Assembly: GCA_000827265.1 (NCBI GenBank)
Contig: KN834766.1
Span: 429,061 to 493,060 of the forward strand
DNA length: 64,000 nt
Direction of reading: 5' to 3'
From: Collybiopsis luxurians FD-317 M1
Lineage: Eukaryota > Basidiomycota > Agaricomycetes > Agaricales > Omphalotaceae
A program made the position numbers and the translations under genes. A model generated the notes under the pieces. It was given only the letters and a program-made list of their open reading frames with translations, had not been told where the DNA came from and made no database searches. Below are positions 1 to 64,000 of this stretch, piece by piece (the first letter of the stretch is position 1; each line of letters opens with the position of its first letter).

Positions 1-2345
1 AAGGGTATGAGACTACGAATCCAATTTAACCCAGGTGTATTTCGTCCTTACAATGCAAAAATCGTTTTCCTGAAGAAAGAGAAAAAGAGTTTCATGTCCA
101 AGAGCATGACGAGTCATTTGGAAGACCACATCGAGAAGAAATTGTGCTCGGACGCGGTTTGGGCTTTGACACTCGTTCAACCGGTTTTGAGGAATCCTGC
201 CGCCGCCTCTGGGGGGGGACTAGGAGAGGGGGGAGAAATGTGAATATTGGTGGAGCGGGCAGAGATCGGGAGAGAAGAAGCACGATCAGCGACATGGAGA
301 TACGGAACTCAAATGCCAGGGTTACCAGAATTCGCAGGGGAGCTATCAGCATCAGACGAGGCAAGGTTCACTTTAGAGCCAGCAAGCGTTATTGACAGAT
401 GGCAAGGTCGCAGCAGTGCGGGTAGTGATAATAAGCAATGGCATAGAAGATACAGAAGAGACGGAGGCCTCCACGAGAAGCTTTGAATAGGAACTGGAGG
501 TTGATGTCGCCAGCAGGTAGCCCGAAGACGGCGGAACTTTGGCACTAGAGCTTGCCATAGATAGCATAAAATGGATCGATAACCGAGTGAGCGAAGAGCC
601 GCTTTGCGAAACAGATGGGGGAGGATTTTCAGAGCTAGTCGGTGTTGTGTTCGGGGTGATCGATTCCGTCGACGCAGTCAGGCGTGACTCATTGTTAAAA
701 CCAAGCGAGCGTGCTATGAAATCCGAAACAGAGATTGGGGCAAAGGGCACATTCGAACCGATCTGATGGACGAGGAACGGGCTGCAAGACGGGGAGTATT
801 CGGAGCGCGCTATTTGGCAACGCGGAGGGCGAGTCGGGGTTCATTCTACCGAAACTGCGGCGAGCCTAGTAGGAGCTGCATTCAGCGGATCATTGGATGT
901 TGAATGACAAAATACTAACAGCACGTCTTTTGTCGGATCTCTTGCGTGGCTGCTGCACATGAAAACATAAGAGATCCTGCACCAAAAGGGTAGACGAACA
1001 ATACCTTGCTGAGTGCCCAAGCTATGTTACCACTCTGCGTCGTCTTGGAACTGGTTGCGGCAGTGTTGCTTTGCCCTGCAGCTATGGAGTTGGCAAAAGC
1101 CAACAGAACAGCCAGAGAACCAAAAGCCGATGCCCTAAGAGATGATGGTGTAAGAACAACTCCAGAGTATCCGGCAGGGGTCAAAATTTCAGACTTGGAG
1201 ACGAGATGAACTAAACACATGGGACGCAGGATATGTCTTTGCATGTTTCCCAAGAGCATCATCAGAGAGCTGTCCCTCCTGCTTATGATCATCGTCCGTT
1301 GCCTTTCTCTTTCCTTTGCATTCCTTGATAAACTAGATTATCAGCAGAACCGGAGCCGACAAACACAGAATAAACGTACGTTCATGACACCCTCGTTTGA
1401 TCGAGTAGCACGCTCCTCCCAGTAACTTGAGAGAAAGACGACTAGAGGCGCATAGTTCGACCAACGGCATCAATTGTTATCACCTTCGCTGAAGGTTGTG
1501 AGCTACATCCTCCACGAACGGTCCAAAGTTTGTCCGGACCAAGTCGTCAATGTTGTCACAAGGTGATTTGTCCGAGGCAAGTGCTGCAAGAAAGTCTTAG
1601 TGTTCGGAGATTATGACCTTGAGTACCTCCGCGGAAGAAAGAATTGCGGCAACAGTCTAGATGAAATCATCAGGATGGCGACTAGGGAGTAGGGTTAGAT
1701 GATTACCTTTACCTCACGTTTGTTAATATTCTTCTCCGTAGCAACCTTCTTGAAAGAGTAGTAGAGAGCGGATATACCCCTCCTTACAGTGGATTCGCTG
1801 GGACGGACAGGTGGAGCGATGTTACAAGTACATCCAACAATTCTTGTCTTGAGGAAGTCAGAGACCTTGAGATAGCGCGACTTGTGACCCATTGGGGGCG
1901 AGAAACAAAACGAGTGAAGAATTTGAGGTAACTTCGCTGGACGAGATGGTGGTCGTGATGAAGAAAGAATCAGAAAAGGCGAACAAACGGTCATCGATTT
2001 TAAAATGTTCCCACGGGTTTTAATCACGGGACCACGACGCGTCGCGTTCGTGTCGCGTTCAAATACTTCTCCAATTACTTGGGCTCACCAACATTTGGTT
2101 TTTTGAAGTGCTGGAAACACTTTGTCCATCGGGTGTAAGGAAAGAAGAGCACCCTAAAACCAAGGTCTCACATCTTTCGTCCTGCCCACCCCTGCAATTT
2201 GGCCCTTTTCCAAACTCGCCTTTCGACAGGGATTCGCTCACTATCTACAACCACAAGAAACATATAAAAGCAAGATTTTGCGTATATACTAATAGGTAAG
2301 GATCGCTACACTCCAGACTATTGCACTGACCACCCGGAGAGGTTT
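1..2345 (-). pseudogene. Decayed, diverged copy of the 25.2-27.9 kb block
   Basis: I find no intact gene here, but short stretches line up in the same order with 25.19-27.94 kb. The left edges share a run around 'gacgagtca' followed by an A/G-rich stretch. A minus-strand frame at 373-750 begins with an FAPI string also found in the minus gene at about 26.08 kb. The element GGGAC-N4-ACGCGTCGCG occurs at 2028-2046 and again at 27,612-27,630. A block with 'ttgcactg...cccggagagg' lies at 2310-2345 and at about 27,910-27,940. Several stops and frame breaks separate the similar parts, so I read this as a relic of a segmental duplication. The alignment was made by eye and the middle portion is weak. 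Confidence 0.5.
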
Positions 2346-4721
2346 CCCTTAGATCGAAGCATATACTTTCCCGCAGAAGGTCGATCGGACATTTTCATGC
2401 AGATACGTGATTGTTAAAATAATTTACAGTGATTGTTCCTATTAACTCTCATGAGTATCATGTCATCCCCATTCCCAAAATTCCGTAGATCCCTCTACGC
2501 ACTCTCGGATCCAGGTTGAAAGGCCTGCTAGATTACTTCAATGCATCCCTGCGATATGCCTCTTACCTTCCGTTCATCATGACAGATTTTTACTGGTTTA
2601 GTTTGCGTTCAGAGGTAAGACTAAGTATCTCGATTCTTGTTCCTGGGGCTCGCCGACCAATATGGAGGTGATCTGAGATAAAGTTGTTAACAATACTTAA
2701 CGGTATTTATTCTTGGTACTTGCGCAGGATCGGATTATGATTGTAACGCAATCTGCTTTGTAGAATTATCAACATGAAAACACAATCTCTACCGTAAGTG
2801 ACTTGGTCGAGCGCCAGTGTCTTAGCTAGGCGCTTGCACGTCGCGCTATGCGACGCTTCAAGTCATTCGAAAATCACGTACGTATCATGCCGTTAATTTA
2901 AAATGCCAAAACAAAGCGAAACATCTCTTTCTTGAATCTTCCACCACTATAGATTTGAGCCACTGGCTGGACTCATTCTCTTGACTCATTCTCTTGACAT
3001 ATCCTACTCTCTCTCTAGCACAGTTTCGTTGCCACTCTTTCGGTGAGATTCAGCTTGTGACCGTATTTCTTTCTTTCTAACCCACCAAAAAGTGCCACAG
3101 TACAGCGGCGTATCTGATGCGTTCGAAATCCACCAAGACAGTCAGGTTCGCCTGTACAAATTCCATTCCAACGAATGCACGTCACAGCGACTCGCGACAG
3201 ACAAACGGTAGTCAACGAAGAAAACTACGTTCCTCTGCTCAAAGGGATCGAGGTGCAGATCCCTGTTATCTCCTACTTCCGGCGAATTTAATTGTTTTGG
3301 ACTTTAGTAAACACTCTTGCATTTGTAGGAGTGCTTAATTCGTTTCTGGATAGTAGACGAATTACATCTGAGGGGAGGATTTCGAAGAGAAGCGGGCCTA
3401 AAGGTGAGCACTGGAAGGCGTATTTCGATTTCTCTTGTCCTTAGAAACAATCATATTAGTCCCCGCTTTCGCTACTGTCAGTTGCTCGTCAAAGAACACA
3501 GAGTCCAAAGCAGCCTCCTCAGCTACGACAGATGTCAGTGTTCGCCATCCGGCCAGCGTTTCGGTTTCGACTTCTGGAGCGCAGGATCACTCTTCAGCGT
3601 CTCACCTCGATGGTAGAGAGCCAGACGCATTCAATTTGAAAGGCCTATGCGAGGCTTTAACAGATTAGGACTGTTGTGTCACTCCTGTCTTCCGACTGGT
3701 TTTATACTTTGGACCGTGCTTTTTATACGTTACCCTCGCTTGTATTCTGTGTACATATTAGCCTTCTGTATGATCTTGATACCTGTATCCATAGTGGCGA
3801 AATCGATTGTATATAGAACCTTTTGTTACGCTGACTTAAACTGAGTGAAAGGGAGTATCCCTTCGTTCACTGATAAAGAATAGAATCCATTTGTAAAAGT
3901 GCGTAAAGCAGTCAGGATGTACTCGCGCTGCTGACAGAGGTGGATCGATGTAACAAAGGCGATAAACAGTGTACACATCCACGCAGTACCGGTAGTCATT
4001 CTGATATCATGGAATTATCCCTTTCATCCATGATCCTCAAAATGAAATGGAGAAGGCCGTGCTTTGCTTTGTTTGACACCGTGTACTTATCGCAGCTGCC
4101 TATGTTGCCCAGGCCTCTATAACACAGGCGTAATGGAAATAGAAAACACCAAGTATATATCGTGAAAACAGTCTCCTTCTCCAACGTCCCGACTTGACAC
4201 GAGTCCAACGAAAGCTAGCAGCCACCAAAGCTATTACACAGCTAGGGTAGGGCTCTCTAAAGACTCGTGAGAGCTTCAAACTCTTTTCTGTGTAATATCA
4301 ACTACGGCCATGAAAATCTTCCGATGATTTTCGTCCTTGATCGTCCTTATCCTTGGCAGCAAGCACCTCGACCTTTCCTTTTTCAGCCAATGCGATCGCC
4401 GGACTTCTTCTAACTTCACCCTCGAGACCGCAGACGGCGGCCGGGGAAGTCACGGTAGGATACACCATATGTCCTGTTGCGTTGCTATATACTGATACAA
4501 CAGAAAGACGATACGCATGCGCGTGCGTGCCAACCAGTCTACTTGGGTCTACTTTCGACCCTGTACTTAAGCAGTTTTATAATCCATCGAAATACAAAAT
4601 ATTCACCTACTTATCTTTTCACCTCTAGTTTTGAGGTCTCCGGCCTCCTCCTTACTCTCCTTACTCGCTGTTTTTATAAGTCATGTTTGGTCTCAACTTC
4701 GCGGTAAGCTCTCATAATTGA
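2346..4721. other. Intergenic, nothing convincing
   Basis: No reading frame here shows splice-compatible continuation, a domain or a start context that I trust. A Ser/Ala-rich plus frame at 3435-3668 resembles low-complexity surface-protein sequence but lacks an ATG-supported 5' end or a recognised partner exon. The sequence is AT-rich with scattered short repeats. Confidence 0.4.
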
Positions 4722-6104
4722 ATGCGGAAGGACTGGCTCACTGAAGTGTTACATCTACGAAAGCGCTTCACATTGTTCCTACCATTTCTTTGGTCACTCC
4801 TTCACGTCTCAGCTTTGCCTTTCGATGAGTTGACAGCGATACTTCCCCGAGCCGTAACACACATTGCGTTAGACGAAGAAACGAACGAGTTTGTCGCTTT
4901 CGAAAGAGATGGGACTCTGCACGGTCGTTATCTAGCGCATATGGAAGATTTATACCAGAGAAGGGATGACACAGCGTCCACTTGCACTAATTTGACCGTC
5001 GATGAAGCAAAGACCCGTGCGTCATGAACTGGTTTTCTTCCTCCGTACAAGTGATATCTGATTTTTGTCTTTTTTCATGCGTGTAGTGTCCGGATGGGAC
5101 GCGATTGTTCAATATGCTGACGATAACTGGGGGACGGGATCACGGTCGATTGTGACGAATCCTTCGCAAGTACGAGAACGCTTTTATTGGGATCTGCGCA
5201 TGTAATAGATCCTGAATTCTTTCAAGTATCCTGGTAGTCCTGCGGAAGTCTGCATCACGAATCAAGCAATTGAAGCGACTTTGGATGGTATAATTTCTTC
5301 CCAATCTTCTCGGAGTTTTCGACCATCAGTTCAAGATTGTTTTATTCAGGGGACCCTACTTGTGAAACTAACAATGTCACGACCTCTGGACAACTAGTTG
5401 GCACCAACGGGACCGTGGCAATCGCTGTTGCACAAGGTTACACTGCAACTGCTCAATTTACCGTCAGCAGTAAGCCACGAAAGATCACTCTGCAATTCAC
5501 ATCTAATCTTTGGTTGCATTTCTACTTTTAGCTGCAGCAACGATCGGTTTATCCGATACGATGTCGGTCTCAATCAAGATCCCCGAAGTAACTGACGTTT
5601 CGGAGAGTATAACAGTGTCTACTTCAGTAACGGATACTCAGACCAGCAGGTCAGTCTTCCATAACGTGAACTTGCCTATTCCTGATAGTTGGTTTTTCAT
5701 TCTAGTTTTTCGGCCGCGTACAGCGAGCTCACTACGGTGACTGTCACGATGACTGCTCCAGCTGGTAAGACTTGCGATGCCATCGTGAGTGATCCTTTTA
5801 CTCTTGCTTACGCGTATTGACTCTTTATTCAGTCCTCTGTCACTTCTTGCACCTTACAAGCTACCGGTGAGATCCAATACATCGCCTCGGGGTGGATTTG
5901 GTTCAATTATGACGACAAGACCCATGGACATTATAAATGTGAGCTAAAATACTCCCCTCCCTGAAAGATCTTACTTGATATCTCTCGACAGGGGCTGCCA
6001 GTCTTGAAGCGATTTTGGATGAGACTGACCGTTCGAGTTATGCGACTTTCAGAGGCTCTGTTGTTGCAGATACGCATGCCAGCTACCAGGGTACTTGCAG
6101 TTAG
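4722..6104 (+). CDS. Secreted protein of unknown function, eight exons
   Basis: Exons are 4722-5016, 5087-5169, 5227-5287, 5350-5469, 5532-5649, 5706-5784, 5833-5938 and 5992-6104, all bounded by GT...AG and in frame, giving about 324 residues. Residues 15-32 form a hydrophobic leader (FTLFLPFLWSLLHVSALP), so the product is probably secreted. The mature part is rich in Thr, Ser and Val. It has paired cysteines (DPTCETNN, CDAI...SCTL) and a C-terminal block with GWIWFNYDDKTHGHYKW and a closing QGTC. The alternating pattern suggests a beta-rich fold. I believe similar secreted proteins occur in other Agaricomycetes, but I cannot name the family and assign no activity. The first ATG is the only one that keeps the leader in frame. 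Confidence 0.8.
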
Positions 6105-8091
6105 ACCCGGTTTATATTATACTGTCTTTCTTTATATATAATACGCAGATGCAAATTTTGTTTTACTACTGGGTAGTGCATGTACGCGTTTATTTATGTA
6201 CGGAGTAAAACTACTTCGTGACTTTGAACCTTCATTATCAGTCTATATCATCGTCGATTGAATGTTACCTAAAAACGGTTTCCAGAATGGTTAATCTTGT
6301 ATTCTTAGTAAAAACATCTTACGCGTCCACCGAACGCCTTACGGGTTGCTCAACCACGTGATCGTGACCCTGTTCTCAGTGCACTGCCACAAACTGCTCT
6401 GACGGCGTTTACGAAGTTCGAACATGAGATCTACGTCAAACGAGAAGGTCGCTCCATTCAGCCCATGTGCAATCTCAATTATTGTATAGTCAAATCTAAA
6501 ACCATACACTGGCTTTCTGAAAGTGGTATCATTTAAATGGTCAACCAAGACTTCAAACAAGCTTTCTAACATTCACGCGCAGCAATCGCCGCGATGGGCT
6601 CCCAAGTCGCCAGGGTCATTGTGGAGTTACACCCTGATAATCTCCCTCACAGTACACTCGTGCGCGGCCATTTCATATGATATGTATATGGACTTTCACA
6701 GTCTTCGATTGCGATTTACCGCCCGTGACAGACGTCCTGCAAGATCCAGTGAGAGATTTTTCACCTGAGAGATCAGAAGAGATCTGAAGGATTCGATGCT
6801 CAGATTGTAAGTAAGAGGTATCAGGGTCAGCAGAAATGCTCGCTATCGAATAATCCTTACAGAGTTGTGGAGGGCTGAGATCTGAGGTCAGCGGGAGTCC
6901 GCCTCTTTGGAAGGATTCTAGGACGTGCCACACCGTGAATGGAAGGCCTAGAATGACTTCGAATGTGATAGCTGTCTTGGAATCGCTCGGTGGTGTGAAC
7001 TGTACAGGCCCAGTATTTTCCCAACAACTCTAGGTAAGAAGTTTTTTCTTCGTCAGCCCTCGGGCAACCACGAATGACGACAGGGGAAAGGTAGGTATAC
7101 TCACCGGTCATCTTCAATTCGCCTCTTAGCTTCTCATTTCCGCGGTGCATGTTCCCAGATATCGAAAGCAGAAACCTACAATCTCAAATTGTGAATCTAG
7201 TACAGGGTGAGCTGGAAAGCTCCGTAATTAAAAAGGGTCGCCTCTCGTTTGTAGTTCAATGAGCGCAGTGCTCGTGGACAGGAATATCGTTTATGAATGA
7301 GTAAAGTATAAGAAGAGGCCGATTTTTTCGAACGGACCCTCTCCTTCCATTCCCGGGGTCCGTACTTGAATTCATGCCTTACTCATCCCACATTCCTATG
7401 TACATTCTTTCAACGGAGAGATGAACTTCGCTGTACATGTTGTGCTCGCTGTCACCGTCAGCCCAGCAATTCTTATTGTATATGTGTGGTTAGTCATCTC
7501 CCGCCCTGAGTGCGCAGCAGAAATCCGATCATACGTGCCAAGGCCAATAGGCATTCAGCTTCAACGAAGTCGGTCGGGAACATCTGTCAATGTACTGAAT
7601 CATAGTTCATATAATTCCTAATAAGCATAAAGATAGATAGGTTCTACTCGGAGAACACGATGTGAATACTGCTCGATACAACGAATGCGAAATATGTCAA
7701 ATATGATGCAGCGAAAGATATAATGAAAACTGTTCGAAAGGAAGGTAGAAACTTTGAGATTCCAGAAAGAAAAGACAAAAGGAGGAGGGGGGTATCCGAG
7801 AAAAGAATGAAAAGTGACAGATGGAAATAAACTTAGGAGGCTACATGTGATACTAATAAGATTAGAAATGGTGGATACAGCGGAACGATGGAGTGACTTG
7901 GTAGCACTTGGTAAGATGAATAGAATGCGAAATGAGATGACGAGGAGAAATCCGAATGGAAAAATGAAAGGAATACGATCCGAGGCGAACGCTGATCACG
8001 CGTGTTTTTTTCAAGGGGAAGGAGGGAGCAGAGGAATAGCTGCACTCGGGAAAGATAGGAATGAGGAGATAATCTGGGTCTCGGTCTGACT
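6105..8091. other. Intergenic, nothing convincing
   Basis: Short frames on both strands (for example minus 6339-6572, plus 6523-6768, minus 6857-7150) show no domain, no consistent splice partners and no paralogue in the window. The part from 7700 to 8090 is strongly A/G-rich on the plus strand and may be the 3' region of the minus-strand gene that ends at 8092. Confidence 0.35.
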
Positions 8092-8790
8092 CTAGCACTT
8101 TGGCACTCCTTTCCCGACGATCCCGCGCATCCTCCGCCGCGCTCTGAACATCCCAAATTGTACCTGCAACGAAAGCGAAAGCCATTGTCGCCGAAAGTTT
8201 TCGTTCCGGCTGGATTTGGGACTATCATTCGGCGGGTGCATATCTATGTCACGAGTAGCCCTCGATTCCAAAGAGACTTCGGTTTCGCGTATGTCGGTAT
8301 GGCTAGCGCGCGATGGAGAAGGGGGGCATGGGGTTGTCAGAGAAGGGGAAGAGGTGAGTGATGTCAAAGAATATGGAAAGATTGGCGAATGCGGTGGAGG
8401 AGATGTAGACCGAGCCCGACGTGTATGATGGCGTGTAAGTCGAGCATGTGTATCAAAAGAATCGTATCCCTCATCGCTCGACTGAATGCACATGTCATCC
8501 TCTTCTTCATCATATCCATATCTGTACGCAGCATTCCTATTTCTCCTCTTGTAATCCCGTCTATTCCGACCATATCCCCTGCTGGACGCGGACGTGCTTG
8601 GGGACGATGTGTATGAGTGCTGAAGATCGTCCTTTGTCAACTTTGATTCAGTGATCATGGATAAAGACAAAGGAGAAGGCGGTTGAATTGACGGCTGAGG
8701 CATGTAGCTGGTTTCCAGCTCATAGCTGGAGTCATAATCGTAGTCGCCATCGTAACTCGATTCGATGTTGTTCGAGTGAGAGCTGAACAT
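8092..8790 (-). CDS. Disordered Ser/Arg/Tyr-rich protein, unknown
   Basis: A 232-residue frame starts at the ATG at 8790; the nine codons upstream lead only to GTG. It opens with MFSSHSNN, then an Asp/Tyr/Ser-rich stretch (SSYDGDYDYDSSYELE), a Ser/Pro block, an Arg/Tyr-rich patch near residue 100 (RRDYKRRNRNAAYRYGYDEE), and a second Ser/Pro block. A basic tail ends in GVPKC. Composition and codon use differ from the random frames nearby, which supports coding. No domain is recognised and the protein is probably intrinsically disordered. The last 30 residues could instead be intron read-through, since a CAG-GTAC donor lies just before them. Confidence 0.6.
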   Translation of the reverse strand: MFSSHSNNIESSYDGDYDYDSSYELETSYMPQPSIQPPSPLSLSMITESKLTKDDLQHSYTSSPSTSASSRGYGRNRRDYKRRNRNAAYRYGYDEEEDDMCIQSSDEGYDSFDTHARLTRHHTRRARSTSPPPHSPIFPYSLTSLTSSPSLTTPCPPSPSRASHTDIRETEVSLESRATRDIDMHPPNDSPKSSRNENFRRQWLSLSLQVQFGMFRARRRMRGIVGKGVPKC

Positions 8791-11700
8791 TGCGTGTGGT
8801 GTAACAACGGCGAGCACTGGATACCCAAGGATTGAGTACTGAGCGTGTTAATGGCCGGGGAACAAACGTTCTCGTTCCAACTTGAAAGCCGGAGAATGAG
8901 TGTGGGAGGACGAGGAACCACCCAACCGAACCCTGTGGGCCTTATATACAACCTGCCCGCAACACCTGTTTTGCTAGAAAGAAAGGGAGACGAATAAGGA
9001 AATACACGATGACACCACAAAGGGAACACCTTACGGCATCATTTCCTCTGCTGTCGTGGATAATTCACCGGTTCGGTTCGCTCATTAAGCAAGCTTCGAG
9101 GTAAAGCATACGGTAGATTGACACAACGTGGAAAGGGTAAGGCTATTGTATCCTGGAAAGCGCCTTCTAACCGTGCATTCCGCCTTTTTGCGTTTTGAAT
9201 GGTTCTTTGAACGACAACATGAGCGCTCGGGAGCCATGAATAAGCTCCTATCGCGATTGTTTGTTGAAATCTTTTAGAAAGCTGATTTGCGGTGCTGCGG
9301 TCGCCGCTGTGCGGTGAAAAACTATGAAGTAAGATGGAATAGCGGGAGCGAAGAAAAACGGTTTATTTCACCTGCAGTCCCCCAATCTTGGGTATATTCA
9401 GGCTACGAATACTTGTAAAGACGCAGGTCTGGATCCACAGTGTATGAATCTTCGGTCATGGTGAATCAGACCAGTTTCTAGATGTCAGTTCAACAGTAAG
9501 CAAGCACATGCACAGCACTTCAGAAAGGACCTCATCGTCGGAACAACCACCTGCGGTTTCTGCAACATGGTTTCCGAACGGTAATCACGCATCGGTGGTG
9601 TCCTTCCTCCTAGATACAGCTTCTTCTACTTTCCGGGGTGTATTAGGTGTAAGTACTGCAGAGAACTTGCTGACCCACATTGGCATGAGAAAGCATGATA
9701 GTAGACTGTTCGGGCAGTCGTGAGTCATGTTCTCCTCTAATGGCAACGGCGGTATGATAGGATCTTCACTGACGATACTACGTCGCACCCAGGCCCAAAG
9801 AATCCACGATCGCAGCCAGGAGGGCATGTAGTTTCTAGTGACGTGCGTCAGGGTTTAAGAGTATACTGAATCAAGAAAAAGGTCAACAGTACTTGCATCG
9901 AGATATTCAGCGACGGCCTAACTACATAAATGTTGGTACTCTGATTCGAGTTAACCGAGAGGGATATTCATGATACAACGACGAGGTGTAAGTATCGCGA
10001 CGGCATCGCGCTGAGCCTCACCCGAAGAATTTGTGCGCCAGACGTAAAGGGTGCTGGCCCTGTTCAAGATGAGTACATACAACAAAATGGGGTCGGCGAA
10101 ATAGGGTCGGTGTTAAACATGTGTGAATTTCCGTGATATACGCACAGATCTGGGATAAAATGAGATGAAGGATAGGCCTGGTCGACTAAACGGTTTAAAT
10201 TTACAGTTTCTAACTTGAGATGTGTAACCGGGATCGGCGACATGCGTACGGTGAATTCGGTGAAGGTGAAGATTGTAGTACCTCGATACAACCTCGATAC
10301 ACCCCAGTTTCGAGGTTAGGAGAACAACTCTATAGATGATCAGCAGTCCATCAATCAGGGGGCAGAAAGAGCGAGGGACTAACCGGCATCTACTTTGAGG
10401 GGCTTCAATAGTTCAGAGTCGCTAGAGTCTACCGTCATACAGGTCTGGTCGCACTAAACTCTCTTGCCAACAGATAACTTGATGGTTAAATCTTCTTATC
10501 AATTCGTTCTTGTAAAATCTGGCTCGCCTCCCGAAAAGCCAAACAGTGCCTCTGGAGTAACAGCTAGTCCTCGCACATCGTCTAAATGACCAAATTTCGC
10601 GACATTATGAGGCACCCAGTGAACTTTCCCGATTCGATGCAGCGCGTCCAAGTTTCAATGGCCTCTGATTATTGCAAGGGTTCATCTTCCTTGGAATCAC
10701 AGCACCTAGTCCAGACGATGACCGTAAAACCTCGTAGGACGGAAGATAGCTTGAAAACTTACCCGACTGGTCAGCTCGAAATCACATGGCCCATTCTCTC
10801 ACGGTCGCGTCAACGCGGGTCAGCCTCCCAGTACTTGGTTGGTACTTGGACAATAGTAATGAACATTTTCAGACATGAAAACCACCACAATCTGCATTCG
10901 GTATCCGATTAAAACCGCTCTTGAATTCCGCCACTTCACCACTGACGAATGCCACAGGTTGGTTCCTCGTTTTCAGGATACGTACAACAAAACACGTCGA
11001 GTCCGCCGGTTGTGTTTTACCTCTTTCACGTATCCATGAACTATAAGCTGTGATTCTCCAACGATTATCAGCTGCTACTACTCTAGCTCATTACCGTCGG
11101 TTAATCTGGTTCGTTTGCTTAGGTTGATCCTCGAGGTTAAGCGGTTCCACATACAGCCTCGAGGCTGTTGCCTCTGATTTATACACCTCGATGAGACAAG
11201 ATTTTCGATTCTTAGTATAAGTCTGTGCTTGGTCAGCTGCGTACCATGCTTTGGACCTAACTTTTCAAAGCGTCAATGAAAATTAAGGAACAAGCTCGAT
11301 GGTCGATAAGTAATCGCTCTGAACTCTGATATCGAATTGCTTCTCAGCCGCGCCCCCTCCACTGACAACAAACAGCCTTCGCACATCTAGATGAATGAAA
11401 ATCTTGGCCTTCTATTTCTCATCGTTTCCATGCATCCAGCCGCAGGCCTCGAGGATTTCTCGCTGGCCACCGAGTGTTCATCCAACATACTGCTTATTCT
11501 GAACTAAAGGTATTGCATGGTTCGTCTTTTCACTCGAAATCAGCACTAGTCCTAAGAGCAAGCGCGTGTTGCGCCACAAGTGCGCTACTGATCCCTCGTG
11601 CATCGTTCACTTGTCAACCCTTCAAGTTTAATGAATTAGATTATCAGAATATATGATGGAATTCATCACTGTTCCCGCCTCTTTGACACAAAGGCTCTTG

Positions 11701-12221
11701 AATCGGTATGATAGTAAGCCTAGGTAAGCCTGGAGACCTCGAGGCCCAATGCGAATCAATACTTTCATATTTGACTCAAATACGCCTCGAGTACTGTATC
11801 CCTTTAATGACAATGAAAGCAGTCTACAGTATACGTACCCCCTATAATCATACTCGTCATCATGTCAATCATGGAACATTATAAGTAAGCTAACTTCGTA
11901 TGTAAACTCTTTCACATCACCTTCTAGTATCTGTAGCGTTGGCAGGCCGTATGAGCGGGAAAATGTTCAAAGTTCGGGCAGAATTACTGCTTTCATAGCC
12001 CCCTGAAATGAAAGGTCGAGTCGTTCTGAATAGACATGATGCATCCAAAGTGATATCACGCCCTGGAAGAAATTTGAGTTTTCTGGACTCAGTCAGTAAC
12101 ATCGTCAGAAGGTCAAAGTCAGACCGCTGGGAAGGTTAGAAGATCTACTTGGGTGGGGAGTCCGCTAAGCGGTTACTAAGCGGCGGAACGAGAATAAAAA
12201 ATCACAATCAACACTCATCTA
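8791..12221. other. Long intergenic stretch, nothing convincing
   Basis: Several short frames (plus 9508-9723, plus 10586-10912, minus 10064-10291, minus 11917-12102) begin with ATG but have no domain, leader, splice partner or similarity elsewhere in the window. The word 'cctcgag' recurs around 11,130-11,780 without a clear period. I see no transposon ends. Confidence 0.35.
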
Positions 12222-12311
12222 TTCCGACACGGGGAATCGAACCCGAGCTATCGCGACCAGTCAAGATTGACAAATGAGAGGCGATAATGTTAGCCACTAC
12301 ACCATATCGGA
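12222..12311 (-). tRNA. tRNA-Glu (anticodon CTC) with a short intron
   Basis: On the minus strand the acceptor arm TCCGATA pairs with TGTCGGA. It is followed by a D arm (GTGT/ACAT) and an anticodon stem ATCGC/GCGAT whose loop begins CTCTCA, placing CTC at the anticodon. About 18 extra bases between the loop and the 3' half of the stem fit an intron after position 37. The T loop TTCGATT is normal, but the T stem TCGGG/CCCCG contains one C-C mismatch. It is probably a real tRNA gene, though the mismatch leaves room for a pseudogene. Confidence 0.75.
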
Positions 12312-13610
12312 GCAATTGGATAAGTCTACCTGTGAGACATCACAAAAGGGCCTGGAACTCCAACAAGCTGTCAATATTCTGCATCCTCTAATAATATAGC
12401 AACCCCGCGCATAAGGAGTTCTTGTCTGCGGCAACATCATCATCAGAAACATCCAGCAGCAAGCGAGGAAGGAGTTCGGTGAGCACGCACGAGAAATATG
12501 GGAACCGAGTCCTCCTTTCATCCAAAGCTTGGTTCCAGACTCGCGTCACATCAGTGCCCAGCTTCCCTGCACAGTATGCGCGCGAGCTAGCTGACATTCA
12601 TAAGAAACTCGATCGAGCGAGGCAAGAATAGGTCGCAGTTAGACGCAAAGAATCTTTGAAGCAGCGACAGCCGCAGGTCGGCTTTCAAATAAAGGAGATG
12701 GTTTTGTAGGCCAGACCAATGCCATGATCGAGAAAGCCTTGAAGAGAAATTTAGCAAAGAATGTCAACACGGAAAAGAAACCGAATTGAACGAAAAATTG
12801 CACCTACATGATACATGGTAGTCAAATTTTTCCTCATCCGGACATATCTCTTTCCGCTTCGTCAATCAATATTCTTTTCCACTAATCAGCCTTCCATTCT
12901 CGGTGTCTTTCCGACTCTTCTATGTAGGAAGTAACATCAGTACTGTCTTTCAGCTTGTTCTTCCCGCTCTTCACGGACTTTTCCTAAGTAGATCAACTCG
13001 GATTCCCCTGTTCAGAAGAAATATACCGCAACAGTAGGATCGAGAATATGTCAGATGCCGAGCTAAAAAGGACGCTCGGCATCAACGTCCAGCGGAGCGG
13101 TAGCGAAGAGACGGAAGCTATTCGCTTCTTGCTACTGCTCCTCTCAGTCGTCTTGCCACGCCTCACGTAGCGTCGAGTCGACAGCAATCTTTTAAATATG
13201 AGCCTGCAAGATGCCATGGCGGTTCGGACAGCTGTCAGATGCCGAGCTGAGCAGTGATGCTCGACATCAACGTTCAGCGGCGGGGCTACGAGACAGAAGC
13301 AATTGGCTTTCTCCCTCCAGTCGCCTTGCCCCTTACCCACAGCGTCCAGTCAACAAGGATTCCTTTGCTTCCAGCACGCACATATAGGCTCTACAGCTTC
13401 TTGCAGAATTCTGCAAGGAATCACCGTTAAGGAGTCGCTGGGTGATTCGGCATGCAAACAAATCAAGGCGCCAATACACTTCAAGGTATCTGCGTGTAAC
13501 AACAACCCTCAAAATCATCTACAAACTCTTCAACAGTTCCAGCAATAATCCCAGCAATTGCTATCGGAAGGAAATCGACGGAAGAAAAAATACAAGCAAA
13601 GGCTTAGTAG
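12312..13610. other. Intergenic between two tRNA genes
   Basis: A plus frame at 12,422-12,631 ending in KYARELADIHKKLDRARQE-like sequence looks protein-like but has no ATG-supported start and stops after 60-odd codons; it may be a gene relic. The right half holds a direct repeat described separately (13,049-13,385). No other feature is supported. Confidence 0.35.
13049..13385. repeat. Two diverged direct repeat units of about 150 bp
   Basis: Unit 1 starts near 13,049 and unit 2 near 13,235 with 'cagatgccgagct'. Each is followed by a partner 'gctc(g)gcatcaacgt(c/t)cagcgg', an Arg/Glu-type 'gagac(g/a)gaagc', and then 'cagtcg(t)c(t)cttgcc'. The opening words GCCGAGC and GCTCGGC can pair as a small hairpin in unit 1; in unit 2 the partner is GCTCGAC. 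This may be two copies of a structured non-coding element or a relic of a tandem duplication. Confidence 0.55.
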
Positions 13611-13683
13611 TGACCCCGACCCGGCTTGAACGGATGACCTTGAGATTTGGAATCTCACGCTCTACCAACTGAGCTACGGGATC
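13611..13683 (-). tRNA. tRNA-Trp (anticodon CCA), no intron
   Basis: On the minus strand the acceptor GATCCCG pairs with CGGGGTC (one T-G). The D arm is GCTC/GAGC, and the anticodon stem TGAGA/TCTCA closes the loop TTCCAAA with anticodon CCA. The T arm ATCCG/CGGGT encloses TTCAAGC. All four arms pair, so this is a confident tRNA gene. There is no intron in the anticodon loop. Confidence 0.92.
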
Positions 13684-16178
13684 ATTACTACAAAGGCGGA
13701 CTCAATAATCACCACCTTGCATGCAAAAAAGGGTCAGTGTAATAAAGGTATGCTGGACTCTGTTTATATTGGGAGTCGGTCCGCAAATTAAATTTTGGAA
13801 AAAGAAGTGGACTGTTGGCGCTGCTGCTGCTCCGCCTCCCTTGGTATCCCAACTCATACTCATTTCTGAAGGGAAGACGGACTTTACAATGTAGTAAGAT
13901 CCACCACAAGCTGATGTATGGGGAGTATCTTGTGCAGTATATCTTTTCAAGAAGTCATCGGGTTATCGAGCCACAGCCGTGAAAAAGGTAAAACCAAAGC
14001 ATGTGCATGTAGTAACGAATCTAGTTCTAAGGCATTGGAAAAGTTACCACCTTACCAGCACCACGAGGGACTCTAGGGACTCAATCACGAGGAAGAGGAG
14101 GAAGGAACCCCATTCTGGTTGTTGCTCTAGAAATTGCTACGAGAGGAATACCACAGCGATGGTTGCCAGATGATCTGGAAAAGTGTAATATCATGCTGGT
14201 ATAGATGACAAGCGACAAAGGGTCCGGTGAGCAGGCATGACGCAGTCGAAATCACAGATGATTCTTAGATGCAGCGAAAGATGTGTCAGAAGCGAGGATT
14301 TCTACCGAGCTAGGTAGGTGCGGTATATGATCGAAACCCACGATCGGTGAGGGACCGAACGATAAGGAGACATCAAGCAATCTGACTAGAACACAAAGGG
14401 ATGACTCTCGTGGGCCAGCTTTCACAGTACTCTCCTTTGGAATAGCGACAAAACTCAGTAAAATTCGGAGATTTGAGTATGAAGATTACTTACCAGGTGG
14501 AAGGGTGTAAGCTGGATAACCAGGATCCAATACTGTGTCGAGTCTACCGGTGTATCTAGGGTTTCTTACCCCGAGACTAGGTTGTTGATCTGCCGTTCGA
14601 AGCCATTGAGGGGAAACCGATCAGAAATCGGGAAAACGCGAAGGAGGAGCCTTGAACCCGGTCTAGGTACAGTAATAGTAGAGATAGGAGATGGAGGAGG
14701 CCATAAAACTACGTCAAAATGAACTCTGGAGGGAGGTCATGGGTCGCGTGCTGCAGGATTTTGCCGTGTTTCCGTCCTCGAAAAAGATATTCGCCAGCAT
14801 TAGCCGCTTCCTCCTCTCCCTTTCGGTCTGATTTATTGCAAGATATCAGCAAGGTATGAGTCAACAAGCAAGTAAGCAAATAGACATTCGAAACAGCTGG
14901 AGCTGTAGCAAGAGTTTGACTAGGGGAAGGATCGCGTTCTTCGAAAATTTGCGGTTAGAATTATACAAGGGATCAACAACGGAAAATGAGGCTACTGGTT
15001 CCTTCATTCCGCAGAAAATCTTCCATATCGACCGCCTTTTCCTTCCTTTGGAATGGATCCAGTTAGAGGACGAAACGGCTACATTTAGTCCTACAATCGC
15101 TTAAGGGAGTTGGGCGAGAAATCAGCTTGACCATCTGCAAAGAGCCGTCAAGAACTTAACAGTACAGCCGTAATGAGAATGAATACCCTCTTTTGGTTTA
15201 TAAGTCTGGCGAGTATGTCAAATGGGATGACTTGAACGAGCAGGTTGGCGAGTCTCGGAGTAGCCCGGAAGTGGAAAATAGCATGCTAAATCTAGCGGAA
15301 GATAACATCGTGAGGTAGCGCATCATATAGAAGATTGAATTTGAGTCAGTGCCAGACATTGGGAATCAAACTATAGGAACCAGAGCTGCAAACGGTAGAG
15401 AACGAAAAATTTCCGTTCCCACACTCATTATGTTACGGGACTGCAACGCGTCGCGTCGCGTCAATCCGTGCTCGATCCTCTCTCTCATGTGGCTGCAAGT
15501 GCCAAGGATGGCTGTGCATGAATGAGAAAATCAGATATCACCTCTTCGGATATGAAGTGGGGTTGGGGACTCGTGATTCAGCTCAATGACTCCTTCAGTT
15601 CAAACCCCAAACCGAACGCCAGGCGCAGTTGACATATCTATTGACCCCGTTCCTGCAGACTGCAGTGTTATTTCTCTAACAGCTACAAGAGGGTTTTTGG
15701 TTGTGAGTTTAGCAGAATAACTAGGGTACTTACTTAATATATATTCCATGCTGTACAGGCAACGTTATATCCCCCAAAAAATGAACTGTCGAGTGGAATA
15801 AACCCAAAGTCACTATCGATCCGAACAACATGAAGCAAATCTGCAGGCGAGCCCAACCGGCCCGGGCAACGCAATCACACTCGGAAACTTCAAGCGAACG
15901 CTCGCAAAAGTAAATCGATAAAGTGATCCGAGATCATGCTATTTACTAGTACATTCAAAGTTAGAGTACGGCTCAAGGTGTTCCTGAAACGGTTTTCGAG
16001 AAATCTTCGAAACTGCCCCGATGTGATAACATACCCAAAAATGAGATAGCCATACGACATGAGGCACAGCAGAGGCACCGGCATGGATTATTTAAACGGC
16101 TTTGTCTACCTAGATAGCAATCAAACCAGCCACCACTTACGTTTACTTTTGCCAGCCTTTTCTCTACACACTCCAAAG
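13684..16178. other. Left copy of a duplicated spacer with a decayed minus-strand gene
   Basis: From about 14.2 kb onward this stretch lines up with 18.2-19.7 kb. On the minus strand near 14.45-14.60 kb a short exon-like frame (NPRYTGRLDTVLDPGYPAY, then a GTAAGT donor) matches a broken version near 18.5 kb, so a small minus gene probably existed in both copies. Near 14.98-15.07 kb a plus frame (FIPQKIFHIDRLFLPLEWI) is kept in the other copy at 19.13-19.19 kb. The minus frame 'LFHSTVHF' near 15.8 kb is also shared (19.57 kb). The element ACGCGTCGCG lies at 15,446-15,455. I do not call an intact gene. Confidence 0.5.
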
Positions 16179-17674
16179 ATGATTGCAAGCAGCTCTGCAA
16201 ATATGGTAGGACCAGTAACCCCGGTGGAATTCGTGCGGCAGGCAGTCAAGCCTCTCGCGGCTGTACAAATTGTATGTGACCATTCTTATGAACTCCGAAA
16301 GATTAGCAAAATATTTGGAACAGGTTTCATTTTGTTTGTGGGGTCAGAAACCTTGTCATTGTGACTTGGGGGCGCTGAACAGATGTCTCTCCAAAATCCA
16401 GGAATGTATACAGTCCTCTTTTTCGTCTATTTCTATTTTCAAGCGAAGCAAGATCCAACCAACAGAAGACCACGCGTATATGTGGTCTCGCTTGCCATGC
16501 TGTATCTGATAATTACAGCTATTACAGTTATCGAGACATTGACATTCTATCAATTCTTGATTTCGGATACAACGCTGGAACTTATCTTCCACGAGTCTTC
16601 TATTTTAGAGAACTTGAATCCCGATTCCCATTATTTGGCATTTTTGAACTTGAAGTGAGCACTTGCTTTTTCAAAGTTCCAGACTTCTTGTCATTGAGAT
16701 TTGTGCTTTGCTAGTTCTGCGGCGGGTTTCTTATATATAATTGCGAAGTAAGCACCTGGAATATTTCATCGAGGAATTTCATTTATTGATAAGCCTCAAT
16801 GTACTTTAGCGTAATCGCCGACGGTATACTTGTAAGGGATTTAACCAGGCTCGAGAATGAAATTTTTTTGCTGAAAACTTCAGTTCTCAGCTTCGTCGAT
16901 GTTACCATCTTTGGCGACCGAGGCAGTCAATTATTGCGGCCGCAGTCATTTTATTAATGCTCAATTTTTGTAAGAACATCTCTAAATTACATTCACAGTA
17001 CTAAATTCAATTCCTGACCAGGTCTATGTCTGACTTCAGTAATTGTGGATAGAAAGGATGCATGGAATCTTGGCCATCCACTCTTATTGACATCTGCGAG
17101 GCCTCTTCCGGGGGAAAAAATTTTCAATACTGCAACATCATTGACTATTGCATTTGGGGTTAGCACACTGTTGGTCAATGTGCTTCTTACCACCCTCATA
17201 GGTATGACACAGCTGTGATCCCCATATCCTACAACCACTTTGATACATGTGTAGCTGGAAAGATCCTTTGGTCTGTGCGAACGACCAATAAATATCTAAA
17301 TGCTCCCGGTCATGTGAATTCTCGGAAAACAACTTGGCTGGTCAAAATTGTGTAAGTTTATGGCCTCATCAAAGCTTCACTTGGAAGCCCCCCTATATAA
17401 CACATTTGGACTAATAAGTGTTGATCAGGTTAGAGTCAGGGTTCCTGTATGCCAGCACAATGATTGTAACAATTTGCTTGGTACCCTACTTTAACTCAAT
17501 ATTATTTTTACCGGTTGTTGCCCAGACTATGGTAAGTAGCTTATTTTCTGTTTGGGCAAGGTATTGAACATTTTCCTTCCGGGCGGATAGGGAATTGCTC
17601 CTACATTGATGGCGGTTCGAGTGGACTTAAGTGCAAGTGTTCAGAAGGTCTCCGAGAAGGAACAGGTGGACTAG
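16179..17674 (+). CDS. Multi-pass membrane protein, copy A
   Basis: Nine exons (16179-16271, 16383-16654, 16715-16747, 16810-16831, 16891-16969, 17022-17201, 17255-17351, 17429-17531, 17591-17674) join in frame to 320 residues. About seven hydrophobic segments are visible: MYTVLFFVYFYF, a VVSLAMLYLIITAITVIE helix, AAGFLYIIA with VIADGIL, SIIAAAVILLMLNF, the exon 6 segment ending VSTLLVNVLLTTLI, and LESGFLYASTMIVTI. The cytoplasmic-looking signature CYHLWRPRQ and the C-terminal GIAPTLMAVRVDLS fit a large family of uncharacterised membrane proteins common in Agaricomycetes; this family assignment is from memory. Topology and ligand are unknown. Copy B and pseudogene C share the exon plan, which confirms the model. 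Confidence 0.85.
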
Positions 17675-17968
17675 TTACAGAAAAATACAGAATTCTGCTC
17701 GCCAGAAACTTTCAAGTCAAGGGATGTGTAAATTTCTTGTTGTTGTACTTGGATAAACAAAAGTAACCTAAACTATATCATTCACAAATCATACGCACTC
17801 GACAGTCCTTAGCCCATGCCGAAAACCGGAACTCAAGCAGCTGCTTCAGCATACATTATACCCAACTCGGTGACATTGCAAGCCTACAACCAATATCCTG
17901 ACCTATAATCACCTTTGAAATAACCATGCCTCGTCACTCAAAAAGACTACAATGCATCGGACACATAA

Positions 17969-18414
17969 TTACCGAGTCTGAATATGAACATTGAAACTGA
18001 CCGTCATATCGTGTGAAGCGTGTGGATTGATATTCGCATCAGCAGGCATGAAAATCGGCGAGCTAAATCCCTCATTGTTTATCAGGAGAGCGAGGTTACT
18101 GCAGGAGTCATGACAGAAAAACACGAACCAGCGAGTAATGAGATTTACGACAACAGCAAACTATGAATAAACAAAGAGACATACTGGTTGTCCGGAGCGG
18201 TAATCCAGCTAACGATCATGCTCTCGCCCGAGGGCCGATACTGCATTTGTAGCAGTGTTGAGGACCAGGTTTGTGGCGATCGGGAAAAGGCAAGTGAGAG
18301 AGTGAGAGCACTGCGAGTCAAATATGAGCATGGAAATGCTCGAGTGGAATAGCCACGGGACTTGGCAAAACAGCGAAATTTTAAGATGAAAAATACGCAC
18401 CGGAGTTTGGCCAT
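17969..18414 (-). CDS. Small minus-strand gene, 3' part (partial model)
   Basis: The last exon (18098-17969) follows a clean intron (18184-18099, GTATGT...CTGCAG). Joined to the frame ending at 18185, it reads ESMIVSWITAPDN, then HNLALLINNEGFSSPIFMP, then a C-terminus ending FNVHIQTR before TAA. This looks like the end of a beta-rich small protein, possibly secreted. The upstream part to 18,414 is open, but its splicing is unclear and one frame break may exist near 18,230. It sits between membrane-protein copies A and B, and a decayed sister lies at 14.2-14.6 kb. No family is recognised. Confidence 0.45.
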
Positions 18415-18817
18415 GAATGAGGGTGCACGCCGGATGACCAGAATACTAATTATCAGGGATAGAAAGACACAATACTTGCGTCCTGCGCCCAGCCGATACT
18501 TTATTGAGTCTTCCAGTGTACCTAGCGCTTATCACCCCAAGATGGGTTGTTGAGCCCGTACTGTTTTCCGTCATTGGCCACATCAACACATTCAGCCGTT
18601 CGAAGCTGCTGAGGAGAAGCTGATTAGAGATGGGAAAGTGAGAAGGAGAGACCTTGAAGCTATCCAGGCAGATTGATAGTAGAGGTGGAAGACAGAGAAA
18701 GCTGTAGGACTACCTCCAACTTCCTGGTGAGAATTCATGAGTTGCGTACAGCAGAATCTTGCCGTATTTCCGCCCTCGTAAAGTTATTCCTAAAGATCCT
18801 CGTCAACGTTAGCCATT

Positions 18818-18870
<53 letters not shown>

Positions 18871-19789
18871 GTCCGATTTATCGCAAAATATCAATGAGGT
18901 ATCGGAGTTAACAACTTGAAGTAAATAGGCATTTGAACGGGCTTGAGCTGTGGAGGGAAGTGTAGCGGATGATACATCCCCGGGCCGTTCTTCGAGTTCC
19001 GCTCTTTGAAAGCCCGTGCTTAGAGTTTTGCTAGACTAAATACATGGAGCCCAGGTTCCAGTCAGCCAATGAAGAGTTGGCCAATATAGATATTTCACGA
19101 GAAACTTTCAACGAAAATGAAACTTACCGCTTCCTTCATCCCGCAAAAATTGTACCTATCGACCTCCTATTGCTTTCTTTGGAATGGATCCTTGCCCAAC
19201 GAGCTGTACTCGTAAACGCTATGAATTTGACCTCGGCCGTGAAGTTAAATGCTATCATACATTATTTTTTTTCAATCAATGTAAGTATTCTTGACAAGCG
19301 GTAAACTGTATAGCATAAATCTGACTGTGATCGAAGTTCGAACCATTCCAATTTGTGAAATACCGGGTGCGATCAAACCTTGAAAGCTTCTCATCAGTAT
19401 CCGACATCATCTCTCCGGATATGAAGCCGGGTTCAGGAGTCGTTATTGAACTCAATGAAATCTTCAGATTAAGACTCGACATGAGCATCCGGCAGATTTG
19501 AGGTATCAAATATTGGCATGAAGCCCTAGTGTAATTATTAATATATTCCGCGCCGTACACCCGAAAATGAACTGTTGAGTGGAATAAACACGGAGTAATT
19601 ATCCATCCGACAATATGAAACACGGTCCATGCCAAGTCCATGCTCCCCAGTCATCAAATCTTGTTTTGCTGGATTATTTATACAACTTTGCTGCAACTTT
19701 ATCTACCTGGTAGTAAGCCAGTCACTGCTTGTGGTTAAATTTGCCGTTTTCTCTGCACATTCCAGATTATTGCAAACAACTCAGTGAAC
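18415..19789. other. Right copy of the duplicated spacer
   Basis: This is the counterpart of 14.4-16.18 kb. It keeps the upstream remnants of the small minus gene (around 18.42-18.75 kb), a plus frame near 19.13 kb and the shared minus frame near 19.57 kb. A CT microsatellite sits at 18,821-18,867. No intact gene can be defended; it also contains the promoter of membrane-protein copy B. Confidence 0.5.
18821..18867. repeat. CT dinucleotide microsatellite (47 bp)
   Basis: An uninterrupted run of about 23 CT units. The matching place in the left copy (about 14,805-14,825) is only a short mixed C/T stretch, so the run expanded after the duplication. Confidence 0.97.
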
Positions 19790-21265
19790 ATGGCAGGAAC
19801 AGCAACTTCAATGGAATTCATGCGGCAGGCAGTTAAGCCTCTGGCAATTGTACAAATAGTACGCACTATTCTTATGCACTCTGGATTATTGGTAAAGACT
19901 ACAGATTCTGAACTTCAGGTTTCCTATTCTCTGTGGGGTCAGAAGCCCTGTTGTTTTAACAGATGTCTCTCCAATATCCAGGGATGTACACAATTCTCTT
20001 TTTTGTCTATGTTTATTTTCAAGCCAAGCAGGATCGAACCAACAGAAGACCACACATATATGTGGTCTCACTTACTGTTCTGTATCTTCTAATTACAGCT
20101 CTTACGATTCTGGAGACACTGTCGTTCAATCAATACTTGATATCAGATACAACGTGGGAACTTACTTCCTATCAATCTCTTTTTTCAGAGAAGAGTCCCG
20201 ATTCCCACTATTGTGCCTTTCTGAATTTGAAGTGAGCAGTTTCTCTTTAGAAGTTTGAGACCTCTGCTCATTTGAATTTGTGTTTTGCTAGTTTTGCAGC
20301 GACCTTCTTATATATAATTGCAAAGTAAGCACTTACAACGATTTTCATAGAGGAATTCCAATTATTGATAATGTTTAACCGTTATTAGCTTTGTCGCAGA
20401 CGGTATACTTGTAAGGGACTTAACCCCTGAAAATGAAGGTTTTTTTGTTGAATCTTTAATTCTCAGGTTTGTCGATGTTATCATCTTTGGAAACAGAAGA
20501 AGTCAATTATTGCGGCCCTTGTTGTTCTATTAACGCTGAATTTAGGTAAGCGAATATATGCATTTCTAAATATCACACATGGGACTGATTTGGATTCCTG
20601 AGCAGTGTTATCTCTTGCTGCAAATATTATGGAAAGAAGAAGCGCACAGAATTTTAATCCTCCGCTCTTATTAACTTCAAGTTCTGTGCGGCATCTTCCG
20701 GGAAAAGAAATCTTTAATCTTGCCTGGACATTCACCATCACTTTCGGAGTTGGTACACTGGTGATCAATGTACTTCTTACTTTCCTCATAGGTATGAAGC
20801 AGCTGTGATTCCAATAGGCTATAGCCATTTTAATTCTGGCGCATGGGTAGCTGGAAGGATTTTTTGGTCAATGCGAACGACTAACAAATATTTGAATGCC
20901 CCTGATCACGCGAATTCTCGCAAAATGACCTGTCTGGTCAGAATTATGTAGGTTAAATACTTGGCCTCTCTAATGGCCTATTTGAAAACCTTCCCACAAT
21001 ACATTTGGACTGATAAAGTCTTGATCAGTTTAGAGTCAGGATTCCTGTATGCCAGCACACTGATTCTAACAATTTTCTGTTTTAATCCAACATTGCTTGT
21101 ACCGGTTTTTGCCCAGACCATGGTAAGTATCTCTGTAGTCTGTTTGGACAGGGTTCAAACTTTTTTTCTCCGGGTGTACAGGGGATTGCTCCTACATTGA
21201 TAATGGTTCGAGTTGACTTAAATGCAAGCAGTCAGAAGGGCTCAGGACTAGAATACTGTAATTAA
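19790..21265 (+). CDS. Multi-pass membrane protein, copy B
   Basis: Nine exons (19790-19858, 19963-20231, 20292-20324, 20389-20410, 20467-20545, 20606-20791, 20851-20947, 21029-21122, 21182-21265) give 310 residues. The exon plan equals copy A. The first ATG of A is ATT here, so translation probably starts eight codons later at MAGTATSMEFM. Recognisable parts are MYTILFFVYVYFQ, CYHLWKQKKSIIAALVVLL, ITFGVGTLVINVLLTFLI, RIFWSMRTTNKYL, LESGFLYASTLILTIFCF and GIAPTLIMVRVDLN. The C-terminal tail differs from A (ends GLEYCN). It is probably an integral membrane protein of the same uncharacterised family; no frame break was found. Confidence 0.84.
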
Positions 21266-24017
21266 TTGCTTGCTATAGAAAGAAGTGCATTTTTAATAAT
21301 TTCATTGCTACGGCCTATCACAACTAATAATAAACATTTGGATGCTAAGTTACTAAATTAAATGTGGGGGAAAGTCGATTGCCCGCACACTACATTGGAC
21401 TGAAAGACAGTCATACCATTGTTCGACATGTCCAGTTCTTTATCAGTACATATTACAGCTTATCAAGAACCTAGACCAACTCATATTCTTGAGACTAAGC
21501 TACAGCCAAAGTGGTCGGGAGTGATTCTTTATTACGTGTGCTGGAACTGTTTGAGTGACCACACGAGCCACAGAATCCGACGTTGGCGAGAAATGGTAAA
21601 CATATAGAGATGGAAAATACCGAGAGGGGGGCCGAGGGAAGACGAAGAGTACACACAGCACAACATTGGCAACGCAGAGGGAAAATCTGAGTTCATCTCA
21701 CCAAAATTTCAGCAGGGCATCCCAAAAGATTTGGAAGTGTATCTAGCGGATGGTGGAGATCCAAAGGGGAAAACATACTCACTAGAAGCTATCAGAGAGC
21801 GAGAACATGCGCAGAGTCAAGAGGCATACCACCTACATATGTACAACTCCTTTAAGTTGTTCACTCTCCCCACTCGAATCAACTCACAGCGACTATATTT
21901 GCCACGATAGAGGAGATCCAATTCACTCCATAGCTCCTGTTTTCGCTAAATTTCATTGCCATGAGTTGTTAAGGCACTGAGCCATTTTTTGGCACAGTGC
22001 TGTGTATAATGGATACAACAAACTTACTCCGTTACTCAGTAGTAGAGAATGGCGAACAGGGAAGCCGTAGCTGGCTGATATTACGCCAACCCTGATGAGA
22101 AGTCGTAGGTCATGCACTTGATCTATCTGCAAGATATTTTGGCAGTCGCAAGTAAATCATCCTTGCCGGGTGATTTCCATAGGGCTCTAAATATGCACTG
22201 CTGTCCTCTTCCACATTGGGCTCTATCTTTCACGAAGTAATGTGATAAACAGATAATGATTCATGAATAGAATTTCCAATTTCCTAAGGATGCTCCATCA
22301 TTTTTGCCATACAGGAATCCCACTTCATCGAGTGCCTCATTTCCGAGCTCTTTGTAGCCAGATCACGAAGGATAGTTTGTTCACGAATAACAGCCTGGTA
22401 CTGCCCTTATTCTCACAGAAGTTTTCAAACTCCGATACGCTGCCGGTCTATGTTTCACTGGAATGCTAAACTGTATTTCTTTACTCTTTCTCCCAGTTCT
22501 CCCTCTTTCTCCTGTGTCAAGAAGTTCTGCTATCCTGCGCTTAATTGAGCTTCTAATCGACTTCAAATCAGGCCAGAATTGATGACTCCACGGAAGGACA
22601 CTCAAAAAAGGCGCTGCATTCGATAATAATGTCACAGAAAAGCTTTAAAAACAAGTCAACGATACAAAACTGTGTTCAGCCTGAGACCAGAAGTCTTCAC
22701 ATCTGGTCATTCTGCATAACTGATTAGTACAGAGCGGGACGCACACGATGCGGCACCTCATTGTGCTTAGGCCTGTCGACCCCAGAAGAGCTCATAGCAC
22801 ATGTTACCACTTGTAGAGGCCATGGAAGGGGATTCGTTACCATTGTGTCAGTGATTGAACTCATATTTCTCGGCCTCAGCGACAGAAGGAACAGGCTATC
22901 GACCTTCTTCCTCATGTTAATATGCTCCCGACTTCAGACAACAAGCAGCTTAGCACGATTCCAAATCCTTTCCGCCTCAAATTTCCGCCGATTAGAGAGC
23001 ACTCATCTCCAACTCCCATTGCATCCAGTCCTAAAGTGCAGCGTAATTGGAGCCAAGGTGCAGAGAAAATTATCAACTGAATGGGGATGTGCACTGTGGA
23101 GGACGAGCCGTTTTTGAATGCCTGGTGTGTGATACGACCTCTAGCACAACACAGCAAGTTTGCAAACTGAAAAGATGAGGCAAGCTTTGAATATAGGGAC
23201 CGCTTAACATTGCTCTTTATAGTTCAAACGACTCCTCTGGTCTGTCATTCCGACTAGACTCTTGACACTGCACCGATGGCGGAACTGCCCATAGGTAGGT
23301 TACTATGGTGGGTTTGTATTGGTTTCCACCTGAACGGCACTATACTCGTATTCATCTTTCAATTAACTTAAGCCACTCTTAAAACTTAGGCTGCAATTGT
23401 ACACCATCTCCGAGGATGCTATTCCTTCCTTCCCGCTTGTTACATGCTATCATTGTTCATCCCGCGCTCATGTCTCGACCATCATATCCTATCCAGCTCT
23501 ATTGACCATCTCGTATCTTTACTTTCGAAGGCTACTCCGTCCGAGTCAAATGCTCCTATTTGAGATTGGCAAGTAATCTTCATTCTTCCCAGTGATGTCA
23601 CTCGCTCTCTGTCATACTGAAAACTTCAAACTTCAAACATTGACGGTGACTGGTGCAATTGCCTCATATTTGAATATGATCAAGCATCATGTCGTTGGAC
23701 CTGTCTCAAATGATGGAACGCTGATGGTACCAGATTTTCCCCAATAGACATTACTGTGTCGTCGAAGGTAACTTAAATCTATGCTAGATCGCAGTCGGAC
23801 GTTCTACCGTGTAACCCGTCTTGCAGTGCCACAGAAATGTGGTTGTCAATTTAAAGCTGAAACTCTAAAACCCAATACTTAAGGTCAGCTACCAAATCGT
23901 AGCTTTATCACTGTTTCTCATCAGAGTCAGAGTTAACTCCAGACACCCCTGCCAGTCAAGGACTGGAAAGTGGTTCAGTGGAGGGATACATTTTCACCAC
24001 AATTAAAAACCTAGCGG
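21266..24017. other. Long intergenic stretch, nothing convincing
   Basis: Short frames on both strands (for example plus 22,263-22,469, minus 22,381-22,635, plus 22,761-23,117) have no domain or splice partners. A segment at about 21,650-21,720 resembles 800-860 (shared 'ttggcaacgc(g/a)gaggg' and 'ttcat...accgaaa/accaaaa'), suggesting a dispersed repeat. The last few hundred bases include the promoter of the gene at 24,018. Confidence 0.35.
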
Positions 24018-25075
24018 ATGATGTTCATTTTCGGTAAGATTACATGTCTATTGTTGACATTACTGGTGTTCATCTCAGGTAAGCATATTCAAGTTTTTCG
24101 AGCACAACAGTGTGAATTCATGAGATTCTACTCAAAGATTTTGGGTCAGCACAGATGAATGCAGTCACTCTGTGGCAGTTTGGCCAAGGGCGCCTGCTGG
24201 CTGGTGCCTTCACCTTGCCAATGCAGCCCCTCGGAACTGCGAGTGATAGAACAGCGACAACTTATTTATATCAAGTTCTCAACCAGGCCGCGGTTATCAC
24301 CACCTCGAATGGCGCTCCAATTACTCAGACAACATTTTTACCAAGTCAGTTCAATTTCTCGTCTTGTTTTTTGTCAGCTATAAACACGTTATGATAGCCT
24401 CACGAACTATCGTTGCTTCTGCTTCCGGATGGAATGAGCCGGTGCAAGGTATTGTCTGTAGTTTAGTCAACGCAACATTTGGCCAGTGTTCGAATAGTGG
24501 GACGCTTGCAAATAGCGGAGCACCTACCCCGTCGATATTTGCAATAGCGACATCCTCTGTTACCTCTGCTATTACCGTTACTACCATTGTATCTTCTGGT
24601 ACGTGGAAACAAATATATTTGGTTTGTGATCCACTCTGAAACGATTACAGCCACAGAAACTCCTTCGGCTGCAGCAAATCGTTCCACGGCTACGAAAGCG
24701 ATCGTGGGAGGCGCAGTCGGCGGATTCGTTTTTATTCTCATAGTGATTGTTCTCATTCTTTTCAAACGGCGGTGGCAGAGAAACCATCGCAACGATCTCT
24801 TACCCCGTGTTAACAGCGGGCTTTATTTTGTCCCCGACTCCACGCCACGACCTTCCCCACTAGATATCCACACCTATAATGCCTTGCGAGCCCACCCCAA
24901 CATTTTGCCTACAAAAGACAGACCTAAAGCACCAACAAGTCTGCACGCGGCCAACTCTGAACCACGGGGCAACCAAAGTCAGATGGAGGAGATAGTTGAC
25001 CGGGTCAGAATGTTGGAGACGAGAGTAGGATATGGTGTGAACGATGAGCCTCTTCCAGTATATGAAACCACTTGA
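24018..25075 (+). CDS. Single-pass cell-surface protein (Mid2/WSC-sensor-like layout)
   Basis: Four exons (24018-24078, 24150-24344, 24398-24598, 24651-25075) encode about 293 residues. Exon 1 is a signal peptide (MMFIFGKITCLLLTLLVFIS). The ectodomain holds VTLWQFGQGRLLAGAFTL, two cysteines and a Ser/Thr-rich stalk (SSVTSAITVTTIVSS). One transmembrane helix follows (AIVGGAVGGFVFILIVIVL) with a basic stop-transfer FKRRW. The cytoplasmic tail of about 120 residues includes a predicted helix MEEIVDRVRMLETRV and ends in PVYETT. This layout resembles fungal surface sensors, but sequence identity to a named sensor is not evident. A second ATG three bases downstream would serve equally well. Confidence 0.8.
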
Positions 25076-25322
25076 CTTATGATACCTGAGCTACACATCT
25101 CGTCAAGAGGTGTTCAAGGATAGAAAGAAATACATAAACCATGCAGTGAGAGTACAAATTTAGTTATAAGAGAATACAAATCGAAGTACAAGGGTTTCAG
25201 GGTACAAATCCGATGTCAAGATACACACCATTCTATTCCCTTTTAAGGATTTCGTCATTACAATGCGAAAAAGACTGTTCATCACGGAAGGAGAGAAGGC
25301 TAATGTCCTAAGACCTGACGAG

Positions 25323-27590
25323 TCAACTCGTGAACCACCCTGAGAAGGTACCGAGCACGGACACAGTCCGGCTCTTGACACTTAACTCCTCCACTACCCC
25401 CGGACTGCGCACTCGGAGGAGGCAGAAAAGGACGCGCTGGAGCAGGGTCATCCAAAGCCTCGGCAGCTGGAAAGAAAGGAGCAAGGACGGTTGCCAGCGA
25501 AGACGAATCATGAGGGCTAGCAGTGGAGACACTTGAACGAGATTGCAGTTGCGCGGGTGCAACGGGGGTTGGGAGTCAGAAGAGGCATCTTGAATAACAG
25601 GAGCAGGAGAGGACACAATGGAGCCGGACGAGGTGGAATCAAAATCAGCTGTTGGGGCAGTCCATCCGACTGGATAAGGTTCCACGGTAGCGTTCAAGGA
25701 GTCAGCGAGAGTACCATTTTTTAATGGCAAGGATGTTGCGACGCAGGTAGTTGAAGTGCCATTGACGAGACCAGGAGAAGAATTAGGTGGCGATGTCGCG
25801 ACAGCAGTTACCGGAAGATCTGAAGATTGCAAAGTCGGAGTGGGGTAGTTGGTAGCGGATAGACCAAGTGGATCAGAAGATTGGACAAACAATGAACTGG
25901 CGTTGCAACCAGACAACAAAAAATTCTCGGATATATCAGGAACGACCACTCCTGTAAAAGTCGTCGGACGCGGGTCTTTACCGAAACAAGGAGTGGGCGT
26001 TGAAACAGAAACAAAGGATGCAAAAGATTCTGAAGACACTGAAGAATTCGAGGTGAACGAAGACGGTGTATTGATAGGCGCAAAGGGAAACTGCACTCCG
26101 GGAACGATTCCGAACATGAGAGAAGGGCTTGAGTTTGAAGAGGGTCCAGAGCATGATTTGGGGATCAGATCAAGCGTAACGTTAGCAAGCTGTTGTAAAT
26201 CTTTCATACTAGCCTGGGTGCGCTTCTGTGAAGTAACAGTCAATTCGGCGCGACAAAGTGAGATTGGAAGGAAAGAAATTTTTACCAAACTTCGACAACA
26301 GGTACTCTGAAACGACTCCTCCAAATTGGATTATCAGCATCTCCATCCCATCAAAGACACAAAACTAGCGTACCTGTGCCTTGAACTTGGTTGATTTTCG
26401 CTTACCATCCTGGGACAAGATTGCCACTGCATTCCTGTTTTCCGTCATAGAACCAGTAACAGGTGCTTTGATACGGCCCACCGCTTGAAGCCGTCCCACC
26501 ACCCGAGGAAGGACTGGTCGAGGCATCCAGAAACGAGGTGGTACGGGAAGAGAAGCCTTTGAGCTCGGTACATCATGAGTCTTGCTACGTTTCGCAACTG
26601 AAACGCCCTCCGAGGGTCTTCTATTCAGAAATTCGTCAACATAGATCGCTTTCCGTTTCCTTTTTTGATTACTCTTATTGGAAACTATCAATGAAATGAA
26701 AGATGACGTGTAAGGGAATAGACGGACGTTCAAGAGACATTGATTCGTAGAAGGTAATTGATCACACAATGCTTCATCGGGCCTCGAAACGCTGTGATCA
26801 CAATTATAAATAAGAGATATTTGCGGGAAATTAACTCACTCAGTCCCTTCATTCCGCGGAGATACACCACCGCCAGCCGCCTTGTCGATCTATTCGCAGT
26901 GAGTGAGATAATAAGCGAGATTAATGGATGGAGAAGCGAACTGCGTACTTCCAGAGGTTCTTGGCCCGGCATGGAGCATTGAACAAATCGTTTGTCCCTG
27001 AGAATATAATCATGAGAGCGACGAATGGCAAGATGTAAAATACGCCTGCGTACATTTGGTCGCAAAACTGTGGCAAACCATCAAAGAATGTGCCAAACTT
27101 CTCCTGAACATAGCAATCGACGCCGCCTAAGGGTGATTTCTCCGTGATGAGCAAAGCAAGCATTTCCTCGTAATTGGGACTGAGAAGCTTGAGGAAAGTG
27201 GGCGAGGAAAGTAGCTTGGCCGTCATCTGTGGAAAACCATTATAAACTGAGAGCAACTGAAACAAAGGTGAATACCTCGATATCCGAATCTTTTTTGACT
27301 TTTCTCTTTGTCCCAAGCTTTTCAAGAGCTTCTTGTAGAAGCGACATCGCCTTTGTCAAGGTGAAGGGACGGTGACGAGCAGATCGTTGAGTAGAAGGGA
27401 AGCTGAGGGGGTAACCTGCGAGTTTGCTCTTGACAAACATCCAAATTCTGATTCTGCGAGGACAATCCATGATAAAAAAGAGCGTAAAAAGTTGAGACTG
27501 TAAGGACTCGCTCGGCGAGGTTGTGTTGGTGGTCGTACCCAAGAAAGAAGCCAGGCAGACACCGGCAGACATTCTCAATTTCTCACACAT
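25323..27590 (-). CDS. Unknown multi-exon protein, Ser/Thr-rich C-terminus
   Basis: The gene is convergent with the surface-protein gene. A likely first exon (27590-27276) ends KRKVKKDSDIE before GTATTC. Exon two (27226-26949) encodes MTAKLLSSPTFLKLL, then a hydrophobic run FYILPFVALMIIF. A further exon starts at 26,889. A basic region (QKRKRKAIYV) lies near 26.66 kb. The last exons give KRTQASMKDLQQLANVTLDL, then a long Ser/Thr/Pro/Asn stretch with scattered cysteines. Joins near 26.84 kb are uncertain and the first exon may carry an extra intron, so the protein sequence is provisional. No domain is recognised; a decayed copy lies at 1-2345. The composite element GGGAC-N4-ACGCGTCGCG sits 22-40 bp upstream of the start. 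Confidence 0.5.
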
Positions 27591-27611
27591 CACATGTCAT
27601 GCATTTTTCAT

Positions 27612-27630
27612 GGGACCTAGACGCGTCGCG
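27612..27630 (-). promoter_or_regulatory. Composite element GGGAC-N4-ACGCGTCGCG
   Basis: The sequence gggacctagACGCGTCGCG lies directly upstream of the minus gene starting at 27,590. It contains ACGCGT, the MluI cell-cycle box bound by MBF-type factors in yeasts. The same composite occurs at 2028-2046 and 15,437-15,455, and the ten-base core again at 48,584-48,593. Confidence 0.5.
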
Positions 27631-28838
27631 TTAGAGTCACCCCATCGTGTCTTCGAAATCTCCAACTTTGCTTTAACCTTCGAGCTCACAGCTTGAATCT
27701 CGAAGCACCGTGACAGCGCTAAAACAAAACTCCAATAATCTTGGTATCAGGCCCTATTGTACTGGCCCTAAATTTTTAGTACCCCCAATTAATTGTACCC
27801 TTTATTATGCTCCTTTCTACAGACTAGTCGTTGGATAAGTTTAATGAAAGTAGATATCTCAAGTAGATTTTTGCTCCATACACATAATGCGGTGAAGAGT
27901 CACAGTACTCCAGACCATTGCACTGGCTGCCCGGAGAGGGATGGATAATCCATATCAATACGTCTTCAGCGCGATGCGTGAGGCGCTACCCCAGCCAAGT
28001 CTGGACATAGTGCATGTCTCGTCCATGAGCCCTATGCGTAACAGTGCCGCAAGCAGTGCATTGCTCCTCCCGAAAGGGTGGTACTGCTCCCAACACTGGT
28101 TTGCACCATTAGATGCTCACCATGACACTAGCTGCGAATCGAGTGCTCCATAGTAATGAAGCTCCGCTATAAGAACACTCATTCCTAGGTCGAGGTCAGC
28201 GTCACAATGTCAGAAAATGCGGTCGGTGTCTCTGCATCTGACGAAGCTTGTCTTCTCACTTTCCTATATAACCATAGAGGACGGATTGATAAATGTATTC
28301 CAGCTGGCTAGGTTAATACACAGGAATTTCCCTTAACATAACAAATTAGCATTGTTTAATGCTCTCATGAGCAATCTTTCTTATTGCGCTTCTATTTTGT
28401 GTCGTATCACCCTTCGCAGTTGAAGCATAGACTGTATAACAATAACTATATATCTAACGACATACGATAAACTCCATCAACGGTCCCAATAGGGAGACCG
28501 GTCTGCACTGATACGGCCTTTGAAGGATTTACACTTCGAGGAGAAACAATAGATAGAGAATGTACAGGTGTCCGAACTACCTGTCAATATTGACCAATTA
28601 TAACTGAGTGCTGAGATGGCAGCATTTCATTGTACTTTTATTGTGAATCAAATACATCAATCCAATTCTAATTGAGTTCCACCAGAAGCATCACTGCCGA
28701 GTACTAACCGAGTGATGAACTTCATTTACTCTACTGTTAATGGAACACGGTGAGTGTTTCAATGTCATGGTTCCTATGGTATTGTAAGTCCGCCCAAAAA
28801 AGCTTCGTTGGCAAGTTTGAGGATGCACAAATCCAGGG
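27631..28838. other. Intergenic, nothing convincing
   Basis: AT-rich spacer upstream of two minus-strand genes. The only notable piece is a block near 27,910-27,940 repeated at 2310-2345. Short frames here have no support. Confidence 0.4.
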
Positions 28839-31693
28839 TCAGATATCCTTGTTAATCAAGATCGGGTTCCTTGAGATTGTTATTATTCCTCTGTATCTTG
28901 CATCAGCTAATGTCGATACAGGAGAAAGCAAAACCAGAATATGCAAACCCACCTCCTCCAACTTCAGATCTGGAAACTGATGATGCGCCTGGAACACAAA
29001 TGTCACCTTACACTTCCACCTTGTCGGACGAGACATATCCAGTTTGACAGTAAACTGATCACTAAGGATAAGATTGTTGTCTCCATCATCAAGCTCAATC
29101 ACCGGTCCAGGATCAGGTTTCCCATCCCATACACACGAAAGTGTCCACCCCACCACATAAATCTTTCCCCCTGCCAACTGGAAGTTGAAGAATCCCCCAT
29201 CAACCTCTTCACCCTCCTTGACAACCCTCCCCTTCTTCCCACTTACCTCCACAGGATCCATCTGAACAAGATTCATATGTTCAGGATACCCAGCTTTGCC
29301 AAGCATCTTCTTCAATGGATTAGGTGGGGTGGTAAGTGGAGATTCCCACCCGAGCTCATACGCTTCAAACCCCGCACCGAATACAACTTGATTGTAATTT
29401 GCCAGCTTTTTCTTGAACTTTCCTCCTACCTTTCCGCACTCCCATATGAAGGTATGCCTTTGAGTTTCCTTAGCCCCCGCACCTGCAGGTCCAGGTTTGA
29501 CTGATTTCTTCCATGCCCTATCCATACCCTTAACCGCCGCAATGAAATCATAACACTTCATCATCCCATCCGCTTTTAATTTTGCCTCCACCATCTGAAC
29601 GTAAATATCCGCATGCTGTATCTTTTTCTCAAGCGTAAGTTTTCTTACAAGATTCTTGCGCTGAGTTTGGAATGCGGTGATGGCGGAGCGGATACTTTTG
29701 ACGCTTGTGGTGTAGGCATCGGATTGAAGAGCTGGGTGTTCCAGGTAGGTTTGGAGATCGAGACAGATGTCACGCATTTTGTGAATTTTGGCGAATACAT
29801 CTTGGTGGACAGTTATGCGCCGTGGGAGACTGCAGTTCATGAGGGAGCTGAATGAAGTGAAGTTAGGTTACGTAGCTCGAGAGGTGACTAGCTCAATGCA
29901 CACCTGTAATGATATAATATCCCGGACCTCGTCGTCCCTTTGGGATTAGCTAAAAGTTTTGGTAAGGCAGCCTGGGCGTCTTGAGGAGAAAGGAGGTCAT
30001 TCGATAGGTACGCAGCGTCTTCTGAGCATCCATAGGTTTCAATCATCACATGTACAATACTACATTTCTTCGATTGGGACTTCACTTTGGATTGAGTACC
30101 AGAGGCTTTGAAGAAATTTTTGACGAGGGTTTGAGCTTTGATTTCATGTTTTTTTGTTATACTCTTGTCATTGATCCTATGGAAGCGACAGATGTGAGAT
30201 AATAAGCAAATCATGAATACTCAAATGAAAATGAGTAGAAACACGCACTGACAAACTACTACCATCCTACAACCGTACCCACGCTGGCGACCCGCAAGAT
30301 AATAATCTCCATATCTCTCCCTGAACTCTGCCTCTGTAAGGCCCGGCATCCCTTCCTGCAACGTAACACTTGCTGGGATGAACTCTGGCTCAAACTCCCC
30401 GTTGACCTGATACTGTATCAGGACGGTCGACAGCGACGCATTCTTCGACAATAATGATGAAATTCGAGAGTCCATAGAGATAGACGCAGGAGCGACATTC
30501 ACCGTACCCCCGATCTCGATGTCGTACTGGTCTTTAAGAGACTTAATAGCATTCCAGTGTAACGTGTCAACGTAAACTCTAGCTTCTTTGGGTCGAGGAG
30601 GATGTGAAGGCATTCGAAATGTAGACAGAGCGGTGCAAGTCATCGACTCCCCAGTCAACGCGTCGACCCCGAAACCTAATCTAAATGTGTCTGACCAGGG
30701 TATTTTAACTTCGCGTTGAAGTTCCGTGCTGACGGACTTCTTCTTTGGGGGGTTCTGGAAAACTCTTTTAGAAGACCCGGAAAAAACAGAGGGAAAGACT
30801 GGAGATGGACACTTACCTGAGGCGCAGGTTTCGGTGAGGGTGACCGTTTGTCTTTTTTGGTAGGAGGGTTCAGGCTGGATGCCCGCCGCTGTTTCTTCGC
30901 ATCAGGTTTTGGGGTGTCGGGGGCCGAAGAAACTTTCGGTTTAGGGTCTGGCTTGCCTGACTGCTGCTGTTTACCCTTGCTAGGAAGCTCGAGGCTGACC
31001 GTTCGGCGATGCTTTTTCACATCAGTTTCTGGAGGCTTTAGGCTGTCAGGTGTGACAGATCTCTTCCCTGCAACTTTTGGTATGTCGAGTTTACTGTCCA
31101 GTGGTGGGCCTGTTACTTTGAGGATAGGTTTCAGTGCAAGTTTGGACTCGGGCCTGAGAATCTTGATTTTTGTTCGAACAGCATCTGGATTCTACAGAAA
31201 ATGGAGCGAAGTAACTGGAAGATTGTGCTCCAAGCTTACCTTACTGAGTTTGTCATCTTTAGCCCCAAACACAATCGTGCCTCCGTCTTTCAAAAGATAG
31301 TCCTTTCCAGAGATGAGCATGCCTTCGGAGTCTATCCACGTCCCATGCTTTGACTTAGCATCGCTAATGAACACCTATGAACTCATGAACCTTCCTGAAC
31401 AGAAAACCAAGGGCATTCGACGTACTTTGGTTCCCTTGAACTTCAAAATCGCATGCTTTGCCGCAATAACCTTTGCTCTCTCCAAGAGTTTCGATCCGAT
31501 AAAGCTTTCATCAGCATTACCGTTTTTTGTTATGGTAAATTTTCGAGGTTGGGCTTTTGAGTGTGGAGGATCTTCACAAATAAATTCGACGCCTTGACGA
31601 GATCCTTGAGATTTCCAAATTATATGAAAGGAATTGGGACACACCTTCGACCACTTCTAGTTCACTGTTATTTTTACTTTTCGCAGGGGCCAT
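28839..31693 (-). CDS. FHA-domain protein with an uncharacterised C-terminal module
   Basis: Seven exons (31693-31645, 31592-31426, 31374-31240, 31191-30817, 30754-30249, 30176-29904, 29847-28839) join in frame to 837 residues. A final small intron (GTGGGT...CATTAG) may instead end the protein at 28,883. Residues about 30-115 look like an FHA phosphothreonine-binding domain: ESFIGSK, then VFISDAKSKHGTWIDSEGM and LLKDGGTIVFG. Residues 118-240 are a Lys/Pro/Ser-rich linker with nuclear-localisation-like clusters (KKQRR, KKDKR). Then comes a module with FRERYGDYYLAGRQRGYG near residue 400, a motif I have seen in many Agaricomycete proteins of unknown role. The C-terminal third (a helix-rich stretch, then VVGWTLSCVWDG) is unrecognised. 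It is probably nuclear; partners are unknown. Confidence 0.75.
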
Positions 31694-33256
31694 CGTAGTG
31701 TGGTGGATAGCGGACAACTACGAATCTTATAACTCCAAAGCTGTAAAAGCCAGAGTAACCGACGCCAACGGATTACTGCAGAGGTTGAATTGGAATGTGG
31801 TGCTCAGATACCTATGTCATCAGGCTGTAAGGTATGAGAAAAATATTCAAATTCAATTACAGCTATTTGGGTTATTTGTAGCACAGTTTGAGATGCACGA
31901 TCGCGTTTACACACAAACAAACTACTAATCCATTGCTCCACAAGAATGCCACCAAATATACAGTTGTCCCGGCATCGGTGGAGCAATGAATACAATTTTT
32001 GTTTGGAGTAAACACCATCACTAAGGTGCGTTTTTCGAAAACAATGCTACGAATACACAAATAGCTGTAGCAATCAAAGAGAGGAGCCAATAGAGGAGCC
32101 ATCAAGGAGTCTAACGCTTCGACGCGAATCGGAACTGGCACCTGAAACCAGACCGGGCCGGAGTGTCTCGGAGTCACCGGTATTTGGCGCCACGCACCTC
32201 AATGTACGGATACGTGGACGTTTCATCGCCCATAGGGCCTGCACAGCATTTGGACGAGTTTAGCTCTTGCGACCTTCCAGGTAGCTGGTAGGCCGGACCG
32301 TTAAGGAGAGTGCGGCCACCAATAGTTTGAGGTGCATCAACTTCGGTTGGAAATATACTCTCAAAAGTAATGGGTCCTGGAATCTACCTTGCAGAAATAG
32401 GTGTCAATGTTGAGGGTAGACATAATGAGAACAAAGGGGAGTTCAAGTGAACAAAGATTCAAGTTCATCTGGACACTCAGGTAATGATTGGACATGAGGA
32501 TGGTCTATAAAAAATATCAACAGAAAGGTTTGTGTTAACTATAGCCTAAGTAAGTACATAATAACTATAGGTAATTAGTAAGTAAAGGAATAGAGTATGA
32601 GGTATGAAAAAACACATACCCTCAGAACACGAAAGGAGTTCTGAGGGCATAGGAAATTCTACTACAGCTATATAAGTGAATCAAAAGGATAAAAGAAAAG
32701 GAAAGAAACAAGATAATCCGTGAAACGACTACACTATGATACCCGCACGGAGGTAAATGCAAAGACTTCTGTCGTCGCCGCAGATACAGCGAATCGGTGC
32801 CACAGGACACCACACACCCACATGACCGAGAAACCCTCTACGCGTCTCCGGACATACTCGATCTAACAGTGTGACATATCAGCAAACTTTACGGTCTCGA
32901 AGACTCTGAACTTCTTGATGTTAACATGACCATCGCTGATGAATTCATAATTTTACACAGCACGGTTGAGACCTCACCCTAGTAGGACTCCGAGTACCAC
33001 AGTATTGCTCAATTCTATAAGCACCATGGGAAGGTAGAAGAAGTTGAGACACTGATCAAGCAAAAGAATAGAAAAGCTTGGGTAAGTTGTGAACGTTGTT
33101 CACTTCCCTGAAACGCCGTCTGTCTAATTACTCCAAACCGTAGTAAGCGATTGCAATTGAGAATTGACTGGAGAAAAATCTAATCACTATCACATTACTG
33201 CGACATTAGAACGGGATACATTAAGGTAAATATTATACGGATGTCCGAGTCAATCA
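31694..33256. other. Intergenic, nothing convincing
   Basis: Promoter side of the FHA gene and downstream side of the F-box gene. Frames such as minus 31,872-32,177 lack any domain or splice support. A self-complementary stretch near 32,600-32,650 ('accctcagaacacgaaaggagttctgaggg') can form a hairpin. Confidence 0.4.
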
Positions 33257-34693
33257 TTAATTTCGAAGTAAAATTTTCAACCCCATAGCATGAAGAGATT
33301 CCAGACGAGAACGAAGAGGACCTGTCGGAATAGGAGTAGAGGAGTGAAACTGAACCTCACGGAGGGCCCTCCATCGCGATTCTACCATGTACACAAATGC
33401 ATGCAAAAACGGAAATATACAACTTCGAAAACGAATCATTTCCAACATAGGGGCCATACCCGTCCTATAGTCAAACGAGGCTTCTTCGGTAACGGTCAAC
33501 GCGAGCAACAAAATTTTCATACTCTCTGGAGACCAAGATGTGACAGAAAGTTTTCGCAGGGTTGAGCAGCTGCTGAGGAGAGATAAGAGAGGACTGATGA
33601 GCCCTTCTCCGAGGTAATCTATATTGATGTTCTCCAACACCGTGGAAGATTTTCCCAATACGCTGAGCAATCTGCAGTTGGGTGTATAGCGCGTCTGAGA
33701 GATGGTTAATTCTATGAGGGCAGGCATCGACGCCGCTTCGAATACACAAGTTGTATCTCCCCGAGTGTAAAGGCGACGCAAGAAAGGAAGAGTTAGTGGG
33801 TCTGCTGAATTTTTGCATGTGGCGAATCCTTCGACTCTGATGCGCACGATGTTCTGTGCGCACCTCAACACGTCAACGAGTCCCTGAGCACTGAGATTGG
33901 AGTAGTATAACAGCTGGTGCCACGGAATGTCAAGGGATTTAATGGGGTCGAAATGCCAATTGGGTAGGGAAAGTGAGCGTAGGTTGGGCGCATTACGAAA
34001 TGTATGAAGTTTAAAAGCTCGAAGCGGTCTACCCACAAACGCATGGCTAATTTCCAGCTCCAACTCGAGAAGGGATTCCAGATTAAGGGGTTTCTCATTC
34101 AGGGCGGGATACTGACTAACGGGCATACAGAGTGCAACACGAGCCCATCGACGCGAGTGTTCACAAAGACGTTCCAATAGGGGTGCATGGGTGTTACTTT
34201 GAGTGACGAGCCGGATGGATAGAGGACAATTTCGGGAGCGGGTTAGGAAATGAGTTACGACTGGCAGCAGGTCCGGATATGTCCCCGGAACGGTGGTGGT
34301 CCAAAGCTTGATAACTATGAGAGACCATAGTGTAGGTACGGAAAGGGCCAAGGATCGCCAACGACTGCAGATCTTGGTCAGAAGCCATATACCATTATTG
34401 CGATCTAAAATATCAGCGCATTGTGTTTCGACGTAGTGTTCGAAAATTTCAACGAGTAATTCAGAGGGGAGATGGTTAACATGGGGCGAAGTGGCCTCTG
34501 AACCTCCATCACAAGTTACGCCTATGAGGCTTAGAATTGAGAAAGTTCTCGAGAGGTTATCGGCAGGATTGAGGGCGCGAGATAGCTGGGATTGGTGTTA
34601 GTCAACGTCTTCAAGAAAGACCGAGCACTGTGAAAAAATTACCTCGGAATTCGACAATCTATGTGTAGGTATGCAGCTAGCAGCGCGACCCAT
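33257..34693 (-). CDS. F-box protein with C-terminal leucine-rich region
   Basis: Exon 1 (34693-34643, starting MGRAASCIPTHRL) joins exon 2 (34585-33257) through a 57 bp GT...CAG intron, giving 459 residues. The F-box lies near residues 60-110: HLPSELLVEIFEHYV, then ICSRWRSLALSVPTLWSLI, the usual form in mushroom F-box proteins. After it come irregular Leu-rich repeats (NLRSLSLPNWHF, STLRKLSVTSW). F-box proteins recruit substrates to SCF ubiquitin ligases through Skp1; the target cannot be told from sequence. No frame breaks were seen. Confidence 0.88.
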
Positions 34694-36619
34694 ATCATCG
34701 TACGCACACTGGGTAGTGGTTGGAATTAGAATGGATGGAGGAAGAGGGAAAAAAACAACAGTATAGGGGCGGGGTTGCACAGCGTCGTCGCTGGTAATTT
34801 TTCATCCATGACTCAAAGAGAATCCGCGCGGAGGTAAATGTGATCATTGATTAGAATGAGCTTTGACTCCGATTCCCTTGAAGCGTGCCCTATTCACTAC
34901 TGGCAACAGCGGAACATTGCGACTCAAGACATACCACCATGAAGACGCGTGCATAAAGTTTCTGTAAAGAGAATTCTTATCGCCCTCGCATTTAATCTCG
35001 CTGAGCGGATGTGATATCCAACTTCCAGTCCGGACAGGATTATGGCATAGGACATAGCATGACCATGATAGCCTCGGAATAAAGAAATATCAAGATAAAC
35101 CGTTCCAAACAGCGCCTAATAGCGCTGTTTGGTGTCATTTGGCAAGCGCAATGGCACTCATAACTTACGTAGATTTGGCTCGGGCTCGGCCCGAGTCATT
35201 TCATGATCATACGTAGATAGGGTCGATGTACAGTACGCTACCTTACCGCTATCCACCATATTCGCCGCCTCAGAGCTTGCCCGCAGTCCCCTCGGCCCAC
35301 TCCATTGCGATGTTCATCCATTCATGACTGTGAATAATTAGATTTCGTGAATCTATTGAAAAGTTGAGCATTCAGTGAGTGCGGGAATGGAAGGCGTGTT
35401 TTCGTGCGAGTCGGCGTGTTGGCAGCAAGAAAACCTCACGCTTCCTTGTTTAGCATTGTCATCTTCTTAGAGCAACGATACACCTCAGGATACATTTTCC
35501 ATATCTCGCTTAGACAATTTCTCGACCCTCCCACCTCCCTTTGAATCTTCCAAAACTTTCGGATAGCATACACGCCAGTAATTAAATTAGATTCAAACTG
35601 TTAAAGTGGCTATCTTCGGCGGAACAAATATTGAGTTTGGGTTAGTCTTACTCGAATATTTATTCCGCATCTCAGACCAGAAAACTTATTCCGCTCAGCC
35701 GGAATTCCTTTTCCGCCAGCCTTCGCCCACCTTACGGAGTTAGCCTCTCTCTGTCTGATTTTCTTCAGCCAAAACTAGCGACGCACGAAACTCGGTTTTC
35801 ACCTTGCACATGAAACTATTAACTTCCATTAAACTTTTACATAATTAGCGGTGTGTATGTTATAATCTTCACATTCAACATCAGGCTGAGTTATGAAGCT
35901 AAGTTTGATGGAAAACTCGGTCTTTGATAAACGGCTGACAGACACCGATGACGTACTATTGATTATTAAGATAGTCTTGATCCTATCAAATTGTGTTTTC
36001 GCGACATGGAATAGACCTTGCAAGCAAGGTGATTAAGTCCTGTTGAGTGAAGTGTTCGAGCGAGTACCTCTCGCGGAGTTACTTCAAAATTAGTTACTAC
36101 ATTGTATATAAGCTACTATGGAAGTAAAATATGAAACAAATGTGGAATAAGTATCTAGACATATGGAGCGGCCGGACAACCGATGGAGGCTTTTCTCAAC
36201 AAGTCCTATCATATCTTATTGCACTGAGATAGACTGGGCTAACACAGTGCCCCCACTTCCGACCTTTGCGGCACTGCTGCATCTTTCTTGGACCCGGCAG
36301 AGATCCTCAGGTTGTAGATGCGCATGTGCAGCTCAGTCTCCCGGGATGATTAGCCTAATGTAATCGGAGATTAAGTATTTATGCACGGTCTGAGTGGCAT
36401 GAAGCATGTAATAGCTGCGCAGTATAAATTTGAAACCAGCCAATTCTTTCCCCTCCTTTCTTTTCCCGTCTGCCTCGCCTTTCATCCACCCTTTTCTCTT
36501 TGTTGCTACTTGCTCTATCTACCGCTACACCTGTGTACATACAGCACCTCAGCAATAGACCAAACGGATTCAGTCTCCCTGTTCTCTCGAGCAATTGTTC
36601 CAACTCTCTACACATCCAG
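34694..36619. other. Intergenic with a perfect inverted repeat
   Basis: No gene is supported. A perfect 11 bp inverted repeat lies at 35,105-35,132 and a 7 bp one (ctcgggc...gcccgag) near 35,180. The right end, from about 36,450, resembles the promoter regions of membrane-protein copies A and B. Confidence 0.4.
35105..35132. repeat. Perfect inverted repeat, 11 bp arms, 6 bp loop
   Basis: CCAAACAGCGC and GCGCTGTTTGG are exact reverse complements separated by ctaata. No poly-T or gene end is adjacent, so a terminator role is not evident. It could be a palindromic relic or a binding site. Confidence 0.9.
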
Positions 36620-39454
36620 ATGATTGCAAACAGATCAGCAAACCTGGTAGGATTGGTAACCCCAGCGGAGTTCATGCAACAAGTACAGCCTCTGGCAGTC
36701 GTACAAATGGTATGCAATTCATTCTTCTGAACTTAGGATGATTCAATGAAAGTTATGGATTTAGATTTCATTTTCTCTGTGAGGTCAGAAATCTTCTCAT
36801 GCTGACTTGTAGGTGCTGAATGAAATTTATTCAATATCCAGGAATGTATACAGTTCTCTTTTTCATTTATATTTACTTTCAAGTGAAGCAGGATCGGCCC
36901 ACTGGAAGGCCACACATTTATGTGGTTGCACTGGCCATGCTGTATCTTCTGATTACAGCTCTTGCAGTTCTCTCGCCACTGTCATTCAATCAATCCTTGA
37001 TTTCAGATACAACATTGAAACTTAACTTCCACCAACCCTCTGTTCCTGATTCCTACTATTTTACATTTCTGGACTTGGAGTGAGCATTTCTTCTCAGAAG
37101 CATAAACACCTTGTTCATTTAAATCTATATGTTTTGCTAGTTTTGCAGTGGTGCTCTTATATATAACTTCAAAGTAAGCACTAAGAACAGCTTTCATCAT
37201 CAACAAAAGTACTTCAAAGCCTAGGCTCACTTTGCTTCCTTTTGAGAAACCTGGAGCTTCCTGGGCTACCTGGTAGACCCAGGGTGCCAGAGTTGCCCAA
37301 GGTTGCCAGGAGACACCCCCCAAATCCTGTGCACACTCAGGCAAATTAAAGTAGCCCAAGGTATCCTGGGAATCTTTGAGCAGCCCTGAGAGCTCCCTGT
37401 GTATCTCTGAGTATCCCTGAGCATCCCTGGGCATCCCTGAGCATCCCTGAGCATCCCTGGAAGGTATCTGCTTATGTTAAAATCAATCTTATAACCCTAG
37501 ATAAATATCTAAACCCCTGTATATCTCATCTCATATATGTTTTGAGCAATGAGGAATATACATTAACTTGATTACATAATACAACAGTAGAAATATAACT
37601 CGAAGATGAGATGGGTAAGTAGACAGACATTCAGTAAGCAGGAAAGTAAATGCAGTATCAAGAAGATCAATCTGAGGTGATTAATTAGTACTAAAGAAGG
37701 GGAAAAAAGGTAAGAACTCACCCAAGATAATAGCCCTCCTCTCTACACAGGTCCTTGCCCTCAAACAGCAATATAGGCTTCAGGTGTGAATGTAGGATGT
37801 ACAAAATGAATCTAAAATATTCAATAAGCATAAGGAATCAAAAAAGTGATAGAAAGCTCACCAGGGCATGTTCTATTCCATCCAGTAGATAGTCAAAAAC
37901 TTGCCTTAATCCTCCTTAATGTCCCTCAACATCCAAGACTATGCTATTTATCAGAGATATAGCATGAGAAATGAGATATAAAAAGTATAGGGCAACTGAA
38001 GTTCATTAGACATGGTAGTTAAGGGAAGAGAAGGAATGGAGTCAAAAAGAGGGAGTGCACAAAATTTCAACCAAAAGTCATGTGATGTCACATGCTTGAG
38101 TCCATGAGCAGGTGATTGCCACTTCTTTAATTTTGAAAATCATGTCATTTTTAAAAAAATTTCTGTGACAAGGCACCACTCTGTAGGTGTAGTAATGACT
38201 TAAAACTATTATTCAGGCTCAGAGTAAAGAGTGTGTAATCAGCATAATTAAGCACAAGCTCATGCCAAAAGATATTTCAAGTTATGGCCCATTAATTGTG
38301 CCAATGCTGCCAACAAGTTTTTTATATAAATTTTATATTATGTTTCAGGCACACCAATGTATCTCCCAGGGGTGCCCAGGAATACCCAGGGACAGCCCAG
38401 GGATGACCCAGGGACTCTCAGGGAGACCAGGATTTGGACAAAAACCTGGGTAGCCCTGGCAAACTAGGCTGCCTAGAAGGCCCAAGGTTACTCAGGATTT
38501 GGCAAAATTCCTGGGCCGCCTTAGGCACCCTGGTCTAAGGGTTATTTTGCTGATGATGGAGAAATTGCAATTATTGAAGATATTTGATATTCATTAGCTT
38601 TATTGCCAATGGTATACTTGTAAAGGATTTAACTTCCCTTAAAATTGGAGAATTCTTTACTGAAAACTCTCAACTTTGTCAATGCTATTATCTTTGGGGA
38701 CAGAAGAAGTCAATTATTGCAGCCCCAGTTGTTCTTTCCATGCTAAATTTTTGTAAGAAAATAAATTTGTCCTTAAGTCACATTCATGAACTGATTTAAA
38801 TTACTGAGCAGTTTTATCTCTTGCTGCAGAGTTTATGGAAAGAAGGGGCTACCAGACTTTGGATCCTCCCCTCTTCTTGACTTCTGCAAGGCCTCTTCTG
38901 GGGGAAAAAATCTTTAGTATTTCAATGTCATTGACTCTTACATTCGGAGTTGGAACACTGGTTGTCAATGTACTTCTTACTGTCCTTATAGGTATGACAC
39001 AGCTTTGTTTTCCATAAGCTACAGCCATTTGATCTTGACATGTGGGTAGCTGGAAGGATTTTTTGGACTATGTGAATGACTGAAAGATATCTAACCACTG
39101 CTGATCATGTTGATTCTCGAAAAATGAGCAGTCTGGTCAAAATCATGTAAGTCAGTTACCCTCACCTGGATAGTATCCTCCTCTGCAATGCATTTGGACT
39201 AAAAGCTTTGACCAGTTTAGAGTCAGGCTCCCTATATGCCGGCACAATGGTTGTGTTTATATGCACAGTGCCCTACTTTAGCCCAATATTGCTTTTGCCA
39301 GTTGCCGCCCAGATGATGGTAAGTAATTCTGTATTCTTGTTGGCAATGTTAAAACTTTTTTGGTGAATAGGGAATCGCTCCTACATTGATGATGGTTCGA
39401 GTCGACTTGAGTGCAACCCTTCAAAAGGGTCCGGAGAGGGAGCAGGTGGTCTAG
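36620..39454 (+). pseudogene. Membrane protein copy C, broken and CpG-depleted
   Basis: The exon plan of copies A and B can be followed from MIANRSANLVGLVTPAEF to GIAPTLMMVRVDLS. It is disabled in several places. The acceptor of intron 1 is lost. Intron 3 holds a 1.36 kb insertion (37,195-38,558). The acceptor before the CYYLWGQKKS exon reads CAA instead of CAG. In exon 7 the Arg codon CGA of A and B is TGA here (39,073-39,075). Only two CpG dinucleotides remain between about 36,975 and 38,944, while copies A and B have many. The exchanges CG to TG or CA fit deamination of methylated cytosine. A truncated product up to the stop could still be made if the in-frame intron is retained. Confidence 0.85.
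37195..38558. mobile_element. Probable non-autonomous inserted element with terminal inverted repeats
   Basis: Compared with copies A and B, about 1.36 kb is inserted in an intron. Its ends are near-perfect inverted repeats: catcatcaacaaaa on the left and ttttgctgatgatg on the right (one mismatch in 14). Inside each end is a cluster of short CATCCCTGGG/CCCAGGGATG-like subrepeats in opposite orientation. No coding capacity is visible and CpG is almost absent. It fits a non-autonomous DNA element; no clear target-site duplication is visible, so the class is open. Confidence 0.65.
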
Positions 39455-40641
39455 CTAATAAAGCTGTGTTACCGAATTCTGCTTGCCAGGGACTTGGAAG
39501 GATATACAGCTTTTTGTTCATTGAAAAAAGATATAGAACTGATGGCGCTGGCACTGAACCCCATACTGAATTGGGGGTTTCATAGGAATTAACAAGGCAC
39601 CTGTTCAGTGCCCAAGGTCAGTAGTAGTACCAGAATTTGGATTAAGTATACCGAATGGGATTACTGCATCTGACAAAGTTGTTAGTGGAAAATCTCTCGA
39701 GTTTCTTGGCATTGAGCTGCTGCCAGAATTCCTTGCGGGGTCACTGGTGGTCGACCTCTTGAATTGCACTGAGATTTGAGGTTGAGCTGCTAGCTTTCTC
39801 ACCTTCCTGGATACCCATAGTGCCGCTCTGCTAGCAAGGATGCTATACTCGAGCATTCCCCTGGGCCCTTGTATTCACTCACTCAGTGTGGATCATGAAT
39901 ACATAAGTGTTGGAGTAAAATCTTTCACTCCAGCACCAATAGCAAAAGTGCCAGTCAAACACATGAATTTATTCAAATTCTGAACTTCATCTTAAACTAA
40001 TGTCCACCGGTTTTAAAATAACATATATCAAACTCTCAAATGGAAATTGTCATGCAAGCGATCCAGTCATCACGAAAAGTGACAATAATAGGTGGTAGAA
40101 GGTAGAGGAATGCCAGACAGGTAAGCTCAGATATTGCCAGGTATTCCTAGGTATTTGTCAACGTTCCTATATATGACAATATATTCCCTACCTTTACATT
40201 CCTATTTTTGTCACTTTCTGTGATGCAACTGCTTGCAATTTCACCTCCACATTAGAGGCAACTAGACCAACAGAAAATACTAAGCGGATGTGATAACCAG
40301 CTACGCCATGTGCCCTTAAAATGTCGATTATCAATTTAATAGTATAGTTATACTGGGTTAAACTGGATTGAAGAGTATTTGTCGAAAATAGGAAAATTGC
40401 GAGTCGTTGCTAGAACATCCGATAAGTACTTGGTAAAGTCTTTCCTTTCATTTTCGAAAGTCAGAAAAGTCGACTGCAATATATGACCAGCATCTCGGAT
40501 ATAACTTGATCAGTAGTCGCTTATTTTAGACTCGCAAAACCTTCGAACCGGGTGGCGTGTGGCGTTTGGGTCGAATTTTCCCACGATTCGCGAACCAATT
40601 CGACCTTGGGCGCCTGTAATTTTCTTGAGCTTATATTCTTC
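39455..40641. other. Intergenic, nothing convincing
   Basis: Moderately CpG-poor left part, then AT-rich spacer and the promoter of the poly(A) polymerase gene. No frame with support. Confidence 0.4.
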
Positions 40642-43600
40642 ATGGTCACCGACGTCGCACCCGTCGCTGGTCCATCCTCCCTCCCAGCTAACGACCCAAG
40701 CGGTAAACCAAAAAGTAAAAGAAAACGTCCTATTACCGAACCATCATCTTCATCCGCTAGTACTCCTAAACCTTCACGGAATGACGACGGCGACGGCGAT
40801 GAGGAACGGAGGTCTTCTAAACGTAGGAAAAAGAGAACTAAAGGGAAGGAACGGAAGAAGACTGAGGGGCTAGAAGAAGAAGTGGGAGTAGGGGCTACTG
40901 GAAAGGCTGTGAATGGGGAGAATGGGAATATCTCGTCGTTTGATAATACGGCTGATTTTATTGCGCTTTTGGACGACAGTGGTGGTGAGGAAGAGGGTGA
41001 GAGGGAACGAGATGACCGTAAAGGAAAGGGAAAAGAAAAGGATTTCCAGAGGGAAGGGGACAGTCGTGACCTGGGTGCAGATAGGTGGAATGGCAGACAC
41101 CGCAGTCGGAGTAGAAGTCTAGACGGCAGAGGAGGTCGGGACCGAGCTAGAGACAGAGACAGAGACAGAGACAGAGATAGAAAAGGTTCGCACATGAAAT
41201 GGTTATGACGGGCATACCATTCACATCTAACTAGGCCGCGAAAGAACGCCGGAACGGGAATGGGATAGAGGAAAACGCAAGGACAGAGACAGGGACCGTC
41301 GGAGATATGAGCAGCCTGTATCCGCCAGTGTAAGGCCCATTGGGAACAGGAAAACCCCTTGGCTTGAGGGTCTGGATTTACTTGGGTGTCATAATGTCGC
41401 CGAGCTGCAAGTATCTCATCAAAATTCATGCTCAAATTTTTCACTGACAAATCCTCAGACTACACAAGGAAGTCGAAGCGTTCACCAAGTGGATATCACC
41501 CTCTCCCGTCGAGGATGAAATCCGTGGCTTACTCGTCACTCAGATCAATTCTGCTATCACTTCTAGATTCTCTGACGCTCAAGTGTTTCCGTTCGGCAGC
41601 TACGCTACGAAACTCTACCTACCCACAGGGTGAGTCCTCCCTGTCATACATATATTGTGCTTCCAGATCCTCAACAATACTCCCAGTGACATTGATCTAG
41701 TGGTCATGTCAGAGACCATGCGCGTAACCGACAAGCACATCGTCCTCCGCTCAATGGCCGAGGTCATTAAACGAAACGGGATTGCCTCCAACGTGAGCAT
41801 CATCGCCAAAGCCAGAGTCCCCATCATCAAATTCGTCACCACCCTCGGACACATTCCTGTCGATATCAGCATCAACCAAGGCAACGGCACCGTAGGCGCT
41901 GACGTTGTCAATGGGTTCTTACGGGACATGTCTACGTCCACCATCACCACTACCTCATCCCCCAACAACCAAATCCTCCAAGGCAGCCTCGCCCTCCGCT
42001 CCCTCGTCCTCATCACCAAAATGTTCCTAAGCCAAAGGCACATGAACGAAGTCTACACCGGCGGCCTCGGCAGCTACTCCATCGTCTCCCTCGTCATCTC
42101 CTTCCTCCAAATGCACCCCAAAATCCGCCGCGGCGAGATCGACGCCGATCGGAATTTGGGTGTGCTGCTGATCGAGTTTTTTGAGCTCTATGGGAGTTTT
42201 TTTAATTATGAGAATGTGGGGATTTCGGTGAGGGGGGGTGGGATGTATTTTGGGAAGAGGCAGAGGGGGTGGTATGATGAGGGGGGGTTTAATGGGAGGG
42301 GAGGGGGAAGGGGAGGAGGAGGAGGGGGAGGGGCGGGGATGTTGAGTATTGAGGATCCGATTGATTTTTGTGAGTGGATTATTATTCTATATTATATTAT
42401 GCTGAGAAAGGAAAACTGTTGCTAGCGAATGACATCTCATCCGGCACCTACGGCTTTCCCAAAGTCCGAGCGACCTTTGCAGGCGCTCATCAGATCTTGA
42501 CGGCTACTGCGTATTTGAAGGCTGGGATTTTGAGTGCGAGGAGGTCTGGGCGGCTGACGAGTCTGCGGGGATCGGGGTCAGGTTCGAGAGAGAGCTGGAG
42601 GAGGGAACGGGAAAGGGATAGGGGGAGGGGGAGGGGAAGGGACGATGGATACAGGTATGGATACGGGGATAGGTATGACGAAGATGATGATTATAGACCG
42701 GAGGAGATGAGTATTCTGTCACATATCGTCGATGTTGGGCAAGATGTGAGTGTTTTTTTTCTTCTTCTTTTCACCTTTGCTCCGGTCAGTTGTTGACGAT
42801 TCTCTCTCTGTCTTTTTAACTCTCTGTAGATCATCAATCACCGGAAGGTAGTCCAGGAGGTTTACGACAGACAGGTTTTGCATGATCTGTTGGGCGTCAA
42901 GCCTAGAGCTTCTGCAGCTGGAGGAGTTGCGTCTTCTACATTGGCGACGAAGTCGGGTGCTCGGGCGAAAGGGGTCAACGAAGACGGTCACGGAGACGGA
43001 CGTAGTCGTCGTCGTCGAGACCGGGACCGAAGTCGAAGCCGAAGCCGAAGTCGAGGCCGGGACATTGAGCTTGAGGAGGGAGAGATATCGATGATGATTT
43101 CTAGTGATTCGGATGCTGTCGTTGGGAGGGAGAAGAATCGTCATGATGGTCATAGTCATAGTCATAGTCAACATCCCCGTGATCGTCCCCATTCCCCTCG
43201 TCGGCGATCGTTATCTAGAGGGAGGAAGGCGGATTCAGATGACGATGATGAGGACGATGAGGTGATGGAGAAGGAGGAGGAGGAGGAGTCTGGGAAGTAC
43301 GGGATTACTTCGCGTGCGAATTCGAAGTCAAGGACGACGACGAAAACGACGGCGATGAAGACGAGGACGGGGCAGAGCTCGAGCCAAAACGGAGCGCTAC
43401 TACCGCTGATGTCACCTCCAAGGAAGAGGAGGAGACTTGGGGGTGCTGTAGATTCGCATACGGTTTTCACTGTGGATAGTACTGATGACGATGAGGATGA
43501 TGGGACGAGTGAAAGCGGTAGTGGGAGTGATGATGAGGACAGTTTGGCTAGGGAGGAAGAGGAGTATGATATTGAGATCGATTTCGATGATGATGGCGGG

Positions 43601-44569
43601 GGCGGGGAGGTAGCAAAACCGGTCATTGTTGAGGAAAAGGGAGGAGGTGGAAAAGATAGAGGAACAACTTCGGCACGGGGGCGGGGACAGGAAAGGTCAA
43701 ATGAGGCGGAGCAGAAACCGGGAAGGTCGGAGGGGAATGTTCACGTCGTTGTGGCTACGACGATTCCTGCTCCTACACCTAGCACCGTTGAAGTTCCCGT
43801 TTCTGACGTTCCGCCGCCTGTGCTCGTGGCGGGAGTCGATATTCGTATGGAGGACCAGAGGCCAGAGAATGGGAATCTGGACTCGATTTCGAGTTCCCGG
43901 AGCATAAACGGTGATGCGGATGGTCGTGTTGTTGCCCCCGGCGATGTCAGCGGCAGTGCTCATATGAGTGTGCACACAGGCACGGACCGGGTAGGGATGG
44001 GGATGGAAGGCAGGAAAGAGGAAGTTCCGAATTCGCTGCCGGAGAAGGATAAGGTTGAAGAATCTAGGGTCCAAGGAGATTCAGCACAGAACTCGACGGA
44101 GGGCGTAGCTACGATAGGGAACGCGGGCGTCGATTTGGAGAAAGTCAAGAAGCCAGAAGTCGCTGAAGGAAACAAGTTGCCAGAGGAACAGAATGTGGAT
44201 AAAAACTCCCCGGTGGTGCAATTGCTACCTCAGACGATGAAGGAGCGTCTATCGCTGGTGTCGACGGAGGGTCAAGTTACGTCGTCTCCCGAAAATCAGA
44301 ATCCTGCCGCTCCTCCACCGAGTTTTCCTGCGCAGGAACAGGAGGAGGTAGAGGAGGATGGAAAACATGCAGATCCGATTTTGGTCGAACATCCAAGTCC
44401 AAATTCGATATCGCAGGCTCAGGAAAAGATTCAGGAAACGATTGTCACGGTCACGGGAGATCCGAAGAAATCAAGGCCGAACAGTAGGAATGGAAACTTG
44501 AAGAAGCGGTCGTATTGGCTTTCGAAAGGGATGAGTGGTGCAGGTGCTGACCTTTACGAAGAGGATTGA
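40642..44569 (+). CDS. TRF4: Non-canonical poly(A) polymerase, Trf4/Cid14 type
   Basis: Six exons (40642-41185, 41235-41410, 41469-41629, 41687-42369, 42426-42745, 42830-44569) join in frame to 1207 residues. Trf4-type enzymes add short A tails to nuclear RNAs, usually in the TRAMP complex that feeds the exosome. The nucleotidyltransferase core starts near residue 241 (EVEAFTKWISPSP). It shows FPFGSYATKLYLPTGDIDLV with the GS motif and Asp pair (about D295, D297), and the third Asp in HIPVDISINQ (about D353). The PAP-associated region has FLQMHPKIRR, GVLLIEFFELYG, EDPID and NDISSGTYGF. Residues 1-240 are acidic/basic low complexity with an Arg-Asp run. A Gly-rich stretch interrupts the core near residue 440, and the last 560 residues are disordered and acidic, much longer than in yeast Trf4. 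Confidence 0.9.
41150..41182 (+). repeat. GACAGA coding microsatellite
   Basis: About five tandem 6-mers (gacaga) encode alternating Arg-Asp in the N-terminal tail of the poly(A) polymerase. The run ends at the exon 1 donor. Confidence 0.9.
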
Positions 44570-44769
44570 GGGTGGAGGGATCGATACTTGTATCTTGGTT
44601 GAGCGGTTATTATTAGGATGTGCACTTGCTGTTTACACGTAATTCTAATTTTGGGGCGGCGCTCTCATGTAACGGTTTGCTTTTGTAAAGGAATCGAGGT
44701 AAATGCTTATATAGAGTATGTATCACCTATGACCAGCCCACTCTGTAATACTATCGTCCCGCCTACTTA
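44570..44769. other. Shared 3' space of two convergent genes
   Basis: The TRF4-like gene ends at 44,569 and the minus YTH gene ends at 44,770, so both 3' UTRs must fit in or overlap this 200 bp. Confidence 0.7.
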
Positions 44770-47700
44770 TTACCATCCTGAGTATTTAGCGTCCATTTCA
44801 TTCTGCAACCTCCTTTTCCTCTCCTTCACCCATTCTTTTAACAGTAGTGCCCCGACAGCAGGCTCAAGTTCCATCCCGTCGTTCGAAACTCTCACGGGTC
44901 GATCGTCATTCCATGCATTTCGCAAATGGTTCACCCGATTGAACGGAAGTCGTTCAGTACAGATCCATTTAACCTTGAAAGGCTTGCTCATTGTGTAGTC
45001 CTCTTGCCCTTCTAACTCGTCCCCTGATTGGAGCTTTATTCCGGAAAGGTGTTTATTCAGCCAGTCACCGCTGAGATAGCCGGCGGAGTTCGCAGAGCCA
45101 GCTTTGGCTTTCAACCCATCACCGATTGTTTCGGTGGCAGGTTCGAGATCGGTCATAGGAGCAATAAGGGAGTGTAAAAATTCCTTCCTGGTAGCCCAAG
45201 GAATACTTGATTCTCCTTGCTGTATGGCGCTCGCCATTCTTTGGAGCCGCATATAAGTACAGTAGGGAAACAAGAGAAGAAGAAACAACCCACTTGGCAT
45301 ACCCATAGAACTCCCCGCTATTGCTCGCTGCAAAAATAAGGAAAATTTCACTGCTGGTTTGATAAGCCTCGTCTAAGATTTCTTCAATATGTTTCTGAGT
45401 CGCCCAAAGATTCTTCTGAACGCTGAGGTCAAGAGCACCCTGGAGAAAATCAGTACCGATTAACGGAACGAAAAACATTACCTTACCTGTGATGGAGCCT
45501 TGACTACAAAATAACGTTTAGGAAAGTGGTGGATGAATGGATCTGATTTGGAGCTTCCGGAATGGCTACCGTTTGTATAGAGTGGAGTCGGTCGTCGAGA
45601 ATGGTCATTGCTGGAGTCGGAATCAGAGGAAACAAGGATAGGGTAATCTAACTCATTTTGGTCGGACTTATCAACTGCTTTTCCTTTCTTCGCTCTTCGA
45701 CCGTTCCCTTGTTCCTCGCCAAACTTTGAGATGGGCGTCTCCTCGTCATGAGCAAACGACTGAAACACATAATCCCGGTATGCAACGGATTCAGGAGAAG
45801 TGTTATGAGCGTCGGAATCCCAAGGTCTCTTTTTAGTCATGTATGTCGGTACATGTAGAGCCGCAGAGGAAGCGGGACTATCCTCTTCAACAGGCGACGG
45901 GAAATCGGGCCCTGGTCCGTAATCGATTCTCGAAGCAGAAAGTGAAGTCAGTGGGAGGTTCTGCTCCTTGAACGGCGGTGTAGTGGTTATTATGGAGCTT
46001 CTAGGTTGCGCTGCTTCGAGCGCGATATCCGACGAAGAAGTAAGATTGTAATCGGTAAATGAGGCCGGGGAGAGGGATCCATTAAGAGGCAGTTCTCCGT
46101 TCTCAGATTGCGTTATCTGATTAAATTGATTGAGTTGCGCAAGAAATGGTGGGGAAGGTTCACGGCGCCATCGGATCTGATTTTCAACCTCCATTTTCCT
46201 CCGTTTGAGTTCCCTGGCCATACGCTGACCGGGGGGTACTATTCTATCTTGGCTTCGACGTTGAGTAGCCGGGTCATAATTGCAGTCGTTGCCTCGACGA
46301 TTGCAATTAGAGCAGGCAGGCTTAGCTCCATCACTTGGAGAGGACAATGACGAAAATTAGATGGAAATAATAATTCTTGATTAACTTGAACTAACCATCG
46401 AATTTTTCTACTACGACTAGGAGAGGAAATGGATCAATATCTGTGAGAACAGTGGGAGAAAAGACAGATACCATTGCTGACATGCCACTACTACATGTAC
46501 ATTTGCCTGTCGCTTGGTTTGAGCAGATGAGGGTTGAGCAGGAGTAATTGCAGGCTCTTCTCGTCGGGGTCTACGTTTTGATGGTTGAATTACTGTAGGA
46601 GGCCCAGAGTCGGGCGTAGAAGCCGTGGCCGAAAAGGAGATAGTGGTTTCTAAAAGGTTGGTGCCGCGGTAAAGAGAAGGATTACCATTGGAGTTTTTGG
46701 GCTGAAGTGTCACAAATGTAACACCTTGGCGTCATATTGTCGTTGGAAGAAATAATGCGGTTGAATACGTGTTACTCACCTGAGCTGACCCCAACATAGA
46801 CATTGTGTTTTTCCTCGATTCTGGCGAGAAGCTCAGAGTCATCAGGTATTTCATTATCGGCCTGTTATGGTTGTCATCATGGGCCGGAATTAAGGTGCAA
46901 TTCATGGGTGATACCTCGTTTAGAATGGAACACCAATCTTCATCATGAGTGATAGCTACATCTACATCCTGGCACTGAAATTGCACATCGTGAACCAAAC
47001 ATATACCGAGTCGACGAGCTACCCACCATATTAAGCATATACTCGTTAATAATATCTGCCGGATGGTTCCTCTGGGCGGACATTAGTTTCTGGATAGTCA
47101 GGTATGAGATAGCTAACCATCGGCTGATATAACTCTGACGAGCTGGAACTACTATCACTGCTGTCACTGAAATACTGCGTTTCCGCAACCTCCGCAACCT
47201 CTGTATTTTGGCGACTTCTGCGCTGATCATAACCACCAACAGCAGGAGCGCTAGTCTGGTATTGCACAGGGGAAGACACAACTTCTCCTCGATAAAGGAC
47301 CTGACTCGACGTCGAACCTGTAACGTCTTGAACTTTGACTTTGGTCCAGCTTTTAGGCCCTATTGTTCGGGTTTTGCAACGAATTTTAAATCCACGAATA
47401 AAAACAGCCTGATTGGTCCTTCCTGCAATTCGGACTTCATCCGCCTCTCGGTAGGAAAAATCACCCTCCAGGTCAGAAGATCGTTCCATGCGAAGCTTCC
47501 CGTCCACAATGCCTCCCGACGTAAACTTGAGAGAAATCTTCTGCTCCTGAGAGGGATTCGAGAAGGCAGCTACCTCCCAATCACTCGCCTTGTCGACTCC
47601 AGTAACAAGATATAAGTCTCCACTACAGGCTTGCCGGCCTAGTGGTCCATTTACATACTGATACCAGCTCTCCGCGTTGTTCACAGCATATTCGGCCAGC

Positions 47701-48315
47701 GTGCGGCGGTCCATGTAATTCGTTCTTCCCGCACCTTTGGAAAGCATGAGGACCGCTCCACTGGATCTGCTGAATTTGAGTTCGATACCACCACCGACAG
47801 TAACACCGGGGGGACCTCTATAGCAGCAACAGAAGAATACATGGGTCGATGTCTGGCACGACAAGATGGAAAACTCACGGGATCGGCATAGAACCCTCAA
47901 GGTCGAGCACATAGGACTTAGTGCCCTTGCTAGATATTGGACTACGGGCAGAATGATATCGAGAATCTACATGCAGCTGATTTGGCTGCTTTTCAAGCGG
48001 TTGAAAATCTTCCGGCACGCCACGAGCTTGGTTGATGATGTGATCTGGAGGCAGAAAAACGTTGAACAGGAAATCAAAGGCCCCTTCTTCAGTAATCAGA
48101 CCGACATCCCCAACATCGACCCCGTTGTTTTGATAGTGTTGAGGTAGGACCTCGTTTGGCGCTGGGCACCACATAGGGTATCCATGCCCTTTGGGCAGCA
48201 GCAGCTCAGCGTAGATTTTGGGGGCAGTCGAGTGCATGAAGGAACAGTCTTCCTGGGAAGATGATATATAGACTGAGGAATGCTGTGGCGTCATTGAATA
48301 ATCGGAAAAGCACAT
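44770..48315 (-). CDS. Zn2Cys6-YTH fusion protein with an N-terminal Agaricomycete module
   Basis: Ten exons (48315-47879, 47817-47118, 47071-47027, 46974-46915, 46861-46780, 46724-46472, 46416-46396, 46333-45487, 45439-45294, 45238-44770) join without a stop to 1019 residues. Residues 1-440 form an uncharacterised module (LLLPKGHGYPMWCP, EEGAFDFLFN, ESWYQYVNGPLGRQACSGDL, DVDVAITHDEDW). Residues 523-550 are a perfect Zn(II)2Cys6 finger: CQQC-RSRKIR-C-DGAKPA-C-SN-C-NRRGND-C, split over three exons. Residues about 803-1005 are a YTH domain closest to the YTHDC1 type: KRYFVVKAPSQ, NLWATQKHIEEILDEAY, FLIFAASNSGEFYGYAKM and KPFKVKWICTERLPF. The two m6A-cage tryptophans appear kept (about W827 and W878 in ESSIPW), followed by a 70-residue insert. 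YTH proteins bind N6-methyladenosine in RNA. No in-frame ATG lies between the module and the finger, which favours one protein. A later start at MARELKRRK would give YTH without the finger. Confidence 0.75.
46725..46779 (-). other. Stop-carrying intron joining the N-terminal module to Zn2Cys6-YTH
   Basis: If this 55 bp intron (GTGAGT...GCCAAG) is removed, the frame runs from VYVGVSSG into VTFVTLQP and on to the zinc finger. If it is kept, the frame stops at once (GGT GAG TAA at 46,774-46,772), giving a 443-residue protein that ends where related stand-alone proteins, as I recall them, also end. So the locus could make either product. Confidence 0.55.
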
Positions 48316-51053
48316 TGCCCACTTTGTTCAGTAGAAATATGTGAGAATATATACCTGAATTCCGGCGCTGCGGCATGCTGTTCAAGTTATATTGCAAAGG
48401 TGTAAAGTCATCGACAGATGGCGATGCAGAATTGCGCCGATCTTCAAGCCTCAAGAACGAATTTAATCTCAGAGCCGAGAAGCCCAGGAAAGTTCTGCAG
48501 TCCAATGATCCAACGTTCAGAATCAATGAAATTTCGTCCTCTGCTCGGATTCATCACACGAAACGCACGTGCTATTGATTCTCACGCGTCGCGCGTAATG
48601 CTCTGTGGATGAGAACCTTTACTTTAGCCCGCCCGTTTTTCCTTGCGACTCCATCCCAGACTCAATTGATTAAATCGTTCCAAACACTTTGCGGTACACT
48701 ATTCATGAATGAAGAGGGAGATATGAAACCAGAAACCAGATATATACGTCTGTTGATAACTTTTTCCTAGTGGCAAACAATCGTTAGGAAAGCGCGGCCG
48801 CCGATTTCACTGTTCACCGTTCATGGAATGCTGACTGCAGCTCTTGTCACACTACTTCAAATGACCCTCTTTGGACCTTTATGCGCATAGCGCATCGCAT
48901 CCAGTAGATCCAAAACTCCTACGGTGGTTGATTTACGAAGCTATAAAGGCGACAGAAACTTCAAGGTCATTTGTACCAATCATTAACGAAGGATAAACGA
49001 CGCACAGCTCTCGATATTTCATGAGTCCAAAATCTCGCATTGCCTTGGACTGCTGAACCAATCCTGAGAAGGTGTATGAAGATTCCATTGAAGGTGGGTC
49101 AGGAAGAAGAAACAATAAAAGACTTTCGTGACAGGGACACTCGGATAGCTCGTCCGGCTGCTCCGAAATATCTTGACATGTTCCTGTATGATGAGCAAAA
49201 ATCATATCGCTCTATCCCCCGATGTCGAAATTCGTACAACTTTGCCCACATCGCTGAGACTTCAACCCAACTCTAGAAGTGGATCCGGACAACATACGTC
49301 TCAGGTGTGTGGGTGGCTGGATAGGCCCTAACTCCCGATCTAACGCGCTCTAGCGGATGTATCTCATCGAGATAGTTTGTTGCAGTGCCTATTCATTTAC
49401 TGAACGTCCGCAGTAGCCACAGCGGTGCATGATTGTTAGGACCAGAAACTGCTCCTCCTTCATCTCCTAGACTCGGACTCTGCCTTGAATGTTATGCCCT
49501 CAACAGAAACCCCGCAGTTGATTGGCTGTCATTGCTACGACACTTCCATCCCGAACTTTTTTTTTATCCCGGCTATGCTCAATGGTTCTCATCATTGTTG
49601 TCGTAGTAAGTTCCGCCAAATAATCTTTACCAGCAACCGTAAATGTCCACCCTTCTCGCTTGTGCAGTAATGGTTCTTAATGGTAAACGCCAAATGTTGA
49701 ACCCCTCGACGTCACGGTATATGATTCAGAAAAACCCCACAAAACTAACCCGGATCGATGGTTACTGAGGAAGTTGGATTTACTCTGGCAGAAGAAGCGG
49801 AAGTACTTATTTCCATGGTGTTACAACAGAGTTTATCGATCTACTTATCCGCCTTGTTTCCAAGGAATTCGATCTCAGTCCGGGACAGATTTCTGACTGC
49901 GTAGTACCACAATGAAAGAAAATCAGACTACAGGGTGTTCGTAAAAGGGGTTCATGACCGAGCAAACGTTTTGCGCACTGGATTTTCATTCGGAATAATG
50001 TCTAGTTAGTTGGTTGCTTTTGTTTTGTGTTCAAACCGTTATTTGAGGAACCGGCGACGTAGTTTGAACCTCTTTCAGGGGTTGCCCAAGGTACTTAAGC
50101 TGTTCGCCTGATGCATCGCTTGATTTTGCGATATCTAGATATAGTCGCTCAGGAAGTGCTAAAAGCTTATTGTAGACTTGGGCCCACGAAATGTCGGGCT
50201 TGATTTGAAGGTTTCCGCCAATAGATAGATGTATACACGAGTACACCAAGGTTGGTTCCTGCGGGGGAGCAGAGCAAGGAGTTCGAAGACCGTGACCATC
50301 ATAGATTGCAGCTGATCTGTCGGCCCAAACGAGTGGTGGAGTTCAATGAACTACCTTATCAAATTTGAACAGTGTTCACATTCAAACCAAGTCACTATCG
50401 TACCGGAATTCAAATACCCATGACTTGATGGAATACTACAATACTTCTATTATTGCATTCAGTTCCTTGAAAATCGTTTCCTAGACAAAAATGAATGCAA
50501 GTGCCATTGAGCTACCTACCTATGATCCCCCGACTCTCATCGAAAGATTCTCATAGTATCAAGCTCGTGATTGGCATGGGGATGCCACTGGCAGGTTAGC
50601 CGACGAAGCTGGGTGCTGTTATTCGATTCAAAAGGCTTTCAGCATTTACCTTAGTCTGTCGCGGTTGTCGTTGGCTGCTGATGCTTTATGCCAATTTGTT
50701 ACCACATAATTTTCGTGATAAAATTAGATCGAGGTTGGAATTTCCTAATCTAGTAGACGCCCATACAAGCGCCTAAACGGATGTTTGCCTGAGAAATTGA
50801 TGCCGCCCAACCCTCAAACCAGCTTTACTCTCTACCATCAACTACTCGCCCTTCAGCGCTGCTGCCAGTGCGCTCATTGCTGCAATTTTTCCAGTCTTTT
50901 TTCTTCCATTCTGGCTTTGGTGACCGAATTCTAGTACAGTCGCTGGACGGTCTGTAAAGAACAGTTCGGTTCAGTTCATTTACAATCGTTTATTACACTT
51001 TCTAATATGTGTGTTGCTCTATTTTCAATATTTTGTTCGAGCTATATTCACAG
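48316..51053. other. Intergenic; one motif and weak minus frames
   Basis: ACGCGTCGCG at 48,584-48,593 lies 269 bp upstream of the YTH gene start. A minus frame at 48,206-48,526 contains LRLEDRRNSASPSVDDFTP, but it cannot be spliced in frame to the gene, so I leave it as leader sequence. Minus frames at 48,933-49,205 (FGLMKYRELCVVYPSLMIG) and 50,031-50,249 look protein-like but lack partners; they could be exons of an undefined minus gene. The first exon of the next gene must lie near 50.8-51.0 kb. Confidence 0.35.
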
Positions 51054-54000
51054 TTTGATAGGACTTCGCTTAAACCCACAGTTCCTCCAGTAAATTTGAA
51101 GGAACGAATCGCAGCTTTGCAGCAGAAAAATGCCGGTCAAACACAGCGCCCGACGTCACCGCCTTTGACAAGTCCGGCTTCTGCCTCCTCTAGTTCATCT
51201 TCCGCTGCAGGCCAGTCCTCGAATGTTGCTGCTCTACGCGAGAAAATTGCCAAATTCGAGAAAAAGGGTGGTGTCCCAGTACCTAGAGGGAGTTTTGGCT
51301 TAGGAGCTCCTCCCCCAGATTCTGGCCAGCCGAAAGCCGCGAGCAGAGAATTATATGGGAATCGTATTCCTGCGCCTGTTAAACCTCAAACTACTGGCAA
51401 TGCTGCATCTATCAGGCCACAGTATACTGGCGGTCCCCTTATACAGCAGTTTACCGGACCCGCAAATAGCAGGTCACCATCGCCGTCTTCGTTTACCCCG
51501 CCTTCTCCTCCTATAGAGCCTATCAAGCCCACCTATACCGGGCGTAGGGGAACACAATTCGCCAAAGCTATGGATATCGCGCGAAAAGCGGAAGCTGAGA
51601 ACCAGCAGGTGTACGATCCGCGTATCAGGGAGACTTCAATCTCACCGCCCCCTTCTTCGCCTCCCCCACCAATCATTGCTAATCGACGCTTCTCAGCGTT
51701 TATGGAAGACCCTCCCACTATCATTGTTTCTCCTCAATTGGATTCTACGGCCGAATCAGAGTCAACATCAACTGATCCGGTATGTCGAGATTTTCCTTTG
51801 TGTTTTTTTCGCATTTCGTAATGATTTGCATAGGTTACAGTCAGTGAACCAGACGCTTTCGATGAGATTGACCGGGCGGCGTCTGACTCAACTCCAACGG
51901 ATGTGGTTCAAGAGGGTACACCCTCGTCTCCTGTTTCTCCGAACCGATCGGAAGAGCCATTGGATGACTTAGGCTCCATGCCGTCGACAGACTCTGCCGC
52001 TGTAGCTTCTGTAGTACTCACCCCGTCTGAAGATGACACTGCGGTAGCGAAGGACGGGGAAGTAGCTTCTTCATCGAGCGACGAACCTTTAACATTGATC
52101 ACGACTGAGATACCGTCGCAGTCAGTGGAAGAACATTCAACTCCCTTCGAATCTCACGCATCATCAACATCTGCCCAGGAGTTAGCCCGGGACCCCCGAA
52201 TTCTCAGCTCAGATGCTTCCGTGAACTCTACTGCCCCAGTCAGCGATTCAGTCCCACAGGTTGTTTGTATGTCGCCTCAGGAACAGCGTGTTAACACCAG
52301 ACCTCTAAGAACAGAAGATGGAGTATCTGTCGTGGCAAGACAGGAAACCGAGAATGTTGGCGTGTTGAGCAATGATGTTTCAAGTGACAATGATATTTCC
52401 CATCTCCCATCATCCAGTATTTCAACGTCAATGTCTCCTACTCTCGCGGAAACTGCGACCCCAGCCCCAATGGCAGAGGCCTCACAAGCTACCGGCGCTG
52501 CTGAAATGGACACTACGCAGACCATTATAACGGAACTTGAAACAACGGTCCCTTCCTCCTTCCCATCTACACCGTTGACTGGCAGAGACTCTTTCCTATC
52601 CTCTGAGTCCATTGACCCACCATCCCATAGATCCAGCTTAACGGAGAGTCCCGGTCATCTTACCCTCGCTCATCGGGTATCTCCTATCACTGGTCGGGGC
52701 GTACCCATGTTCCTCCGCGGTTCTGGATCTCCAAATGCCACTTCTCCAAAATCCGTGTCGTCTACGTCCACCGGCACTACGGTCGACGTTGTTGAACCTG
52801 AAACCAAGGTTATCTCTCGTTCTCAACCCCCTCCCCCCATGCCGCTTTCTCCGCCTGGACCCAAAACTGAACTCAAGCACGAGAGACATGCAAAGACACC
52901 GAAAACCGGCGTTCCTTCAGCCTGGTCCGACACGATAAGTCCCGAAGGCGTGGAGTTCGGCACGGTCATTATTGATAACAAAAGGGACAGGCCTGTCCCG
53001 ATGATGGTCCACCCCAGAAGCCTCTCTTCTTCCAGTGTCGAGCCGGAGCCAGACTTCAACCCTCCTTTCGAACAATCTAAAGGGGGAAGCAGCACCTTCA
53101 GCGCTGTTGTCCATAACAAAACTCGAGAAAAACCTGCATCGTATTCAGCTACGCTCCCACGAGCTGCGGTGAAAGTCAGCACCAACCCTGTCTACACGAC
53201 GCCTCAGAAGAGTCGACCTCCGGTACTGGAGGAGCCACTGTTTAGTCCTGGATTGGGAGACCTCGCGTTGTTGGTTGAGCAGAGTGCGATGTTGGAGCAG
53301 AGGTTGGTGGATGGGTTTTTGCCTGATGAAGAGGCGGAAGGTGGGCATCGTAAGGCGATGACGGACGGGGCTACGTCTGCTCCTGCCCGAGCGGAGGGAG
53401 CGCAAGAACGAGAGCGGAAAGCGAAACTTTTGCAGGAGGAGCGTGATGGAAAGTATGGAGAGCTGAAGAAAAGCCGTTCGAGCAAGAGTTTGAAGGGTAG
53501 GACAAGTGAGGACTCGGGAACGGGATCTAGGAGGAAGCCTTCTTTTTCGTTGAGGAACCCTCTCCCTATGATTCGAAGCAGGTCGACGAATCGGAAAGAT
53601 AAAGAGGAAGAGGTTGCGAGTTTGGGATTGGGTCGTCGGTCAACTGAAAGACTCAGGGACAAGGTCGTAGACGGGAACCGCTCAAAATCAATGTACCTTA
53701 CTTCTTCTTCCCAACCGTCACTATCCACCATACCCCCTGTACCTGCTGTACCTGCATCGGCGGTAGCCGCTGCTCTCACCGCAGAAGACATACCCCCTAC
53801 CCCTCCGCCAAAATCTCCTGGGGCCAAATACCTATCCAGTTTTAGGAGATTCGCGAGTACGGGCTCGGGTGCAGTATCGCGCTCGCAGTATCCGAGTGGA
53901 AATGCTGCGCAGCAACGTCACAGCGTCTCGGTGTCGTCGGAGATCTCATCAGAGGATTCTATTGCAGTGGTTACGCCTCCGGATAGTAGCCTCGGTTTCG

Positions 54001-54740
54001 GCGTCGCTGGTGTTGGCCTGGGAGCTCCACCTCGACCGCGAACGAGCTCTGGTAATCGGTCGGCAAAGTCTTCTAACGAGCCGTGGCCTTCGTCGTCTTC
54101 CTCGGTAGAGTCTTCACCTAAGAAGCAGGGAAGTATCAGCCGCGCAACGTCGTTTGCGGAAAGGATGTTTAGGGGCAGGAAAAAGTCGAATGGGAGTATG
54201 ATCAGTACGGTTGAATTCTCCGGTGAGTTTTTCTCAAACTTCTATCTGATAAATGAACTCAAGGGCTGATTTTCCTGCATAGAACCTCTTCCTATTCCTG
54301 AAATACCCAGCATCCTTCCTCCTTCCCCGTCGTTGCATGAGCTCATCATGCCCGAGACGAGCTTCGATTCCCTGCAGCCGCCGAGTACACCTCCGAACCA
54401 TCCTGTGAATCGAGCTTCTTGGCTATCTACAACTACCAACGGTTCGTCACTGTTATTCGACAAGGACATGTTCGATGCGTTCCCGTCTGTACCGCAAACC
54501 GTTCCCTCTCCGATGACCCGAGCCACGATCGCGGCGAGTAATAGTAGAGAGTCGCTGACCCAAGCTATAAATGGCGTTGCCTTCCCCGCACATTCCTCTG
54601 ATTTAATATATGGAAAACCCATGCTTGGCAGAGCCCCGAGTACCAAGTCGACGTCGACTCTAGGCCCACACAATATCACCGGCAACAGCAACAACAACGA
54701 TGAGCATATTCGGAATCAAGATTTAGGTGATCTATCATAG
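51054..54740 (+). CDS. Large Ser/Pro-rich protein, unknown (5' end unresolved)
   Basis: Three coding exons are clear: 51054-51779, 51834 to about 54222, and about 54283-54740, roughly 1190 residues. The 5' acceptor (TATATTCACAG) shows that a further exon with the ATG lies upstream; I could not place it. Conserved-looking points are the opening KPTVPPVNLKERIAALQQK, the repeat-like LREKIAKFEKKGGVPVPRGSFG, ARKAEAENQQVYDPR, and LGDLALLVEQSAMLEQRLVDG near 53.26 kb. Most of the rest is Ser/Thr/Pro/Glu-rich and probably disordered, with basic patches (KKSRSSKSLKGR, RKKSNGS) and proline clusters (PPTPPPKSPG) that could bind SH3 or WW domains. This suggests a scaffold in signalling or polarity, but that is inference. 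Confidence 0.75.
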
Positions 54741-55314
54741 TATTCGAAGTTTTTACCAGGTACCGTATCATTGCTTTCCAAGTCTATTTACATACATCTA
54801 CAACTCCTCTGAACACATGGGATGCACAGTCCATCCACGTCCTCATCACTACCATAGCATTGCTTTCTAGGATCTACTTTGCTGTTACTGACTTTGCGTC
54901 GAGTGCAACTTTTTTTACTCTTCCCGTATCTTACGTTGAATTGCTTTCATTTTTTTTTCCTGTCACTCGCTCATCGTTTTTGCTCGCGGCTGCTTCTTTT
55001 TTTGGTCGTGCATCTGATACATATTGGAATACATATATGATATAATTTTTCATGCATCTAATACCTGATTAACGGCGCAAACTTGAGCTGCGATTCTGAA
55101 GAGGCGACATGGCGCTGTGCCCGCAGTTCTCCGCAGTACTGCACATTTTCCCTTCGATCGACATAACTTAAGAACCTGGTGTTGAACACGTTTAACGCTA
55201 GAAAAACTCTATGGCCGTCACATCAAAGCTTAACTGCTTTCAAACCTTACTTTCTATAATGATGGCGTGTGGTCTCTTCATTCCACAGCTTCCAGCGTCA
55301 GAAAGAGTCATCGT
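54741..55314. other. Intergenic
   Basis: 3' side of the Ser/Pro-rich gene and promoter side of the RNase III-like array. A short plus frame at 54,860-55,045 is T-rich and unsupported. Confidence 0.5.
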
Positions 55315-55320
55315 TATAAA
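55315..55320 (+). promoter_or_regulatory. TATA box of array gene 1
   Basis: TATAAA within gttataaagga, 102 bp before the ATG at 55,423. The same TTATAAAGGA context precedes genes 2 and 3 at a similar distance. Confidence 0.6.
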
Positions 55321-55422
55321 GGACCATCATCAATAATTCTACACCTGCATACCTACACACCTTCACGTGTTGGCTGCTCTTTCTCCCCCTCAGAGATTTC
55401 GTTCTAACTCACAGTAGACATA

Positions 55423-56628
55423 ATGATCCTCAAGGACGGACTGGCACCCTCTCTGCCAACGATTGGAGGGCGTAACGTAGACGTTAAAGATCTGGCCCTC
55501 GCTCTCTACACACATCGCCCGTCGTCAACATATCGCAGAGACCGCCTTGCGGAACTTGGCAAAATGGTGTGTGTCGGAACCTGAACATCTTGTCGCGTTT
55601 CAAAAATTCAAGTCTATAACCTACATGTTCTCATTCGAATTGTATTTGTGCACAGGCTCTTGGTCTGGTTGTCACAGACCACCTGTTTATATCACAAACT
55701 AGCTTTGACGGTGAACAGATCGAGGTAAACCAAATCCTTTTGAACTGTTGATTGATCTCCCGCTGTTGATGCCGTCTCAAACACAGAGCAAACGGGATTC
55801 TGTAGTGGCCGACGAGACAATCTTGCAATGGCTCGATCTCTACCCGGATGAAAAACAGCGTTTCCTCGAGCGGGACGGTGTCAGTGCCTCTTCCAGTGAT
55901 ATCCCCAAGGTAAGTCTTATACGGGGTTGCAGTTCCTGCCTTTTGCTCACATGAGACTTTAGGAACTGTGCGCGTTCTTCCTCTCATATATGGGAGCAGT
56001 CTATCTCAGTCAAGGCCGGTCAATTCGTCCAGTTCTTGAGGATTGGGTTTTAGAGTTGGTGAATTTGGAGAGAGATGAACCCTCCGATGAGCCTTCTACT
56101 GAATCTTCATCTGTGGATCCCCCGCCTCCCAGCTATGCTTCAGCTCCTCCTCTTGCTACACCTCCTTCATCTCCCGTTCAACGAAGGGAACCTTTTTCTT
56201 CATCGACCTCAATCAACCACACCTCACCAGGTCTGCACTCTCCCGATGGTCCATCTCCCAGGAGTGAGCCGGTGCCGAAGTTTACTCTGGAATTGGCGAA
56301 TCAATTACAAGGTCAAAATCGAGCTTATCTCACTTATCAAGACGTACGAGAAGGTGGGAGTGCGCATCAGCCCGAGTGGCTTGCACAGTGCCTAGGTAGG
56401 CGTGTTTCAACCTATTATTCTCATAATTATGCTAACAATCTTATCCAGTCAATGGAATTGAAAAGGGTCGCGGTACAGGCAAAAGTAAGAAGAATGCTAG
56501 AGAGCGAGCGGCACGCGAGGCGTAAGTCGATTGATATTTCTACCACCACCACTAGCATCACGCTGACAATCTTTACTCGTTACAGGAGTATACAATTAGG
56601 ATGGATCAAGGAAAGCGATTGGAGTTGA
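55423..56628 (+). CDS. RNase III-like (inactive) plus dsRBD protein 1
   Basis: Six exons (55423-55566, 55656-55724, 55787-55909, 55963-56395, 56449-56521, 56586-56628) give 294 residues. The first part follows the RNase III fold: DLALALYTHRPSS, RDRLAELGKMALGLVVTDHLF, SVVADETILQWLDLYP and FFLSYMGAVYLSQGR, matching the usual ALTHRS, NERLEFLGDAVL and DxxEALIGAIYLD. All four catalytic acids differ (E to D, E to A, D to K, and D/E to A/L), so it should not cut RNA. A Ser/Pro linker follows. The C-terminus is a dsRNA-binding domain: ELANQLQGQNRAYLTY, HQPEWLAQCLVNGIEKGRG and the basic GKSKKNARERAAREA. It is the most diverged member and keeps the clearest ALTHRS-like motif. Likely role: dsRNA binding without cleavage. 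Confidence 0.8.
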
Positions 56629-57210
56629 CGCAGAAGCTGGTGTGCAGGATCTACTTAGAATATGTATCTATATGAGTATGATCTTTGAGCGCTGTTTGAG
56701 TATCCAAATCTGCAGACCGTGGAGCTTCAGTCGAGGTTTACGTCCAATTATATGGGTAAAAGCATCTTATGAGGTAAGTAAGTGTAACTTAGAATAACTC
56801 GGCACATAAGGATCCACGACGTGCCCTGGCTTTCCGGTACTTGTTTGCAGAACCGACCTGAGCAACTGTAGTACGCGGTCAACACCGTCGTCGCGTAGGT
56901 CACGGTGATGAATATTTTTAGCCTTGTTCATGAACTTCTTTATTCGCAGTTCTGGGCGAACACGCCTCTGTGGCGTGTCATCTTCTATTGACCCACAATC
57001 GAAGGTTTAGGGCAATCTTACCTCCGCTTTGAATTCCATCGATAAAGAAGCACGCTACTTTGAAATTTTCAGCGTCAGGACCCACAGCTTATAAAGGATC
57101 GGACCAGCAGATTATAAAAGCTTCATATCCTGAGCGAGTAATTATCTGGTTCCCTTACACGTGCAAGTGGTCCTCCAGAAAATACAGTCCACCCTCGCTT
57201 CGAAGTAGCC
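56629..57210. other. Spacer of the array with promoter of gene 2
   Basis: The stretch from about 56,785 is repeated before gene 3 (from about 58,730): both carry 'aataactcgg(c/t)', 'ttcgcagttct' and 'ggaccca'. This shows that the duplication unit includes the upstream region. Confidence 0.7.
57090..57095 (+). promoter_or_regulatory. TATA box of array gene 2
   Basis: TATAAA in cacagcttataaaggat, 121 bp before the ATG at 57,211. Confidence 0.6.
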
Positions 57211-58558
57211 ATGATTACCACGAATGTGCCAGCTAGCAACTCTTCTGCGCCAGCTTTACCAACAATCGTCGGAGGAAAAGCATATGCTCAAGACTTAATT
57301 CCAGCTTTGTATGCGCTTCAATGTTCAGGACTTATTGAGCTAGGGAAAATGGTAAGTGTGGTCGAATCGATGTAATGCTTATCCTCCCACACGTATTGTT
57401 GATGCAGGCTCTCCAACTTGTCACAACGGACTTCATATTCGCTTCGCAGCCACTTTTGAGTGAGGAGGGTATCGAGGTACGTACTTATCGTATTCAAGAA
57501 TTACTCTTTCGTTTTATCATCTCCATCAGGCCAAGCGGACTTCTATTTTGGAGGACGATACGATCCTAATGTGGCTCGATTTGTATCCTCAAGAAAAAGA
57601 AAGATTCCTCCGACAGCAACGCCTTGATCCCCGAAGCGACAATCGCAAGGTAAATTTCCTGCTGCTGGGATTACTGCCCGCCTAATAACTTCAATATCTC
57701 GGGACGGTAGGCTTTAGTTTCATTTTTTCTCTCCTACATCGGTGCAGTTTATACCAACAACGGCCGAGCAACCCATCCTGTTCTCCAAAACTGGGTTGTC
57801 AAGCTCATAACCTTGCCACGAGTTGAATCAGTGTTCGACCCCACAGCCAAGTCCCTTTCTAATGTTTCGTTGTCGGAGCAGTGTGCACCGCCTGATTATG
57901 CCTCTGGTTCATCGAACACTTCGAGGCTTCCTACCCCTCCTTCCTCTCCAGTTCAGCCGCCACGTCTACATGTCCAGCCTACCCATTCAGATTCATCCAT
58001 TTATTCTTCTGGATCAACTTCGTCTAATACTTCATTGTCATCACCAAATATTTGTTCGCCATATCCACAGCCTTCTCATGGCTCAACGACACTAGCTCAT
58101 CCGTCCACTTCAGTCAATCCTTCATCGTTGACCATCTGTTCACCCCTGCCACCTCCTAATGTCCCTGCTCAATCTTCTAGATTGTCATTGTCCAATACCC
58201 CCACTTCCAATGTCCCTCCTTCATCAAAGATCACTGTGCAGATGGTAAATGAAGCAGCAGCACGAAATAGGTATCATATATCATATCCAGAAGAGCAGGT
58301 CGGACCTGATCACATGCCTGACTGGATAGTACGCTGCCTAAGTACGTTTACATTGCTTCAGCCTATACTGATGGATGCTCTCATAACCTTACCACAGTTG
58401 ATGGTAATGAAAGAGGAAGGGGTATAGGCAAAACCAAAAAGGATGCCAGACAGCAGGCAGGTTGTGAAGCGTAAGTTTGGGTCTCTATAATTGACAGCTA
58501 GTGAATTCATGTGTGCATCTGTTTCATTTCTAGCTACATATGGATGAACAGACAATAG
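57211..58558 (+). CDS. RNase III-like (inactive) plus dsRBD protein 2
   Basis: Exons 57211-57351, 57408-57476, 57530-57649, 57711-58341, 58398-58470 and 58534-58558 give 352 residues. The exon plan matches gene 1. The RNase III-like half reads PALYALQCSGLIELGKM, LQLVTTDFIFASQPLLSEEG, ILEDDTILMWLDLYPQEKER and FFLSYIGAVYTNNGRA. As in gene 1, none of the acids of the two signature motifs is kept. The Ser/Thr/Pro linker is about 110 residues. The dsRBD reads MVNEAAARNRYHISYPEE, DHMPDWIVRCLIDGNERGRG and GKTKKDARQQAGCEA. The basic KKDA loop needed for RNA phosphate contacts is intact, so RNA binding is likely even though cleavage is not. Confidence 0.82.
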
Positions 58559-59170
58559 GATTACCGACTTATGGTCCTGTGTGTCACGGTCGACTATCGT
58601 ATTTCGAATATTAACATTTTACCCATTGTCAGTATTACCATCTATATAACTGGCTGGCCAAAATATAAACTTGAAATGGAGTGTCAATGACGAGCTACGG
58701 CCTGGTACAGCTGATAATCGCGTTGTAACTTAAAATAACTCGGCTCATAAGGATCAACGACGAGCCCTCGGCTTCCAGAACTTTGTTTGCAGACCCAAAT
58801 TGAGCAACCATGTAGTACGCGGTCGATATCGTCGTTGCATAGGAGACGAATATTTTTAGCCTTTCTCTTGAACTTCCGTATTCGCAGTTCTTACCGAACA
58901 TGCCTCTGTTGCGTGTCATCCTCTATAGACAGGGTTGACCCACAATCGGAGGTTTAAGACATTCCTACTACCGCTTTGAATTCCATCGTTCAAGAAGCAT
59001 GCTACTTTGACAGGAATTTTCAGTGCTAGGACCCACAGCTTATAAAGGACGGACCCACAGCTTACAAAAGCTTCGTATTTTAAGCGGGCAATCATCTGGT
59101 TTCCCCTCACGGTTCTACACGTGTTGGTTCCCCAGAAAATACAGTCCTAAGTCGGACCTCGCTTTGCCCC
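58559..59170. other. Spacer of the array with promoter of gene 3
   Basis: Repeats the spacer before gene 2. TATAAA at 59,041-59,046 lies 125 bp before the ATG at 59,171. Confidence 0.7.
59041..59046 (+). promoter_or_regulatory. TATA box of array gene 3
   Basis: TATAAA in cccacagcttataaaggac, the same context as for gene 2. In gene 4 the matching place reads cacagcttacaaaa, so that box is mutated. Confidence 0.6.
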
Positions 59171-60523
59171 ATGATTACCACCAATGTGCCAGCTAGCAAT
59201 TCTTCTGCGCCTGCGTTACCAACAATCGTCGGAAGAGAAGCGTATGCTCCCGAACTGATGCCAGCTTTTTATACGCTTCAATGTTCCGGACTTATTGAGC
59301 TGGGCAAACTGGTAAGTGTGGTTGAATCGATGTAATGATTGTTCTCCCATGTGTATTGTTGATGCAGGCTCTCCAACTTGTCACAACGGACTTCATATTC
59401 GCTTCGGAGCCACTTCTGAGTGAGGACGGTATCGAGGTGCGTACTTATCGTATTCGAGAGTCACTCTTTCATTTTATTATCTCCATTAGGCCAGGCGAGC
59501 TTCGATTTTGGAGGACGATACGATCCTAATGTGGCTCGATTTGTATCCTGAAGAAAAACAAAGATTCCTCCGACAGCAACGTCTTGATCCCCGAAGCGAC
59601 AATCGTAAGGTAAATTTCCTGCTGCTGGGATTACTGCCCGCCTAATAACTTCAATACCTGCGGACGTTAGGCTTTAGTTGCATTTTTTCTCTCCTACATC
59701 GGGGCAGTTTATATCAGCAATGGCCGAGCAACCAATCCCGTTCTCCAAAACTGGGTTATCAAGCTCATAACCTTGCCACGAGTTGAATCGGTATTTGACC
59801 CCACAGTCAAGTCCCTTTCCAATATTTCATTGGCGGGGCAGTGTTCACCTCCCGATTATACATCTAGTCCTTCAACCGCTTCGAGGTTTCCCCCTCCTTC
59901 CTCGCCAACTCAACCCTTGCGTATACATGTTCAGCCTGCCTGTTCAGACTCGAATATATCCACTCATTCTTCTCGATTAACTTTGTCTAACACTTCACTG
60001 CCACAAAACATTCGTTCGTCATATCCACTGCCTTATCATGGCTCGGCTACACTAGCTCATCCCTCAGCTTCAGTCAGTCCTTTGTCATCGACTATCCGGT
60101 CACTGCCGCCACCTTCGACTATCCCTGCTCATCCTTCTAGATCGTTATTGTCCAATGTCCCCTCCTCCACTGCCCCTCCTTTATCAAAGATTACTCTGTC
60201 GATGGTAAACGAAGCCGCAACACGACATGGGTATCCAATATCATATTGGGAAGATCCGCCGGTCGGACCTGGTCATCAGCCTGATTGGGTAGTACGGTGC
60301 ATGAGTACGTCTATGTTTCTTCCGCCCATACACGAATGCCGTTCTTACAATCTTACCGCAAGTTGATGGTCATGAAAGAGGAAGGGGTGTAGGCAAGACC
60401 AAGAAAGATGCCAAAATGCAGGCAGGTCGCGAAGCGTAAGTTTGGATCTCTTTGATTGACAAGTGATAGTAAATTCATGGATACATTCGTTTCGTTTCTA
60501 GCTACTTATGGATGAACGGATGA
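59171..60523 (+). CDS. RNase III-like (inactive) plus dsRBD protein 3
   Basis: Exons 59171-59311, 59368-59436, 59490-59609, 59671-60304, 60363-60435 and 60502-60523 give about 352 residues. It is very close to genes 2 and 4. RNase III-like parts are PAFYTLQCSGLIELGKL, DFIFASEPLLSEDG, SILEDDTILMWLDLYPEEKQ and FFLSYIGAVYISNGRAT. The dsRBD reads MVNEAATRHGYPISYWEDPP, HQPDWVVRCMIDGHERGRG and GKTKKDAKMQAGREA, ending YLWMNG. The linker is Ser/Pro-rich and the frame is fully open. From the middle of exon 4 to the last exon it is nearly identical to gene 4, introns included. Confidence 0.82.
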
Positions 60524-61123
60524 TAGGATTACCGACTAATGATCCTGTGTGTCACAGTCGGCTATCGTATTTTGAATATTAATATTTTACCCATTGTCAG
60601 TATTACCATCTATGTAACTGTAGCTGACCAAAATATAAACTTGAAATGGAAGATAGGATAGGACAGGATGTATATTATACTGGCCAAGGTCCGATTCCCG
60701 AACGACCAGTTTACCATAATGTACATACTACTGCAGAGTACATGGTCTTCCCCATTTCAATAATGCATGCGTTTCTTGAATGATTCATGGTATATAAAGA
60801 AGCTCCGATGCATGAAATATCTCTAATTGTTCTCTTGAGCTTCCGTATTCGCAGTTCTTACCGAACATGCCTCTGTGGCGTGTCATCCTCTATAGACAGG
60901 GTTGACCCACAATCAAAGGTTTAAGACATCTTACAACAGCTTTGAATTCCATAGTTCAAAGAAGAATGCTACTTTGACAGGAAATTTTCAGTGCCAGGAC
61001 CCACAGCTTACAAAATCTTCGTATTTTGAGCGAACAATCATTTGGTTTCCCCTTACGGTTCTACACGTGCTGGCCCTCCAGAAGATACAGTTCTAAGTCG
61101 AACCTCGCTTTATCCCGATTCCC
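60524..61123. other. Spacer of the array with promoter of gene 4
   Basis: Partly repeated from the other spacers (from about 60,840), with about 200 bp of unrelated sequence at 60,650-60,835. The TATA-like tatataaag at about 60,790 is distant from the gene; the box kept in genes 1-3 is mutated here. Confidence 0.65.
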
Positions 61124-62476
61124 ATGATTACCACCAATGTGCCAGCTAGCAATTCTTCTTCGCCTGCTTTACCAGCAATCGTCGGAGGAGAAGGATATGC
61201 TCAAGAATTGATACCAGCTTTTTATGCGCTTCAATGCTCCGGACTTATTGAGCTAGGAAAGATGGTTAGTGTGGTCGAGTCAGCGTAATGCTTATTCCCC
61301 CATACGTTTGGTTGATGCAGGTTCTCCAACTTGTTACAACGGACTTCCTATTCACTTCGGAGCCACTTCTGAGTGAGGAGGGTATCGAGGTACGTATTTG
61401 TCATATTCAAGGGTCACTCTTTCATCTCATTATCTCCGTTAGGCCAGGCGAACTTCGATTTTGGAGGACGATACAATCTTAATGTGGCTCGATTTGTATC
61501 CTGAAGAAAAACAAAGATTCCTCCGGCACCAACGTCTTGACGCCCCAAGAGACAATCGCAAGGTAAAATTCCTGCTGCGGATTACTTCCCGCCTAATGAC
61601 TTCAGTATGTGGGGAGATAGATTTTAGTTGCATTTTTTCTCTCCTATGTGGGCGCAGTTTATATCAGTAATGGCCGATCAACCTATCCTGTTCTCCAAAA
61701 CTGGGTTACCAAGCTCATAACTTTGCCGCGAGTTGAATCGGTATTCGACCCCACAGTCAAGTCCCTTTCCAATATTTCATTGTCGGGACAGTGTCCACCT
61801 CCTGATTATACATCTAGTCCCTCAACCGCTTCGAGGTTTCCTACCCCTCCATCCTCTCCAGCTCAACCCTCACGTATACATGTTCAGCCTACCGGTTCGG
61901 ATATATTAACTCATTCTTCTCAATTAACTTTGTCTAACACTTTATTGCCATCACTAAATATTCGTTCGCCATATCCACTGCTTTATCATGGTCCGGCTAC
62001 ACTAGCTCATCCCTCCGCTTCAGTCAATCCTTCGTCACCGACTATCCGGCCACTGCCGCCACCTCCGACTATCCCTGCTCATCCTTCTAGACCGTTATTG
62101 TCCAATGTCCCATCCTCCACTGTCCCTCCTTTATCAAAGATTACTCTGTCGATGGTAAACGAAGCCGCAACACGACATGGGTATCCAATATCATATTGGG
62201 AAGATCCGCCGGTCGGACCTGATCATCAGCCTGATTGGGTAGTACGGTGCATGAGTACGTCTATGTTTCTTCCGCCCATACACGAATGCCGTTCTTACAA
62301 TCTTACCGCAAGTTGATGGTCATGAAAGAGGAAGGGGTGTAGGCAAGACCAAGAAAGATGCCAAAATGCAGGCAGGTCGCGAAGCGTAAGTTTGGATCTC
62401 TTTGATTGACAAGTAATTGTGAATTCATGGGTGCATTTGTTTCGTTCCTAGTTACCTATGGATGAATAGACGATAG
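61124..62476 (+). CDS. RNase III-like (inactive) plus dsRBD protein 4
   Basis: Exons 61124-61264, 61321-61389, 61443-61562, 61621-62254, 62313-62385 and 62452-62476 give about 353 residues. The same domain order holds: PAFYALQCSGLIELGKM, DFLFTSEPLLSEEG, SILEDDTILMWLDLYPEEKQ, FFLSYVGAVYISNGRST, a Ser/Pro linker, and a dsRBD identical to gene 3 up to GREAYLWMN, ending RR. The open frame and splice sites are intact. The three upstream paralogues, the shared promoter block and the near identity of the 3' half to gene 3 point to recent duplication or gene conversion. Confidence 0.82.
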
Positions 62477-62805
62477 AATCGCCAACTGATGATCCTGTGT
62501 GTCGACTATCATATTTTGAATGTTAACAGTGTAACACTTTACCCATTGTCAGTATCTATGTAACTGTGGCTGGTCAAATATGAATTTGAGATACCGCTGA
62601 TAATCGCGTGGGCGTTCATCTAAGCGCTCGTAGTGACACGGTTTTACCTGGGTCTCGGTCTTTCTTGACGTGTACCGCGAGTTTACGCCCATTGAAATGG
62701 GCTCTTTCGTCTCTTATTCCGAATCTGAAGGTCGAGAACCTCTAGATTCAACCTGGTGCCGGTTGAGTAATTTCGCCCAATTGCAATGTTCGAGCTGACG
62801 GAGTA
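62477..62805. other. Short spacer, possible first exon of the next gene
   Basis: ATG at 62,697 opens MGSFVSYSESE. Joined through a weak donor (GTCGAG) to the acceptor gagtag at 62,803-62,805, preceded by a CTGAC branch-like word, it would put the F-box-like gene in frame. This is a guess; the donor is poor. Confidence 0.3.
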
Positions 62806-63723
62806 GTGCAATCTAGCATTCTATCCAATGCACCAGTCGATATTGCTCGTCTTATATTGGAGTATGCTGCTCAGACTGACAGAAATACTGCCGCGTCACT
62901 ATCTCTCGTATCCAAAGAGGTCAATAGCTGGGTTACACCCATCCTTTACAAAACGGTAGAGCTCTCCAAGCGTGTACACATAGAGATGGCTGAAAGAGGA
63001 TACGCCTCGCTGAGGTATACACGGACGCTTTTACTCCTGGACACCCAGATGATTTTGGAGAACGGGCTCTATGCTTTCATGGTCCCCGATCCTGACTTGC
63101 TGGTGGAATTCTGCCCCGCCCTTTCCGAACTGCACATCACCGAGAACACCGTCCGGGGCATCCACGAATATACCTGCTTCAGCCAACTGACTCGCCTCAT
63201 CGTTCACGGTCGCACCTTTCTTAGGCCTGGAGAATTCGTTTTCATTCCTGTATATCCATCTCTCACCCACCTCGCTTTCATTCACGACATCCCTCGCAAT
63301 TTTGCCAAAAACGCTGCAGATGTTCTGCCAAACATGACTCATTTTGCCTGCTCGTATCGTGTATCTGGATTGAACAGCGAGACCCCGACCCTTGAGACGT
63401 CCGGAATGCTCGCGGATGAGCTTGTGCGTTTACTCGACAATGTTTTACGAGTGCCCTTACTACGCGTTATCGTTGTGGTGGTGCAAGATTTCGCTGAAGA
63501 TCACTCCGGGACGACGCTAACAGATGATGAGCGGGAGATGTATATACATAGGCTACTGAAACGAGTACCTCAAAGGAGCAACACAAAGGTGGTTTTCTTC
63601 TATTTAACTTCAACAGAGAATCGAAAAAGCGATGATATGCCCGATCCTGAGCTATGGGATGCTTCCTCTAATCGCTCATTCTGGGCAAGGGCAGAGAATA
63701 TCGTGAGGTCCCGAGAGTGCTAA
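62806..63723 (+). CDS. F-box-like protein (start unresolved)
   Basis: A 305-codon open frame without an ATG at its 5' edge: it begins GTGCAATCT directly after a likely TAG acceptor, so the start codon must be in an upstream exon (perhaps at 62,697) or at an internal Met. The N-terminus NAPVDIARLILEYAAQTDRN, then SLSLVSKEVNSWVTPILYKT, is a short F-box-like module common in Agaricomycetes (from memory). The rest has irregular Leu-rich segments (CPALSELHITENT, FSQLTRLIVHG, YPSLTHLAFIHDI) and ends WARAENIVRSREC. It is likely an adaptor for a ubiquitin ligase; the target is unknown. Confidence 0.75.
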   Translation: MQSSILSNAPVDIARLILEYAAQTDRNTAASLSLVSKEVNSWVTPILYKTVELSKRVHIEMAERGYASLRYTRTLLLLDTQMILENGLYAFMVPDPDLLVEFCPALSELHITENTVRGIHEYTCFSQLTRLIVHGRTFLRPGEFVFIPVYPSLTHLAFIHDIPRNFAKNAADVLPNMTHFACSYRVSGLNSETPTLETSGMLADELVRLLDNVLRVPLLRVIVVVVQDFAEDHSGTTLTDDEREMYIHRLLKRVPQRSNTKVVFFYLTSTENRKSDDMPDPELWDASSNRSFWARAENIVRSREC

Positions 63724-64000
63724 CTAAAATTACTAGACTATAGCTATTGCGTTTTGTGTATCATACTTCCGAGATTGTAGTACGAGAATTTTATCGATTC
63801 CGAGCAGGTTGAAGCTTGGCGGAACTACTTTTTAGATTTTTCTACATAAACCTTGCAGCGTTCTCGCCAATGTAAGACAAAGTAATCTATTTGCTGTATC
63901 GGGGCTTGATCAAAATGACTGTAGAGCAGGTCAACGAAGTTCGGCTACACCATGGGACGACGATACGCACCCTTCCTCAGAAACGAGCTTGAGGTCAACC
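63724..64000. other. 3' flank, nothing seen
   Basis: AT-rich downstream region of the F-box-like gene up to the window end. No further gene is supported. Confidence 0.5.

What the first reader, a model, noticed from the sequence alone, without database searches (positions are those of the whole stretch)
55423..62476. Tandem array of four dsRNA-binding proteins with an RNase III fold stripped of its catalytic acids
Seen: each protein carries an RNase III-like half (ELGKMAL...VVTD, LSYMGAVYLSQGR) and a C-terminal dsRBD with an intact basic KK(N/D)A loop. Known: RNase III needs acids in NERLEFLGDAVL and DxxEALIG. Here those places read RDRLAELGKMAL or SGLIELGKM, and AFFLSYMG or VSFFLSYIG, so all four acids are absent in all four copies. 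Inference: the copies kept the dimer-forming fold and RNA binding while losing cleavage, and then multiplied. Such proteins could shield dsRNA, compete with Dicer, or dimerise with active enzymes as RNAi modulators or in mycovirus contexts.
Basis: partly seen in the sequence, partly recalled or inferred. Interest (0 to 1): 0.87.

Follow-up and report, generated by a model that had tools for sequence, protein, structure and literature searches.

The report
Tandem dead-RNase III dsRNA-binding mushroom genes
A mushroom genome carries four neighbouring copies of a protein that looks like the RNA-cutting enzyme RNase III but has lost its cutting site while keeping its RNA-gripping part, and it is one branch of a wider mushroom family of such non-cutting relatives whose job is unknown.

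The parts
55423..56628 (+). copy 1, 294 aa; exons 55423-55566, 55656-55724, 55787-55909, 55963-56395, 56449-56521, 56586-56628
   Evidence: gene model; identical to deposited P0001; Pfam dsrm 41.3 bits; AlphaFold mean pLDDT 82.1
57211..58558 (+). copy 2, 352 aa; exons 57211-57351, 57408-57476, 57530-57649, 57711-58341, 58398-58470, 58534-58558
   Evidence: gene model; identical to deposited P0003; AlphaFold mean pLDDT 72.9, both domains mostly above 90, linker low
59171..60523 (+). copy 3, 352 aa; exons 59171-59311, 59368-59436, 59490-59609, 59671-60304, 60363-60435, 60502-60523
   Evidence: gene model; Pfam dsrm 36.9 bits; dN/dS to copy 2 0.46
61124..62476 (+). copy 4, 353 aa; exons 61124-61264, 61321-61389, 61443-61562, 61621-62254, 62313-62385, 62452-62476
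   Evidence: gene model; Pfam dsrm 37.9 bits; dN/dS to copy 3 0.39
55537..55566 (+). copy 1 degenerate RNase III signature (RDRLAELGKM in place of NERLEFLGDA)
   Evidence: the DNA motif lies at 55552, 57337, 59297 and 61250 in the four copies
55969..56004 (+). copy 1 degenerate second acid motif (CAFFLSYMGAVY; the D and E places read A and L)
60194..60493 (+). 3' tract of copy 3 nearly identical to copy 4 (62144-62443), intron 4 included; looks like gene conversion or a younger exchange
   Evidence: 100-base windows 0.99, 1.00, 0.94 here against 0.80-0.92 over 59200-60093

Best explanation
The four genes encode non-catalytic RNase III relatives (pseudo-RNase III plus dsRBD). They bind double-stranded RNA through the C-terminal dsRBD (inferred from an intact contact signature). 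The RNase III half lacks the residues that hold the catalytic metals (shown at sequence level) and has become a constrained scaffold or protein-contact module. The most likely action is as a dsRNA-binding adaptor or modulator: they hold or present dsRNA to, or withhold it from, the fungus's active RNase III enzymes (three loci taken as Dicers and one RNase III with all four acids in this genome), possibly by pairing asymmetrically with one of them. The family is old in Agaricomycetes. In the Collybiopsis lineage one member diverged quickly and was multiplied to four, copies 2-4 last. Shown: fold (copies 1 and 2), acid loss, family-wide loss, purifying selection among copies 2-4, tandem history. 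Inferred: dsRNA binding, partner enzyme, pathway.
Against: No binding, cleavage, localisation or expression data. The dimer ball residue is Glu in 4 of 4 copies, so pairing through the usual junction is doubtful. No partner was identified and complexes could not be predicted. In the family at large the first Lys of KKxA is Gln in 103 of 124 rows, so RNA binding may differ between members. Constraint on the dsRBD between copies is less certain: for c2/c3 the bootstrap range of dN/dS is 0.27-1.38 and dN<dS in 265 of 300.
Confidence: 0.52

Rival explanations
1. Stand-alone dsRNA sequestration: the proteins act alone (monomeric or with a new dimer mode), coat dsRNA and damp RNA silencing or dsRNA toxicity, without partnering an active RNase III. 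Copy number simply raises the dose.
For: Intact dsRBD signature in 4 of 4; dimer ball residue charged in 4 of 4; tandem copies under purifying selection.
Against: For c2/c3 and c2/c4 the RNase III half changes least (dN 0.062 and 0.089 against 0.184 and 0.166 in the dsRBD), hard to explain if only RNA coating mattered. For c3/c4 it is the reverse (0.077 against 0.012), because of the shared 3' tract.
Confidence: 0.24
2. Altered nuclease: like Mucor R3B2, the divergent RNase III half still cuts RNA, for instance only single-stranded RNA, by other residues.
For: R3B2 has a divergent signature, dimerises through its RNase III half and degrades only ssRNA in vitro (passages of the review PMC8072676). 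Three of four Mucor R3B2 paralogues also carry a Lys at one catalytic place (PMC4395119 passages).
Against: In R3B2 the essential Asp is replaced by another acid (Glu), and most R3B2-family proteins keep acids at the catalytic places (PMC4395119 passages). Here no place is acidic in 4 of 4 copies, and 79 of 120 family rows have none. One dsRBD here, two in R3B2.
Confidence: 0.1
3. A structural role like that of mitoribosomal protein mL44, a known RNase III-fold plus dsRBD protein of the mitochondrial ribosome.
Against: Neither mL44 Pfam model is listed up to E 1 for any of the four copies. Rnt1 and P. stipitis Dicer score higher. Another locus, C27:360-361 kb, carries a weak mL44 dsRBD match (E 0.0975, below cut-off, the only one) beside a weak RNase III match. 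Four diverging tandem copies would be odd for a ribosomal protein.
Confidence: 0.05
4. Decaying duplicates: the copies are drifting pseudogenes of an RNase III.
For: Loss of catalytic residues; long branch to the array clade (0.77, 1.08 for the RNase III half).
Against: All four frames are open across six exons; dN/dS point estimates are below 1 in all 9 domain-by-pair comparisons of copies 2-4, though for the dsRBD of c2/c3 the bootstrap range crosses 1; the loss of acids is shared with a wide family.
Confidence: 0.04

Closest known systems
Class I RNase III of fungi (Saccharomyces Rnt1; Pichia stipitis Dicer 7dey; Cryptococcus Rde3)
   Same: RNase III fold followed by a dsRBD; Rnt1 and 7dey are the best structural matches of both models; [quoted passage not shown]
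   Different: All four catalytic acids replaced here; dimer ball residue charged; the Rde3 sequence was not compared
Trypanosoma KREPB6/7/8 non-catalytic RNase III subunits
   Different: No zinc finger among the Pfam matches of the array proteins; partner, compartment and pathway unknown; descent not compared
Mucor R3B2 family
   Same: Fungal, divergent RNase III half with paralogues, part of a non-canonical silencing pathway (passages)
   Different: R3B2 has two dsRBDs, keeps an acid (Glu) in place of the essential Asp and cuts ssRNA; the array has one dsRBD and no acid at the four sites
mL44 of the mitoribosome
   Different: No mL44 Pfam match; tandem multiplication; a separate, weak mL44 candidate locus exists

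Membership tests
RNase III enzymes (class I) | RNase III endonuclease-domain fold | tested here: met
RNase III enzymes (class I) | Catalytic acids E40, D44, D107, E110 (Aquifex numbering) | tested here: not met
   no acid at any of the four sites in 4 of 4 copies; motifs gapless against Rnt1
RNase III enzymes (class I) | Ribonuclease_3 Pfam model above its cut-off | tested here: not met
   16.6-23 bits against 27 in 4 of 4
RNase III enzymes (class I) | Hydrophobic ball residue of the dimer junction (Phe41) | tested here: not met
   Glu in 4 of 4, Phe in 10 of 10 bacterial rows; meaning of the residue from PMC3991619 passages. The acid-bearing L044 has His, so the criterion is not absolute.
dsRBD (dsrm) proteins | dsrm model above its cut-off, with GxxH and KKxA contacts | tested here: met
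   36.9-41.3 bits against 23 in 4 of 4; contact residues in 4 of 4
dsRBD (dsrm) proteins | Binds dsRNA | not testable with these tools
   needs a binding assay
mitoribosomal mL44 | Match to the mL44 Pfam models PF22892 or PF22935 | tested here: not met
   neither listed up to E 1 for 4 of 4 copies (HMMER's filters drop most matches above about 0.1)
mitoribosomal mL44 | Location in the mitochondrial ribosome | not testable with these tools
   no localisation data
Mucor R3B2 | Two dsRBDs after the RNase III half | tested here: not met
   one dsrm stretch in 4 of 4
Mucor R3B2 | Cleaves ssRNA | not testable with these tools
   needs an assay
Dicer | Two RNase III domains with helicase and PAZ | tested here: not met
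   294-353 aa, one RNase III half, no helicase or PAZ among the Pfam matches up to E 1

The most novel reading that the evidence does not exclude
Agaricomycetes evolved an RNA-silencing adaptor (the role that dsRBD proteins such as R2D2, Loquacious or TRBP play in animals) from an RNase III itself. The metal site was turned into a neutral or basic, metal-free RNA-holding groove, and the hydrophobic dimer ball was replaced by an acid that may pair with a basic socket residue (K/R there in 59 of 90 rows with an acidic ball against 11 of 31 others, not corrected for relatedness). In Collybiopsis this adaptor was multiplied into a small array of diverging copies.
Probability: 0.18. Interest if true: 0.78.

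Novelty: new variant of a known kind. Interest (0 to 1): 0.55.

Why it matters
Non-cutting RNase III relatives are known as structural or partner subunits (mitoribosome, recalled; trypanosome editing complexes). Here is a family spread over many mushrooms, with an RNase III half and a dsRBD and no catalytic site. The listings of five literature searches (titles and abstract starts, 15 of 34 papers listed) showed no paper on it. It includes a Coprinopsis cinerea member (CC1G_02981, P0074), so whether fungi use dead RNase IIIs as dsRNA adaptors or silencing modulators can be tested in a model mushroom, with the Collybiopsis array as a natural copy-number expansion.

Tried and rejected
Local, recent loss of catalysis: rejected. 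The acids are also missing in the dispersed paralogues L043 (= P0108) and L045 and across the family. I looked for a family member with all acids; none of the 120 alignable rows has them. Limits: 55 of the 175 hits were not listed and not examined, 4 of 124 aligned rows were dropped for gaps at a catalytic site, and the protein search finds only relatives that share short exact words with the query.

Pseudogenes: rejected on open frames and dN/dS. Between copy 1 and copies 2-4 most dS values could not be computed (saturated), so no dN/dS is used for those pairs. NG86 was the only method.

Orthology of copy 1 to C. confluens P0002: unresolved. The whole-protein tree pairs them at SH-aLRT 95; the RNase III-only tree puts P0002 outside the array with weak support (88/52). 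P0002's deposited model also lacks most of the dsRBD.

Phage collection search with copy 1 DNA: no match. DNA pattern for the signature: 11 hits, 4 of them the array's; weak evidence on its own (shuffle mean 5.55; 3 of 100 shuffles reach 11).

The primary R3B2 biochemistry paper is not held; its results are taken from passages of a review.

Neighbourhood: I scanned 7 of the 16 non-array ORFs of 200 aa or more in the window with Pfam, as single ORFs without splicing. The two that flank the array directly gave no match above cut-off (one none, one Dehydrin at 18.9 bits against 30.6). Synteny in other species could not be tested.

Full report
What is there. The window is part of the Collybiopsis luxurians FD-317 M1 genome: two of the four modelled proteins equal deposited C. 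luxurians proteins on a contig of the same length as the window's contig. Four genes lie head to tail on the + strand: 55423-56628, 57211-58558, 59171-60523, 61124-62476. Each has six exons; exons 2 and 5 are 69 and 73 bases in 4 of 4. Copies 2-4 repeat with spacings of about 1.96 and 1.95 kb, flanking DNA included. Copies 3 and 4 are 94-100% identical over 60194-60493, intron 4 included, but 80-92% over 59200-60093, which looks like gene conversion or an exchange.

The acids. A profile of six family members aligns to Rnt1 without gaps inside either catalytic motif. In Aquifex numbering (recalled; columns were fixed on L044, and 8 of 10 bacterial rows carry all four acids there, 2 having Asn at D107) the four copies read A/K/A/L, I/K/S/L, I/K/A/L and I/K/A/L at E40, D44, D107 and E110. 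An acid does sit one residue after E40 (Glu at position 41), but that is the place of the Phe ball of the dimer junction (PMC3991619 passages), and in a helix it should point elsewhere (inference).

A family, not a local accident. A search with a Phlegmacium relative gave 175 proteins at E <= 1, the best 120 listed; the listed ones that name an organism are all Agaricomycetes as far as I recall their taxonomy, among them Coprinopsis, Pleurotus, Armillaria, Mycena, Moniliophthora, Amanita, Jaapia and polypores. I aligned 124 rows: these 120 plus P0001, P0002, P0003 and P0023; metagenomic rows carry no organism. 120 have letters at all four sites: 79 have no acid, 40 one, 1 two (P0119); none keeps more than one exact residue, 16 keep one. 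The sites are neutral to basic (net 0 to +2 in 111 of 120), D107 being K or R in 71 of 124. In the tree the 125-row family stands apart (98) from L044 and five bacterial enzymes; the array and C. confluens P0002 form one clade (100), near rows of Lentinula, Gymnopus and P0108. The root is a midpoint and L044 is a long branch, so descent from an L044-like enzyme is plausible, not shown.

Paralogues in the same genome. L043 (C1:892 kb, deposited as P0108) has the same six-exon layout, with 69- and 73-base exons, and also lacks the acids (A/K/K/C). L045 (C1:1151 kb) lacks them too (S/A/L/Q) and falls in another clade of the family. L044 (C5:48 kb) has all four acids; its best solved relative is the P. 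stipitis enzyme. Three loci with paired RNase III-domain matches, taken as Dicers, lie on C67, C104 and C152. So cleavers with acids coexist with at least six relatives without them (four in the array, L043, L045).

Selection. Between copies 2, 3 and 4 dN/dS is 0.39-0.46 over the whole protein and 0.30-0.39 in the RNase III half, with dN<dS in 299-300 of 300 bootstraps for that half. The dead RNase III half is thus kept, which argues against decay and for a non-catalytic job of that half. Results against a simple reading: for c3/c4 the dsRBD is the more conserved part, because of the shared 3' tract; and for c2/c3 the dsRBD's dN/dS (0.58) has a bootstrap range that crosses 1. Against my adaptor model: the dimer ball is Glu in 4 of 4 copies and polar or charged in 100 of 124 rows, which by the cited passages precludes the standard junction. 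A rewired or asymmetric contact remains possible: rows with an acidic ball have K/R at one socket place in 59 of 90 cases, others in 11 of 31 (relatedness not corrected; bacteria have Arg there too, 10 of 10).

Mechanism. Shown: fold, loss of acids, family-wide loss, constraint, tandem history. Inferred from conserved contact residues: dsRNA binding. Inferred from precedent (trypanosome editing endonucleases, where only one of two RNase III proteins is competent; abstract of PMC9508840) and from the presence of enzymes with acids: an adaptor or modulator role. A Rnt1-related RNase III, Rde3, is needed for endo-siRNAs in the basidiomycete Cryptococcus (PMC6643885, abstract and passages), which makes a silencing link worth testing but does not show it. 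A mycovirus link has no evidence here.

Literature. Searches for inactive fungal RNase III, Agaricomycete RNase III families, the Coprinopsis locus tag, and mushroom or Coprinopsis RNase III proteins listed no paper on this family (titles and abstract starts only; 15 of 34 listed; the library lacks most subscription papers). Seen of papers: passages of PMC6643885, PMC4395119, PMC12663654, PMC8072676 and PMC3991619; abstract and outline of PMC9508840.

Verdict. A real, well-founded observation. The novelty lies less in the array than in the wide mushroom family of RNase III-dsRBD proteins without catalytic acids, of which the array is a multiplied branch.

Noticed in passing
window 41634-42422 (+): An ORF with a Cid1-family poly(A) polymerase domain (PF03828, 62 bits; PF22600, 43.7 bits), about 13 kb upstream of the array. 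A terminal nucleotidyltransferase (Rde4) is an RNAi factor in Cryptococcus, but the nearness may be chance.
   Followed up: partly
L048 (G000:C1:453500-456500, minus strand): Further dsRBD-like gene pieces without a recognisable RNase III half, weakly resembling the family's dsRBD (17-23 bits).
   Followed up: partly
L032, L037 (G000:C13) and L036 (G000:C165): Short stretches with RNase III signature-like motifs (for example RLETLGDTVLKLV), isolated; they look like decayed Dicer-type RNase III pieces.
   Followed up: no
L026 and L028 (G000:C104:155 kb and C152:41 kb): Two Dicer-like loci whose translations are nearly identical in the RNase III region, so a recent duplication or two haplotypes.
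   Followed up: no
P0002 (Collybiopsis confluens D9757_011119): The deposited model ends inside the dsRBD and lacks the KKxA helix; possibly missed exons.
   Followed up: no
window 60194-60493 and 62144-62443: Near-identical 3' tract of copies 3 and 4, intron included.
   Followed up: partly
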